DNA of 64,000 nucleotides, from the NCBI RefSeq assembly GCF_900108055.1, contig NZ_FNWJ01000001.1:868001-932000 (forward strand). The letters are read 5' to 3'. A program made the translations under genes and the position numbers. Positions 1-64,000 of this stretch are shown piece by piece. How positions within the stretch are numbered: position 1 is the first letter of the stretch; every line of letters begins with the position of its first letter. The notes under the pieces were generated by a model. The model saw nothing but the letters and a program-made list of their open reading frames with translations, was not told the origin of the DNA and did not search any database. The DNA comes from Thermoleophilum album. GTDB taxonomy: Bacteria > Actinomycetota > Thermoleophilia > Solirubrobacterales > Thermoleophilaceae.

Positions 1-450
1 GGTGACGTGAGCCCCCGGTCGCTCGACCAGCACGCTGTGCTCGGATAGAGCGTCGAATGGGGCGGAGCGCACCGGGCCCTCCACGCCGACCGCCGACGGA
101 TCCTTGCGGAGGCGCTCATAAGCGGCGGCGATCCACTGCGGCGCGGGGATCGTGTCGTCGTCGGTAAACAACACGATCTCCCCCCGCGCCGCCGCGAGGC
201 CGAGGTTGCGTGCGGAGCCCGGCCCTTGACCACTCCCGCGGATGACGCGTAGCCGAGGCGGGCGCGGCAGTCGCGCCGACTCGACCGGCGGCTCGCTGCC
301 ATCGTCGACGACGATTACCTCGAAGCTAGGTGCGCCCTCCTGACGCTCGAGGGCCGCCAGTGTGCGCACAAGCGAGGCGTGCCGATCACGCGTCGGCACC
401 ACCACGCTGACCTTCGGTGTGTCTGGCGTCTGTTCGCGCTCCTCGGTCAC
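1..450 (-). CDS. Family 2 glycosyltransferase, N-terminal part (cut by window edge)
   Basis: Translating the minus strand from GTG at 450 gives an open frame that runs off the left edge (150 codons visible). It begins TPKVSVVVPTRDRH and continues EVIVVDDGSEPP, GSARNLGLAAARG and LFTDDDT, the nucleotide-binding half of a GT-A fold family 2 glycosyltransferase; DDD is the metal-binding DXD-type motif. A short AAGG lies about 10 nt before the GTG. The upstream gene ends 12 bases before this start, so the two are probably co-transcribed. Such enzymes transfer a sugar from a nucleotide-sugar donor at the cytoplasmic face of the membrane; the substrate cannot be read from the sequence. The C-terminal half is missing only because the window ends. 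Confidence 0.88.
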   Translation of the reverse strand, partial: MTEEREQTPDTPKVSVVVPTRDRHASLVRTLAALERQEGAPSFEVIVVDDGSEPPVESARLPRPPRLRVIRGSGQGPGSARNLGLAAARGEIVLFTDDDTIPAPQWIAAAYERLRKDPSAVGVEGPVRSAPFDALSEHSVLVERPGAHVT

Positions 451-462
451 GTGCGCGCAACC

Positions 463-1617
463 TTACGAGGGCCGCCTTACGAGGGTCGCAAGCATCTTCG
501 CTTTACGGGGCCGTCCTAATGCGGCGGCGCGCTCGTAGATGCGCGCGTTTTTCTCCGCGATTGCTCGCCAACGGAGCGCTCGAGCCGCCCGCGCCGCTTG
601 CTCTGCGAGTCTCCTCCTGAGCTCCGGGTCGTCGAGCGCGCGCAGTACCTGTCGAGCCAGCGCCTCGGCGTCTCCTACGGGAAACAGCAAACCGTTGTTG
701 CCGTGCTCAACGAAGTCACGATGCGCGGGAATGTCGCTGGCGACCGGTGCCAGGCCGCAGGCAGCTGCCTCGCGCAGGGCGATGTTGAATCCCTCAGCTA
801 GCGACGGTGCGACGATCACCCCGCAGCCCGCAAGCAGCCGTGGTAGTTCGGCGTTCTGGTAGCGCGGGATCACCGTCACTCGCGGTCGCAGCTGGGGGTC
901 GAGTGAGCTCAGCACCTGCCGCTCGTCGGCCACCGTCCCCAACAAGCGAAAGCGGGCGCGCGGGTTGTGCGCCGCGATCTTGGACATCGCCGTGGCCGCA
1001 GTCAGGCAACCCTTGCGTGGATTCCAGCTGCCCACGATCGCCACGTGGTCGCCGGTTTCGACGGTCTCGGCGGCCGCCAGGAGTTCGTCTCGCAGACCGT
1101 TTCCGACCACAAAGCAACGCGTACGCTCGATGCCGAAGCGCTCGCTGGCCCACTCGCGGTCGCCCGAGTTCAAGAACACGCAGGCGTCCGCCAAAGCCAG
1201 CGATAGCTCGACTTCCCGCAGCCGCCACCACCCGTGATAGAGGCGTGTGCGCAGGTGCAGGCGCGGTGCTTCGGCTCCCGGGAGGGCGGTTTCCGCCTGC
1301 CAGCCGACGTGCTCGAGGCCGTGCGATCTCGTCACGAGTGTCGGCGAGCGTCTGCGCCCGAGCGCCCAAAGCCAGGCATCACCCGTCGAAGCGTCGACCA
1401 CGTCGTAGCGGTGCGCGGAGCGCCACAACTCGCGTGCCACGAACTCGGGAAACAACGCCTCTTTGGCAAGCGCAGGCAGGCGCCGCGGGAGGTCGTCGAA
1501 CGAAAAGATCGTGACTTCGGCCCCGAGCTGTTTGAGGCCCTTGGCGAGCGAAAGCGTCGCTCCCGGCGCTCCGCTGTCTCGATCGAGATCGTGGTGAATG
1601 GTCAGCAGGACCCGCAT
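463..1617 (-). CDS. GT4 family glycosyltransferase
   Basis: A 384-residue GT-B fold protein. The N-terminal lobe starts MRVLLTIHHDL and has the donor/acceptor-cleft pattern GAPGATLSLAKGLKQLG. The C-terminal lobe has VAIVGSWNPRKGC and the family signature E-x7-E (EGFNIALRE) followed by GLAPVASDIPAHRDFV, which binds the nucleotide-sugar. Length is normal for GT4 enzymes. The start overlaps the end of the next upstream gene by 16 bases, and the next downstream gene begins 12 bases after the stop, so this is the middle of a minus-strand run of glycosyltransferases. An 11-base direct repeat (CCTTACGAGGG at 461-471 and 475-485) spans its last codons. Acceptor and donor are unknown; a role in surface glycan assembly is inferred from context. 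Confidence 0.9.
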   Translation of the reverse strand: MRVLLTIHHDLDRDSGAPGATLSLAKGLKQLGAEVTIFSFDDLPRRLPALAKEALFPEFVARELWRSAHRYDVVDASTGDAWLWALGRRRSPTLVTRSHGLEHVGWQAETALPGAEAPRLHLRTRLYHGWWRLREVELSLALADACVFLNSGDREWASERFGIERTRCFVVGNGLRDELLAAAETVETGDHVAIVGSWNPRKGCLTAATAMSKIAAHNPRARFRLLGTVADERQVLSSLDPQLRPRVTVIPRYQNAELPRLLAGCGVIVAPSLAEGFNIALREAAACGLAPVASDIPAHRDFVEHGNNGLLFPVGDAEALARQVLRALDDPELRRRLAEQAARAARALRWRAIAEKNARIYERAAALGRPRKAKMLATLVRRPS

Positions 1618-2891
1618 CGGGTCCGTTCAAGTTCTGGTTCGGCGCGGTTCGCTCGAGAGGCGCTGCTGCCCAGGAAGCCCCCGAGTGCTCGCTGGTAGGC
1701 GCGATCGAGGCGTTCGGCGAACGCGCGCCCCGAGTAGCGATCCACCTGCTCGCGCGGATAACTGACGCGGGCGCCCGGTTCGCGCGACAACGGTCCCTGC
1801 ACGAGCAGCTGCGCAAGCGTCAGCCAGTCGCCGGGATCGAACAGCAGCGCCCCCCGCGGTGCGACTTCGGGAATCGCGCCTGACCGCGCGGCAGCGATCG
1901 CGAGTCCGACGCACGCGGCTTCGGCCATGACCATCCCGAACTGCTCCTCCCAAGACCAGATCGGCAAGCTTGCGAGCACCAGACACGACGCCCGTCGGTA
2001 GAGCGCGGGCATCTCGGCGTACGGCACTTCTCGACGAACCTCGACCAGCTCGCCGATCCCAAGCTCGCGTGCGTATCGCTTGAGTCGCCTTTCCTCGGGT
2101 CCCCTGCCGACGACCAAGACCCGTGGGGGCTGGGCTAGCTGGTGCTCCACGAGCCCGCGCTTAATTGCAGCGACTGCACGGAGTACGTCCTGGTGGCCCT
2201 TTTCCCAAACCAGGCGTCCGGCGGAGAGGATCAAGTGCTGGCCCCCGCTCTCTCCGGCGCTCGTGGTTTCACGCCCGGCTGTTCGGTGCTTGTCATCGTG
2301 TCCGCCTGGCTCCTCGCCCGCCGACGGTCCAGCACCCGCGCGCAAGAACTCGTCGTCGATGCCTGGCGGGCACAGTTCGATCCGCTCGGGCTCCGCGCCT
2401 TCAAGCAGCAGCGCCGCGCGAGCGCGTTCCGTGGTTGGCAGAAACAGGTCGGTCTCCGCGAGCACTCGCCGACGGTAGGGACGGGTGCGGATGTTGCGGT
2501 AAGCGTCGATGAAAGGGATCGTCTCCCACACCGTCAGAACGAGCTTGTGGCCGAGCTCGCGTCGGTACTTGGCAGCTTGCATCGAGTACCAAAAGCCGAG
2601 GTCTTGGGAGTGCACGATGTCGAAACCGCGGAACAGTCGCCGTGGCCGCAGGTAGCGATCGCCCGGGATGCGGGCGAGCTCGTGCCCGATGCGGCCTGGC
2701 GGCAGCAGGTCGCGGAGAGCGGGCGCCTCGATTGTCGCGAGGCCCAGAGAGCTTGTGTCGAACCAGTTACGACGAGTTTGCGCCACGACGATGTCGTAGC
2801 GATCCGTTAGGTAACGCCAAGGACGCAGGTGCCAGGAGTTGGTTTGGTGGCCACGGATCAAGAGGACGCGTGGCCGGATCTGTTCACTCAT
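1602..2891 (-). CDS. GT4 family glycosyltransferase with a low-complexity linker
   Basis: 429 residues. The N-terminal lobe begins PRVLLIRGHQTNSWHLRPW and includes FDIVHSQDLGFW. The C-terminal lobe starts with LILSAGRLVWEKGHQDVLRAV and carries E-x7-E (EQFGMVMAE) then ACVGLAIAAARSGAIPEV. Between the lobes, around residues 186-220, is a Gly/Glu/Ser-rich stretch (AGPSAGEEPGG, GRETTSAGES) that looks disordered and is longer than the usual GT4 interdomain linker. A weak AGGGA lies about 8 nt before ATG 2891. Its 3' end overlaps the next gene by 16 bases, indicating translational coupling. Probable role: transfer of a hexose in the glycan made by this cluster; specificity is unknown. Confidence 0.88.
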   Translation of the reverse strand: MSEQIRPRVLLIRGHQTNSWHLRPWRYLTDRYDIVVAQTRRNWFDTSSLGLATIEAPALRDLLPPGRIGHELARIPGDRYLRPRRLFRGFDIVHSQDLGFWYSMQAAKYRRELGHKLVLTVWETIPFIDAYRNIRTRPYRRRVLAETDLFLPTTERARAALLLEGAEPERIELCPPGIDDEFLRAGAGPSAGEEPGGHDDKHRTAGRETTSAGESGGQHLILSAGRLVWEKGHQDVLRAVAAIKRGLVEHQLAQPPRVLVVGRGPEERRLKRYARELGIGELVEVRREVPYAEMPALYRRASCLVLASLPIWSWEEQFGMVMAEAACVGLAIAAARSGAIPEVAPRGALLFDPGDWLTLAQLLVQGPLSREPGARVSYPREQVDRYSGRAFAERLDRAYQRALGGFLGSSASRANRAEPELERTRCGSC

Positions 2892-2936
2892 CTGTGATCC
2901 CTGAGTGACGAGCGTGCCCGGTTCGTCGGTGGTCAG

Positions 2937-4091
2937 TCACGAACGTGCGAGCACGCGATCGTAGACCTCGAGCGTCGCCTCCGCTGAGCGGCGCCAGGAG
3001 AAGCACGCCGCACGAGCTGGTCCGGCACCGTTGTCACCACGCTCCATCGCTACCTTGAGGGCTTCGGCGACTGCGCGCGGGTCGTGCGGATCGAAGTAGG
3101 TGGGGACGTCGCCACCGACCTCGCGCAGCACCGCGATGTCCGAACAGGCGACGGGCACCCCGCGCGCCATCGCCTCGAGGACCGGGAGGCCGAATCCCTC
3201 GGCGAGAGTTGGAAACGCCGCGCAACTGGCGAGCGACCAAAGTCCTTCCAGCGTCTCGTCGGTAACGGTTCCGGTGATGACAACGCGCGCGGCAACTTCG
3301 AGGTGCCTTGCAAGCTTCCGCAGCTCTTGCGCATAAGGCTCCGGTCGGCCGACGAGGACCAGTTGGACGTCGCTCGGCAAAAGCGGCAGCGAACGCACCA
3401 GCACCGCTTGGTTTTTGTGGGGGCGCAGCGCGGCGACGCAGAGCACAATCCGTTTGCCGGTCAGACCGTAACGCTCGCGCACCACAGCTTGCGCGTCCGG
3501 ACGGGTCGCTGGTTGCCGCCCGCAGCCGTGCGGTACGACCGTGATCCGCTCGGGCTCCAGTCGCAGGGTCGTGGCGATCTCTCTTGCCGCGGCTTGCGAG
3601 GGGACGATCACGGCGTTTGCGCGCTTCGCGACTCGCTCGATCACGAACCCCATGCCCCACGTACTGAGGGTTCCCATGGTCCGAATGCGTTTGAAGATCA
3701 AGTCGTGAACAGTGGCGACGCTGGCGAGGCCGGGGTCGAAGATCGGCCCCGTCCCAGCGAGATCGTGCAACAGATCGAAGCCGCGCCGCCGCACGAGAGC
3801 GGGTAGCAGCAGTTGCTCCGCCAGTTGCCGGCGCGTGCGGCGGAACTCTTCGGCGGGTAGGCGGACGATCTCCGCGAAGGCCTCGAAACCGTCAGCGCGC
3901 AGGGCCGTTGCGCCGCGCCCGGTCGTGACGATTGCGAATCGCCACTGAGGCCTGAGGTGCGCGAGCTCCGGCACCAACGCTCGCAGGTAGGTTTCGGTTC
4001 CACCGGACTGGCCCGGCGCTAGGAACAGGGCGTTCAGTGCGATTCGCCGCGGTTTCGCCACCGCCGACAGGCTAGGGCTGGGCGAGCGCAC
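2937..4091 (-). CDS. GT4 family glycosyltransferase (mannosyltransferase-like)
   Basis: 384 residues from GTG 4091. The mature-looking start is PRRIALNALFLAPGQSGGTETYLRALVPELA, with a glycine-rich loop typical of GT4 enzymes related to mannosyltransferases. Later motifs are TVHDLIF, VVPHGCG, LCVAALRPHKNQAVLV and E-x7-E (EGFGLPVLE) followed by AMARGVPVACSDIAVLREVGGD. An alternative GTG at 4061 would remove ten Ser/Pro-rich residues and leave a 68-bp divergent intergenic region, which may be the truer start. The adjacent divergent gene at 4130 encodes a clear paralogue with the same opening (IAINAAFLSQGGMGGLETYTREL), so the pair probably arose by duplication and inversion. Confidence 0.9.
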   Translation of the reverse strand: MRSPSPSLSAVAKPRRIALNALFLAPGQSGGTETYLRALVPELAHLRPQWRFAIVTTGRGATALRADGFEAFAEIVRLPAEEFRRTRRQLAEQLLLPALVRRRGFDLLHDLAGTGPIFDPGLASVATVHDLIFKRIRTMGTLSTWGMGFVIERVAKRANAVIVPSQAAAREIATTLRLEPERITVVPHGCGRQPATRPDAQAVVRERYGLTGKRIVLCVAALRPHKNQAVLVRSLPLLPSDVQLVLVGRPEPYAQELRKLARHLEVAARVVITGTVTDETLEGLWSLASCAAFPTLAEGFGLPVLEAMARGVPVACSDIAVLREVGGDVPTYFDPHDPRAVAEALKVAMERGDNGAGPARAACFSWRRSAEATLEVYDRVLARS

Positions 4092-4115
4092 CGCCGCACA
4101 GCGGCTCGCGATGGC

Positions 4116-4121
4116 TACGCT
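4116..4121 (+). promoter_or_regulatory. Candidate -10 element of a leaderless transcript
   Basis: TACGCT fits TANNNT and ends 8 bases before the GTG start at 4130. No Shine-Dalgarno sequence is present there. The same spacing is seen before rpsL, rplK, folE2 and the epimerase gene. No -35 is evident. Confidence 0.35.
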
Positions 4122-4129
4122 GCCCCGCC

Positions 4130-5320
4130 GTGCGCATCGCGATCAACGCGGCGTTCTTGTCGCAAGGCGGCATGGGCGGGCTCGAGACGTACACGCGCGA
4201 GCTTGTGGCGGCGCTGTCGCGGAGGCGCGACATCGAGCTTGTGCTGTTGCTATCCAGCACCTTGGCGGATGATCGGCTCGCGCGCATGGCCGAGGTTGCT
4301 CTGCTGCCCCTCGATCCCCGCCGACGGCTTGACTGGGTGCGCGCGGATCAGCTGGAGGTGCCGCGGCTCGCGCACCGTCTCGGCGTCGAACTCGTGCACA
4401 GCCTGGCTTCCACTGGACCTACGTGGGGTCGGGTGAGGCGGGTGGTGACGGTCCATGACCTCGCCTTCGCGCGCTTTCCGCGCACCCATTTTGGTCCGCG
4501 GGCGCTAGGAATGGCGCTGCTCGTGCCGGCTGCTGCGAGGACCGCTGCGCGCGTGATCGTGCCAAGCAGAGCGACCCGCGACGAGGTCGTACGCCTGCTG
4601 CGCGTACCAAGCGAGCGCGTCGACGTCGTGCCCGAGGGCCTCGGACAAGTTCCGGTTACCGCGACCAGCTCGCCGGCGGAAGCCCTGAGCAAGAGCGCGC
4701 CGGGAGAGCGATCCTCGGCGAGCACTCACGATCTACCCAGCGCGCTAAGCGCGCGGCTCGCTGCTGCACCGCGCCCGGTTGCGCTGTCGGTTTCGGCGAA
4801 GCGTCCTCACAAGAACCTGGAGCGCTTGATTCGCGCCATTGCGCTGATCCCTCGTGAGCGTCGGCCGCTGCTCGTGCTACCGGGCTATCCGACTCCATAC
4901 GAGCGCGAGCTCGAGCAGCTCGCCGAACGAACGGGAATCGGCGACCACGTTGTGTTTCTGGGCTGGCTGCCGCCGGAGCAGCTCGAGGCCGTCTATCGGA
5001 TTGCCTGGCTGTTCGTCTTCCCGTCGCTCTACGAGGGCTTCGGTCTGCCGGTACTCGAGGCGATGGCGCGCGGGGTACCGGTAGCGACGTCGGACCGCGC
5101 CAGCTTGCCCGAGGTTGCCGGCCCTGCGGCGCTCTATTTCGATCCCCTCAGCGAAGCGTCGATCGCGGCGTCGATCGAGCGCCTTCTGTTCGACCGCGAG
5201 CTAGCCGCTGCGTTGCGTCGGGCCGGCCTCGAGCGGGCTCGCCGGTTCAGCTGGGATGCGTGCGCCGAGGCGACGGTCGCGAGCTATCGGGCTGCGCTCG
5301 CCGAAACCCCGGCAACGTAG
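4130..5320 (+). CDS. GT4 family glycosyltransferase (mannosyltransferase-like)
   Basis: 396 residues from GTG 4130, opening RIAINAAFLSQGGMGGLETYTRELVAAL. It has the GT4 order: N-terminal Rossmann lobe, VVTVHDLAFARFP, VIVPSRATRDEVVR, then VALSVSAKRPHKNLERL, E-x7-E (EGFGLPVLE), and GVPVATSDRASLPEVAGPAALYFDP. It closely resembles the divergently transcribed gene ending at 2937. There is no Shine-Dalgarno; a TACGCT element 8 bases upstream suggests a leaderless mRNA. The last 37 bases overlap the convergent methyltransferase gene. A short acidic/Ser-rich insertion (SSPAEALSKSAPGERSS) sits between the lobes. Donor and acceptor are not determinable from sequence. Confidence 0.9.
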   Translation: MRIAINAAFLSQGGMGGLETYTRELVAALSRRRDIELVLLLSSTLADDRLARMAEVALLPLDPRRRLDWVRADQLEVPRLAHRLGVELVHSLASTGPTWGRVRRVVTVHDLAFARFPRTHFGPRALGMALLVPAAARTAARVIVPSRATRDEVVRLLRVPSERVDVVPEGLGQVPVTATSSPAEALSKSAPGERSSASTHDLPSALSARLAAAPRPVALSVSAKRPHKNLERLIRAIALIPRERRPLLVLPGYPTPYERELEQLAERTGIGDHVVFLGWLPPEQLEAVYRIAWLFVFPSLYEGFGLPVLEAMARGVPVATSDRASLPEVAGPAALYFDPLSEASIAASIERLLFDRELAAALRRAGLERARRFSWDACAEATVASYRAALAETPAT

Positions 5321-6012
5321 CGATGAGCGAGGTACGCAGCGTGCGTGGGGTCGAGTCGCGCCGCGACTCGCGCCGCGCGCGCCGGCAGCGGGTAGTAACC
5401 AGCTCCTCTTGCAGCATCGAGGGTGAGGCCGTGATGACCTGCTAGTTCCGCAAGTGCGCGGTGCGTGAAGAGCCTGCGGTGAAGCGGGTACGAGCCCTCC
5501 CCGCAGGTGACGCCTTGGTCGAAGTTGATTGGGTTGCCGACGATCACCTCGTCGGATACGTGGGCCGCTGGTGGCTGCCAGCCCAGTATTAGGAAGAAGA
5601 GGTTGTGCCAGCTCGCAAGGTTGTTAGTCGAGATGATCGCGTACCCGCCGGGCTTCAGTACACGCCGTATTTCACGGAAGAAGTGGTCGGTGTCGGAAAG
5701 GTGTTCGATTACCTGGTTGGAGTGCACGATGTCAACCGAGTGCTCGGGAAGCGGCCACTCCTCAGCGAGTTCGCTTAGTCGTGCGTCGATCCCGCGTTTA
5801 CTCGCCGCGGAGATGAGCGGTGACGACCCATCGAGACCAATCACATGGCTTGCCTCGGTGCGGCTGGCAACTTCGAGGGTCCAGCTGCCATCGCCACAAC
5901 CGACATCGAGGAGTGTGCCGCCCGGTGCCGGTAGTACGAGGCGAAGGATCGTTTGCCGGTTCTCCTGGTCGGCCTGTTCGTAGAGCTGGCGCAGGCGTTC
6001 TCTGACGCTCAC
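5284..6012 (-). CDS. Class I SAM-dependent methyltransferase
   Basis: 242 residues from GTG 6012. SAM-binding motif I is LLDVGCGDGSW (residues about 35-45), followed by HVIGLDGSSPLISAA (motif post I), VDIVHSNQVIEHL (motif II/III) and FFREIRRVLKPGGYAIIST, all typical of the Methyltransf_11 group. The fold predicts a cytoplasmic enzyme that methylates a small molecule, lipid or sugar. It follows the glycosyltransferase at 6042-7250 by 29 bases on the same strand, so it is likely co-transcribed with it, suggesting modification of a glycan or its lipid carrier. Its end overlaps the convergent glycosyltransferase gene by 37 bases. Confidence 0.85.
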   Translation of the reverse strand: MSVRERLRQLYEQADQENRQTILRLVLPAPGGTLLDVGCGDGSWTLEVASRTEASHVIGLDGSSPLISAASKRGIDARLSELAEEWPLPEHSVDIVHSNQVIEHLSDTDHFFREIRRVLKPGGYAIISTNNLASWHNLFFLILGWQPPAAHVSDEVIVGNPINFDQGVTCGEGSYPLHRRLFTHRALAELAGHHGLTLDAARGAGYYPLPARAARVAARLDPTHAAYLAHRYVAGVSASAAR

Positions 6013-6041
6013 GCGGCGAACCCTAAGGCTTGGTCTTGCCG

Positions 6042-7250
6042 TCAGCGGTCGGAGGTCTGCGCGAGGCGTTTCTGAGTTGCGGAGGGCGGGTTGTGCGGAG
6101 GTCGCGCAACATCGCGTCCGTAGAAGGCGAGAAGTGTCGCCAGCGACCGCTCCAGCGAGAGTTCCTCGCGGTTGCGTTGGTACCAGCGCGCCGTCCGTGC
6201 GCGCAGATCCGCGCCGGCGTCGCGGATCTTGAGGATCGCTGCGGCGAGGGCAGCGGCGTTCGGCTCAGGACACACATAGCCGTTTTCGCCCCCTTCGATC
6301 AACTCGACCGCCGCGTTGTCTGGCCCCGCAACGACGATGCTGGGCACGCCGCGGGCGGCCGCCTCGACGACGACCATGCCGTAGCCCTCGCGCCGCGAGG
6401 GGAGGACGAGGCAGAGCGCGCGGGCGATCCGCCTTTCGACCTCTTCGGGCGGCACGAAGCCGCGGATAGCGACCTTGTCCTCGAGACCAAGTCGGCGAAC
6501 GAGCTGTTCGACTTGTGGGCGCTTGGGTCCGTCGCCGAGCAGCTCGAGGCGCAGCTCGGGCGCTCGTTGCACTGCCTGCGCGTATGCCTGGACGAGCAGC
6601 GGCACTTGCTTCTCGGGGATGTAGCGGCCGGCGAACAACAGATACGGTTCGGCTGGTTCGGGCGCGCGCGGAGTGGCGCTTCCCGCGTACTCCCCGCGCA
6701 AGACGGTCGGCTCGCCGCGTAGTCCTTCGCTTCGTAAGCGTTCGGCGTGGAGGCGGGAGAAGCAGAACGCCTGCTGGCGTACGCGCGCGCAGCGCCGCTG
6801 CACCCATGCGCCGACGGGGCCAAGGGGTCCCAGGTACTCGCGCCAGTACGAGCGTGACCAGACCTCGTGCCAGTCGACTACCAGCTCGTAGCGGTGGAGG
6901 GCGCGCGCGAGCGCTGCCGCGAGCACGGAGAAGTAGGGAAACGAGGCTGTGTGGACGACGTCGTAGCGGTGCCCGTGGCGCAGGAGGTGTCGGAGCACGC
7001 CGATGCCAAATGCGAGGGGCGGCATGATGCGCCGCCTGCCGTCCCGTGTGTAGAGCCCCCACCCGGGCGCCACCGCGACCACGCGCACCCCGGGTACCCC
7101 GGGATCGGCGCCGCGCGGCCACTGGCGACGCGTCAGGTAGGTGACCTCGTGCCCCGCCGCGGCGAGCCGCTCGGCAACGTTGCGGTACCAGCGCTCGGCG
7201 CCACCAACGGTGTGCGGGAACAGGCAGTCGTAGATGATGCAGACGCGCAC
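6042..7250 (-). CDS. GT4 family glycosyltransferase
   Basis: 402 residues from GTG 7250 (VRVCIIYDCLFPHTVGGAERWYRNVAERLAAAG). The open frame continues upstream to 7526, but that part is arginine/serine-rich, lacks a fold and would overlap the divergent gene, so I reject it; ATG 7280 is a second possible start. The C-terminal lobe has LLFAGRYIPEKQVPLLVQAYA, LGDGPKRPQVEQL and E-x7-E (EGYGMVVVE) followed by AAARGVPSIVVAGPDNAAVELI. The domain order is normal for GT4. It heads a two-gene minus-strand unit with the methyltransferase at 5284-6012. The 181-bp region to the divergent GT2 gene at 7432 should hold both promoters; I see no clear -35/-10 pair there. Confidence 0.88.
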   Translation of the reverse strand: MRVCIIYDCLFPHTVGGAERWYRNVAERLAAAGHEVTYLTRRQWPRGADPGVPGVRVVAVAPGWGLYTRDGRRRIMPPLAFGIGVLRHLLRHGHRYDVVHTASFPYFSVLAAALARALHRYELVVDWHEVWSRSYWREYLGPLGPVGAWVQRRCARVRQQAFCFSRLHAERLRSEGLRGEPTVLRGEYAGSATPRAPEPAEPYLLFAGRYIPEKQVPLLVQAYAQAVQRAPELRLELLGDGPKRPQVEQLVRRLGLEDKVAIRGFVPPEEVERRIARALCLVLPSRREGYGMVVVEAAARGVPSIVVAGPDNAAVELIEGGENGYVCPEPNAAALAAAILKIRDAGADLRARTARWYQRNREELSLERSLATLLAFYGRDVARPPHNPPSATQKRLAQTSDR

Positions 7251-7431
7251 GCCGACGCATTCTTCCGGCGCCGGTACCATCCTTGCGTCGCCGTGGCCCG
7301 CGTGTTCCGCTACTCCTCGAGCTCTTGGGGTTTTCGAGGAGGAGGAGGATGCGCGGGCTGCTGACGAGCGCGGGAACTGTTTCGAGCCGACCGTGTCAGA
7401 CGCCCCGCGACGCGGCCGTCGTTTTCGATTG

Positions 7432-8613
7432 ATGGAACGCAGCACTCTCAGCCAACCAGCGAGCGAGCCCCGTGGCGCGCGGCGCAGATCCGGGCCGCGC
7501 GTTTCGGTTGTGATCCCGTGCCTCAACGAGGCCGAGACGATCGAGGAGTGTGTGCGGCGCGCTCAGGCCGTTTTTCGCGAGCACGGGATCGATGGCGAGG
7601 TGATCGTCGCCGATAACGGTTCCGAGGACGGCAGCCCGGAGCTTGCTCGGCGCGCGGGCGCGCGGGTGGTGCACGAGCCGCGGCGTGGTTACGGGAGCGC
7701 TTACCACGCCGGCTTCGCGGCGGCCCGTGGCGACTACGTGGTGATGCTGGATGCCGACCTCACTTACGACTTCGCCGACATTCCTCGCTTCCTCGCTGAG
7801 CTGGAGCGGGGCGCTGATCTCGTGATCGGCGACCGCATGGACAACATCCATCCCGGTGCAATGCCCTGGCTGCACCGTTACGTCGGCAATCCGGTACTTA
7901 CGGGGATCTTGAATCTGTTCTTCCGCACCGGCGTGAAGGACGCACATTGCGGTATGCGGGCGTTCCGTCGCGACATCTTGCCCCGTCTCGATCTGCGCAC
8001 CACCGGCATGGAGTTCGCTTCCGAGATGGTGATTCGGGCGGCGAAGGAGAAGCTCCGGATAGCGCAGGTTCCGATCGAGTATCACCCGCGCGGTGGTGAG
8101 TCGAAGCTCAGCACTTTCCGCGACGGCTGGCGGCATTTGCGGTTCCTGCTGGTGCACAGCCCAACGCACCTGTTCGTCCTTCCGGGCGCTGCGATGGTGC
8201 TCGCTGGTGCGTTCGCGATGACGACGGTTCTTACCGGCCTTCCACTGTTTGGTCGTACCTGGCAGCTGCACGCGATGATCGCGGGCTCGCTTCTGGCTGT
8301 GGTGGGGACACAGGTCCTTGCCCTCGGCCTTTGCGCCCACGCTTACGGCACCTACTTCATGGGCGAGAAGGACCGCTGGTTCGATTGGGCACGCTCGCGA
8401 TTCCGGCTCGAGCACGGATTGCTTCTTGGCGGCGCCGTCACCCTGATCGGGCTGGTGATTGGCGGGGCGATCGCTCTCACATGGGCCGACCGGGGCTTCG
8501 GTCGCCTGGGCGAGGAACGCCTCGCGGTGCTCGCAGCCACGCTCATAACGGTCGGCATTCAAGTCTTTTTCTCATCGTTCCTGCTTAGCATTTTGGGGCT
8601 GCGGCGGAAGTGA
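7432..8613 (+). CDS. GT2 dolichol-phosphate-mannose-synthase-like glycosyltransferase with C-terminal membrane domain
   Basis: 393 residues from ATG 7432. The catalytic domain shows VSVVIPCLNEAETIEECV, GEVIVADNGSEDGS, YGSAYHAGFAAARGDYVVMLDADLTYD (DAD is the metal site) and TGMEFASEMVIRAAK, as in DPM1-like enzymes that charge a polyprenyl phosphate with a sugar. After about residue 250 there are four hydrophobic segments (around LFVLPGAAMVLAGAFAM, IAGSLLAVVGTQVLALG, LLLGGAVTLIGLVIGG, VLAATLITVGIQVFFSS), as in membrane-anchored polyprenol-phosphate glycosyltransferases. The open frame extends 66 codons upstream with no homology-like content, so ATG 7432 is preferred. The stop overlaps the GTG of the next gene, a DUF2142 membrane protein. 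A polyprenol-P-sugar made here could serve that partner. Confidence 0.9.
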   Translation: MERSTLSQPASEPRGARRRSGPRVSVVIPCLNEAETIEECVRRAQAVFREHGIDGEVIVADNGSEDGSPELARRAGARVVHEPRRGYGSAYHAGFAAARGDYVVMLDADLTYDFADIPRFLAELERGADLVIGDRMDNIHPGAMPWLHRYVGNPVLTGILNLFFRTGVKDAHCGMRAFRRDILPRLDLRTTGMEFASEMVIRAAKEKLRIAQVPIEYHPRGGESKLSTFRDGWRHLRFLLVHSPTHLFVLPGAAMVLAGAFAMTTVLTGLPLFGRTWQLHAMIAGSLLAVVGTQVLALGLCAHAYGTYFMGEKDRWFDWARSRFRLEHGLLLGGAVTLIGLVIGGAIALTWADRGFGRLGEERLAVLAATLITVGIQVFFSSFLLSILGLRRK

Positions 8614-10739
8614 GGGGGGCGCGTCGTGGCGCCATGAAGCGCGGGCTGCGGCGAGGACTGATCATCGCGGCATTCGGTGCGCTGGCACTGGTTGGAGCTG
8701 TCTACTACCTCTCCTGGCCCGTACGGTTCCCAGAATTTGTCAGCCCAGCCTCACCAAGTGAGCCAGTCACCACCTTCGGCCACCGCGTTACAGAGCGCTG
8801 TGTGAACGTACCCGCACTCGGGCCTGAGCCGCTTCGAGCACGCCTAGTCGTAAGGTCTTTGAACGTCGACCGCACCGGTGGTCAAACGAGCCTCCAGGCC
8901 ATTGTCCGCTCGGACGGCCGCGCCAAGCCCGGTCCGGAAGCGCTTCTGCGGCTGCGTGGCCGAGAAGCCCGGGTGGTCCTATCCGTTCCCCCTGTTCGCG
9001 AGCCAGCCCGGGTCTGTATTCGCGGCCGAAGCGGTGAGAGTGCTCAGCTGCTGGGAATCGGTGCGACACCTGCGCTACGCCTGGAGCGCGCCAAGTCTCA
9101 GCCCCGCCTGCTACTGCTGGCCGATCTTTTGCGGCGCCTATCTCTCGGCGCTGCCATCGCGCTACCACCCGCCGGCGCAATCACCTTGCTCCTACTAACG
9201 GGTTGCGCCTTGTCGATCGCCCTCCTGATCCTTCTGCGCACGCTTTTCTCACGCACTTTCAACTCGCACCGTAAGACGATCGCAGGTCTACTAGTTCTTG
9301 CCTGGGCCCACGCCGCTCTTTGGGCGTTGTTGGTGCCACCCTTCCAAGTGCCGGACGAGCAGGTGCACTATGCCTACGCTGTATACCTCGCACAGCATGG
9401 CACCGGTCCTTCCACCAGGGGCCGGTTCACGGATCTTGCATCTCCCCAAGAGGCAGCAATCCACGCTGCCTTTCAAACCGGATCGGTAGCCTTCAACCCT
9501 TCCGGGCGACCGCCCTGGTCGGATCAGTTGAGACACCAGATTGATCAAGTGACGGCGTTGTCGAACACGATGGCTGATGTGAGCACTAACGCCACGGGTC
9601 AGCCGCCTCTCTACTACTTCTCCCTAGCCCTTCCCGCCGTTATCTTCAAAACAGTTCCCCAGCAACTCCTCCTTATGCGGATGATAAGCGCATTGTGGTT
9701 CGCCCTGCTCGTGCTAGCGTTATACGCGTTCATAGGGGAGCTCCAGCCAGGACGGCCCCGACTGGCGCTTGCGGTAGGTATCGCGGCGGCCCTCTTTCCA
9801 CTTGGTGCATTTCTCGGCGGGGGTGTTAATCCGGATGTGGCGTTAGCTGCGCTTGTGGCAGTCACACTGTTCTTAGGTCTACGTTTAATCTGCTATGGGG
9901 GGCGCTGGCTTGCTGCGTTATTAGGGTTAGGCATAGCCTGTCTTTCACTTGTCAAGCTTACTGGCAGCGCCCTGGCACCGGCTTTTCTTTTTTTCGCGAT
10001 TCTCGGTACCCTTAGACACCTCCGCCGGCACGGCGGGTGGAGTGCGCTCAGGAGTACCGCAGCTTTCATAATAGGAATAGGGATGCCAATGCTGTTGTAC
10101 ACGGCTTGGTCCCTAGTAAGCTCGCGTCCGCTTCTGGCGCGAGCGGTAACGGATCAGGCTAGTGCAGTAGCTGGCTCTACGTCTGTTGCAGGTAGGTCGG
10201 TACGGGAATTTGTGAGCTGGGCCTGGCAGCTGTATTTGCCGCGCATGCCGTGGCAACAAGATCTGATTCCGGGCCAGCCACTAAAAGATGTGTGGTTGAG
10301 CGGACTAGCGGGCCGCTTTGGATATTTAGACTACGCGACGCCTTCATGGACGAAAGTCGTCGTTGCGGTAATGTTTATTTGCGTGCTCGGTCTCGCTGCC
10401 CTAACGTGGGCTCGGAACCACGCGCAGCGCGATCGGCAGTGCAGCGTATTACACGATCGAAGGGTGCGGGCCCTGGCCGCAGTGTTACCAGTGATGACAG
10501 GGATTCTATTAGTGGTGATCGCGTGGGCGGACTATACGTCAGTGAAGGCGGGCGGCCCACCGTTCCGGCAGGCGCGGTACTTGTTGCCGCTGCTTCCCGC
10601 CTTCTTCGCACTAGTGCCGGCCGCGGTGAAGAGCGTTCCGGTGAGACTGCGGCGCGGCGTCGGGGTGATGGGAATCGGCGTATGCGTGTTGTGGGCTGCT
10701 TCGGCGCTGGCCGCGACGATTAACCGGTATTGGCTGTAG
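8610..10739 (+). CDS. DUF2142-type polytopic membrane protein
   Basis: 709 residues from GTG 8610, overlapping the preceding stop; ATG 8634 is an alternative. One N-terminal membrane segment (IIAAFGALALVGAVYYLSW) is followed by an extracytoplasmic domain of about 150 residues, then about ten hydrophobic segments. PPFQVPDEQVHYAYAVYLAQHG and NATGQPPLYYFSLALP are hallmarks of DUF2142, a GT-C-like family of putative glycosyltransferases that use polyprenol-linked sugars. Its pairing with the DPM1-like gene fits that role; the acceptor is unknown. Base use is odd for this window: TTA and ATA codons occur in frame (for example TTA TTA GGG TTA GGC ATA around 9919-9936) and the second half is visibly more A/T-rich than its neighbours, suggesting later acquisition. 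Confidence 0.85.
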   Translation: MRGARRGAMKRGLRRGLIIAAFGALALVGAVYYLSWPVRFPEFVSPASPSEPVTTFGHRVTERCVNVPALGPEPLRARLVVRSLNVDRTGGQTSLQAIVRSDGRAKPGPEALLRLRGREARVVLSVPPVREPARVCIRGRSGESAQLLGIGATPALRLERAKSQPRLLLLADLLRRLSLGAAIALPPAGAITLLLLTGCALSIALLILLRTLFSRTFNSHRKTIAGLLVLAWAHAALWALLVPPFQVPDEQVHYAYAVYLAQHGTGPSTRGRFTDLASPQEAAIHAAFQTGSVAFNPSGRPPWSDQLRHQIDQVTALSNTMADVSTNATGQPPLYYFSLALPAVIFKTVPQQLLLMRMISALWFALLVLALYAFIGELQPGRPRLALAVGIAAALFPLGAFLGGGVNPDVALAALVAVTLFLGLRLICYGGRWLAALLGLGIACLSLVKLTGSALAPAFLFFAILGTLRHLRRHGGWSALRSTAAFIIGIGMPMLLYTAWSLVSSRPLLARAVTDQASAVAGSTSVAGRSVREFVSWAWQLYLPRMPWQQDLIPGQPLKDVWLSGLAGRFGYLDYATPSWTKVVVAVMFICVLGLAALTWARNHAQRDRQCSVLHDRRVRALAAVLPVMTGILLVVIAWADYTSVKAGGPPFRQARYLLPLLPAFFALVPAAVKSVPVRLRRGVGVMGIGVCVLWAASALAATINRYWL

Positions 10740-10794
10740 GAGCGAGGGCTGGGCGCCGAGGTGTGTTTACTCCCGAGCCAGGCAACGGGAGCTG

Positions 10795-12969
10795 TCAGAG
10801 GACCGGTGTTTCGGAGTGCGCCAGCATGCGGAGAAGCCGATCAAGACGAGCGCTAGCATCAGCCCATTCGAGTGACGCGGTGGCGGCTGTGGCGGCTTGG
10901 GCGAGTTGGCGTCGGCGCTCTGCACTTGAGCAGAGGACGGAAAAGAGCGCGTCGGCTATTGCCGCCGGCTGCGCCTCCGCGTAAACCACCCCCGCATCAC
11001 GACCTAACTCCCGCTCCAAGCTCCCTCCAGCGACATCGACACACGGCAGTCCGCACGCCAACATTTCGAGTGGTACGAGCGAGTAGTTGGTGAGCGACAG
11101 GGCGATGCCGACGGTCACCTCGTTGTAGAGACGCGCGAGGCGCGACGGGGGAACCACTCCCACGAACTCATAGGGAAAAGGCAGCCCTGGCGGATCCTCG
11201 GTGCCGAACACAAACACGCGCGGGCGAATCCCCCGCTCCCACAACAACGCGATCGCGTCGCGCGCCAACGGCACGCCCCGTCGTCCGGTAACGAAGCGGC
11301 CGTACATTGCGATGCTCATCGGTATCCGCTCGACGCGGGGATCCGGCTTGTACACGTCGTGGTCGACACCGAGGCTGAAGAAGTCGCTCTCCACGTCGTA
11401 GCGCTCGCGCAAAAGCTCGGAAAGCCAGCGGCCCGCCGTGACGATGCGAAGCTCCGGGAACGTGTAGGTGCGCTCGGCCAAAACCCGCTCCGCCGACGCT
11501 GGGAAAAAGTCAGGCTCGTGGTCCTGCACCAAATACACGCGATCACCAACATCGGGAAGTAGCAACACGCGGTACACCGTCTCCCAACCCGTCGCCACTG
11601 CAACGTCAGCACCGTGCCATTGATCGAACCCGTTGAACACGGGTGCGCGCACCCGCATGAAGTCGCTCACGATCGAGTGACGAAGGACGCCGTTCCACGC
11701 CCATCGGCGCTCGGCGCGGGGATCGTGCAGCCAAAGCGTTACCGTGTGCCCCCGCTGTTCGAGGTAGCGGACGAAGCGGAGGATCGTCATGTGGCCGCCG
11801 CTGCCTCGCTCCCACGGCGGAACGACAAAAGCGACGTGCAGGGGCCGGTCGCCGTTGCTCGCGTGCACCAGGCGCGGGCGCGTCGGTGCCGGACCCTCGC
11901 GCTCGAGGCGCCCGCAAAGGTAGGGGTCGGCAGCATCCCAAGGTTCGACTCTTCGGACAGCGAGCGCAGCATCGCCCACGCCACGTTCGTCTGCACCTCG
12001 AGCGCCCACGGCGAGCTCGCCGCGTCGAATAGCGCGGCCCTCCAGCGAGAGCGCGCGCTGAAGCGGCGCAGGCAGCGCGAGACCGCGCGAGCCGAGCGGC
12101 GCGAACGTTGCGCGGATCGCGTGGTGGAGCGCCCAGCGCGGCGACCGGGCGAGTGTCCGAACGGCGCCCACGCCCCGCCTCCGGCGCGCCCAGTGCACGT
12201 CGCGAAGCGTCTCCCCGAGCACCCGACGCAGCAGGGCAACGGGATCGAGCCAACGCTCCCGGTAACCGAAGACCAGCGCCAAAGCGCGGAACTCGTCGAA
12301 GTAGCGGCGAGCGAATTCAAGTGGCGGATAAGCGTGGGCGTGGCGCACACGCGCGCGCGGCACATAAGCGAGCGACCAGCCCGCCTCGCGCATCGCCAGA
12401 GCAAACGCGCGATCTTCGCCGTATGGGACGTCCGGGAAGCGCAGCTCGCGCCAGCAGTCGCGGCGGTAACAGGCGTTGACGTTGGAGAGGAATGGGTCGT
12501 CGAGGGACCCGAGCACAGCTGGTTCGTCGGGCGCCGTCGGGTGCGCGAAGCGGGGGAAGAACTCGTCGAGCTCGCGCGCAACCGGGACCGGGGTGTCCGG
12601 CCACGGGAGCTGCGGCCCGAACGCTGCGCCGACCCGTGGATGCCGCGCAAAAGCCGGGCGCCAGCTTGCAAGCCATCCGGGCAGGGGCACGGCGTCCTGG
12701 GTGAGAAAGCAGACCAGGTCGGCATCGGTGAGCTCCATCGCGAGGTTGCGCGTGCGCCCATGGCCGAACTCCCGCGGGTCGATCGAGACCACCCGCGCGC
12801 CCTGACGCGCCGCGATCTCCGGAGTCCCGTCGCTCGAACCGGAGTCGACCACCAGCACCTCTGCGGGCTCGGGCTCTTCCCGCAGGACGGCCAACGTGCG
12901 CTCGAGCCAGCGGGCGGCGTTACGGGTCGGGATCACGACCCCGATCGTTGGCTCACCGGCGCGTGTCAT
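10795..12969 (-). CDS. Two-domain glycosyltransferase: GT2 (rhamnosyltransferase-like) fused to GT4/WsaF-like
   Basis: 724 residues. The N-terminal GT2 domain (about 1-240) has IGVVIPTRNAARWLERTLAVL, VLVVDSGSSDGTPEIA and HGRTRNLAMELTDADLVCFLTQDAVP; the RTRNLA/LTQDA pattern is typical of rhamnosyltransferases of O-antigen clusters. A linker of about 100 residues follows. From about residue 375 there is a second enzyme, HVAFVVPPWERGSGGHMTILRFVRYLEQRGH, with YLVQDHEPDFFP and LTNYSLVPLEMLACGLPCVDV, resembling the WsaF-type GT4 rhamnosyltransferases. One polypeptide may therefore add two successive sugars. ATG 12969 overlaps the stop of the upstream coiled-coil gene (ATGA). Rhamnose as the donor sugar is a family-level inference. 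Confidence 0.87.
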   Translation of the reverse strand: MTRAGEPTIGVVIPTRNAARWLERTLAVLREEPEPAEVLVVDSGSSDGTPEIAARQGARVVSIDPREFGHGRTRNLAMELTDADLVCFLTQDAVPLPGWLASWRPAFARHPRVGAAFGPQLPWPDTPVPVARELDEFFPRFAHPTAPDEPAVLGSLDDPFLSNVNACYRRDCWRELRFPDVPYGEDRAFALAMREAGWSLAYVPRARVRHAHAYPPLEFARRYFDEFRALALVFGYRERWLDPVALLRRVLGETLRDVHWARRRRGVGAVRTLARSPRWALHHAIRATFAPLGSRGLALPAPLQRALSLEGRAIRRGELAVGARGADERGVGDAALAVRRVEPWDAADPYLCGRLEREGPAPTRPRLVHASNGDRPLHVAFVVPPWERGSGGHMTILRFVRYLEQRGHTVTLWLHDPRAERRWAWNGVLRHSIVSDFMRVRAPVFNGFDQWHGADVAVATGWETVYRVLLLPDVGDRVYLVQDHEPDFFPASAERVLAERTYTFPELRIVTAGRWLSELLRERYDVESDFFSLGVDHDVYKPDPRVERIPMSIAMYGRFVTGRRGVPLARDAIALLWERGIRPRVFVFGTEDPPGLPFPYEFVGVVPPSRLARLYNEVTVGIALSLTNYSLVPLEMLACGLPCVDVAGGSLERELGRDAGVVYAEAQPAAIADALFSVLCSSAERRRQLAQAATAATASLEWADASARLDRLLRMLAHSETPVL

Positions 12970-13319
12970 GCGCTGCGCAGACGCCGCACCAGCGAACGCA
13001 CCGGCCGTGTCACGTCGCGCACCACACGCGCCGCCGCGCGCGCCCGCTCGCCGGCCGGGCGTTCCATCAGCGCGTTCAGGTCGATGTGCCAGCGGTCGAG
13101 CCAGTACAACCGCTCTTGGGCCTCACCCAGCGCCTCGTGGACCTTACGCAACTGCTCGACATGCTCGCGTTCGCGACGCTCGAGCAGGGCGCGCAGCTCG
13201 CGGTTCTCGGCTTCGAGAGCGGCGATGCGGGCGCGCAGATCGCGCTCCCCCTCGGTCCCCGAGGGGGCCGCGCCGTCACCCGTTTCGGGCGTCGACTGTG
13301 CTTGCGTGTGCTCGCTCAC
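12966..13319 (-). CDS. Small coiled-coil protein with basic C-terminal tail
   Basis: 117 residues from GTG 13319. After a disordered Ser/Thr/Gly-rich start (1-24) comes a heptad-patterned helix (ARIAALEAENRELRALLERR, about 30-70), then LYWLDRWHIDLNALMERP, then a strongly basic tail (VRDVTRPVRSLVRRLRSA) that could be an amphipathic membrane-binding helix. It has no signal peptide or catalytic motif. It lies between the wzm-type permease gene (21 bases upstream) and the fusion glycosyltransferase (4-base ATGA overlap), so it belongs to the export operon. The layout resembles the coiled coil plus amphipathic tail of the methyltransferase at 16460-17539 in this cluster. A scaffold or spacer role is inference; I do not recognise a named family. 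Confidence 0.75.
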   Translation of the reverse strand: MSEHTQAQSTPETGDGAAPSGTEGERDLRARIAALEAENRELRALLERREREHVEQLRKVHEALGEAQERLYWLDRWHIDLNALMERPAGERARAAARVVRDVTRPVRSLVRRLRSA

Positions 13320-13340
13320 CTCGCCCGTACCCCTTGGCTA

Positions 13341-14243
13341 TCACAACCGCTCGGCCGCGGTTCGCGCCTCGCGCGCGAACAGGTAAGTGCCGAGCGCGAG
13401 CGTACCGATGAGGATGCCTGCGGGCACCAGCAGGTTCCAGTTCGAGCCGATCGACTCGAACAGGTCGGGTGCCGTTGGGTCGATCATCGCGTGTCTCATC
13501 TCCGTAAGCACGCAGGCTATGGGGTTCGCCAACAGCTTGCGTTGGAAGGCCTCCGGTGCGACCGTCAAGACGTAAAGAACCGGGGAACCGTAGAAGAGGA
13601 CCTGGAGCGCTACTTCCCAGATCGGCTGCACGTCGCGGAAGCGCACGTAGAGGACTGACAGGAGCATTCCGCAACCGAGCGCGAACAGCGCGAGCACCAG
13701 GATCAACAGCGGCATCTCAAGCCAGCGCAGCTGCGGTTCGACACCCTGGGCGGCGTAGAAGACGAAGACTGCGAGCAGCGCGAGCAGGAAGTTCAGGAGG
13801 CTGCTCGTTACCACGCTCACGGGGATCGCGAGGCGCGGAAAGCGAACCTTGCGAATCAGGCTCTCGCTCTCTAGCAGGCAGGTGACGCAGCGGTTCGTGG
13901 CTTCGGCAAAGAAGTTGAACATAACGATCGCCGTCAGCAGGTACACGGGATAGAACTTGATGTCGCCGCCGAAGCGGATGACGTGGGTGAAGATCGCGTA
14001 GAGCACGCCGAACAGCAGCAGCGGCCGCATCAGCGACCACAGGTAGCCGAGCACCGAGCCGAAGAAACGCAACTTGAAGTCGTTGACGGCGAGCGTGAAG
14101 ACCAGCGCGAAGAAGCGGCGCGGGTCGCTGCCGACGATTTCCGGCCGCGGGTCGTAGGCGTACGCGTACATCGCGCGCGCCGGTCCCCCGCGAACCTGCT
14201 CAGTGGGCTGCCGGGGGGTTGCTTGCGTAGCTGAGGAGCTCAC
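13341..14243 (-). CDS. wzm: ABC-2 type polysaccharide export permease (Wzm-like)
   Basis: 300 residues from GTG 14243, whose GTGA overlaps the TGA of the ATPase gene. The open frame extends far upstream but only as a shadow of that gene; ATG 14171 is another possible start. The N-terminal cytoplasmic part reaches FFALVFTLAVNDFKLRFFGSVLGYLWSLMRPLLLFGVLYAIF, the conserved entry into the first membrane helix of ABC2 polysaccharide exporters. About six hydrophobic segments follow, including VMFNFFAEATNRC, SLLNFLLALLAVFVFY and LLVPAGILIGTLALGTYLF. With the adjacent Wzt-type ATPase it should move a lipid-linked polysaccharide across the cytoplasmic membrane. Symbol assigned by family resemblance. 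Confidence 0.9.
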   Translation of the reverse strand: MSSSATQATPRQPTEQVRGGPARAMYAYAYDPRPEIVGSDPRRFFALVFTLAVNDFKLRFFGSVLGYLWSLMRPLLLFGVLYAIFTHVIRFGGDIKFYPVYLLTAIVMFNFFAEATNRCVTCLLESESLIRKVRFPRLAIPVSVVTSSLLNFLLALLAVFVFYAAQGVEPQLRWLEMPLLILVLALFALGCGMLLSVLYVRFRDVQPIWEVALQVLFYGSPVLYVLTVAPEAFQRKLLANPIACVLTEMRHAMIDPTAPDLFESIGSNWNLLVPAGILIGTLALGTYLFAREARTAAERL

Positions 14244-15484
14244 CTCGACGCAGCCCCTCCGGCCGCTACCGGGGCACCAGCAACCGTCAGTTCGAACGGC
14301 GCGTCCCAAACGCCGCCCGAGAAGAAGCGCGAGTGGACGGTCAGGGCAGCAGCGTCCTCGAGGCGGTCGACGAGCTGGTCGCCCCGCACCAGCTCGACCG
14401 TGGCGGAGTAAGCGCTCGGCGCCAGCTGGCAGGGGAAGGAGAGCTTCGCCACGAACGGTTCGCCAGCTTCCGCAAGGGCGCCGAGACGTTCGGCGCCGCT
14501 GCACTGCGGGGCGCGCGTGTCGAGCACCACGATTGTGTGGCGGACGTCGTTGCGCAGAGTTGCCTTGAGGGCGAGCGCTCCGCCCTCCGGTTCTACCGGG
14601 GGCGGATCGATCTCGCAGCAAAGCGAGACCTGACCGCCCTGGTCGGCGTGTGTGGTGCGCCGACCGTCGCCGTTCTCGAACCACACTGCCCGCAGGTGGC
14701 GCCCGGGCGGTCCGATCTCGGCGTCGGCGAGCCGCCCGAAGTTGACTTCGTTGTAGCGGCGCGCGACGTCTTCTGCCGGCCCCAGCTCGATGCATCGACC
14801 CCCTTCGATCAACATCGCGCGCTCGCAGAAACGAGTAAGGCTCGCCATGTCATGGGTCACGAACAGTACGGTGCGGTTTTCGCGGCGCATGCGGCGGAAC
14901 TCGGCGAAGCACTTCTGCTGGAAGGCGGCATCGCCGACGGCCAGCACTTCGTCTACCAGGAAGATGTCGGCGTCCACCTGGATCGCGACCGAGAAAGCGA
15001 GCCGTACGGCCATCCCCGAGCTGTAGTTCTTGAGCTTCATGTCGACGAAGTCGTGCAGCTCGGCGAAGTCGATGATCGCGTCGAAGCGCCGCCGTGCCTC
15101 GCGTCGCGAGAGTCCGAGCATCACGGCGTTGGTGAGGATGTTGTCGCGCGCGGTGAGCTCGTAGTTGAAGCCGACACCGAGCTCGATGAACGGCGCCAGC
15201 CGGCCGTAAACACGGATCCGGCCGGAGTCGAGCTGGTAGATGCCGGCGATGCATTTGAGGAGCGTGCTTTTTCCGCTGCCGTTGCGCCCGACGATGCCGA
15301 AGAACTCGCCGCGAGCGACGTTCACCGAGATGTCGCGGAGAACGGTTCGGCGCTGAACCTCGCGCGCCTTGAGGGGATGGAGCGCACGCTCCTTGAGGGT
15401 CGAGAACTGGTGTCGCGAGACCACGAAGCTCTTCGTGGCACGCTCGATCTCAAGGGCCGGTGCGGACGTTGGATGGTCGCTCAT
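14240..15484 (-). CDS. wzt: ABC polysaccharide exporter ATPase with C-terminal extension (Wzt-like)
   Basis: 414 residues. The nucleotide-binding domain occupies about 1-245: Walker A GRNGSGKST (66-74), signature YSSGM (154-158), Walker B IFLVDEVLAVGD (175-186) and H-loop THD. The LKERALHPLKAREVQ segment before Walker A is typical of O-antigen/teichoic-type exporters. From about 260 to 414 there is a beta-rich extension (TLRNDVRHTIVVLDTRAP, YSATVELVRGDQLVD) matching the position of the Wzt C-terminal domain, which in O9a-type systems recognises the capped end of the finished chain. The neighbouring permease starts inside its stop codon. A methyltransferase with a coiled coil encoded about 1 kb away makes a cap-recognition role plausible; that link is inference. 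Confidence 0.92.
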   Translation of the reverse strand: MSDHPTSAPALEIERATKSFVVSRHQFSTLKERALHPLKAREVQRRTVLRDISVNVARGEFFGIVGRNGSGKSTLLKCIAGIYQLDSGRIRVYGRLAPFIELGVGFNYELTARDNILTNAVMLGLSRREARRRFDAIIDFAELHDFVDMKLKNYSSGMAVRLAFSVAIQVDADIFLVDEVLAVGDAAFQQKCFAEFRRMRRENRTVLFVTHDMASLTRFCERAMLIEGGRCIELGPAEDVARRYNEVNFGRLADAEIGPPGRHLRAVWFENGDGRRTTHADQGGQVSLCCEIDPPPVEPEGGALALKATLRNDVRHTIVVLDTRAPQCSGAERLGALAEAGEPFVAKLSFPCQLAPSAYSATVELVRGDQLVDRLEDAAALTVHSRFFSGGVWDAPFELTVAGAPVAAGGAASR

Positions 15485-15498
15485 ATCTCTGACGGGGC

Positions 15499-15542
15499 CT
15501 CACCGCGGGCTACGAGCCACGGCCGGGCGCGGACGCGGTGAG
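15499..15542. repeat. 9-bp inverted repeat in the wzt/mgtC divergent region
   Basis: CTCACCGCG at 15499-15507 is repeated inverted as CGCGGTGAG at 15534-15542, with a 26-bp spacer. It lies between two divergent starts (15484 minus, 15563 plus) where an operator would be expected. It could be chance in such GC-rich DNA. Confidence 0.35.
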
Positions 15543-15562
15543 AGGATAAGGAGCGCGGCATC

Positions 15563-16282
15563 GTGAGGAGCATCGGTATTGGCGACTGGGAGCTCGTGGC
15601 ACGACTTGCGCTGGCGGTCGTGCTGTGCGGGCTGGTGGGGCTGGAGCGCGAGGCGCGCGACCAGCCGGCAGGTTTGCGCACGCACATCTTGGTGGGCTTG
15701 GGGTCGGCGCTTTTCACGCTCGTCTCGGCCTACGCGTTCCTCGATTTCCGTCGCCCGCTGCCCGGGCCGGGCGGGACCGCGGCGACCTACTACGACCCGA
15801 CCCGCATCGCCGCCCAAATCGTCGCCGGCATCGGCTTTCTCGGTGCGGGCGCGATCATTCGCCAGGGGATCAGCGTTCGGGGCTTGACGACTGCCGCCGC
15901 GCTGTGGATTTCGGCGGCGGTGGGGATGGCGGCAGGTGCCGGCTACTACCTCGGTGCGGTGGCGACGACGCTGCTGGGGCTTGTCGCCTTGGTCGGCTTG
16001 CGCGGGCTGCGCGAGCGCTTCGCCGCCGCCGTGCGCCGCGACTTCGTGCTGCTGGAAGTGGTCCTTGCGAGCGCCGCTTCGTTGCATCCGCTGTTGGCGC
16101 TACTGGCCGAGCAGGGGATTGAAGTCGAGGGCCTGCGCAGTCGTCGCGAGGACGAGGTGAGCGCGTACGTGCTGGAGTTGCTGGTGCCGCCAGGGGTCGA
16201 TTTTCCGCGCGCCCTCGAGCAAATCCGTTCGCTCGCCGGCGTGCTCGAGGCAAGCGCCAGCGGCCTGCGGGCACGCGGCTGA
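15563..16282 (+). CDS. MgtC/SapB family membrane protein
   Basis: 239 residues from GTG 15563 with AAGGAG about 9 nt upstream. The N-terminal half has four or five membrane segments and the family motifs VVLCGLVGLEREARDQPAGLRTHILVGLGSALFTLVSAYAF, AAQIVAGIGFLGAGAIIR and VRGLTTAAALWISAAVGMAAG. The C-terminal ~90 residues form a soluble ACT-like domain (LEVVLASAASLHPLLALLAEQGIEVEGL). MgtC relatives are linked to growth at low magnesium and, in some pathogens, to regulation of ATP synthase; here the role is unknown. It is transcribed divergently from the wzt gene and probably marks a boundary inside the glycan cluster. Confidence 0.88.
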   Translation: MRSIGIGDWELVARLALAVVLCGLVGLEREARDQPAGLRTHILVGLGSALFTLVSAYAFLDFRRPLPGPGGTAATYYDPTRIAAQIVAGIGFLGAGAIIRQGISVRGLTTAAALWISAAVGMAAGAGYYLGAVATTLLGLVALVGLRGLRERFAAAVRRDFVLLEVVLASAASLHPLLALLAEQGIEVEGLRSRREDEVSAYVLELLVPPGVDFPRALEQIRSLAGVLEASASGLRARG

Positions 16283-16343
16283 AAGCGGGAGAGCCCGCGA
16301 GGCGGCGACTGCCACCTGACTTTTTGGCAGCATTCCGCGCACA

Positions 16344-16463
16344 ATGGGACGCGGGGATCGAAGAGTCGTTCGCTGGCGCAACGAGCGGCGGCGCAAGAAG
16401 AAGGAGCGGGAGAAGCGGAAGCGGCTCGCGCAGGCCGGCAAAACTCGGCCCGGTCGCCGCTAG
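16344..16463 (+). CDS. Small very basic protein, 39 aa (possible)
   Basis: ATG 16344 to TAG 16461-16463 encodes 39 residues beginning MGRGDRRVVRWRNERRRKKK, with about half Arg/Lys and ending GKTRPGRR. The first seven residues match the usual start of the tiny ribosomal protein bTHX (MGKGDRR...), but the rest does not show the bTHX pattern, so this is not a firm link. There is no Shine-Dalgarno; a CAGCAT about 10 bases upstream could be a weak leaderless -10. The stop overlaps the convergent methyltransferase stop by 4 bases. It fills the only gap between mgtC-like and methyltransferase genes. A nucleic-acid- or ribosome-binding role is a guess from charge. Confidence 0.5.
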   Translation: MGRGDRRVVRWRNERRRKKKEREKRKRLAQAGKTRPGRR

Positions 16464-17539
16464 TCGATTCGGGGCGGCCGAACCAGGCCCCACAGGGCGC
16501 GCACCAAACGCAACAGCCAGCCGTGCTGAGCGAGCCGTTTGCGCAGCGTTTCTACAGCCCGGTGGCGTGGTGTAGCAAGGAGCGCGAGCGCGCGGTCACG
16601 CTCCCCTTGCACCTGCTGTAGCTCCTCCTGGCGTCTGGCGAGATCCGAGCGCAGCTGAGCGAGCCTCTCTTGTAGCTCGGCTACCTCCTCTCGGAGCTCC
16701 TTGATCGTGGCCTGCATGCTCGCCGCCCCAGAACGCGCGGAGCCGATGTGCCGCGCCGCCAGCCGCGCGTTCTCGCGCCAGAGGCGGCGATTAGAGAGCT
16801 CGATTGCTCGGATGTAACGGTTGTAGGTAGGAGCCACGCTGAAGCGCAGGCGAGCTCGGGCGGCCTCTACCGCCTCACGATCCCACCCCACGAGCCCGAG
16901 GAAGTGATTTGCATACTCCGGCTCCCCATGCTCCGCTAGACGCATCTCGGCCTGGATTTGATCGCGTGGCAGCTCATCCGGCGACTCGACGATTACCGAA
17001 CCCTCGGCGTGAAACTGAAAGAGCGCGATACGTGGCTCGGGGAATGCCGCAAGCAGCTTCTGGAACGCGTAGTAGTCGAAGTCCGTGACGTGGTAAGGAT
17101 TGTCTTCTTCGAACGTCCTGCTGTTCGGGACCGAGAAGATGAGTGCGGTTCCAGTCTCAGCCCGGGTTGCCAGTCGCGAGACCACCGCATCGAGCTGTGC
17201 GAGGTGTTCGAGCACCTCGAAGCAGACGATGACGTCGACGGAGCCGCCAATTCCGCGGTCAAGCGCATGGAGCGCATCGACTGCCGCGAACTCGACGTTA
17301 GAGACCGCCGAGAACGCGTCGCGGGCGGCCCCGATCGCGGCCTCATCGATGTCTACGCCAACCACCTCGCGAGCACTACGGGCAAGGATCGCACTGCCAT
17401 AGCCGGTTCCGCAGCCGAGATCGAGCACCTTTTTACCGGCACACAGCGATGCGGCGAGTTCGTAGCGAAGGACGTGCTCGCTCGCGATAAGCGAGTCCGA
17501 CGCGACCGTTTCGAGACTCAAGCGTTCCTGCACGTCCAA
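16460..17539 (-). CDS. SAM-dependent methyltransferase with C-terminal coiled coil and basic tail
   Basis: 359 residues from TTG 17539 (overlapping the preceding gene by 22 bases; GTG 17533 is an alternative). Methyltransferase core: KVLDLGCGTGYGSAILA (37-53), VVGVDIDEAAIGAAR, VDVIVCFEVLEHL and GTALIFSVPNS. Residues about 270-325 form a long heptad coiled coil (IKELREEVAELQERLAQLRS, RRQEELQQVQGERDRAL). The last ~30 residues are a basic/aromatic amphipathic segment (LRKRLAQHGWLLRLVRALWG) likely to touch the membrane. This order, catalytic domain - coiled coil - membrane-contacting tail, is that of WbdD, which caps O9a O-antigen and sets its length; no kinase domain is present here. Function as a glycan-capping enzyme is inference. 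Confidence 0.85.
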   Translation of the reverse strand: MDVQERLSLETVASDSLIASEHVLRYELAASLCAGKKVLDLGCGTGYGSAILARSAREVVGVDIDEAAIGAARDAFSAVSNVEFAAVDALHALDRGIGGSVDVIVCFEVLEHLAQLDAVVSRLATRAETGTALIFSVPNSRTFEEDNPYHVTDFDYYAFQKLLAAFPEPRIALFQFHAEGSVIVESPDELPRDQIQAEMRLAEHGEPEYANHFLGLVGWDREAVEAARARLRFSVAPTYNRYIRAIELSNRRLWRENARLAARHIGSARSGAASMQATIKELREEVAELQERLAQLRSDLARRQEELQQVQGERDRALALLATPRHRAVETLRKRLAQHGWLLRLVRALWGLVRPPRID

Positions 17540-19551
17540 CTGCTTTGCCCCTCCTTTCGGCGTGCCGCCAGCTCTCCGTGGAGACGCGCCATCCGCCGTT
17601 CACTTACCGAGCGGAGCATCGAGTCGCCGCGCACCCGGTACCGGAAGAGCCGCTCAGGAATAACGCATCCATAGAGACCGGCCTCGGCGAAGCGTGCGTA
17701 GAGGTCCCAGTCTTCGTACGACACAAGATCTTCTGTGTACTGGAAGCCGCGATGAAAGATCGCTGTCGGCATCAGGGCGGTTGCGGGGCCGGCAACGTTG
17801 CCGTGAAGCAGCAACTCGCGGGCCTCATTCCCTAATGGCTGGTAGCCGTTGCCGAGCGGCTCTCCGCTGTCGTCGACGTAAAGGGACCATGTCGTTACGT
17901 AACAGAGGCTGGGGTCGCCGCACAAGGCTTCGAGTGTCCGCTCAACGAACCGCGGCTCCAGCACATCATCGGCGTCTAATGGTACGATGTACCGGCCTCG
18001 GGCGTGCGCGATGCCCGCATTGCGGGCCGCTCCTAGACCTTGGTTGTGCTGCGTGAACACACGCACTCCGTAACGCGTTACGAGGAGATCGAGAATGCGC
18101 GCCTCAGGTTCAAAGCTCCCGTCGTTAACTACGATTACTTCGATGCGCTCATGGGTCTGCCTGACAGCAGATTGGACCGCCTCCTCAACGTACTTATGCA
18201 TCCGAAAGTAAGGGATTACGATCGAGACGAGCGGCGTAGCACGAGGTGTGCTTAGTCTCAGCCGGGACTCCCTGCCACCGTTGTAAGTGTACGGCGTGCT
18301 GCGTGGTATGTAACGCGCCTTTGCCCGATCTCTGAAGGAGCGAAGTAGTGAATCGTAACCTGCTCTCACAAGCTTTGGGTCTGCCAGGCGGTTGAAGGCC
18401 CGCCTAGGCCGCTTCTCCGCGATCTTGGTGCGAACGATTTGTGGGTTCCTGACCAGTTCCTCAGCCGCGTCGGCCAGGGCGCTCGCGCCGGTGCTGCGAG
18501 CGAGCCACCCTGCGTCTTCGCTGCGGACCATCTCGGTAAGCCCGCCCACTGGCGTTGCGAGGACCGGCCGGTTGCACGCGAACGCCTCGAGTACCACGGT
18601 TGGCCAGTTCTCCCAGAGAGAAGGACAAACCACGACATCGTGCTTTGCCAATAACTCCGCGAGCTTCGTGCGGGGAACGCCGCTCTCGAAGCGGATGCGG
18701 GGATCCCCGGCCGCAACGGTTTCGAGTTGGACACGGAGAGAGGCTCCGAGCGGGCCAGTTTCGGTGTCGCCACCGACCAGCGTTAGTTCCCAGGACCGCT
18801 CCGCCAGCGAGAGGAATGCCTCCACGAGGTCCTCGACCCCTTTTCGCCGTTCTAAGCGGCCCATGTAGAGAAATCGCAAGGGCCGTAGCGGCCTGGGATC
18901 GTCCGGCCCCTGAGAAGCTTGCTGGAAGATCTCGGGATCGGGAAGTGCGTGTCTGATACGCAAGGCGGGTGCCAGCTGATTTCCGCCGTAGTAGCGCTGG
19001 TAGCTTGCCAACACGTCGCCCCCAGCCCAAAGTAACGCGTCGGCGTGGCTCAGGCAGTACCGTTCCGCTGCGAGTACTGTTGCCGTCTCGAAATCTTGAG
19101 GAAGGTGGCCCTCGAGCACCGCACATAGTTCAGCGGTCGTGTAGATGCGCGTCGCGACAGCGGTGTTACGCAACCAGGGGTCCTGAGCGCGTTTCGCCTG
19201 AACCGTGACCAGACCCTCCGCAAGGTAGTCGGGGAACTCGATTAAGTCGGGGCCACGGCGCGGAAAGAGCTCGCGCAAGCACTCAAAAACACCAGCGCTG
19301 TAGGCGTGCATGTGATTGTAGTACTCACCCCGTTGCTCGGGTTCTGTTACAAACGCAACCTGCACACCTTGAAGCCACCGCGGTAGCGAGCCCCGGCAGC
19401 GCTCGAAGCGCTCGCGATGCGCCGCCGTGGTAACAACTGTCAGGTCGCAGGCATCGGCCAGCGCCGCCAAAGTTCCCGCGACTTGGACCCCAATACCCGC
19501 GCCCCAAAATGGGTAGAGCTCGCGCGTGACGAAGCAGACGCTAGGACGCAT
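17518..19551 (-). CDS. Two-domain glycosyltransferase: GT4 fused to GT2
   Basis: 677 residues from ATG 19551. The N-terminal GT4 part (1 to about 400) has CFVTRELYPFWGAGIGVQVAGTLAALA, FLYMGRLERRKGVEDLVEAF and an E-x7-E motif (ENWPTVVLE) followed by AFACNRPVLATPVGGLTEMV. The C-terminal GT2 part (about 440-677) has PLVSIVIPYFRMHKYVEEAV, IEVIVVNDGSFEP, LGAARNAGIAHARGRYIVPLDADDVLEP (DADD metal site) and SYEDWDLYARFAEAG. Domain order is the reverse of the fusion at 10795-12969. It is followed directly by the coiled-coil methyltransferase (22-base overlap). A TAGATT -10-like element lies 14 bases before the start, and a (TAAGG)6 repeat lies just upstream of that. Codon use is somewhat more A/T-tolerant than in the housekeeping half of the window. 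Confidence 0.88.
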   Translation of the reverse strand: MRPSVCFVTRELYPFWGAGIGVQVAGTLAALADACDLTVVTTAAHRERFERCRGSLPRWLQGVQVAFVTEPEQRGEYYNHMHAYSAGVFECLRELFPRRGPDLIEFPDYLAEGLVTVQAKRAQDPWLRNTAVATRIYTTAELCAVLEGHLPQDFETATVLAAERYCLSHADALLWAGGDVLASYQRYYGGNQLAPALRIRHALPDPEIFQQASQGPDDPRPLRPLRFLYMGRLERRKGVEDLVEAFLSLAERSWELTLVGGDTETGPLGASLRVQLETVAAGDPRIRFESGVPRTKLAELLAKHDVVVCPSLWENWPTVVLEAFACNRPVLATPVGGLTEMVRSEDAGWLARSTGASALADAAEELVRNPQIVRTKIAEKRPRRAFNRLADPKLVRAGYDSLLRSFRDRAKARYIPRSTPYTYNGGRESRLRLSTPRATPLVSIVIPYFRMHKYVEEAVQSAVRQTHERIEVIVVNDGSFEPEARILDLLVTRYGVRVFTQHNQGLGAARNAGIAHARGRYIVPLDADDVLEPRFVERTLEALCGDPSLCYVTTWSLYVDDSGEPLGNGYQPLGNEARELLLHGNVAGPATALMPTAIFHRGFQYTEDLVSYEDWDLYARFAEAGLYGCVIPERLFRYRVRGDSMLRSVSERRMARLHGELAARRKEGQSSWTCRNA

Positions 19552-19565
19552 AACGATCAGCCAGG

Positions 19566-19571
19566 AATCTA
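19566..19571 (-). promoter_or_regulatory. Candidate -10 element (TAGATT) for the GT4-GT2 gene
   Basis: Reading the minus strand, TAGATT ends 14 bases before ATG 19551. A 17-bp spacer would put the -35 at 19589-19594, at the edge of the pentanucleotide repeat, where the sequence is AAGGTA, a poor match to TTGACA. Confidence 0.35.
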
Positions 19572-19590
19572 GAAGGAGCCACGTACTTTA

Positions 19591-19620
19591 CCTTACCTTA
19601 CCTTACCTTACCTTACCTTA
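19591..19620. repeat. Perfect pentanucleotide tandem repeat (CCTTA)6
   Basis: Six exact copies of CCTTA (TAAGG on the minus strand), preceded by one imperfect copy CTTTA at 19586-19590. It lies between the end of the frameshifted membrane-protein gene and the start of the GT4-GT2 gene, about 40 bases upstream of the latter's start codon. It is the only such simple repeat I see in the window. Confidence 0.97.
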
Positions 19621-19698
19621 CGTCTTCAGGGCCTTCCTCACCACAACGGCGTAACCAGCGTAACTAGAGCCCATCAACGGTAACTAGCGACCATCTCC

Positions 19699-21230
19699 TC
19701 ATACCGCCCGTGCGCCGGCGATGCCCCGCGCTGAGCGGAGCTTGTCGACTGGCCCGGCTCCCTGCTCGACCGGGGCTGCGCGCCTTCTTCCCACGGCGGC
19801 TAATACGCCTGTCGCTAACGCCAAAAACGAGAACAGCAACACCGGAAATCCATAGCGGTACGCAGAAACAGGTGCCATCACCAGCAGGCCAAAACTATAA
19901 CCGATCGCGCTGGCCACGAAGAGCGTGCCTGCGAAGTACACGCGTTCGAGGGTGCGTCTGCGCAATACTGCGAGCAGGGCGATTGCACCGACTATCCACA
20001 GCATCGGTCTGTAGATCACCGAACCATTGTTTCGCTCGTCGGCAAAAGCACCGAGATACGTTCGCAGAACGCGGTTAGCGCCGTGAAAATGCAGCGCAAG
20101 ACCGAGATTATTGGGGTCGATACCAGGATGTGTTACCCACACCGGTCGTTGACTGACGCCGAGCAGGGACAGAAGGAGTCGAGTACGCACTCGAACGTAG
20201 CTTACCGGTCTGTGGAGGATCTCGGAGCGCCATCGGGCCGCGAGCTCGGACACGTCGCGTGAAGAGAGGGGAGCGGGATAAGGCGCATCCGGACCAAACA
20301 GCAGTGCACGAGGTGACTCGGGCACCCACTTAGCGCGTAGTTCACCCACCGTTCGCATGCGCGGGCGTGGCGGGAGCAATAGGGTGTTCGCGCGATCGGA
20401 GAGGGCGGCTAGATCGTATACGTAAAGAGCCTGTTCGGGATGAAGACGGCTAATCGGTAACAAGCGCTTGGCCCCCTCAGTAACGGCGAGGGCGAGGATC
20501 GCCGACAGTAGTCCGGCGGCGCCTGCTATCCCAAGGCGGATCACACTTCGGTGGGAGCCGCTACGGCGCAAGGCCAGAAACGAGTACGCGGTGACGACGG
20601 TAGCGATAACAGGGAAAGCATTCTGGCGTGCAGCTTGGGCGAGCAGCAAGCACGCGGCGGCGATTAGAAGCGCGAGCATTTGACGCCGGCTGCTCCGGCG
20701 AGAGGGGTGCGCAGAGTGCGCAAGAGCGGCGACTGCGGCGGTCATGAATACTGCAAACCACGTGTCGCGACTCAGAAAGATCAGCATACTGAGTATTGGA
20801 GGACAGATGAGCGTAGCGCCGGTCGCAAGTGCGGCAATTAGGGTTGGGCAGGCCAGTCGGAACAATGCAAAAACGGCGGTGCTAAACAACATCAGCTGCG
20901 CCGTTAAGATCCAACCGGGCCCGACCCCGAGTGTGTAGAAGGGGTGCCAAAGCGCTGCAAGCAAGGGTGCCAGCCAATCTGTGTAACGACCGCTTTCAGC
21001 CTGGGTGTGATGATCGCGAGGCTGTCGTTTGACATGTGGCCGGGCCATGCTGCGTACACAGCGAGCGCTGCGGGAAGCGCGATCGGCAGAACAACAACCA
21101 GGCGTCGTGCCAGGCCCTGCGGTGTTGGTAGGCGCAAGGGGCGAGAGGAACGGTCCCCTTCCTCTGGCACGCGTGCGCGGGGTCGCTGACGCCCGGTCCC
21201 GAGAGGGGTATTGGGGCGAGGCGGTGACAC
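19699..21230 (-). pseudogene. Polytopic membrane protein gene disrupted by a frameshift
   Basis: Two overlapping minus-strand frames together make one membrane protein. The first starts at GTG 21230 and gives ARRLVVVLPIALPAALAVYA, then WPGHMSNDSLAII, before losing sense; the second resumes with ESGRYTDWLAPLLAALWHPF and runs to 19699 with about nine hydrophobic segments. The switch lies at or next to the CCC run (GGG on the plus strand, 21003-21005); restoring one base there would read SNDSLAIITPQAESGRYTDW. Product would be about 510 residues, similar to GT-C-like membrane proteins of glycan clusters. It may be a true pseudogene, a phase-variable gene or a sequencing error. A start at ATG 21048 would give only a truncated 449-residue product with a nonsense leader. 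Confidence 0.75.
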
Positions 21231-21435
21231 TGTACCCGGGATCCTAAGGGCAATCGTAAGTCCCGTTGCTAGGGGGCTGAGCTCGGATTGAGATATGTCC
21301 CGGAAGGTCGGGCGTTCCGCCGATCAGCAGTCCGCGATTTGGGCGATCCTCGTGAGAACGCTGGGCACGGTCGATCGGAAAGGGCGGTTGGACCGCCGGA
21401 CGGTACGTCCTCGTGTCTACTGTTGGCTCGTTGCG

Positions 21436-22491
21436 ATGAGTGTCGTGCGGCTCAGTGTCCTCGACCAGTCACCGATCTCTGAAGGCTCCGATCCGGCCGA
21501 GGCGCTGCGCAACTCGGTAGACCTCGCAAGGCGCTGTGACGAGCTCGGCTACCACCGCTACTGGGTTGCCGAGCACCACGCAACGCCAGCCCTCGCCTGC
21601 GCCAGCCCCGAAGCGCTGATCGGTCCGATTGCCCAGGCGACCACTGGCATCCGAGTCGGCAGCGGCGGCGTGATGCTCCCGCACTACAGTCCCCTCAAGG
21701 TCGCCGAAACCTTCAGCACCTTCGCCGGCCTCTTCCCAGGACGCATCGACCTCGGCATCGGTCGCGCCCCCGGCACCGACGCGATCACTGCCTACGCCCT
21801 CCAACGCGACCGCCGCCAGCCCGCGCCCGACGACTTCCCCGAGCAGCTCGCCGAGCTCCTCGGCTACCTGCGCGACGGGCTGCCCGCCGACCACCCCTTC
21901 ACCCGCTACGCCAGCTTGCTACCCGGTCTCCCTGAGCGCCCCGAAGTGTGGCTGCTCGGCTCCTCGCCCCAAAGCGCCGTGTGGGCCGCCGATCTCGGCC
22001 TGCCGTACGCCTTCGCCGACTTCATCAACCCACACGGCGCAGCGATCGTCGCCGACTACCGGCTCCGCTGCGCGCAGGGCGGCATCGAACCACGGGTAGC
22101 CGTAGGCGTACTCACCCTCTGCGCCGAAACCGACGAGGAGGCGGAGCGACTAGCCGCCCCCGCCCGCATGCTCGGCTCGCTACTGCGCCGCGGACAGCTG
22201 ATACCGGTCCCCACCGTCGAGCGTGCGCTCGCCTACCTAGCCGGTCGTCCCCGCCGCCCCGGCGCCAGCGGGCGGCGGGCGATCGTCGGGTCACCAGGAA
22301 CCGTCAGGCGAGGACTAGAGGAGGTCGCGCGTGAGTACCGCGCCGACGAGTTGATCCTGCTCACCATCTGTCATGACCACGCCGATCGCGTCCGCTCTTA
22401 CGAGCTGATCGCCGCAGCGTTCGCCCTCACCGAGGGCGCACGAACAACGATCGACGGCGAGCTGACGCACGCCCGCGCCAGCCGGCGCTAA
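21436..22491 (+). CDS. Luciferase-like monooxygenase family protein (LLM, MsnO8-type)
   Basis: 351 residues from ATG 21436. The start LSVLDQSPISEGSDPAEALRNSVDLARRCDELGYHRYWVAEHH is the hallmark of this bacterial-luciferase-like TIM-barrel subgroup, followed by SPEALIGPIAQATTGIRVGSGGVMLPHYSPLKVAETFSTFAGLFPGRIDLGIGRAPG and VWLLGSSPQSAVWAADLGLPYAFADF. Members use reduced FMN or F420; which one applies here cannot be read. The frame extends upstream to 21295 without family-like sequence, so I start at 21436. TACTGT, 12 bases upstream, may be its -10, and no Shine-Dalgarno is present. The gene converges on nrdJ with only 12 bases between stops. Confidence 0.87.
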   Translation: MSVVRLSVLDQSPISEGSDPAEALRNSVDLARRCDELGYHRYWVAEHHATPALACASPEALIGPIAQATTGIRVGSGGVMLPHYSPLKVAETFSTFAGLFPGRIDLGIGRAPGTDAITAYALQRDRRQPAPDDFPEQLAELLGYLRDGLPADHPFTRYASLLPGLPERPEVWLLGSSPQSAVWAADLGLPYAFADFINPHGAAIVADYRLRCAQGGIEPRVAVGVLTLCAETDEEAERLAAPARMLGSLLRRGQLIPVPTVERALAYLAGRPRRPGASGRRAIVGSPGTVRRGLEEVAREYRADELILLTICHDHADRVRSYELIAAAFALTEGARTTIDGELTHARASRR

Positions 22492-22503
22492 CCGCGCAGC
22501 CCG

Positions 22504-25392
<2,889 letters not shown>

Positions 25393-25510
25393 CTCCTTCA
25401 CCCCTCCTGGCTGAAGCTAGTGTGGCATCTGAACGGAACCGGGACGACCATCCTGGCGCGCCCGGCGGACGTACCAAGCTGCCCGCTCGGCGACCGGCGC
25501 TGGTGCCCGC

Positions 25511-26446
25511 TCAGGCCGCCGCTTTAACGGCGGACAGGGTCTTCTCGAGACCTTCGGCGAGCGTCGTGCGCGCCTGCCACCCGAGTTCGCGTGCGGCGCG
25601 AGAGGAGTCGAGAGCGATGTGGCGGACTTCGCCCAGCCGCGGCGGCGCATACTCCGGCTCGAAGGGCGCGTGCGCGTGTGGCGCGAGCGCCTTGATCAGC
25701 TCGAGCACACTGGTCTCGACACCCGTGCCGATGTTGAACGCACCGGTTGCCTCGCAGTTTGCCGCGAGCAGGTTGGCCTCGACGACGTCGCCGACGTAGA
25801 CGTAGTCGCGCGTCTGGTGTCCGTCGCCGTAGACCGTCGGCCGCTCGCCGGCAACCAGCCGACCACAGAAGATCGCGATCACCCCCGCCTCGCCGAGGGG
25901 GTCCTGTCGGGGGCCGTAGACGTTGCCGTAGCGCAGCGAGATCGTCGAGAGCCCGTGCAGGCGACGGAAGAGCTCGCAGTAGCCCTCGGCTGCAAACTTC
26001 GACTGACCGTAGGGGGCCTCGGGCGCCACCGGGTGATTCTCGGGGGCTGGCAAGATCTGGCCCTCGCCGTAGATCGCGCCACCGGTCGAGCTGTTGACGA
26101 CCCGACGGGCTCCCGTCGCGCGTGCCGCCTCGAGAACATTGATCGTTCCCTCGACGTTCACCCGCGCGTCGTACGCCGGATCGGCAGTCGACTTGCGCAC
26201 GTCGATCTGCGCTGCCAGGTGAAAGACAACCTCGGGTCGCGCTTCTTCGAACGCCTCCAGCAGCGCCTGGCGATCGCAGATGTCGAGTTCGACCAAGCGC
26301 GCACCGCGCGCGAGCGCGCCTGCGAGGTTTGAGCGGCGACCGGTCGAGAGGTTGTCGATCGCGACGACCTCGTGCCCCTCTTCAAGTAGGGCGTCGACGA
26401 GGTTCGACCCAATGAAACCGGCGCCGCCGGTGACCACTGCGCGCAT
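25511..26446 (-). CDS. NAD-dependent epimerase, UDP-glucose 4-epimerase type
   Basis: 311 residues of the extended short-chain dehydrogenase family. The NAD site is [16 protein letters not shown] (6-21), with AIDNLSTG and [12 protein letters not shown] following. The catalytic set is S120/T121 (NSSTGG) with Y146 and K150 ([11 protein letters not shown]). Later motifs [27 protein letters not shown] and [11 protein letters not shown] are typical of GalE-like epimerases. It would interconvert UDP-glucose and UDP-galactose or related N-acetylated sugars, supplying donors for the glycan cluster. There is no Shine-Dalgarno; TAGCAT 9 bases before the ATG suggests a leaderless transcript. It is divergent from tmk. 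Confidence 0.92.
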
Positions 26447-26455
26447 CGCCCGGTC

Positions 26456-26461
26456 ATGCTA
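26456..26461 (-). promoter_or_regulatory. Candidate -10 of leaderless epimerase transcript
   Basis: On the minus strand TAGCAT is followed by 9 bases and then ATG 26446. No Shine-Dalgarno lies between. Same geometry as before rplK, rpsL and folE2. Confidence 0.5.
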
Positions 26462-26499
26462 CCCGCGGTGGGCCGGTCGGCGCTGGTACGTTGGCGTCG

Positions 26500-27132
26500 G
26501 TGAGCGGCCTCTTCGTCACCTTCGAAGGTCTTGATCGCTCCGGCAAAACAACCCAAGCGCGGATGCTCGCGGAAGCGCTTGGCGAGAGGGCGCTTTTGGT
26601 GCGCGAGCCAGGTGGCACCGAGCTCGGCGAGCGGCTACGCGAGTTACTCAAAGACGAGCGCGTCGCGATCGAACCCCCGGTCGAGGCGCTTCTGTTCGCT
26701 GCCGCACGCGGTCAACTGGCGGCCGAGGTAATCCGACCGGCGCTCGCGAATGGGCGGGTGGTGGTCTGCGATCGCTTCCTCGACTCCTCGCTCGCCTACC
26801 AGGGCGCGGCGCGGGGCCTTGGGATCGAGGCGGTGGAAGCGATCAACGACTTCGCTCTAGACGGGCTTCGTCCCGATCTCACCTTCCTGCTCGAGATCGA
26901 CCCCGCCGCGGCGGCCCAGCGCGACGGCACGAGCGACCGTTTCGAAGCTGCCGGCAGTGACTTCCAGCAGGCTGTCGCGGCCGCCTACCGTGCGCTCGCC
27001 GAACGTTTCCCCGAACGCTACGTCCGGCTCGACGCGACGTTGCCGGTAACCGAGTTGCATGGCCTTATCTACGCGCGCGTGCGCGCTGCGTTGGCCGCCG
27101 GCGCGGGGTCGCGACGGGAGGCGCTGGCGTGA
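26500..27132 (+). CDS. tmk: Thymidylate kinase
   Basis: 210 residues from GTG 26500 (TTG 26491 would add three). It phosphorylates dTMP to dTDP. The P-loop is [16 protein letters not shown], the nucleoside-binding motif is [20 protein letters not shown] (DRF), and the lid is [26 protein letters not shown]-type sequence ([15 protein letters not shown]) is the conserved segment after the P-loop. Length is normal. The stop overlaps the GTG of holB (GTGA), so the two are translationally coupled; tmk-holB pairing is common in bacteria. It is divergent from the epimerase gene. Confidence 0.96.
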
Positions 27133-28346
27133 GCGCTGCCGCAAGCTCCGGTGCGGCACCGCTCGCAGCGAGCGCTGAGCAGACAACCCGCACAGGCGGC
27201 TTGGCCCGGGAGCATCCAGGCCTGCCGACCGCGGTGAACACGTTGCTCGCCGAGCAACCCCACGCCCGCACGGTGCTCGCCCACGACCTACGAGCAGGAC
27301 CGCTCCACGCCTACTTGTTCCACGGGCCCGAGGGCACCGGCAAGCGCGAGTGCGCACGCTGGTTCGCGGCCGAGATCCTGGCGCTGGGTGCGAACGATCC
27401 CGAGCGGGCGCGGCGCGCTGCTCTAGCCGGAACCCACCCCGACCTCGTGTGGGTGGTGCCGACCGGTGCGCACGGTATGCGCGTCGAAGACGTGGACGGC
27501 CCGGTGGTCGCTGCGGTCTCCCAAACACCGCTCGCTGGGTCGCGGCGGGTGTTCGTGATCGAGCGCGCGGAGGCGATGAGCGGAGACGTCGCCAACCGCC
27601 TCTTGAAGACTCTCGAGGAACCACCTGCCTACGCCCACCTGATCCTCGTTAGTGATCAGCTCGGCCGCGTCCTGGAAACGGTCGTCTCACGCTGCCGCAC
27701 GGTGCGCTTCGATCCGCTTCCGGCGGCCTCGATCGAGGGACGCTTGCGCGCCGAGGGCGTGGATCCCGAGCGAGCAAGACAGAGCGCACGGCTCGCCCTT
27801 GGCAGTTTGGCGCGGGCGCGCCGGCTGGCGTCGGCGGATGGGCAGGAGCTGCTCGAGCTGGCGCGGAAGATCGTCGACGCGTGGCTTCGGGGAGACGTCG
27901 GCGCGGAGTTGCAGAGCGAGCTCCTGGCGCGTGCGCGGGGCGCCGGCGAGCGCGCGGCGCAGCGCGCCAAGCAAAAGTTCGAAGCCCTGATCGAAGGTGC
28001 TGGCCGCGGCCGTCGGAGCCTCGAACGAGAACTCGATGAGCTCGCCCGCCGCGAGGTCCGAAGGGAGCAGAACGCGACCATTTCGTTGGCATTGCTGCTC
28101 TGCGAACTGGTGCTGCGCGAGCGGCTGTTCTCCGCACTGCCCGCGAGCGCAGGGGCCGCTGGCGAGGGAGCCGGAGCCGCGACGGCGGGAGCGGGCTTCC
28201 CGGCTGCGGCGCGCTCGCTGGTGGGCGTGCTCGACAGGATCGAGCGCGCGCGGCTCGCCTTGCGACTGAACCCCAGCCAGGAGCTGCTACTCGAGGCGCT
28301 CTCGATCGAGTGCGCAGGTGACCTCGCGCGCGAGCTCGGCGACTGA
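27129..28346 (+). CDS. holB: DNA polymerase III delta-prime subunit
   Basis: 405 residues from GTG 27129. The AAA+ clamp-loader module shows LHAYLFHGPEGTGKRECARWFAAEIL (P-loop 66-73), RVFVIERAEAMSGDVANRLLKTLEEPPAYAHLILVSDQ and the sensor region ETVVSRCRTVRFDPL. It is part of the clamp loader at the replication fork. The segment that carries four zinc-binding cysteines in E. coli delta-prime is here LALGANDPERARRAALAGTHPDL, with no cysteine at all, so the zinc module appears lost. The C-terminal collar domain is long and includes an Ala/Gly-rich loop (SAGAAGEGAGAATAGAG). The last 60 bases overlap the convergent DUF192 gene. Confidence 0.93.
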   Translation: MSAAASSGAAPLAASAEQTTRTGGLAREHPGLPTAVNTLLAEQPHARTVLAHDLRAGPLHAYLFHGPEGTGKRECARWFAAEILALGANDPERARRAALAGTHPDLVWVVPTGAHGMRVEDVDGPVVAAVSQTPLAGSRRVFVIERAEAMSGDVANRLLKTLEEPPAYAHLILVSDQLGRVLETVVSRCRTVRFDPLPAASIEGRLRAEGVDPERARQSARLALGSLARARRLASADGQELLELARKIVDAWLRGDVGAELQSELLARARGAGERAAQRAKQKFEALIEGAGRGRRSLERELDELARREVRREQNATISLALLLCELVLRERLFSALPASAGAAGEGAGAATAGAGFPAAARSLVGVLDRIERARLALRLNPSQELLLEALSIECAGDLARELGD

Positions 28347-28676
28347 GCTCGTGGCAACGGCGCCCGCACGCCACTCCAGAACGAGGCTGGCACGCAAGGA
28401 AGAGGTCACGCGACCGGGCGGCACGCTCGCACGCACCGCCAACAGCTGGCCGTCGCGGCCAACGAAGGCTGCACCGATCGGAAACCGCATCCCGAAAGTG
28501 TGGATGCTCCTGCATCGCTGCAGAGCGATCACGACGTCGACCGGCAAGCTTGCGAGCCCGGCGAGCCCCAAGAGGCGCGCACATATCGTCTCCGCCACTA
28601 CGACCCTCAAGTCGTGCACTGCGATGGTGCGCAGTCCGCGGAACCTTCGCGGCAAGGGCGGTCGTGCTACGTACAC
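28287..28676 (-). CDS. DUF192 family protein
   Basis: 129 residues from GTG 28676. The family core is ETICARLLGLAGLASLP, then CRSIHTFGMRFPIGAAFVGRDGQLLAV and VLEWRAGA; IHTFGM(R)FPI is diagnostic of DUF192 (COG1430), a small beta-barrel domain of unknown function often found as a single-domain protein. No signal peptide is obvious, unlike many members. Its 3' end overlaps holB by 60 bases in convergent orientation. The start codon is 81 bases from tRNA-Thr(CGT), which is divergent. Confidence 0.85.
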   Translation of the reverse strand: MYVARPPLPRRFRGLRTIAVHDLRVVVAETICARLLGLAGLASLPVDVVIALQRCRSIHTFGMRFPIGAAFVGRDGQLLAVRASVPPGRVTSSLRASLVLEWRAGAVATSSVAELAREVTCALDRERLE

Positions 28677-28740
28677 GTTGTTAAAGAAGCCCCTGCGCTA
28701 CCGATCTCGCCCCCGCGCGAGAACGGCTCCCACCCGGGGC

Positions 28741-28746
28741 TAGACT
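28741..28746 (+). promoter_or_regulatory. Candidate -10 element for tRNA-Thr(CGT)
   Basis: TAGACT ends 11 bases before the tRNA. The longer string GCTAGACTGCG occurs identically at 33245-33255 upstream of rpmG. Confidence 0.5.
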
Positions 28747-28757
28747 GCGCCAGCGGT

Positions 28758-28830
28758 GCCGCCGTAGCTCAGTGGCCAGAGCACGCGCCTCGTAAGCGCG
28801 GGGTCGTGGGTTCGAATCCCACCGGCGGCT
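28758..28830 (+). tRNA. tRNA-Thr (anticodon CGT)
   Basis: A 73-nt cloverleaf: acceptor GCCGCCG/CGGCGGC, D stem GCTC/GAGC, anticodon stem CGCGC/GCGCG with loop CTCGTAA (anticodon CGT), T arm GTGGG-TTCGAAT-CCCAC, discriminator T. CCA is not encoded. It reads ACG codons. Confidence 0.97.
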
Positions 28831-28863
28831 TCGCAGGCGGGCAAAGCGGAACGGAGAGCCGAG

Positions 28864-29157
28864 TTGTCCTACTTCCAGCGCGTTCGTATGTACTCGCTCG
28901 CCGAGCTGACGGTCTTCGCGGCGTTGCTCGTGGTGTGGCTGGGATCGCTCTCCGAGCGCTGGGAAGCGATCCTCGGCTGGACCCACGGCATCGGCTGGAT
29001 CGGCCTGTGCTTGGCCGTCGCGCACGGTTGCCGACGCGGCCTGTTCCCCTGGTGGTTGCTGGGCGCGACGGTCTCGCCGCTCGGCCCAGTTGGCAGCACG
29101 ATCGGCTTCGAGCTGTTGGCGCGGAGCGCACAACGGAGATCGCTCGACGCCTCTTGA
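28864..29157 (+). CDS. Small integral membrane protein, DUF3817-like
   Basis: 97 residues from TTG 28864, with GGAGAG about 6 nt upstream. Three hydrophobic segments are visible: LTVFAALLVVWLGS (about 14-28), WTHGIGWIGLCLAVAHGC (about 39-56) and WWLLGATVSPLGPVGSTIGFELL (about 63-85). The arrangement with a His-Gly in the second helix and a Pro/Gly/Phe turn in the third fits DUF3817, an actinobacterial family of unknown function. It follows tRNA-Thr and precedes pgsA by 14 bases, so it is probably co-transcribed with pgsA. Confidence 0.75.
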   Translation: MSYFQRVRMYSLAELTVFAALLVVWLGSLSERWEAILGWTHGIGWIGLCLAVAHGCRRGLFPWWLLGATVSPLGPVGSTIGFELLARSAQRRSLDAS

Positions 29158-29171
29158 CGTGATCCGCGCCG

Positions 29172-29729
29172 GTGCCGCTCAATCTCCCCAACACGCTGAC
29201 GATCATCCGCATCCTGTTGGTGCCGGTGTTGGTCGTGGTGTTGGCGCTTGAGGCGCACGGTGGCTCACTGATCGCAGCCGCCGTATTCGCCCTTGCCGCT
29301 CTGACCGACGGTCTCGACGGGTGGATCGCGCGGTCGCGCCATGCCGTCACGACCTTCGGCAAGGTGATGGACCCGGTGGCCGACAAGCTGCTCGTCGCCG
29401 CCGCGCTGCTGGCCCTAGTGGGGCTCGGTCGGCTGGAGGCATGGGTCGCGATGGTCGTGATCGCACGCGAGTTCGCGGTCTCGGCGCTACGCGTCGCAGC
29501 AGGCCAGCAGGGGATCGTGATCCCCGCGAGCCTTCTGGGCAAGCTCAAGACGATTGTGCAGGTCGCCGCGGTGACTGCGCTGATCGCGGCCCCCGATCCG
29601 CAGGCAGTGATCGTCCGGGTGCTGGTCTGGGCGATGGTTGCGGTTACCGTCCTCTCCGGCGTCGACTACTTCGTCAACTTCCGTCGCCGCCTAGAACTCG
29701 GCGTCGGTGACCGGCGAAGACCGGGGTAA
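29172..29729 (+). CDS. pgsA: CDP-diacylglycerol-glycerol-3-phosphate 3-phosphatidyltransferase
   Basis: 185 residues from GTG 29172. It makes phosphatidylglycerophosphate, the precursor of phosphatidylglycerol, at the cytoplasmic membrane. The CDP-alcohol phosphotransferase motif D-G-x2-D/x-G-x2-A-R-x8-9-G-x3-D-x3-D is present as TDGLDGWIARSRHAVTTFGKVMDPVADK. The N-terminus NLPNTLTIIRILLVPVLVVVLA is the standard first helix, and there are about four membrane segments. IAREFAVSALRVAAGQQGIVIPASLLGKLKTIVQ further supports PgsA over other members of the family. Probably co-transcribed with the DUF3817-like gene. Confidence 0.94.
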   Translation: MPLNLPNTLTIIRILLVPVLVVVLALEAHGGSLIAAAVFALAALTDGLDGWIARSRHAVTTFGKVMDPVADKLLVAAALLALVGLGRLEAWVAMVVIAREFAVSALRVAAGQQGIVIPASLLGKLKTIVQVAAVTALIAAPDPQAVIVRVLVWAMVAVTVLSGVDYFVNFRRRLELGVGDRRRPG

Positions 29730-29793
29730 CTGGTCGCTGGGGCCGGTTTGTGGGGGTCGGCGGACGCGCTCCGTGGGGCCGCGCAGTGATCGC

Positions 29794-30288
29794 TCAAGGC
29801 GTCGGGAGCGAGCGGGCGAGGCGGGCCCGCAGCTCCGCCAGCGAACTGCCGTGGTCTTCCAAGGCATCTGCCATCGCCGGCCCGTAGATCGCGATCAGCG
29901 CCTCGAGCACGTCCGCGGTGTCGGCACAATCCCCGCCGCGCCGGTTCGCTGAGGCGACCGAGCGGGCGACGACCTCGTCGACCACCCGCGGACCGAGACC
30001 AGGGGCTCCCGTTCGCTGCGCCAAGGTCAGCGGGGCATCGGCAGCGAGCCGCCGCTCGCCGACGCCGAGCGCCTGCAACGCCTGGCCAGCGCGTCCGTGC
30101 AGGCGCAGCGCGCGCAACCAGCGGTCGACCTCCTCGCTTACGTCGCGAGCGAACGGGAGAGCAGTCGCCACGATCGCGATACAGAGCGCCGCGTCTTGGG
30201 TCAAGGCCGGGCGGCCGTCGCTGTGCTCATTGCGAGCGAGCTCGTCGCGCAGTTCCATTGCGCGTTGCATCGGTCGGCTCGTCGGCAA
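29794..30288 (-). CDS. Clp-N-repeat-like small protein
   Basis: 164 residues from TTG 30288, or 158 from ATG 30270. The C-terminal half, VVDEVVARSVASANRRGGDCADTADVLEALIAIYGPAMADALEDHGSSLAELRARL, has the helix pattern of a Clp N-terminal repeat (as in ClpA/ClpC), which docks adaptor or substrate proteins. The N-terminal half (ALCIAIVATALPFARDVSEEVDRWLRALRLHG) is helical and unassigned. No AAA+ domain is present, so it may be a stand-alone adaptor-type protein, but homology is judged by eye only. It is encoded 37 bases downstream of folE2 on the same strand and may be co-transcribed. Confidence 0.6.
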   Translation of the reverse strand: MPTSRPMQRAMELRDELARNEHSDGRPALTQDAALCIAIVATALPFARDVSEEVDRWLRALRLHGRAGQALQALGVGERRLAADAPLTLAQRTGAPGLGPRVVDEVVARSVASANRRGGDCADTADVLEALIAIYGPAMADALEDHGSSLAELRARLARSLPTP

Positions 30289-30325
30289 CCTTGAGCGCCT
30301 GCGCTGCGAGCGCGCGGCGCACAGC

Positions 30326-31330
30326 TCACTGCGGCAGGGTCTCGCGCGCCTCCAGCCACTCCCGCATCGTCACGTGGTGCAGCACGTGACCGCCACCCGC
30401 GAGCTCCCGTCGCAGTTCGCCGACCAGCCCCGAACGCTCGGCGACGACGTTGTGGCGGTGGATCGTTTCGAGGTTCTCTTGGCGGGCATGGATGAAACAG
30501 TCGTCCCCGAGATGGCCGTAGCGCTCCACCGCCTGCCGCACCATCTCGCGCACGCAGTCCTCGACGAAGCGCGGCGTACGGTGGGCGCGTTCGACCACCA
30601 ACGCTTCATCCGGGCGTTTCATCAGCTCGTAGATCTCCGAGCTCATCGAGCTCTCGACGATCGCCAGCAGGTCGGTCGCCTCCACACCCTCTGCACAGCT
30701 CTCGGTGGCGCCGATGTGGAGGGTGCCGATCCCCCGCTGGTTGTGCGTCGCGACGGGCACTTCGCGCAAAACCGCTGCCGCCTCGTGCGCTGCGATCCCC
30801 GCTTGCTCGAGGCGCCGTAGGGCGCGGTCCAGCACAAGCTCCTGAGCGCAGGGACAGGCAGTCATGCCCTGCGCCTGCACACCGACTATCCGCCGGGTGC
30901 CGCGCTCGGACGCCACGGCGACGCCGAACATCGTGTAGATCTCCTGCGTGGGTACGCCGGAAGCGGGCGCAGGCCGCGAGATCGGATAGCGGGCGGCGAT
31001 TCGTGCTTCCGCTCGCAGGCCGCGTTGCCGCTCCCGCACGCGCTCGGCAATGTGCGCGGCGAGCGTCTCGGCCTTGAACGCTTCGCCCAGCACGACCTCG
31101 TCGATCGCCTCGTTGACGACCTCCTCGAACCGCGACATGTGCGCGCCTTTTTGGTCGGGCGGCAGGTCGACGAAGCACTCCAGCTGGGCGTAGTAGAGCT
31201 GCTCGTCGCCATCGCTTCTTACGCGCAAAACCTTCTCCACGCCGGTCACGCCGACACGCGTCAGGCTGACGGTGGAAAGCGGACGCCGCGCCTGCACGTC
31301 CGGTACCTCGATGGCGCGCAGCTCGCCCAT
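30326..31330 (-). CDS. folE2: GTP cyclohydrolase I, type IB (FolE2)
   Basis: 334 residues from ATG 31330; the open frame to 31642 is a shadow of rpoD. It converts GTP to dihydroneopterin triphosphate, the first step of folate biosynthesis, without the zinc dependence of FolE. The signature is RRIVGVQAQGMTACPCAQELV with its conserved cysteines, plus KGAHMSRFEEVV, TMFGVAVASERGTR, THNQRGIGTLHIGA and RTPRFVEDCVREMVRQAVERYG. No Shine-Dalgarno is present; TATCTT nine bases before ATG suggests a leaderless mRNA. It is divergent from rpoD. Confidence 0.95.
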   Translation of the reverse strand: MGELRAIEVPDVQARRPLSTVSLTRVGVTGVEKVLRVRSDGDEQLYYAQLECFVDLPPDQKGAHMSRFEEVVNEAIDEVVLGEAFKAETLAAHIAERVRERQRGLRAEARIAARYPISRPAPASGVPTQEIYTMFGVAVASERGTRRIVGVQAQGMTACPCAQELVLDRALRRLEQAGIAAHEAAAVLREVPVATHNQRGIGTLHIGATESCAEGVEATDLLAIVESSMSSEIYELMKRPDEALVVERAHRTPRFVEDCVREMVRQAVERYGHLGDDCFIHARQENLETIHRHNVVAERSGLVGELRRELAGGGHVLHHVTMREWLEARETLPQ

Positions 31331-31339
31331 TGCCGCCGG

Positions 31340-31345
31340 AAGATA
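31340..31345 (-). promoter_or_regulatory. Candidate -10 of leaderless folE2 transcript
   Basis: On the minus strand TATCTT is followed by nine bases (CCGGCGGCA) and then ATG 31330, leaving no room for a ribosome-binding site. Confidence 0.5.
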
Positions 31346-31401
31346 TCGGGCGGCGACTACCGGTCGGCCGCGTAAGCGCCGCGTGCTTCCGCCGGCGTGG
31401 G

Positions 31402-31407
31402 TATATT
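31402..31407 (+). promoter_or_regulatory. Candidate -10 element (TATATT) for rpoD
   Basis: TATATT lies inside the near-palindrome GGGTATATTCCC, 128 bases before rpoD. It is the most A/T-rich hexamer of the divergent region. I see no matching -35; it could also read on the other strand. Confidence 0.35.
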
Positions 31408-31421
31408 CCCGCTCGGCCCGA

Positions 31422-31528
31422 CGCCCGCCCCCGGTCGGGCGCGGCTCCTCGCGACTCGTGTCGCGACGCCCCGGAGTGGGGCTTCCAGAGGGAATTCGTA
31501 GGAGTGAGCGGTAACCCTCCGCGGAGGG
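31422..31528 (+). promoter_or_regulatory. Hairpin-rich rpoD 5' leader with palindrome over the ribosome-binding site
   Basis: Four perfect short hairpins follow one another: CGCCCG/CGGGCG (31422-31441), GCGAC-TCGT-GTCGC (31451-31464), GCCCC-GGAGT-GGGGC (31468-31482) and the 14-base palindrome CCCTCCGCGGAGGG (31515-31528). The last contains the GGAGG ribosome-binding site of rpoD, 8 bases before its ATG. An upstream AGGAG (31500-31504) could compete for the CCTCC arm. Regulation of sigma-factor translation by this fold is inference. Confidence 0.5.
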
Positions 31529-31535
31529 AAGACCT

Positions 31536-32705
<1,170 letters not shown>

Positions 32706-32730
32706 CCGGCGCGAGCAACTCGTCTCGAAG

Positions 32731-32757
32731 GTGGCGGGGGACGTCCCGCGTTGCCAC
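32731..32757 (+). terminator. Hairpin after rpoD, no T tract
   Basis: GTGGC (32731-32735) pairs with GCCAC (32753-32757) around an inner GGGACGTCCC. It lies 26 bases after the rpoD stop and before tRNA-Tyr. The missing T tract makes termination uncertain. Confidence 0.35.
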
Positions 32758-32765
32758 GCGATCCC

Positions 32766-32771
32766 TAGAAT
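32766..32771 (+). promoter_or_regulatory. Candidate -10 element for tRNA-Tyr
   Basis: TAGAAT ends 16 bases before the tRNA and matches the TAGANT type seen at the other tRNA and rpmG promoters in this window. Confidence 0.45.
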
Positions 32772-32787
32772 CGTCCGGCGCCACCGC

Positions 32788-32870
32788 GGGGGGGTGCCCG
32801 AGCGGTCAAAGGGACCAGACTGTAAATCTGGCGGCGTATGCCTACGCAGGTTCGAATCCTGCCCCCCCCA
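32788..32870 (+). tRNA. tRNA-Tyr (anticodon GTA)
   Basis: An 83-nt class II tRNA: acceptor seven G against seven C, D stem CCC/GGG, anticodon arm CCAGA-CTGTAAA-TCTGG (anticodon GTA), a long variable arm (CGGCGTATGCCTACG), T arm GCAGG-TTCGAAT-CCTGC and discriminator A. CCA is not encoded. The all-G:C acceptor is unusually uniform. Confidence 0.97.
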
Positions 32871-33076
32871 CTCGCGCCGGCTGCGCGCACGCCAGTAGCT
32901 CCACTCGCGCCGACGGCGAGTACGCGAGCAGCCGGGGGCCGCTTCAAGCCCTAGTGGCGCGCATACCCGAGGGACACCTGCGCCCTTAGTACGCCCGCGC
33001 ACTCCAGGCTGCGACGCAGGGCGCGGCACATCGAACCACCACACGTAACAGGCGACAAATCGGCGAAACCGCCGAG

Positions 33077-33149
<73 letters not shown>

Positions 33150-33162
33150 AGGGAGCGCCAGC

Positions 33163-33168
33163 GTACTA
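33163..33168 (-). promoter_or_regulatory. Candidate -10 element for tRNA-Thr(GGT)
   Basis: TAGTAC on the minus strand lies 13 bases before the tRNA 5' end, a distance like that at the other tRNA genes here. Confidence 0.35.
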
Positions 33169-33246
33169 CGCGCTCGGGCGCGTCTCGCCGATAGTAGAGC
33201 GCCGAGCTCGCAGCGGCGCGCCGGCGATCCGGATCGGCAGCGTCGC

Positions 33247-33252
33247 TAGACT
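33247..33252 (+). promoter_or_regulatory. Candidate -10 element for rpmG-secE-nusG
   Basis: TAGACT within GCTAGACTGCG, the same 11-mer as before tRNA-Thr(CGT). It is 68 bases before the rpmG start. Confidence 0.4.
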
Positions 33253-33320
33253 GCGGCGGGTCGCCGGGGCCAGCTTTCCGCTGTGCCCGCAATCGACCAG
33301 TCACCGACGCCTCTGGAGAG

Positions 33321-33485
33321 ATGGCCCGCGGAGAAGTACGCATAGCGGTCACGCTCGCTTGCCAAGAGTGCAAGCGCCGCAACTATCAGACCGAGAAAAA
33401 CAAGCGCAACGATCCCGATCGGATCGAGCTGCGGAAGTACTGCCGCTGGTGCGGACGCCACACGCTCCACAAGGAGACGCGGTGA
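33321..33485 (+). CDS. rpmG: 50S ribosomal protein bL33 (zinc-binding form)
   Basis: 54 residues from ATG 33321, with GGAG 3-4 nt upstream. The sequence [20 protein letters not shown], then [21 protein letters not shown], is L33. Four cysteines (C14, C17, C41, C44; CQEC and CRWC) form the zinc site of the C+ type. It sits directly before secE (23 bases), the common arrangement at the start of the secE-nusG-L11 operon. It is a small component of the large-subunit E-site region. Confidence 0.95.
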
Positions 33486-33508
33486 CCGCGTCGGCACGCC
33501 CCTAGCCC

Positions 33509-33883
33509 GTGGCCGGTCGCCGTGAACGGGCGGAGGCTCGCCGGGCTGCGCGACGAGCCCGCGAGCTGGGCTTGCAGGGCGAAGCTCCGGACGCCTTGTC
33601 CGAAGGCGTTTCCGAGCTAACCGCGAGCTCCCCGAAGGCCCCGCGTCGTCGATCCGAAGCAGAGGTCGAGACCGACCACTCGACCGGGCGCGAGGCGCCC
33701 CAGGGCTTCCGCGTCCTACAATTCCTGCGCGAGGTCCGGGCGGAGCTCAAGCGGGTCGAGTGGCCCGACCGAGAGACCGTCGTGCGACTCACCGGGGTAG
33801 TGATCGCCTTCGTGATCATCACGGGCGCCTACCTCGGCCTCCTCGACGCCGTCCTCTCGCGCCTCGTTCAACTGATCCTTTAG
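33509..33883 (+). CDS. secE: Preprotein translocase subunit SecE with long N-terminal extension
   Basis: 124 residues from GTG 33509. The SecE core is only the last ~60 residues: FRVLQFLREVRAELKRVEWPDRETVVRLTGVVIAFVIITGAYLGLLDAVLSRLVQLIL, with an amphipathic helix followed by a single membrane segment. It clamps SecY in the translocon. Before it are about 65 charged, Arg/Ala/Glu-rich residues that look disordered. The start lacks a Shine-Dalgarno; a later start is possible. It lies between rpmG and nusG. Confidence 0.92.
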   Translation: MAGRRERAEARRAARRARELGLQGEAPDALSEGVSELTASSPKAPRRRSEAEVETDHSTGREAPQGFRVLQFLREVRAELKRVEWPDRETVVRLTGVVIAFVIITGAYLGLLDAVLSRLVQLIL

Positions 33884-33902
33884 GTAACGCCCTTTCCCAA
33901 AC

Positions 33903-34427
33903 ATGTTCCGCTGGTACGCCGTCAACACCTATTCAGGCCACGAGAAAAAGGTCAAGGAGAACCTTGAGCACCGTCTGCGCACGATGGGGCAGCAGCACAA
34001 CGTGCGCCAGATCGTCATCCCGACCGAGCAGGTCCAGGAGCTCAAGGACGGGCAGAAGGTTCAGAAGGAGCAGCGGACGATGCCCGGCTACTTGCTGATC
34101 AACATGAACTTGACCGACGAATCGTGGTCCGTCGTCAAGGGCACGCCTGGCGTTACGGGTTTCGTTGGTCCGCGGGGCGAGCCGGTGCCGCTCACCCAGC
34201 AGGAGGTCGACCGGATCCTCAAGCGGGAGGTGATCGAGCGGCCGCGTCAGCGCGCGCAGTTCCAGGTCGGCGACCAGGTCAAGGTCGTCTCCGGCCCGTT
34301 GTCCGACTTCTCCGGCGAGGTCGCCGAGATCAACCCCGACGCAGGCAAGCTCAAGGTGCTGGTCTCGATCTTCGGGCGTGAGACGCCAGTCGAGGTCGGC
34401 TTTGACCAGGTCAAGAAGATCGGCTGA
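33903..34427 (+). CDS. nusG: Transcription termination/antitermination factor NusG
   Basis: 174 residues. The NGN domain starts MFRWYAVNTYSGHEKKVKENLEHR and includes MPGYLLINMNLTDESWSVVKGTPGVTGFVG; the KOW domain is FQVGDQVKVVSGPLSDFSGEVAEINPDAGKLKVLVSIFGRETPVEVGFDQV. It binds RNA polymerase and links it to Rho and ribosomes. The stop is followed by 49 bases with a possible promoter for rplK. Length is that of a minimal NusG, without the N-terminal extension seen in many actinobacteria. Confidence 0.97.
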   Translation: MFRWYAVNTYSGHEKKVKENLEHRLRTMGQQHNVRQIVIPTEQVQELKDGQKVQKEQRTMPGYLLINMNLTDESWSVVKGTPGVTGFVGPRGEPVPLTQQEVDRILKREVIERPRQRAQFQVGDQVKVVSGPLSDFSGEVAEINPDAGKLKVLVSIFGRETPVEVGFDQVKKIG

Positions 34428-34461
34428 CGGGGCGGGCGAGCCGCTGACAGGGAAGACCGTC

Positions 34462-34467
34462 TAGTTT
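34462..34467 (+). promoter_or_regulatory. Candidate -10 of leaderless rplK transcript
   Basis: TAGTTT is followed by nine bases and the GTG start of rplK at 34477, with no Shine-Dalgarno between. CTGACA lies 12 bases upstream of it, too close for a normal -35. Confidence 0.5.
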
Positions 34468-34476
34468 TTCGCGCTC

Positions 34477-34902
34477 GTGGCTAAAAAGGTCCTCACCACG
34501 ATCAAGCTGCAGGTGCCGGCCGGGCAGGCGAACCCTGCCCCTCCGGTAGGCCCTGCGCTGGGTCAGCACGGCGTCAACATCATGGAGTTCTGCAAGGCCT
34601 TCAACGCCCAGACCCAGCAGCAGGCCGGCACGATCATTCCGGTCGAGATCACGGTCTATGAGGACCGCTCTTTCACCTTCATCACGAAGACACCGCCCGC
34701 TGCCGTTCTGATCAAGCAAGCGATCGGCATCGAGAAGGGCTCGGGCGAGCCGAACCGCAACAAGGTCGGTCGCATTACGCGCGAGCAACTCCGCAAGATC
34801 GCCGAGCAGAAGCTGCCTGACCTGAACGCACGCGATCTCGATCAGGCCGAGAAGATCATCGCCGGCACGGCGCGTTCGATGGGCGTGGAGGTGGTCGACT
34901 AG
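34477..34902 (+). CDS. rplK: 50S ribosomal protein uL11
   Basis: 141 residues from GTG 34477. [39 protein letters not shown] is the conserved N-terminal domain, and [51 protein letters not shown] the rRNA-binding C-terminal domain. It forms the base of the L7/L12 stalk at the GTPase-associated centre. rplA follows after 2 bases. The lack of a ribosome-binding site with a -10-like TAGTTT nine bases upstream suggests a leaderless mRNA. Confidence 0.98.
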
Positions 34903-34904
34903 TC

Positions 34905-35630
34905 ATGCCGCGCCGTGGGAAGCGTTACCGTCGCAACCTTGCGCTCGTCGATCGCGAGCGCACGTACTCACCAGCCGAGGCGATCGCTTTGCTGAAGCGT
35001 TTCGAACCGGCGCGCTTTGATGAGACGGTGGAGGTTGCAGTACGGACCGGACTCAACGTCCGCCATGCCGATCAGCAGCTGCGAGGGACAGTTGCGCTGC
35101 CGCACGGGCTGGGGCGAGAGGTGACGGTCGCGGTCTTCGCGAAAGGCGATGCCGCGAAGGAGGCTGAGCAAGCCGGCGCCGATTTCGTCGGCGCCGAGGA
35201 TCTGGTCGAGCGGGTCCAAAACGGCTTCACCGACTTCGACGTGGCAATCGCGACCCCCGACATGATGCCGCTGGTCGGCAAGCTCGGGCGGATTCTCGGG
35301 CCCCAGGGCAAGATGCCGAATCCCCGGGTGGGGACCGTGACCACCGAGGTCGGAAAAGCTGTCGCCGACGCGAAGGCCGGCAAGATCGAATACCGCACCG
35401 ATCGTTCGGGGATCGTGCACGTTCCGATTGGCAAGCTGAGCTTCCACGAACGTGCCCTGCTCGAGAACTACGCAGCGGTGATCGAAGAGATCATGCGCGC
35501 TAAGCCGGCAGCGGCGAAGGGCCGCTATATCCGCTCGATCACCATCGCGCCGACGATGGGACCGGGTATCAAGGTCGATCCGACGCGGACCCGCGACATC
35601 GTCGAGGAGGTGGCAGCCGCGGCGGCGTGA
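34905..35630 (+). CDS. rplA: 50S ribosomal protein uL1
   Basis: 241 residues. [33 protein letters not shown] begins the protein; [22 protein letters not shown] and [24 protein letters not shown] are conserved uL1 segments. It makes the mobile L1 stalk that guides the exiting tRNA, and in many bacteria represses its own operon by binding the L11-L1 mRNA. It starts 2 bases after rplK stops. Confidence 0.97.
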
Positions 35631-35796
35631 GGGACGCGCACTTGACGGCCGCCGCTCGCGCGGCCCCTCGCCGATGACCTCCGGCGCCCGAAGCGGGCGT
35701 AAGTCCGGAGCAGGCGGGTCCGAGATGGAGCCTCCTCAGTGAGCGCTTTCCGTGGCCCGCCTCGGCGGGCCGCAACGCTTGTGGAGGAGGTTTCGG
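35631..35796 (+). promoter_or_regulatory. rplJ (L10) leader region
   Basis: A 166-bp untranslated stretch between rplA and rplJ, where many bacteria carry the L10 autoregulatory leader to which L10(L12)4 binds. It contains GTCCGGAGCAGGCGGGTCCGAGATGG-like bulged structure and a perfect hairpin GGCCCGC-CTCG-GCGGGCC at 35755-35772, followed by GGAGGAGG 7 bases before the rplJ ATG. Assignment rests on position and hairpins, not on a covariance model. Confidence 0.55.
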
Positions 35797-36369
35797 ATGG
35801 GTCTTACAAGACAGGACAAGGAAAAGGTCGTAGAAGAGGTAGCGGCTCAGCTCGCCGAGAGCCAGGCGGTCTTCGCAGTTGACTACCGCGGTATCACAGT
35901 CGCGCAGGCCCAGGAGCTGCGCACCAAGCTGGCGGACGCGGGCGCACGGTTTCGTGTTACCAAGAACACGCTCGCACGCCTAGCCGCCGAGCGAGCCGGC
36001 CGCGAAGCGCTCAAAGAGGTCCTTGTTGGGCCCACCGCTCTTACCTTCGTTGCTCCGGATGGTGACCCGGTTCTCGCCGCCAAGGCGATCGCAACCTTCC
36101 GGCGCGAGCACGACGTGCTCGAGCCGAAAGGAGGCCTGCTCGGCGAAGCGGTCGTCGATGCCGCTGAGCTGGCGCGTCTGGCCGCACTGCCCGGCCGAGA
36201 ACAGCTCGTGGCACAGCTGGTTGGGCTTGTCGCAATGCCTCTGACCGGCGTGGCGCGCGGGCTGGGTCAACTGCTCGGCGGGCTCGCAGTCCAGCTCGAG
36301 CAAATTCGCGAGCGCGGGCTCATCGGGGGCGCGGAGGCCGGCGACGCCGCTGCCGGCGGCGAGGACTAA
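35797..36369 (+). CDS. rplJ: 50S ribosomal protein uL10
   Basis: 190 residues from ATG 35797, with GGAGGAGG 7 bases upstream; an in-frame extension to 35752 overlaps the leader hairpin and is rejected. MGLTRQDKEKVVEEVAAQLAESQAVFAVDYRGITVAQAQELRTKLADAGARFRVTKNTL is the rRNA-binding domain. The C-terminal helix VAMPLTGVARGLGQLLGGLAVQLEQIRERG binds L7/L12 dimers. The last residues are Ala/Gly/Asp-rich. Likely autoregulated through the preceding leader. Confidence 0.97.
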   Translation: MGLTRQDKEKVVEEVAAQLAESQAVFAVDYRGITVAQAQELRTKLADAGARFRVTKNTLARLAAERAGREALKEVLVGPTALTFVAPDGDPVLAAKAIATFRREHDVLEPKGGLLGEAVVDAAELARLAALPGREQLVAQLVGLVAMPLTGVARGLGQLLGGLAVQLEQIRERGLIGGAEAGDAAAGGED

Positions 36370-36443
36370 TTCTCGTCCCGGTTCGCAAGGGTCCCGTAGC
36401 TCACAAGGTTTGAGGCAAGCATCGAGATCAGGAGGAAGCACAA

Positions 36444-36842
36444 GTGGCTAAGAAGCTGACCACCGAGGAATGGATCGAGGAGCTCAAGAGCATCTCCGTG
36501 CTCGAACTCGCCGAGCGCATTAAGGCGCTCGAAGAGGAGTTCGGAGTTTCCGCAACTGCCGTCGCCGCCGCGGCTCCCGTGGCGGCTGCCGGTGCGCCCG
36601 GTGGGGACGGTGCGGCAGCCGAGGAGGAGCCATCCACGGTCGACGTGATCCTCACTAACGCGGGCGACAAGAAGATCCAGGTGATCAAGGTTGTTCGCGC
36701 CGCAACCGGTCTCGGTCTCAAGGAAGCGAAGGCGCTGGTCGACGAGGCTCCCAAGCCGATCAAGGAGGGCGTCGACCGCGAGGAGGCCGAAAAGCTCAAG
36801 AAGGAGCTTGAAGAGGCCGGAGCAACCGTCGAGCTCAAGTAG
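36444..36842 (+). CDS. rplL: 50S ribosomal protein bL12 (L7/L12)
   Basis: 132 residues from GTG 36444, with AGGAGG 11 bases upstream. The N-terminal dimer domain is [33 protein letters not shown], then an Ala-rich hinge ([17 protein letters not shown]), then [66 protein letters not shown], the factor-binding domain. It recruits translation GTPases to the ribosome. It follows rplJ by 74 bases and precedes rpoB. Confidence 0.98.
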
Positions 36843-36848
36843 CTCGAG

Positions 36849-36863
36849 CTGGTTGCCAACCAG
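36849..36863 (+). terminator. Hairpin directly after rplL
   Basis: CTGGTT-GCC-AACCAG, a perfect 6-bp stem beginning 6 bases after the rplL stop codon. No T tract follows, so it may be a processing or partial-termination site between rplL and rpoB rather than a full terminator. Confidence 0.4.
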
Positions 36864-37005
36864 CCCTCGCTTCCGCGCCCTCAGTCACTGGGCGGGGTCG
36901 AGGCGTGAACCGCTAATCTTCCCAGCGGCCTATAGACGCAGCCGTTCCGAGAAGGGGTGCAGTCTTCACCACCGCGGACGGGGTCCGTGATGGCCGCCGG
37001 GCAGG

Positions 37006-37021
37006 CCGCCCGGCCGGGCGG
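37006..37021. repeat. 16-bp perfect palindrome in the rplL-rpoB gap
   Basis: CCGCCCGG followed directly by CCGGGCGG. It ends 3 bases before a possible -35 (TTGCGC at 37025). It could be an operator or a terminator stem; GC richness makes chance palindromes less rare. Confidence 0.5.
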
Positions 37022-37024
37022 GTC

Positions 37025-37054
37025 TTGCGCCAAGCCGCCCGAACTTGATAGGCT
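37025..37054 (+). promoter_or_regulatory. Candidate rpoB promoter
   Basis: TTGCGC (37025-37030), 18 bases, then TAGGCT (37049-37054). Transcription from it would give a leader of about 70 bases before the TTG start of rpoB. The -35 match is modest. Confidence 0.35.
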
Positions 37055-37128
37055 GGTGGGTCGCGCCTTGCGCCCGCTCCGCTGTCCCAAAGTCCGCCGA
37101 TAAACCGACCTCGGAGGGAGTCGTCGCT

Positions 37129-40725
<3,597 letters not shown>

Positions 40726-40811
40726 CGCCGTCGTCGGCAGCACAGGCCAGTGACTAAGTCGCAAGCGGTCGGGAAAGCGTTGAGCGCGAGCAGCGAGGAG
40801 CGCAAGAGCAA

Positions 40812-44863
<4,052 letters not shown>

Positions 44864-44867
<4 letters not shown>

Positions 44868-45349
44868 CTGCTCGCGAGAGAGCGGGCCCACGACAGCAAG
44901 CGCGCCGCGTGGTCGCGCGTAAGGCCGCGCGAGGGCTCGGTTTCGACGAGCAAGGTTGGCGCGCCTCGCCGACGCGCCCACTGGTGGCACGACTCGTCGA
45001 GATTGTCATCGATCCATGCCAGCGGTCTGGAGCCCGCGAAGCGCTCGATCGCAGGCAGTTTCCAGTGTGCACCCCCCGGTTTTGGAGTCCCGTCGAAACG
45101 AACGACCGGCAGCTCCGGCCAAGGCAGCCCGAGCAATCGTGGCAAGTAGTCGTTTGCGCGCTCTTCCCAGCCCGTGGCCCACACCAGCTCGAAAGCTCCA
45201 GCGAGCCGCACGAGCTCGCGTCCGGCGGCCAGTGACAGGCAGTGGGGAACCCCATCAACGTATGCCCATTCGACCGCTGCGGGAACGTCGCTGTCGAAAC
45301 CGAAGAGGCTGATCACGCCATCGACGTCGACAAACAGGAGTGGTCGCAT
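44864..45349 (-). CDS. HAD-like hydrolase (HAD_SAK-type)
   Basis: 161 residues from ATG 45349 with GAGAGG 5 bases upstream. HAD motif I is [13 protein letters not shown] (DxDG) and a later motif is [12 protein letters not shown]. The block [37 protein letters not shown] resembles the HAD domain of 'Swiss army knife' RNA-repair proteins, which also occurs as stand-alone small proteins in actinobacteria. It may be a phosphatase of unknown substrate. It lies antisense between rpoC and a DMT transporter gene, interrupting the usual rpoC-rpsL neighbourhood. Confidence 0.8.
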
Positions 45350-45482
45350 TGCGGCCTCTCATTAGCAGCTCTCCGCGATCAGCGGATTTACGAGTTTGTG
45401 GCAGCAGGGTTTACGCGCGTGCAAGCGGAACCGATAGGTCGTAGGGCGACGGACACCGGTTTCGAGGCTCGAAACGAGGGCG

Positions 45483-46358
45483 ATGGAGCTCAAACTGCAA
45501 CTAGGACTTCTTCTCGCGCTTGCCTGCGCCGTAGCGACCAACGTCGCGTTCCTGCTCAAGCACCGGGGCGCGATGCAGGCCCCGCCCGTCTCCTTCAAAC
45601 ACCCGCTGCAGAGCGCCGTCGGACTGTTTCGGTCGCGATGGTTCGCGCTCGGGATGGCGGTCGCCTGTGGTGCGTGGTTGCTGCACGTCGCTGCGCTCGC
45701 GCTCGCGCCACTGTCGCTTGTCCAGGCGGTGCTGGCGGGAGGCGTTGCGCTCATCGCTGTGCTCGCCGAGCGCGGCTTCGGGCACAGCGTGGGGCGTCGC
45801 CAGTGGCTCGGGGTAGGTCTCACGGCGAGCGGCTTGATGCTGTTGGCCGTGACCAACCCGGGGGGTGGCAGCGGTAACGGCTATTCGGCAGCAGCGATGG
45901 CGTTGTTCGAGGGCACGCTGCTGTCGATTGGTCTGGCGTTGGCCTTGAGTCCGGGATTCCGGCGCCATCCCCGCGGAGGGGTCGTGCTCGGCCTCTCTGC
46001 AGGGGTGCTCTTCGGCGTTTCCGATGTCGCGCTCAAGGCGCTTGCGACCGCGCTGCCCGCGGCTGGTCCCGTTGCCCTCGTCTCGCCCTGGGCTGTGAGC
46101 GCGTTGGCGGCGTCAATCGCGGGCTTCTACGCCTCAGCCCGGGGACTGCAGGTCGGCGACGCCGTCGGCGTCATCACCGTGACCAGCGCTTCCGCGAACG
46201 TGACCGCAATCGCCGGCGGTCTCCTCGTCTTTGCCGAGCCCTTGCCTTCGGATCCGCTTACGCTCGTTGTCCAGGTGGCCGCCTTCATCGCAATCGTCAC
46301 GGCGGCAACCCTGCTACCTGCCCCGGTCAGGGCAGCTCAAGCGCGGGCCGGCGCTTAA
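45483..46358 (+). CDS. DMT-superfamily transporter (EamA/NIPA-like)
   Basis: 291 residues from ATG 45483, with GAGGG 4 bases upstream. Nine to ten hydrophobic segments are present, starting LQLGLLLALACAVATNVAFLLKHRGA and then WFALGMAVACGAWLLHVAALALAPLSLVQAVLAGGVALIAVLAER, the pattern of drug/metabolite transporters with two repeats. LKHRGA after the first helix and a central hydrophilic loop resemble the NIPA/DMT-like group. Substrate is unknown. It stands alone between the rpoBC and rpsL operons. Confidence 0.8.
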   Translation: MELKLQLGLLLALACAVATNVAFLLKHRGAMQAPPVSFKHPLQSAVGLFRSRWFALGMAVACGAWLLHVAALALAPLSLVQAVLAGGVALIAVLAERGFGHSVGRRQWLGVGLTASGLMLLAVTNPGGGSGNGYSAAAMALFEGTLLSIGLALALSPGFRRHPRGGVVLGLSAGVLFGVSDVALKALATALPAAGPVALVSPWAVSALAASIAGFYASARGLQVGDAVGVITVTSASANVTAIAGGLLVFAEPLPSDPLTLVVQVAAFIAIVTAATLLPAPVRAAQARAGA

Positions 46359-46426
46359 CGATCGGATCGCAGGCACGCCAAGCGCGATCGCCGGCGCACT
46401 GAACGGCTCGCTCGGCCGACCACTGC

Positions 46427-46432
46427 TACTAT
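46427..46432 (+). promoter_or_regulatory. Candidate -10 of leaderless rpsL-rpsG transcript
   Basis: TACTAT is followed by ten bases (CAGCCGCCGC) and the ATG of rpsL, with no Shine-Dalgarno. Transcription would start about 3 bases before or at the start codon. Confidence 0.5.
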
Positions 46433-46442
46433 CAGCCGCCGC

Positions 46443-46838
46443 ATGCCGACGATCAATCAGCTAGTACGCAAGGGCCGCGAGCGTAAGCGCGAGAAGGTCG
46501 CGACCCCGGGTCTCAAGTCGGGAAGCGGGACGCGGAATCGCGTCGCTGCACCGCAGCGCCGCGGCGTTTGCACGCGTGTTTACACGGTCACGCCAAAGAA
46601 GCCGAACTCGGCGCTGAGGAAGGTAGCCCGGGTGCGTCTTACCAACGGCATGGAAGTGACCGCCTATATCCCCGGCGAAGGTCACAACCTGCAGGAGCAC
46701 TCGGTAGTTCTGGTGCGTGGTGGGCGTGTCAAGGACCTTCCGGGGGTGCGCTACAAGATCATCCGCGGCACCCTCGATGCGGCCGGCGTCTCTGATCGCA
46801 AGAAGGCACGCTCGCGCTACGGGGTCAAAGCCAAGTAA
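46443..46838 (+). CDS. rpsL: 30S ribosomal protein uS12
   Basis: 131 residues. [19 protein letters not shown] and [80 protein letters not shown] are uS12. Both lysines linked to streptomycin resistance (in TPKKPNS and GRVKDLP) are the sensitive type. It shapes the decoding centre. Its TAA overlaps the ATG of rpsG (TAATG). The likely promoter implies a leaderless mRNA. Confidence 0.98.
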
Positions 46839-47308
46839 TGCCCCGCCGCGCCTCGCCGCCGCCGCGTCCGATTGAGCCCGACCCGGTCTACGGGTCGCGG
46901 TTGGTTCAGCAGTTGATCAACAAGGTGATGCGCGACGGCAAGAAGTCGCTCGCGGAGCGGATCGTCTATCAGGCCCTCGATCTAGCCGCCAAGCGCTCTG
47001 GTCAGGAGCCCGTCGAGGCGCTTGAGAAAGCGATCAAGGAGCTCACGCCGGTTCTGGAGGTGCGCTCGCGTCGCGTGGGTGGCGCCACTTATCAAGTGCC
47101 GGTCGAAGTTCCGGCTCGCCGTGGTCGGACACTTGCGATTCGCTGGCTCGTGCAGTTCGCTCGTCAGCGTCGCGAGAAGTCGATGGTTGAACGCCTCGCC
47201 AACGAGATCCTCGACGCTCAGCAGCAGCAGGGCGGCGCCTACAAGCGGAAGGACGACATCTTCCGGATGGCGCAAGCGAACAAGGCGTTCGCCCACTATC
47301 GCTGGTAG
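46838..47308 (+). CDS. rpsG: 30S ribosomal protein uS7
   Basis: 156 residues from ATG 46838. [98 protein letters not shown] and [14 protein letters not shown] are typical uS7. It nucleates the head of the small subunit. It overlaps rpsL by one base. The usual next gene, fusA, is separated here by about 800 bases holding a minus-strand gene. Confidence 0.98.
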
Positions 47309-47322
47309 CGCGCTGTCAGGGC

Positions 47323-48006
47323 TCAGCCCGAGCTTTCCTGCGCGCGCAACTCCCTTTCGCTTGTTCGAGCGGGGTCGGCTTGCGCTCTTGACGGCCGTCG
47401 TGCCGAGCTTCCTTTGCGCCGGTTTCTCGTGAACGTCGCGACGCCGAGTGCGAGGATCGCGAGAGCGGCCACTAGTTCGATGTAGAAGCCGATACCAGCC
47501 TTACCGACAGCGCCCTCATAGTCGCTTCCGATAGCTCCGGTGCGGGTGGTCTCGGGCAGATCGATTAGGAGGGTAAGCAGGAGGGCGACTAGGCCCAGCG
47601 CTCCCATGGCAACCGACGCCGGGAGGCTCCGCCCAACGGTCGCGCCGAGGGCCATCACGGCGGCTACCAGCGCGATCAGCAGCATCGCTCCGGCGTGTTG
47701 CTCGAAGCCGCTCACGACACACCGGTCCGCAAGCGCGGGATTGGCGTCGTTGATGACCTCGCAAGAACCCGCGGCGAGCTCGACGCGGGCGACCGGAAGC
47801 GCCTCCGACACGGCCAGCATGGCGCTTGCGAGCGTCGCCGCGGCGAGCAGCGCCGCCCCGGCCGGATCACGACGCGCAAACCGCGCCGTGCGCTTGAGGA
47901 GAGCCCTCGGCCCTCTGCTACCATCCCCTGCCGTTCCGGCGGAGGACGCCCTCTCGATGTGCGTGTCTTCCGTCAGCTGGTTCTCCGGAGTCCGACCCGA
48001 CGACAT
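47323..48006 (-). CDS. Uncharacterised four-helix membrane protein
   Basis: 227 residues from ATG 48006. A disordered N-terminus (1-35) leads to four hydrophobic segments: AGAALLAAATLASAMLAVSEALP (about 49-71), AGAMLLIALVAAVMALGATVG (about 105-125), SVAMGALGLVALLLTLLIDLP (about 130-150) and GFYIELVAALAILALGVATF (about 172-191). The first outer loop has two cysteines (GSCEVINDANPALADRCVV) that could form a disulphide. The C-terminus is basic and Ser/Arg-rich. I recognise no family. It lies antisense between rpsG and fusA, splitting the str operon, and its first codons overlap the presumed fusA leader on the other strand. Confidence 0.75.
   Translation of the reverse strand: MSSGRTPENQLTEDTHIERASSAGTAGDGSRGPRALLKRTARFARRDPAGAALLAAATLASAMLAVSEALPVARVELAAGSCEVINDANPALADRCVVSGFEQHAGAMLLIALVAAVMALGATVGRSLPASVAMGALGLVALLLTLLIDLPETTRTGAIGSDYEGAVGKAGIGFYIELVAALAILALGVATFTRNRRKGSSARRPSRAQADPARTSERELRAQESSG
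47894..47924 (+). promoter_or_regulatory. Weak candidate promoter for fusA
   Basis: TTGAGG (47894-47899), 19 bases, TACCAT (47919-47924). It would produce a leader of about 180 bases that includes the terminator-like hairpin at 48058. Offered only because some promoter must lie upstream of that hairpin. Confidence 0.2.
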
Positions 48007-48057
48007 GGAGTCGCTGCCGAGATAGAACGTAACCGGGCAAGCGAACTTGTCGGTGTC

Positions 48058-48082
48058 GGGCCCGGGTGACCGGGCCCTTTTT
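48058..48082 (+). terminator. Intrinsic terminator (probable attenuator) in the fusA leader
   Basis: GGGCCCGG (48058-48065), loop GTGA, CCGGGCCC (48070-48077), then five T. This is a textbook rho-independent terminator in the plus direction, ending 32 bases before the fusA ATG. It is too close to fusA to end an unrelated upstream transcript and leaves little room for a promoter after it. CCCGACGACA at 47995-48004 can pair with TGTCGGTGTCGGG (48048-48060), which includes the first GGG of the terminator stem, so an alternative fold is possible. Confidence 0.75.
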
Positions 48083-48114
48083 CTGCTCCGCTACCCGAAG
48101 TCGATCGAGAAACC

Positions 48115-50247
<2,133 letters not shown>

Positions 50248-50324
50248 CGGGTATGTTTCCTCCGCTGGCCGAGCGTCGCCCTACGAATGCTTGAGAACAG
50301 ACTTCGAGAAAGGAGTTAACGGGA

Positions 50325-51509
<1,185 letters not shown>

Positions 51510-51528
51510 GGATCGACTTCTCAGCGTT

Positions 51529-51560
51529 GCTCGGGGGCGGGCGCATGCCCGCCCCCGAGC
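51529..51560 (+). promoter_or_regulatory. 14-bp perfect hairpin between tuf and rpsJ
   Basis: GCTCGGGGGCGGGC (51529-51542), loop GCAT, GCCCGCCCCCGAGC (51547-51560). It lies 19 bases after the tuf stop and 21 before the rpsJ ATG. No T tract follows. It could be a terminator stem, an RNase processing site or part of an S10-operon leader control element. Confidence 0.75.
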
Positions 51561-51581
51561 GCGTAGGGAGAGGCTCGCACG

Positions 51582-51905
51582 ATGGCATCTGTGACCCAAA
51601 ACAAGATCCGCATCCGACTCAAGGCGTACGACCCTTCGGCCATCGAGACTGCCGCACGGGAGATCGTCGAGACCGCCGTGCGCACCGGTGCGCGCGTCTC
51701 GGGTCCGGTGCCGCTGCCCACGGAGCGCAACGTGTACTGCGTGATCCGCGGCCCCTTCAAGGACAAAGACTCGCGCGAGCACTTCGAAATCCGCACGCAC
51801 AAGCGCCTGATCGATATCCATCAGCCGACGCCCAAGACCGTCGACTCCTTGCAGCGCCTCGATCACCTGCCGGCCGGGGTCGACATTCAGATCCAGCTCG
51901 TCTGA
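51582..51905 (+). CDS. rpsJ: 30S ribosomal protein uS10
   Basis: 107 residues; [89 protein letters not shown] is canonical. GGGAGAGG lies 9-10 bases upstream of ATG 51582. It heads the S10/spc cluster and also serves as NusE in antitermination. rplC begins 1 base after its stop. Confidence 0.98.
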
Positions 51906-51906
51906 C

Positions 51907-52527
51907 GTGAACGGTCTGCTTGGCAAGAAGCTCGGGATGACGCAGCTGTTCGGCGAGGACGGCAAGCTCGAGCGTGTGACCGTGCTTGAGGTCGGTCCCT
52001 GCTGGGTCACCGCCGTGCGTCGCGAGGAGCGTGACGGCTACGACGCAATTCAACTGGGGTACGAACCGGTTCGCGAGAAGGTTCTCAACCGCCCGCGGCT
52101 CGGTCATCTAAGAAAGGCAGGCGTGCCGCCGCTGCGCCTGCTTCGCGAGTTTCGCGGCCCGGTGGGTGAGCTCGAAGTAGGTGCCGAACTCCGCGTCGAG
52201 CAGGTTTTTGAACCGGGCCAGATAGTCAAGGTGTCCGGGACCTCCATCGGCAAGGGCTTCCAAGGGACGATCCGCCGCCACGGCTTCCAGCGTGGTCCGG
52301 AAACGCACGGTTCGCGCAACATCCGTAAGCCCGGCTCGATCGGCGCGGCCGCTGATCCGTCCCGCGTATTCAAAGGGCTGCGCATGGCGGGTCGAATGGG
52401 GGGCGGCCGCGTCACTCAGCGTGGCCTGCGCGTCGTTCAGGTAGTGCCGGACGAGAACTTGCTGCTGGTGCGGGGCTCCGTGCCCGGTCCCCGCGGCGGC
52501 TACGTGGAGGTACGCAGGGAGCGATGA
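51907..52527 (+). CDS. rplC: 50S ribosomal protein uL3
   Basis: 206 residues from GTG 51907. NGLLGKKLGMTQLFGEDGKLERVTVLEVGPCWVTAV and GTSIGKGFQGTIRRHGFQRGPETHGSRNIRKPGSIGAAADPSRVFKGLRMAGRMGGGRVTQRGLRVVQVVPDENLLLVRGSVPGPRGGYVEVR are conserved. Its central loop reaches the peptidyl-transferase centre. The stop overlaps the ATG of rplD (ATGA). Confidence 0.98.
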   Translation: MNGLLGKKLGMTQLFGEDGKLERVTVLEVGPCWVTAVRREERDGYDAIQLGYEPVREKVLNRPRLGHLRKAGVPPLRLLREFRGPVGELEVGAELRVEQVFEPGQIVKVSGTSIGKGFQGTIRRHGFQRGPETHGSRNIRKPGSIGAAADPSRVFKGLRMAGRMGGGRVTQRGLRVVQVVPDENLLLVRGSVPGPRGGYVEVRRER

Positions 52528-53198
52528 GCGCCGCATTGCAAGCCGAGTTCATCGCTGGCGGGAGCGGTCCGCTGGAGCTCGATCCGAGCATCTTCGACTG
52601 CGACTTCAATGAGCCGGTCGTGCACCTCACGGTCGTCGCAGAGCTCGCGGCCCGGCGGCGCGGCACGCACTCGACGCTCACGCGTGGCGAGGTAGCGATG
52701 ACCGGCGCCAAGGCGTGGCGTCAAAAAGGCACCGGGCGCGCGCGTGTCGGACCGCTTTCGACACCGCAGCGGCGCGGCGGCGGTGTGGCTTTCGGACCGA
52801 AGCCACGCTCCTACGTGAAGAAGGTCAATCGCAAGGCGCGGCGACTGGCTTTGCGCAGCGTGCTGTCGCTGCACGCGCGGCGTGGCTCGCTCCGCCTCGT
52901 CGATCCCGCAGCCTTCCCCGCTCCGAAAACGCGGAGCGGTGCCGAGGCCTTGCAGCGCTTCCCTGGCGAGGGGCGCGTGTTGCTGGTGGCGGAGTCCGGC
53001 GCCGACGCCTGCGTCAAGTCTTTCCGCAACCTTGCCGTATGCGAGACGGCGCCGGTGGATCGGGTCGGTGTCGTCGACCTGCTCGCTGCTCAGCGTCTGC
53101 TGCTCACGCCCGGGGCGCTGGAATACCTATCGACGATCGCGCGGCCCCCGGTGCGTCCTGCGGGCGTTACCGCCGGCGACCAGGAGGGCGAGTCATGA
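52524..53198 (+). CDS. rplD: 50S ribosomal protein uL4
   Basis: 224 residues from ATG 52524. The exit-tunnel loop is RRRGTHSTLTRGEVAMTGAKAWRQKGTGRARVGPLSTPQRRGGGVAFGPKPRSYVKKVNRKARRLALRSVLS. In enterobacteria L4 regulates the S10 operon; whether it does here is unknown. The C-terminal part is a little divergent (PAAFPAPKTRSGAEALQRF). It overlaps rplC and rplW by 4 bases each. Confidence 0.96.
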   Translation: MSAALQAEFIAGGSGPLELDPSIFDCDFNEPVVHLTVVAELAARRRGTHSTLTRGEVAMTGAKAWRQKGTGRARVGPLSTPQRRGGGVAFGPKPRSYVKKVNRKARRLALRSVLSLHARRGSLRLVDPAAFPAPKTRSGAEALQRFPGEGRVLLVAESGADACVKSFRNLAVCETAPVDRVGVVDLLAAQRLLLTPGALEYLSTIARPPVRPAGVTAGDQEGES

Positions 53199-53491
53199 GC
53201 GATCCCCGATCGGTGCTGATCGAGCCGGTGCTGAGCGAGAAGACCTACGCGCTCCTTTCAGCCAATAAGTACACGTTCCGCGTGCACGAGCGGGCAACCA
53301 AGGTCGATATCCGGCGCGCCGTCGAGCAGCAGTTCGGGGTGCGCGTGCGCGACGTGCGTACCGCGTGGGTCAAGCCGAAGCCCAAGCGCCGCGGCGTTCA
53401 CTCTGGGCACCGGCGACGGTGGAAGAAGGCGATCGTGACCCTCCATCCGGAGGACTCGATCGAGCTCTTCGAGGGTCAGGCGAACGAGTGA
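53195..53491 (+). CDS. rplW: 50S ribosomal protein uL23
   Basis: 98 residues from ATG 53195 (ATGA overlap with rplD). [91 protein letters not shown] is uL23. It borders the peptide exit and is the docking point for trigger factor and SRP. The upstream in-frame extension is a shadow of rplD. Confidence 0.97.
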
Positions 53492-53492
53492 G

Positions 53493-54344
53493 ATGGCGAT
53501 CAAGAAGCACAGACCGGTAACGCCTGGGCGTAGGTTCGCTACCTACTCGACCCACGACGAGGTGACGCGCGAGCGTCCCGAGAAGTCGTTGACGCACGGC
53601 CTCAAGAAGACCGGCGGCAGGAACGCCTATGGGCGCATCACCTCACGCCACCGCGGCGGCGGCGCAAAGCGCAAGTACCGCCTGATCGACTTCAAGCGCC
53701 GCAAGGACGGTGTACCGGCGCGTGTTGCTGCCATCGAGTACGACCCGAACCGCAGTGCGCACATCGCGCTTCTCAACTACGCGGACGGGGAGAAGCGTTA
53801 CATCCTCGCCCCCGAAGGACTGGCGGTCGGCGACGTCGTTATGTCCGGGGAAGAGGCCGAGATTCGCGTTGGCAACGCGCTGCCGCTGCGCGCGATACCG
53901 ACGGGCACCACGGTCCACAACGTGGAGCTGACACCGGGCCGCGGTGGCCAGCTTGGGCGGGCTGCCGGCGCCGCCATTCAGCTGGTCGCCAAGGAGGGTC
54001 GTTACGCCACGCTGCGGTTGCCGTCTGGGGAGATGCGCATGGTGCTTGCCGAGTGCCGAGCCACCGTCGGACAGATCGGTCACGCCGAGCACGCCAACAT
54101 CACCCTCGGCAAGGCGGGGCGCTCACGGCACCTCGGTCGCCGTCCACAAACGCGTGGGGTGGCGATGAACCCGGTCGACCATCCGCACGGCGGGGGCGAG
54201 GCTCATCACACGCCTGGTGGCCACCCGGTGACTCCGTGGGGCGTGCCGACCCTCGGCTATCGAACGCGTAAGAAGCGCAAGGCCTCCGATCGCCTGATCG
54301 TCCGCGGACGTCGTCGCGGTCGCAAGAAGGGAGGCAACCGCTGA
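53493..54344 (+). CDS. rplB: 50S ribosomal protein uL2
   Basis: 283 residues, normal length. [109 protein letters not shown] and the C-terminal [30 protein letters not shown] loop, with the histidine near the peptidyl-transferase centre, are present. It begins 1 base after rplW and its TGA overlaps the ATG of rpsS. Confidence 0.98.
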
Positions 54345-54622
54345 TGGGTCGCTCGACGAAGAAAGGCCCCTACGTCGATGAGCGTCTGATGCGACGCATC
54401 CAGGAGCTCAACGAGCGCGGCGAGAAACAGATCATCAAGACCTGGTCGCGCGACTCGACGATCTTCCCCGAAATGGTCGGCCACACGATCGCTGTCCACG
54501 ATGGCCGCAAGCACGTACCGGTCTTCATCACGGAAGCGATGGTCGGCCACAAGCTCGGCGAGTTCGCGCCGACTCGCACCTACCGCGGTCACGCTGGCAG
54601 CGAAAAGGTCAAGGGTCGATGA
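54344..54622 (+). CDS. rpsS: 30S ribosomal protein uS19
   Basis: 92 residues. [85 protein letters not shown] is uS19. It lies in the head of the small subunit near the A-site finger. The start overlaps the last base of rplB and the stop overlaps rplV (ATGA). Confidence 0.98.
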
Positions 54623-55116
54623 GCGAGCAGCGCGACAAGCAGAGCCCCGAGCAGTCCGAGCAGGGGCGGGAAGAGCCCACTCAGCAGCAGCAGGCGGAGT
54701 CGTCCAGCGGTGGCGCCAAGGCGGCGGAGAAACGGGCCCCCGAGGCGCAAGCGCAAGCCACCGGCGAGCCGATCGTTGTTCGCGCACGAGCGCGCTACGT
54801 GCGTCGCACGCCACGGAAGGTCCGGCTAGTGATCGATCACGTCCGCGGAAAGCCCGTCGAGGAGGCGCGGGCGCTTTTGAGAAACACGCCGCGCGCAGCT
54901 GCTCGCGACGTCCTCAAGCTCTTGGACTCGGCGGTCGCTAACGCTGAGAGCCGACACGAGCTAACTCCCGGCGAACTTCGGATTGCACGCATCTGGGCCG
55001 ACGAAGGTCCGACCATCAAGCGTTGGCGACCGCGCGCGTTCGGCCGCGCGACCCGCATCGACAAGCGCACCAGCCATATCACTGTCGAGCTCGAGCCGAT
55101 CGTCAGCGGGAGGTAA
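54619..55116 (+). CDS. rplV: 50S ribosomal protein uL22 with N-terminal extension
   Basis: 165 residues from ATG 54619, whose ATGA junction with rpsS supports this long start. The first ~47 residues are Gln/Glu/Ser-rich and look disordered ([18 protein letters not shown]); the uL22 core begins [109 protein letters not shown]. The core lines the exit tunnel. The extension is not part of typical uL22. Confidence 0.95.
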
Positions 55117-55120
55117 GTCC

Positions 55121-55867
55121 GTGGGGCAAAAAGTTCATCCAGAGGCGCTGAGGGTCGGCTACATCCACGACTGGAAGTCGACCTGGTTCAGCGAGCGTGA
55201 GTTCGCCGACTACCTGCTGGAGGACATTCGAATTCGCCAGCACATCATCGGCAAGCTCGCGCACGCTGGTCTTAGCGACATCACGATCAAGAAGAACAAG
55301 AACGAAGTCGAGGTGAACATCCACACCGCGCGGCCGGGCATCGTGATCGGGAAGTCCGGCAGCGAGGTGGAGGCGCTGCGCAAGGAGCTGCACGACCTCA
55401 CGCGCAAAGCGGTGAAGGTCAACATCCTGGAGATCAAACGCCCCGAGCTCGACGCCAAGCTCGTTGCTCAGGCGATCGCCGAGCAACTCCAGAACCGCGT
55501 GGCTTTCCGCCGCGCGATGAAGCGGGCTCTGACCTCCGCGATGCGCTCGGGCGCGAAGGGTGTTCGTATCCAGGTGTCCGGTCGGCTCGGCGGCGCCGAG
55601 ATGGCACGCACCGAGGGCTACTCGGATGGGCGCGTGCCGCTGCACACTCTGCGCGCCGACATCGACTACGGATTCCACGAGGCGCATACCACCTTCGGCC
55701 GCATCGGCGTGAAGGTCTGGATCAACAAGGGCAAAATCATGCCCCAGGGGTTCGCCCAGGACCTCACCGAGATCGAGGCTCCTCGGGCCGTCAGCCCCGG
55801 TCGCGGTCGCAACGGTGGTCGCCGCGGCGGGGAAGAGCGACGGACTGGCCCGTCGCAGGAGGCGTGA
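55121..55867 (+). CDS. rpsC: 30S ribosomal protein uS3
   Basis: 248 residues from GTG 55121 ([23 protein letters not shown]), 4 bases after rplV; the longer frame upstream is a shadow of rplV. The KH domain includes [86 protein letters not shown] is the C-terminal domain, followed by a Gly/Arg-rich tail ([15 protein letters not shown]). It forms the mRNA entry with uS4 and uS5. Confidence 0.98.
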
Positions 55868-55870
55868 CAG

Positions 55871-56290
55871 ATGCTCCAACCTCGCAAAGTCAAGTACCGC
55901 AAACAGCACCGCGGACGCATGCGCGGGGTCTCGAAAGGGGGCACCCGTGTGGAGTTCGGCGAGTACGGTCTGAAAGCGCTCGAGCCCGCGTGGATCACGA
56001 ACCGCCAGATCGAGGCCGCGCGCGTGGCGATCACCCGCAAGATCAAGCGTGGCGGGAAGGTTTGGATAAACATCTTCCCCGACAAGCCCTACACGAAGAA
56101 GCCTGCGGAGACGCGGATGGGTTCGGGCAAGGGCTCCCCGGAGGGCTGGGTCGCTGTCGTCAAGCCCGGCCGCGTGATGTTCGAGCTCGCCGGTGTGCCG
56201 GAGCCGCTGGCGCGTGAAGCGATGAGACTCGCTGGTCACAAACTCCCGATCAAGACCAAGTTCGTGATGCGGGAGGGCACGGAGCAGTGA
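55871..56290 (+). CDS. rplP: 50S ribosomal protein uL16
   Basis: 139 residues. [132 protein letters not shown] is canonical. It helps position the A-site tRNA acceptor end. Its stop overlaps the GTG of rpmC (GTGA). Confidence 0.98.
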
Positions 56291-56526
56291 AGGCCACCGA
56301 GGTGCGACAGCTCGACGATGCCGCGCTGGTCGAGTTCATCGATGCCGCGCGGCAGGAGCTCTTCAACCTGCGCTTCCAGCACGCAACCGGGCAACTCGAA
56401 AACACTGCTCGCATCAAGCAAGTGAAGAAGGACATAGCCAGAGGCTTGACGATCGCGCGCGAGCGAGGGTTGGACGTCGACCGCGCACTAGCTGCGCTGC
56501 GACGTGAGCGCGCCGAACGGAACTAG
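56287..56526 (+). CDS. rpmC: 50S ribosomal protein uL29
   Basis: 79 residues from GTG 56287. [60 protein letters not shown] is the two-helix uL29 fold near the tunnel exit, with a slightly longer C-terminus ([18 protein letters not shown]). It overlaps rplP by 4 bases and rpsQ by 1. Confidence 0.96.
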
Positions 56527-56993
56527 TGGGGGTCGCAGTGGCCGTGGAGCAGGACGCAACACCTTCGAAGCGCGAGCGCGCCGCGCAGCTCGCCGAAGAG
56601 CGCGCGCAGCTGCGCAAAGCCAAGCGCGCAGCACGCCGCCGGCGGCGCCTGCGCGAGCGCGAGCGCCGCAAGGCGCAAGCCGTTCAAAACGCACCACAGG
56701 TAGCCGGTGATGGCGACTCACAGGCGCCGGCAGCCGGCGCCCACAAAAGGCGCCGCAAGGTGCGCGAGGGAGTAGTAACCTCTGCGCGCGCGGACAAGAC
56801 GATCGTTGTCAGGGTCGAGAGGCAGCAGCCGCACCCTGTCTACGGGAAGATCGTCCGCACCTCCAAGAAGCTCCACGCGCACGACGAGCGTAACGAGGCG
56901 CGCGAAGGCGACGTCGTGCGGATCGTCGAATCGAGACCGCTCAGCCGCACCAAGCGCTGGCGTCTCCTGGAGATCCTCGAGCGGGCCCGATGA
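56526..56993 (+). CDS. rpsQ: 30S ribosomal protein uS17 with long basic N-terminal extension
   Basis: 155 residues from GTG 56526 (one-base overlap with the rpmC stop); GTG 56538 and 56544 are alternatives. The uS17 core is only the last ~80 residues: [74 protein letters not shown]. Before it come ~75 Arg/Lys/Ala-rich residues forming a charged helix ([19 protein letters not shown]). Typical uS17 has about 80-90 residues, so the extension is lineage-specific. It overlaps rplN by 4 bases. Confidence 0.93.
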
Positions 56994-57358
56994 TCCAGCA
57001 AGAGTCGAGACTAAAAGTTGCCGACAACACAGGCGCACGGGAGATCCTCTGCATCCGCGTGCTGGGGGGAGGTCACCGTCGCTACGCGCGGGTGGGCGAC
57101 GTCATCGTGGCCACCGTCAAGCAAGCGATCCCTCACGGCTCGGTCAAGAAGGGGGACGTGGTACGTGCCGTGGTTGTCAGAACGCGCAAGGAGTACGGGC
57201 GCGACGATGGCACCTACATCGCCTTCGACGAGAACGCCGCGGTTTTGATCGATAACCAGAACAACCCGCGTGGCACGCGTATCTTCGGGCCGGTGGCCCG
57301 AGAGCTTCGCGACCGCAACTTCATGAAGATCATCTCCCTCGCGCCCGAGGTGCTCTGA
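56990..57358 (+). CDS. rplN: 50S ribosomal protein uL14
   Basis: 122 residues. [122 protein letters not shown] is uL14, which contacts the small subunit in a conserved bridge. The ATGA junction couples it to rpsQ; rplX starts 5 bases after its stop. Confidence 0.98.
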
Positions 57359-57363
57359 AGGCG

Positions 57364-57699
57364 ATGGCTCGAATGCGCATCCGCAAGGACGACATGGTGC
57401 GTGTGATCTCCGGCAAGGACCGGGGGAAGACCGGTCGCGTCCTGCGCGTCGATCCCGCTAAGCGGCGCGTTTGGGTAGAGGGCGTGAACATCCAAAAGAA
57501 ACACCTGCGGCCGCGCACGCTCCGTGATGTCCAGCGCCAGCAGGAAGTCGGTGGCATCCTCGAGCGTGAGGGGCCGATCCACGTATCGAACGTCATGCTT
57601 GTCGACCCCAAGAGCGGGCAGCCGACGCGGGTCGGGGTCGTTCGTCGTGACGGCCGACGGGTGAGGATCGCGAAGCGCAGCGGCGCGGAGATCGACTGA
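57364..57699 (+). CDS. rplX: 50S ribosomal protein uL24
   Basis: 111 residues from ATG 57364. [46 protein letters not shown] carries the KOW motif; the rest ([29 protein letters not shown]) is typical uL24, an assembly initiator near the tunnel exit. Its TGA overlaps the ATG of rplE by one base. Confidence 0.98.
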
Positions 57700-58313
57700 T
57701 GGAAGCGGGCGTCGCGGTCAAACCACGCCTTCGCGAGCGTTACGAGCGCGAGGTACGTCCGCGCCTGCAGGAGCGCTTTGGTTACCGCAACCCAATGCAG
57801 GTACCAGGGCTCGAGAAGATCGTTCTCAACATGGGAGTCGGGGACGCCAAGCAAGATGCCAACGTTCTCGAGTCGGCGATCACGCAGCTCGCACAGATCG
57901 CTGGCCAACGGCCCAACGTGCGGCGGGCCAAGCGCTCGATTGCCGGCTTCAAGCTAAGGGCAGGCATGCCTGTAGGTGTGACCGTGACGCTGCGTCGAGC
58001 ACGGATGTGGGAGTTTCTCGACCGCCTCACGACGATCGCGATCCCGCGCATCCGCGACTTTCGGGGTCTCGATCCGCGCTCCTTCGACGGTCGCGGCAAC
58101 TACACGTTCGGTATCCGGGAGCAGATCATCTTCCCCGAGGTCGATTACGACTCGATCGACCAGGTCCGAGGTCTGGACGTCACCATTGTCACCACAGCTG
58201 CGACCGATGAGGAAGCGTTTGCCCTGCTAAGTGAGCTCGGCATGCCTTTCCGAGCGGGAGGGCCGGATAGCGGCTCCGGCGCTACTAGCGACGCTCCTAG
58301 CAATAACTCCTGA
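57699..58313 (+). CDS. rplE: 50S ribosomal protein uL5
   Basis: 204 residues. [154 protein letters not shown] is uL5, which binds 5S rRNA and P-site tRNA. The C-terminus ends in a short Ser/Gly/Asp-rich tail. Confidence 0.98.
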
Positions 58314-58336
58314 ACGCTTCGAAAGGAACCAGACAG

Positions 58337-58522
58337 ATGCCCAAAAAGTCACAGTGGGTTCGCCAACAGCGTCCCCAGAAGTACCAGACAAGGAACTACA
58401 ACCGGTGCCGCCGTTGCGGCCGGCCGCGCGCCTATCTGCGGCGCTTTGGTCTCTGCCGAATCTGCCTACGCCAACTCGCGCACGAGGGCATGATCCCCGG
58501 GCTAACGAAGGCGAGCTGGTAG
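58337..58522 (+). CDS. rpsN: 30S ribosomal protein uS14, zinc-binding (type Z)
   Basis: 61 residues from ATG 58337, with GAAAGGAA about 12 bases upstream. [60 protein letters not shown] has the four zinc cysteines C24, C27, C40 and C43 and ends in the universal KASW. It is the short zinc form, consistent with the zinc form of L33 in this genome; no zinc-free paralogue is visible in the window. Confidence 0.98.
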
Positions 58523-58529
58523 CACCAAG

Positions 58530-58928
58530 ATGACGCTGACAGACCCGATAGCCGACTTCCTGACGCGCCTGCGCAACGCGATCAACGCCGGCCACAGCGA
58601 GGTCGCGATGCCCTCCTCCAAGTTCAAGGCGGAGATCGCGCGGATCCTCAAGGAACAGGGTTACATCGACGACTATCGGGTCGAACCGGCGGCGGTCGGG
58701 CGCCGGCTGGTCGTTAAGCTGCGCTGGAGCGAGGATCGTAAGCCCGCGATCTCGGGCCTCGAGCGCGTATCGAAGCCGGGCCGGCGGCAGTACGTGTCGG
58801 TCGAGCGGATTCCGAAGGTGCGCGGTGGGACCGGTATCGCGATCGTCTCGACCTCGCGGGGGGTCTTGTCGGACCACGAGGCGAGGCGCCTCGGTGTGGG
58901 CGGCGAGCTAGTCGCGAAGGTTTGGTAG
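58530..58928 (+). CDS. rpsH: 30S ribosomal protein uS8
   Basis: 132 residues. [52 protein letters not shown] and [51 protein letters not shown] are canonical. It binds 16S rRNA helix 21 and, in enterobacteria, represses the spc operon. rpsN ends 7 bases upstream. Confidence 0.98.
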
Positions 58929-58953
58929 TGGCTATCTGGGGGCGAACGCAGTC

Positions 58954-59487
58954 GTGAGTCGCATCGGAAAACAGCCGATTCCGCTGCCCGAAGGCGTCGA
59001 GGTACGGATCGAGCCCGAGCGCGTAAAGGTCAAGGGCCCGAAAGGCGAGCTCGAGGAGCGGATCGCGCGCGACATCGAGGTAGTCGAGGAGGACGGCAAG
59101 CTAGTCGTCCGGCGCCCGACCGACCGTCGTCACCACAAGGCGTTGCACGGGCTTACTCGGACGCTCGTGGCGAACATGGTCGAAGGCGTCACCCGCGGCT
59201 TCGAGAAACGCCTCGAGATCCAGGGCGTCGGTTACCGCGCCCAGTTGCAAGGACGCAAGCTGGTGTTGCAGGTCGGGTTTTCGCATCCGGTCGAGTTCGA
59301 GCCCCCGGAAGGGATCGAGTTCGAAGTGCCGCAGCCAACGCAGATCGTGGTGAAGGGCATCTCTAAGCAGCTGGTCGGCGAGGTCGCCGCGCGTATCCGA
59401 AAGGTGCGGCCACCTGAGCCGTACAAGGGCAAGGGCATCCGCTACCAGGGCGAGTACGTCGCCCGCAAGGTCGGTAAGAGAACGTGA
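58954..59487 (+). CDS. rplF: 50S ribosomal protein uL6
   Basis: 177 residues from GTG 58954. [175 protein letters not shown] is a normal uL6. Its TGA overlaps the GTG of rplR (GTGA). Confidence 0.98.
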
Positions 59488-59849
59488 TCGAGACGAAGGA
59501 AAGGCGCATGAAGCGAGTCCGGCGGGCGCGCCGCCGGCGCCGTGTGCGCGCGCGGATTCGCGGCACAGCAGAGCGTCCGCGTCTCTCCGTGCACCGCTCG
59601 AACCGCGGAGTTCAGGCACAACTCATCGACGACGACGCGGGCCGCACGCTTGCCCACGTGGTGTGGACGGAGCCGGAGCTCCGCAACCTCGGGAAGATGG
59701 AGCAAGCCCGCCAAGCCGGGAAGATTCTCGCCGAGCGGGCGCGAGCGGTGGGTATCGAGACGTGTGTGTTCGATCGCAACGGTTATCGCTACCACGGTCG
59801 CGTGCGCGCGCTTGCCGAAGGTGCCCGCGAAGGCGGCTTGCGCTTCTAG
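59484..59849 (+). CDS. rplR: 50S ribosomal protein uL18
   Basis: 121 residues from GTG 59484; ATG 59508 is an alternative. The Arg-rich N-terminus ([53 protein letters not shown]) and C-terminal [22 protein letters not shown] are uL18, which binds 5S rRNA with uL5. The RHKR-type start seen in many bacteria is here all arginine. Confidence 0.97.
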
Positions 59850-59894
59850 TCGCCGAGGGAGCGGTCAACGGGGTTTCGCTAGGGTCAAGTTCGG

Positions 59895-60458
59895 ATGGCA
59901 GCAAGGGATAGGGCAAGACCACTCGGCGGCGCGGAACTGCAGGAGCGCGTCGTCGAGATAAACCGCGTAGCTAAGGTCGTCAAGGGGGGTCGCCGTTTCT
60001 CGTTCACGGCGTTGGTCGTCGTTGGCGACGAGGCCGGCAACGTCGGCGTCGGATACGGCAAGGCCAAAGAGGTTCCCGTTGCCATCCAAAAAGCCGTAGA
60101 GAAGGCGCGGCGCGCAATGTTTCGGGTGCCGATGCACGGCAGCACGATCACTCACGAGGTGATCGGGGAGCACGGCGCCTCGCGGGTCTTGCTCAAGCCC
60201 GCCGCACCCGGCACGGGTGTGATCGCCGGCGGTGGTGTGCGCGCTGTGCTCGAGCTCGCTGGCGTGCACGACGTCTTGTCGAAATCGCTGGGAAGCCAAA
60301 ACCCGATCAACGTCGTGAGGGCGACCGTCGACGCGCTGCGCAAGCTGCGGGATCCGGTGGAAGTCGCGCGGATCCGTGGCCTCACCGTCCGTCAGGTTCT
60401 GGGGCTCGAGCCGGTCGGAGCGCACGCCGACGCTTCCAACTCGGAGGACAACCGATGA
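59895..60458 (+). CDS. rpsE: 30S ribosomal protein uS5
   Basis: 187 residues from ATG 59895, 45 bases after rpl[138 protein letters not shown] is canonical. It affects decoding accuracy and lines the mRNA entry. It overlaps rpmD (ATGA). Confidence 0.98.
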
Positions 60459-60643
60459 GCACGGCGAAGATCCGTATCCGCCAAGTGCGGTCTGCGAACG
60501 GCGCGAGTCGGCGTCAGCTTGAGACACTGCGGGCGCTCGGCTTGGGACGTATCGGCCGGGCCACCGAGCGACCCCTTTCGCCAGCGGTGCGCGGCCAGAT
60601 CCAAGCGATCCGCCACCTCGTCGAAGTCGAGGAGGTCGCATGA
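60455..60643 (+). CDS. rpmD: 50S ribosomal protein uL30
   Basis: 62 residues from ATG 60455. [57 protein letters not shown] is uL30, small and optional in bacteria; the core [10 protein letters not shown] motif is clear. ATGA overlaps join it to rpsE and rplO. Confidence 0.96.
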
Positions 60644-61125
60644 GCGAGCCAGCTCTCCACAACCTGCGCCCTGCTCCGGGGTCGCGGCGTACCCGCAAAC
60701 GCGTGGGTCGCGGTGAGGGCTCCGGGACAGGTAAAACCGCTGGCCGCGGCACAAAAGGTGCCGGTGCCCGATCAGGCAACAAGCGCCGGGCTTCCTACGA
60801 GGGCGGGCAGAATCCGCTGCACATGCGGCTCCGAAAGTTGCGCGGGCCGCACATGAAGAAGTCGATGCCTTTCGAGCGCTTCGGGCGTACGCTCAGCCAG
60901 GCGGTCAATCTGCGCGATCTGGAAGCGCGCTTCGCGGCCGACGAGGTCGTCACCCCCGAGACGCTGCGGGCGCGAGGGCTCGCCAAACGCAAGGGAATCC
61001 CCGTCAAGATCCTCGGCGAGGGCGAGCTAACGAAACCGCTCACGGTGCGCGTCCACGCGGTCTCGGCGAGCGCGCGAGCGAAGATTGAGCAAGCGAAGGG
61101 CAGCGTCGAGCTGATCGGGCGCTGA
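60640..61125 (+). CDS. rplO: 50S ribosomal protein uL15
   Basis: 161 residues. LHNLRPAPGSRRTRKRVGRGEGSGTGKTAGRGTKGAGARSGNKRRASYEGGQNPLHMRLRKLRG is the extended rRNA-binding N-terminus, and the C-terminal part includes VTPETLRARGLAKRKGIPVKILGEGELTKPLTVRVHAVSASARAKIEQAKGSVELI. secY begins 8 bases after the stop. Confidence 0.98.
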   Translation: MSEPALHNLRPAPGSRRTRKRVGRGEGSGTGKTAGRGTKGAGARSGNKRRASYEGGQNPLHMRLRKLRGPHMKKSMPFERFGRTLSQAVNLRDLEARFAADEVVTPETLRARGLAKRKGIPVKILGEGELTKPLTVRVHAVSASARAKIEQAKGSVELIGR

Positions 61126-61133
61126 ATCCCGCA

Positions 61134-62393
61134 ATGTTCGGGATCGTCTCAGCTGCGCTGCGGGTCCCGGAGATCCGCAAGAAGCTCGCCTTTACGGCGG
61201 CGATGCTCGCGCTCTATCGGCTGGGCTCGCAAATCCCGACGCCCGGCATCAACACCGACGTTCTCGATCAGATCCAAAGTCGCTTCCAATCGGCGGGGGC
61301 GCTCGGGCTCGCCAACCTGCTTACCGGCGGTGGGCTCTCGCGTTTCTCGATCTTCGCGCTCGGGATCATGCCTTACATCACCGCCTCCATCATTCTCCAG
61401 TTGCTGACGGTGGTGGTGCCTTCGCTCGAGAAGTTGAGGAAAGAGGGCGAGGTTGGGCAGGAGCGCATCACCCAATACACCCGCTATCTCACCGTTGGGC
61501 TCGCCCTCCTGCAGTCGATCGGCTTCATCTTCATCTACCGGACGCAGAGCGCAGACATCATTAAGGCCTTCACGCTCGGGCACGTGATCGTGATCGTGGC
61601 GACCCTGACCTGCGGCTGCGTTCTGGTTATGTGGCTCGGCGAGCTAATCACGCAACGCGGTATCGGCAACGGCATCTCGTTGATGATCTTCGCAAGCATC
61701 GTGGCGGGCTTGCCACAGGGAATCCAAGCCTGGTGGACGAGTCCTGATCGCGTATTCCAGGTCATCGCGCCCTTCTTGGTGCTGGCCGTGACGGCCGCGG
61801 TCGTGTTCGTCCAGGAGGGTCAACGGCGCATACCGGTGCAGTACGCGCGCCGTACCGTCGGGCAGCGGATGCAAGCCGGTGGTGCCACCTACCTGCCGCT
61901 ACGCGTCAACATGGCGGGAGTTATTCCTGTCATCTTCGCCGCTTCACTGATGGCCTTCCCGCCGACGATCGGCCAGATCTCGCAAGCCGCTTGGGCGCGT
62001 GACCTGTCAGCGTTCTTCGACTACCGCGGAGCCCCTTACCTGATCGCCGAGTCGCTGTTGATCCTCGTCTTCACCTACTTCTACACCGCCGTGACCTTCA
62101 ATCCCGTAGAGCAGGCCGACAATCTCAAGAAGTACGGCGGCTTCATCCCGGGTGTGCGCCCGGGTCGTCCGACCGCCGAGTACCTCGACCGCATCCTTGC
62201 GCGCCTCACCCTGCCGGGCGCCATCTACCTGGCCGCCGTGGCAGCGCTACCGACGATTCTGGCCAACCAGACGTCTACGAACTTTGCGTTCGGTGGTACT
62301 TCGTTGCTGATCGTTGTGGGCGTCGCCCTCGACACGATGAAACAGCTCGAGGCGCAACTGATGATGCGCAACTACGAGCGGTTCTTGAAGTGA
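61134..62393 (+). CDS. secY: Preprotein translocase subunit SecY
   Basis: 419 residues with ten membrane segments. VPEIRKKLAFTAAMLALYRLGSQIPTPGIN starts the protein; GGGLSRFSIFALGIMPYITASIILQLLTVVVPSLEKLRKEGEVGQERITQYTRYLTVGLALLQS, ITQRGIGNGISLMIFASIVAGLP, the cytoplasmic loop GQRRIPVQYARRTVGQRMQAGGATYLPLRVNMAGVIPVIFA and NPVEQADNLKKYGGFIPGVRPGRPTAEYLDRI are all conserved. It forms the protein-conducting channel with SecE. Its TGA overlaps the GTG of adk. Confidence 0.98.
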   Translation: MFGIVSAALRVPEIRKKLAFTAAMLALYRLGSQIPTPGINTDVLDQIQSRFQSAGALGLANLLTGGGLSRFSIFALGIMPYITASIILQLLTVVVPSLEKLRKEGEVGQERITQYTRYLTVGLALLQSIGFIFIYRTQSADIIKAFTLGHVIVIVATLTCGCVLVMWLGELITQRGIGNGISLMIFASIVAGLPQGIQAWWTSPDRVFQVIAPFLVLAVTAAVVFVQEGQRRIPVQYARRTVGQRMQAGGATYLPLRVNMAGVIPVIFAASLMAFPPTIGQISQAAWARDLSAFFDYRGAPYLIAESLLILVFTYFYTAVTFNPVEQADNLKKYGGFIPGVRPGRPTAEYLDRILARLTLPGAIYLAAVAALPTILANQTSTNFAFGGTSLLIVVGVALDTMKQLEAQLMMRNYERFLK

Positions 62394-63064
62394 GCGAGCT
62401 GAACCTCGTGCTGCTGGGCCCCCCAGGGGCCGGAAAGGGTACGCAGGCGGAGCGCCTGCGCGAGGACTTCGAGATCCCCTACTTCGCGACCGGCGACATC
62501 CTGCGCGAGGCGGTGCGCGCCGGCACCGAGCTAGGAAAGCGCGCCCGCGAGTACATGGAACGCGGTGAGCTAGTTCCCGACGAGCTCGTCTGCGACCTGA
62601 TCATGGAGCGGCTCGACGACCCTGATGCGCGCGACGGTTTCTTGCTCGACGGCTTCCCGCGAACGATCCGGCAAGCCGAAGTGCTCGAAAAAGCGCTGGC
62701 GGAAAGGGGTCGGCAGCTGACGGCGGCGCTGCTGATCGAGGTGCCAGACGAGGAAGTCGTGCGCAGGCTCTCCGGCCGCCGCATCTGCACAAAAAATCAG
62801 CACGTCTACCACGTTGAGTTCGATCCCCCCAAGACGCCTGGTGTGTGCGACCAGGATGGCTCGCGCTTGATTCAGCGCGACGACGACAAGCCGGAAACGA
62901 TCCGCAAGCGGCTCGAGGTCTACCACCGAGAGACCGAGCCACTCGTCGAGTGGTACGAGGAGCGCGGCTTGCTGCGGCGCTTCGACGGCACGCGCGATCC
63001 TGACGAGGTCCACCGGCACATTCGCGCGACGCTCGCGACACTGCGCCTCGAGGCAGAGCTCTAA
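62390..63064 (+). CDS. adk: Adenylate kinase
   Basis: 224 residues from GTG 62390. The P-loop is LVLLGPPGAGKGTQAERL, followed by ATGDILREAVRAGTELGKRAREYMERGELVPDELVCDLIMERL and GFLLDGFPRTIRQAEVLE. The long LID domain is GRRICTKNQHVYHVEFDPPKTPGVCDQDGSRLIQRDDDKPETIRKRL. In zinc-binding kinases such as that of Bacillus the LID has C-x2-C-x16-C-x2-C/D; here the four positions are C133, N136, C153 and D156, so one ligand is replaced by Asn. It balances ATP, ADP and AMP. Confidence 0.97.
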   Translation: MSELNLVLLGPPGAGKGTQAERLREDFEIPYFATGDILREAVRAGTELGKRAREYMERGELVPDELVCDLIMERLDDPDARDGFLLDGFPRTIRQAEVLEKALAERGRQLTAALLIEVPDEEVVRRLSGRRICTKNQHVYHVEFDPPKTPGVCDQDGSRLIQRDDDKPETIRKRLEVYHRETEPLVEWYEERGLLRRFDGTRDPDEVHRHIRATLATLRLEAEL

Positions 63065-63075
63065 CCTCGGGCGCA

Positions 63076-63921
63076 GTGGCAAAGCTCAAGAGCCCCGAAC
63101 AGATCGAGCGGATAGCGGCTGCCGGCGCGATCGTCGCTCAGTGCTTGCGCCTCTTGCAGCAGCGGGCACGGCCGGGAGTGCGGACGCGAGAGCTCGACGC
63201 ACTCGCCGAGCGCTTCATCCGCTCCCGCGGTGCTGAGCCGGCGTTTAAGGGCTACCACGGCTACCCGGCCTCGATCTGCGCTTCCCCCAACTCGTTGGTG
63301 GTACACGGGATTCCCGACGACTACGAGCTGACCCCGGGTGACGTGCTCTCGCTCGACGTCGGCGTCGAGCTCGACGGCTGGATCGCCGACGCCGCTCTAA
63401 CCGTCGCGGTCGGTCGGCCTTCGCCGACTGCGCGCCGCCTACTGGACACTACGCGCGCGGCGCTCTACGCAGGAATCGCCAAAGCCCAACCCGGGGCCCA
63501 TCTCGGCGACGTCTCCCACGCCATTCAGCAACGTGTCGAGCAGGACGGTTTCTCGGTCATCCGTGCGCTCGTCGGTCATGGCGTTGGGCGCGCGATGCAC
63601 GAAGAGCCACAGATCCCGAACTTCGGTCGACCGGGCACCGGTCCGCTGCTCGAGCCGGGCATGGTTCTGGCGATCGAGCCAATGGTCAACGCCGGCGGCC
63701 ACGAGGTCGAGATGGGGCCCGACAACTGGGCCGTCTACTCCCGCGACGGATCGCTCGCCGCGCACTTCGAGCACACGATCGCGGTGACCCGCGAAGGGCC
63801 GCGCATCCTCACGCCCTGGGATCCCGATGCCCCCGCCGCGCTAGTGCGCGAGAGCGCGTCGGAGAAGGCGGAGCGAGGATCTGCGGAATCTGCGCTCACG
63901 CCCCACCGAGAGGTTCGCTGA
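63076..63921 (+). CDS. map: Methionine aminopeptidase, type I
   Basis: 281 residues from GTG 63076, 11 bases after adk. It removes the initiator Met from nascent proteins. The two-metal site is made by LSLDVGVELDGWIADAALTVAVG (two Asp), GHGVGRAMHEEPQIPNFG (His), MVLAIEPMVN (Glu) and ahfeHTIAVT-type HFEHTIAVT (Glu). It lacks an N-terminal zinc-finger or PxxP extension (type Ia) and has a ~25-residue charged C-terminal tail (RESASEKAERGSAESAL). It is the last gene of the run visible here. Confidence 0.96.
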   Translation: MAKLKSPEQIERIAAAGAIVAQCLRLLQQRARPGVRTRELDALAERFIRSRGAEPAFKGYHGYPASICASPNSLVVHGIPDDYELTPGDVLSLDVGVELDGWIADAALTVAVGRPSPTARRLLDTTRAALYAGIAKAQPGAHLGDVSHAIQQRVEQDGFSVIRALVGHGVGRAMHEEPQIPNFGRPGTGPLLEPGMVLAIEPMVNAGGHEVEMGPDNWAVYSRDGSLAAHFEHTIAVTREGPRILTPWDPDAPAALVRESASEKAERGSAESALTPHREVR

Positions 63922-64000
63922 CGCTAAGGCCGCGGTCGTTAGCTGGCCGCGTGCGACAGCCGTTTGCTGCTAGTCTTGCCCGCTGGCGCGCAGCCGACTC
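63922..64000. other. Downstream region of map, window end
   Basis: 79 bases without a visible gene. TAGTCT at 63971-63976 fits the -10 type seen elsewhere in the window and may belong to a promoter for the genes that normally follow map (infA and the alpha operon), which lie outside the window. Confidence 0.3.

What the first reader, a model, noticed from the sequence alone, without database searches (positions are those of the whole stretch)
47995..48114. Terminator hairpin 32 bases before fusA: likely attenuation of elongation factor G
GGGCCCGG-GTGA-CCGGGCCC followed by five T (48058-48082) is the strongest intrinsic terminator shape in the window, points toward fusA, and ends 32 bases before its ATG. 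There is hardly room for a promoter after it, so most fusA transcripts probably cross it. CCCGACGACA (47995-48004) can pair with the segment TGTCGGTGTCGGG that overlaps the 5' arm, giving a possible antiterminator. A tiny ORF (ATG at 48005, MESLPR) lies between the two. The arrangement suggests conditional readthrough controlling translation capacity; the trigger is unknown.
Basis: partly seen in the sequence, partly recalled or inferred. Interest (0 to 1): 0.65.

Follow-up and report, generated by a model that had tools for sequence, protein, structure and literature searches.

The report
uORF-coupled attenuator before elongation factor genes
In one order of soil actinobacteria (Solirubrobacterales), the gene for elongation factor G starts with a conserved six-codon mini-gene followed by a transcription stop signal, so ribosomes working on the mini-gene probably decide whether more elongation factor is made; this is predicted from sequence and not yet tested.

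Summary
The hairpin at 48058-48077 plus T5 is the strongest terminator-like site in the window (-19.2 kcal/mol; next best -11.6) and occurs once in the genome. It is not private to this genome: a profile of the leader finds it once per genome in about 115 relatives of one order, and only there. Across 109 distinct leaders the order is fixed: an extended -10 box (107/109), a 5-8 codon uORF (consensus M-E-T/S-x-T/S-x-stop), a 27-43 nt spacer, a terminator, then fusA. No such -10 box lies between terminator and fusA (0/100). The 'tiny ORF' is therefore the best conserved part of the system. In four genomes the best EF-G gene is a divergent one elsewhere and the leader stands before tuf, so it is not EF-G-specific. 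Best reading: ribosome-mediated transcription attenuation of the fusA-tuf operon that senses ribosome transit, not an amino acid. Sign and trigger are untested. A new variant of a known kind.

The parts
47916..47924 (+). extended -10 promoter element TGCTACCAT of the fusA leader (start of transcription about 47931-47932, inferred)
   Evidence: TGNTANN(N)T found 35-125 nt before the uORF in 107/109 leaders, 1/109 on the opposite strand, 0/100 between terminator and fusA; position
47985..48001 (+).
   Evidence: fold; a counterpart in congener L112; not general in other families
48005..48025 (+). uORF ATG GAG TCG CTG CCG AGA TAG (MESLPR); last sense codon AGA is rare (2 of 321 Arg codons in core genes)
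   Evidence: in-frame uORF of 5-8 codons in 109 distinct leaders, consensus M-E-T/S-x-T/S-T/R/A/N-stop; codon use
48033..48038 (+). spacer element CCGGGC, 7 nt after the uORF stop; can pair with GCCCGG (48060-48065) as a second antiterminator
   Evidence: alignments A1 and A3; arm pairing above shuffles in f1, f3, g39
48049..48065 (+). 3' strand of the upstream antiterminator, overlapping the whole 5' arm of the terminator
48058..48077 (+). intrinsic terminator hairpin, 8 bp, GTGA loop
   Evidence: hairpin found in all 109 leaders retained (the extraction required one)
48078..48086 (+). T tract and following CTGC; T-run plus TGC nearly invariant across relatives, role unknown
48115..50247 (+). 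fusA, elongation factor G
   Evidence: Pfam GTP_EFTU, EFG_III, EFG_IV, EFG_C
50325..51509 (+). tuf, elongation factor Tu, second gene behind the leader (operon inferred)
   Evidence: ORF; the leader stands directly before tuf in four relatives

Best explanation
A ribosome-mediated transcription attenuator of the fusA-tuf operon. Transcription starts near 47932. A ribosome translates the six-codon uORF (48005-48025) while RNA polymerase makes the next 50 nt. If the ribosome reaches the end of the uORF in time, its footprint keeps the RNA just after the stop codon (CCGGGC here) from pairing, the terminator 48058-48082 folds and transcription stops before fusA. If ribosomes are absent or slow (low elongation factor, few ribosomes, inhibited translation), an antiterminator captures the terminator's 5' arm and fusA and tuf are transcribed. 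The uORF would thus sense ribosome transit rather than one amino acid, giving homeostatic feedback on elongation capacity. Shown by sequence: promoter, uORF, terminator, their order and conservation. Inferred: translation of the uORF, control of readthrough, direction of the response, operon with tuf.
For: Leader found blind by a sequence profile in 119 of 399 genomes of the class, nearly all in one order, one per genome, next to fusA or tuf. 109 distinct leaders: uORF in frame, 5-8 codons (length changes of whole codons), stops TAG, TAA and TGA, stop-to-terminator distance 27-43 nt. Thr/Ser at codons 3 and 5 exceed column-wise permutation, 68 vs 61.6+-1.9 and 53 vs 43.6+-2.3. Promoter only upstream of the uORF. 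Terminator probability in silico rises with a ribosome at the uORF stop versus none in all six groups (f1 0.52 to 0.81, f3 0.61 to 0.79, f4 0.13 to 0.69, g39 0.61 to 0.90, g40 0.46 to 0.84, f2o 0.71 to 0.87), the logic reported for M. tuberculosis ilvB1 (PMC13236596). In other families of the class fusA lies 17-393 nt after rpsG and the sampled upstream sequence shows no such leader.
Against: No expression data. Blocking 30 nt of RNA raises terminator probability partly by removing competitors in general; only in f1, f3 and f4 is the stop position clearly more effective than the start position. The window itself is an outlier: its upstream stem gives P(terminator) 0 with no ribosome, 1.0 with a ribosome on AUG, and 0 with a ribosome at the stop, which would reverse the sign. 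In f2o the spacer folds on itself and avoids the terminator arm. Only 22/109 uORFs have a Shine-Dalgarno-like motif (fusA itself only 11). Genera g24 and g25 keep promoter and terminator but have lost the uORF, g32 has lost both.
Confidence: 0.6

Rival explanations
1. Same parts, opposite sign, and a recycling sensor: a ribosome waiting at the uORF stop for EF-G/RRF-driven recycling leaves the upstream strand (47985-48001) free, so the long antiterminator forms and fusA is read through; ribosomes held on the start codon cause termination.
For: Exactly what the fold of the window predicts: P(terminator) 0 / 1.0 / 0 for no ribosome / AUG / stop. A rare A-ending codon before the stop (ACA, AGA) is common and could lengthen the dwell there. 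EF-G is a recycling factor (established knowledge).
Against: The upstream stem is not general; upstream pairing is at or below shuffles in the other families. Persistence before tuf in four genomes does not fit an EF-G-only sensor.
Confidence: 0.15
2. A fixed partial terminator that merely sets a low constant ratio of leader to fusA mRNA; the uORF is translated but not regulatory, or only shields the leader.
For: Genera g24 and g25 keep promoter and terminator without a uORF. Antiterminators are lineage-specific.
Against: A uORF kept in frame with constant spacing in 109 distinct leaders, including those before tuf, would be unexpected for a passive element.
Confidence: 0.14
3. A classical amino-acid leader: the uORF senses charged tRNA-Thr (or Ser).
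For: Thr is 33% and Ser 16% of uORF residues after the start, versus 9% Thr+Ser in core genes.
Against: Seven of the distinct peptides have no Thr, including the window's own MESLPR; Thr and Ser codons swap freely; the target is not an amino-acid gene.
Confidence: 0.04
4. A protein- or metabolite-binding leader (for example a ribosomal protein S7/S12-type leader or riboswitch), the short ORF being an RNA motif.
For: Attenuators without a uORF were predicted before rpsL and before streptococcal fusA (PMC2965389). A GCTCA-type element recurs in the 5' part of the leader.
Against: No Rfam family reaches its threshold here. uORF codons vary like codons (TCN/AGC, TAG/TAA/TGA, whole-codon length changes) and no structure conserved across all families was found apart from the terminator.
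Confidence: 0.06

Closest known systems
Ribosome-mediated transcription attenuation by amino-acid leader peptides (trp, his; M. tuberculosis ilvB1, PMC13236596)
   Same: short uORF, spacer, intrinsic terminator, ribosome at the stop predicted to favour termination
   Different: uORF of only six codons, no run of one amino acid's codons, target is translation elongation factors
Ribosome-stalling uORF attenuators of stress genes (whiB7/wblC, B. subtilis vmlR PMC9226507; the E. coli topAI uORF toiL PMC12121999 acts on translation and Rho)
   Same: very short uORF that would read ribosome state rather than an amino acid
   Different: those drive antibiotic-response or toxin-antitoxin genes; here the target is the housekeeping operon fusA-tuf
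uORFC-6-1 motif before hflX in Bacillales (PMC8632094)
   Same: conserved uORF plus RNA structure before a ribosome-associated GTPase gene
   Different: Arg-Leu-Arg peptide, different phylum, different gene
Predicted rpsL-leader type attenuator before fusA in streptococci (PMC2965389)
   Same: terminator between rpsG and fusA with a proposed antiterminator
   Different: no uORF described in the passages read; proposed S7 control; no sequence relationship was tested

Membership tests
ribosome-mediated transcription attenuator | conserved short ORF between promoter and terminator | tested here: met
   109 distinct leaders
ribosome-mediated transcription attenuator | intrinsic terminator between uORF and structural gene | tested here: met
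ribosome-mediated transcription attenuator | mutually exclusive antiterminator supported across relatives | tested here: inconclusive
   spacer pairing above shuffles in f1, f3, g39 but not in f2o or g40; upstream pairing genus-level only; no clear column covariation
ribosome-mediated transcription attenuator | uORF is translated and controls readthrough | not testable with these tools
   needs ribosome profiling, Term-seq and mutants
amino-acid leader-peptide attenuator | run of codons for the regulated amino acid | tested here: not met
   MESLPR has no repeated residue; Thr absent in seven distinct peptides
Rfam-described leaders, including ribosomal-protein leaders and riboswitches | match at gathering score | tested here: not met
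   only tRNAs in the window

The most novel reading that the evidence does not exclude
A general elongation-speed sensor: a six-codon mini-gene whose transit time by the ribosome sets transcription of EF-G and EF-Tu, giving direct homeostatic control of translation elongation capacity; it arose when fusA separated from rpsG in this order and survived at tuf even where native fusA seems to have been replaced.
Probability: 0.4. Interest if true: 0.8.

Novelty: new variant of a known kind. Interest (0 to 1): 0.6.

Why it matters
How bacteria match elongation-factor supply to need outside the S7-controlled str operon is poorly known. A conserved uORF attenuator before fusA or tuf would be a direct, cis-acting readout of ribosome transit, testable with one reporter, and would add core translation factors to the targets of uORF attenuation. 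I found no description of it among the papers searched, a library that lacks most subscription journals.

Tried and rejected
Rfam and tRNA scans of the leader: nothing. sigma-70 consensus scan: no promoter found, because these promoters are extended -10 without a consensus -35. RNAalifold on the order-wide alignment: only 3 pairs; column covariation found no clear helix beyond the terminator, partly because the terminator GGGCCC is nearly invariant and the spacer aligns poorly between families. A universal antiterminator: rejected. A downstream promoter for fusA: no extended -10 in 100 gaps. Two weak profile hits elsewhere in the phylum proved chance (a tRNA with a terminator, and coding DNA).

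Full report
What is there. The hairpin GGGCCCGG-GTGA-CCGGGCCC lies at 48058-48077 with T5 at 48078-48082, 32 nt before fusA (48115-50247). On both strands of the 64 kb window it is the strongest stem-plus-T site, -19.2 kcal/mol against -11.6 for the next, and the 20-mer is unique in the 2.2 Mb genome. Loose terminator criteria alone give no excess over shuffles.

Where it comes from. The nearest relatives form one order of the class; a named Solirubrobacterales MAG (L032) carries the same leader, so the organism is taken to be of that order (inference). In other families of the class fusA lies 17-393 nt after rpsG (18 sampled); in the window's order the gap is usually 286-2428 nt. Here it holds a minus-strand ORF.

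Comparative test. Upstream regions of fusA from 40 genomes showed the same layout in most. A profile built from 30 of them (R1; essentially sequence, 3 pairs) was run over 399 genomes of the class: 119 had a hit at E <= 0.01, nearly all in this order, one per genome (one genome had a second, weak hit). Of the fetched hits almost all sit directly upstream of fusA where the downstream sequence could be read, except the tuf cases below and three weak hits. In 296 genomes across the phylum only order members plus two chance hits matched.

The conserved layout, 109 distinct leaders. (a) Extended -10 TGNTANN(N)T, 35-125 nt before the uORF, in 107/109; opposite-strand control 1/109; between terminator and fusA 0/100. 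(b) uORF, ATG in nearly all, 5-8 codons (six in most), stops TAG, TAA, TGA. (c) 27-43 nt spacer. (d) Terminator with 4-8 bp counted stem, mean -12.2 kcal/mol. (e) T tract followed by a nearly invariant TGC. The extraction required a short ORF and a terminator, so (b) and (d) are partly selected; the blind profile hits and the exceptions below are the check on this.

The uORF as a coding unit. Consensus M-E-T/S-x-T/S-(T/R/A/N). Thr/Ser at codons 3 and 5 exceed what independent columns give (68 vs 61.6+-1.9; 53 vs 43.6+-2.3); Ser appears as both TCN and AGC; lengths change by whole codons; stop codons interchange. Related sequences are not independent, so these numbers overstate significance. 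The last sense codon is often a rare A-ending one (ACA 6 of 184 Thr codons, AGA 2 of 321 Arg codons in core genes of the window).

Alternative folds. In the window a 16-pair stem (47985-48001 with 48049-48065) covers the 5' arm of the terminator and wins in the equilibrium fold unless a ribosome sits on the uORF start. A counterpart occurs in the congener L112, but in other families the upstream region pairs with the arm no more than shuffles, in several less. A second pairing, CCGGGC 48033-48038 with GCCCGG 48060-48065, is favoured over shuffled spacers in f1 (0.68 vs 0.57), f3 (0.77 vs 0.59) and g39 (0.62 vs 0.53); in f2o and g40 the spacer instead folds on itself (z -1.24, -1.09). So switching structure is lineage-specific. 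A ribosome footprint at the uORF stop raises the computed terminator probability in all six groups, the logic described for M. tuberculosis ilvB1 (PMC13236596); the window itself deviates.

Natural variants. In four genomes of genus g31 the leader (uORFs MQTKGT, MQTTGT, MQTSGT, MQITGT) stands directly before tuf (order rpsL-rpsG-leader-tuf-rpsJ in G370); their best EF-G is a divergent gene elsewhere with no uORF or -10 box of this kind upstream (in one the contig leaves only 72 nt). A fifth member, G237, keeps fusA and the leader. Genera g24 and g25 keep promoter and terminator without a uORF; g32 keeps only the promoter; g37 has fusA close to rpsG and no leader.

Conclusion. The parts match a ribosome-mediated transcription attenuator of the fusA-tuf operon. 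The lack of a repeated amino acid and of Thr in the window's peptide argues against amino-acid sensing, and the tuf cases argue against an EF-G-only loop; transit of ribosomes over a tiny ORF is the simplest signal left. That the uORF is translated, that it controls readthrough, and in which direction, are inferences. Earlier work predicted a different attenuator before streptococcal fusA (PMC2965389) and a uORF before hflX (PMC8632094); no uORF attenuator of fusA or tuf was found in the papers searched.

Noticed in passing
window 47323-48006 (-): Minus-strand ORF between rpsG and fusA with a weak, sub-threshold match to Trp_oprn_chp (PF09534); as listed it overlaps the fusA promoter and the uORF start, so its true start is probably lower or the two are divergently coupled.
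   Followed up: no
L262 3489-3592 and tuf 3698-4879; L186, L207, L221, L223: In genus g31 the leader stands before tuf; the best EF-G of these genomes is a divergent gene elsewhere (AHVDSGKTT signature, about 61% identity) without the leader, which looks like gene replacement.
   Followed up: partly
window 48083-48086; A1, A2, A3: TGC directly after the T tract is nearly invariant across the order although the sequence beyond it is not; role unknown (RNA polymerase pausing is one thought).
   Followed up: no
leaders, about 45 nt before the uORF: A GCTCA-type element recurs in the 5' part of the leader in f1 and f2, including one leader without a uORF (L261).
   Followed up: no
L258, L259, L261: Leaders that keep promoter and terminator but have lost the uORF.
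   Followed up: partly
window 44864-45349 (-): Minus-strand gene after rpoC with a HAD_SAK_2 domain (PF18143, just above the curated cut-off).
   Followed up: no
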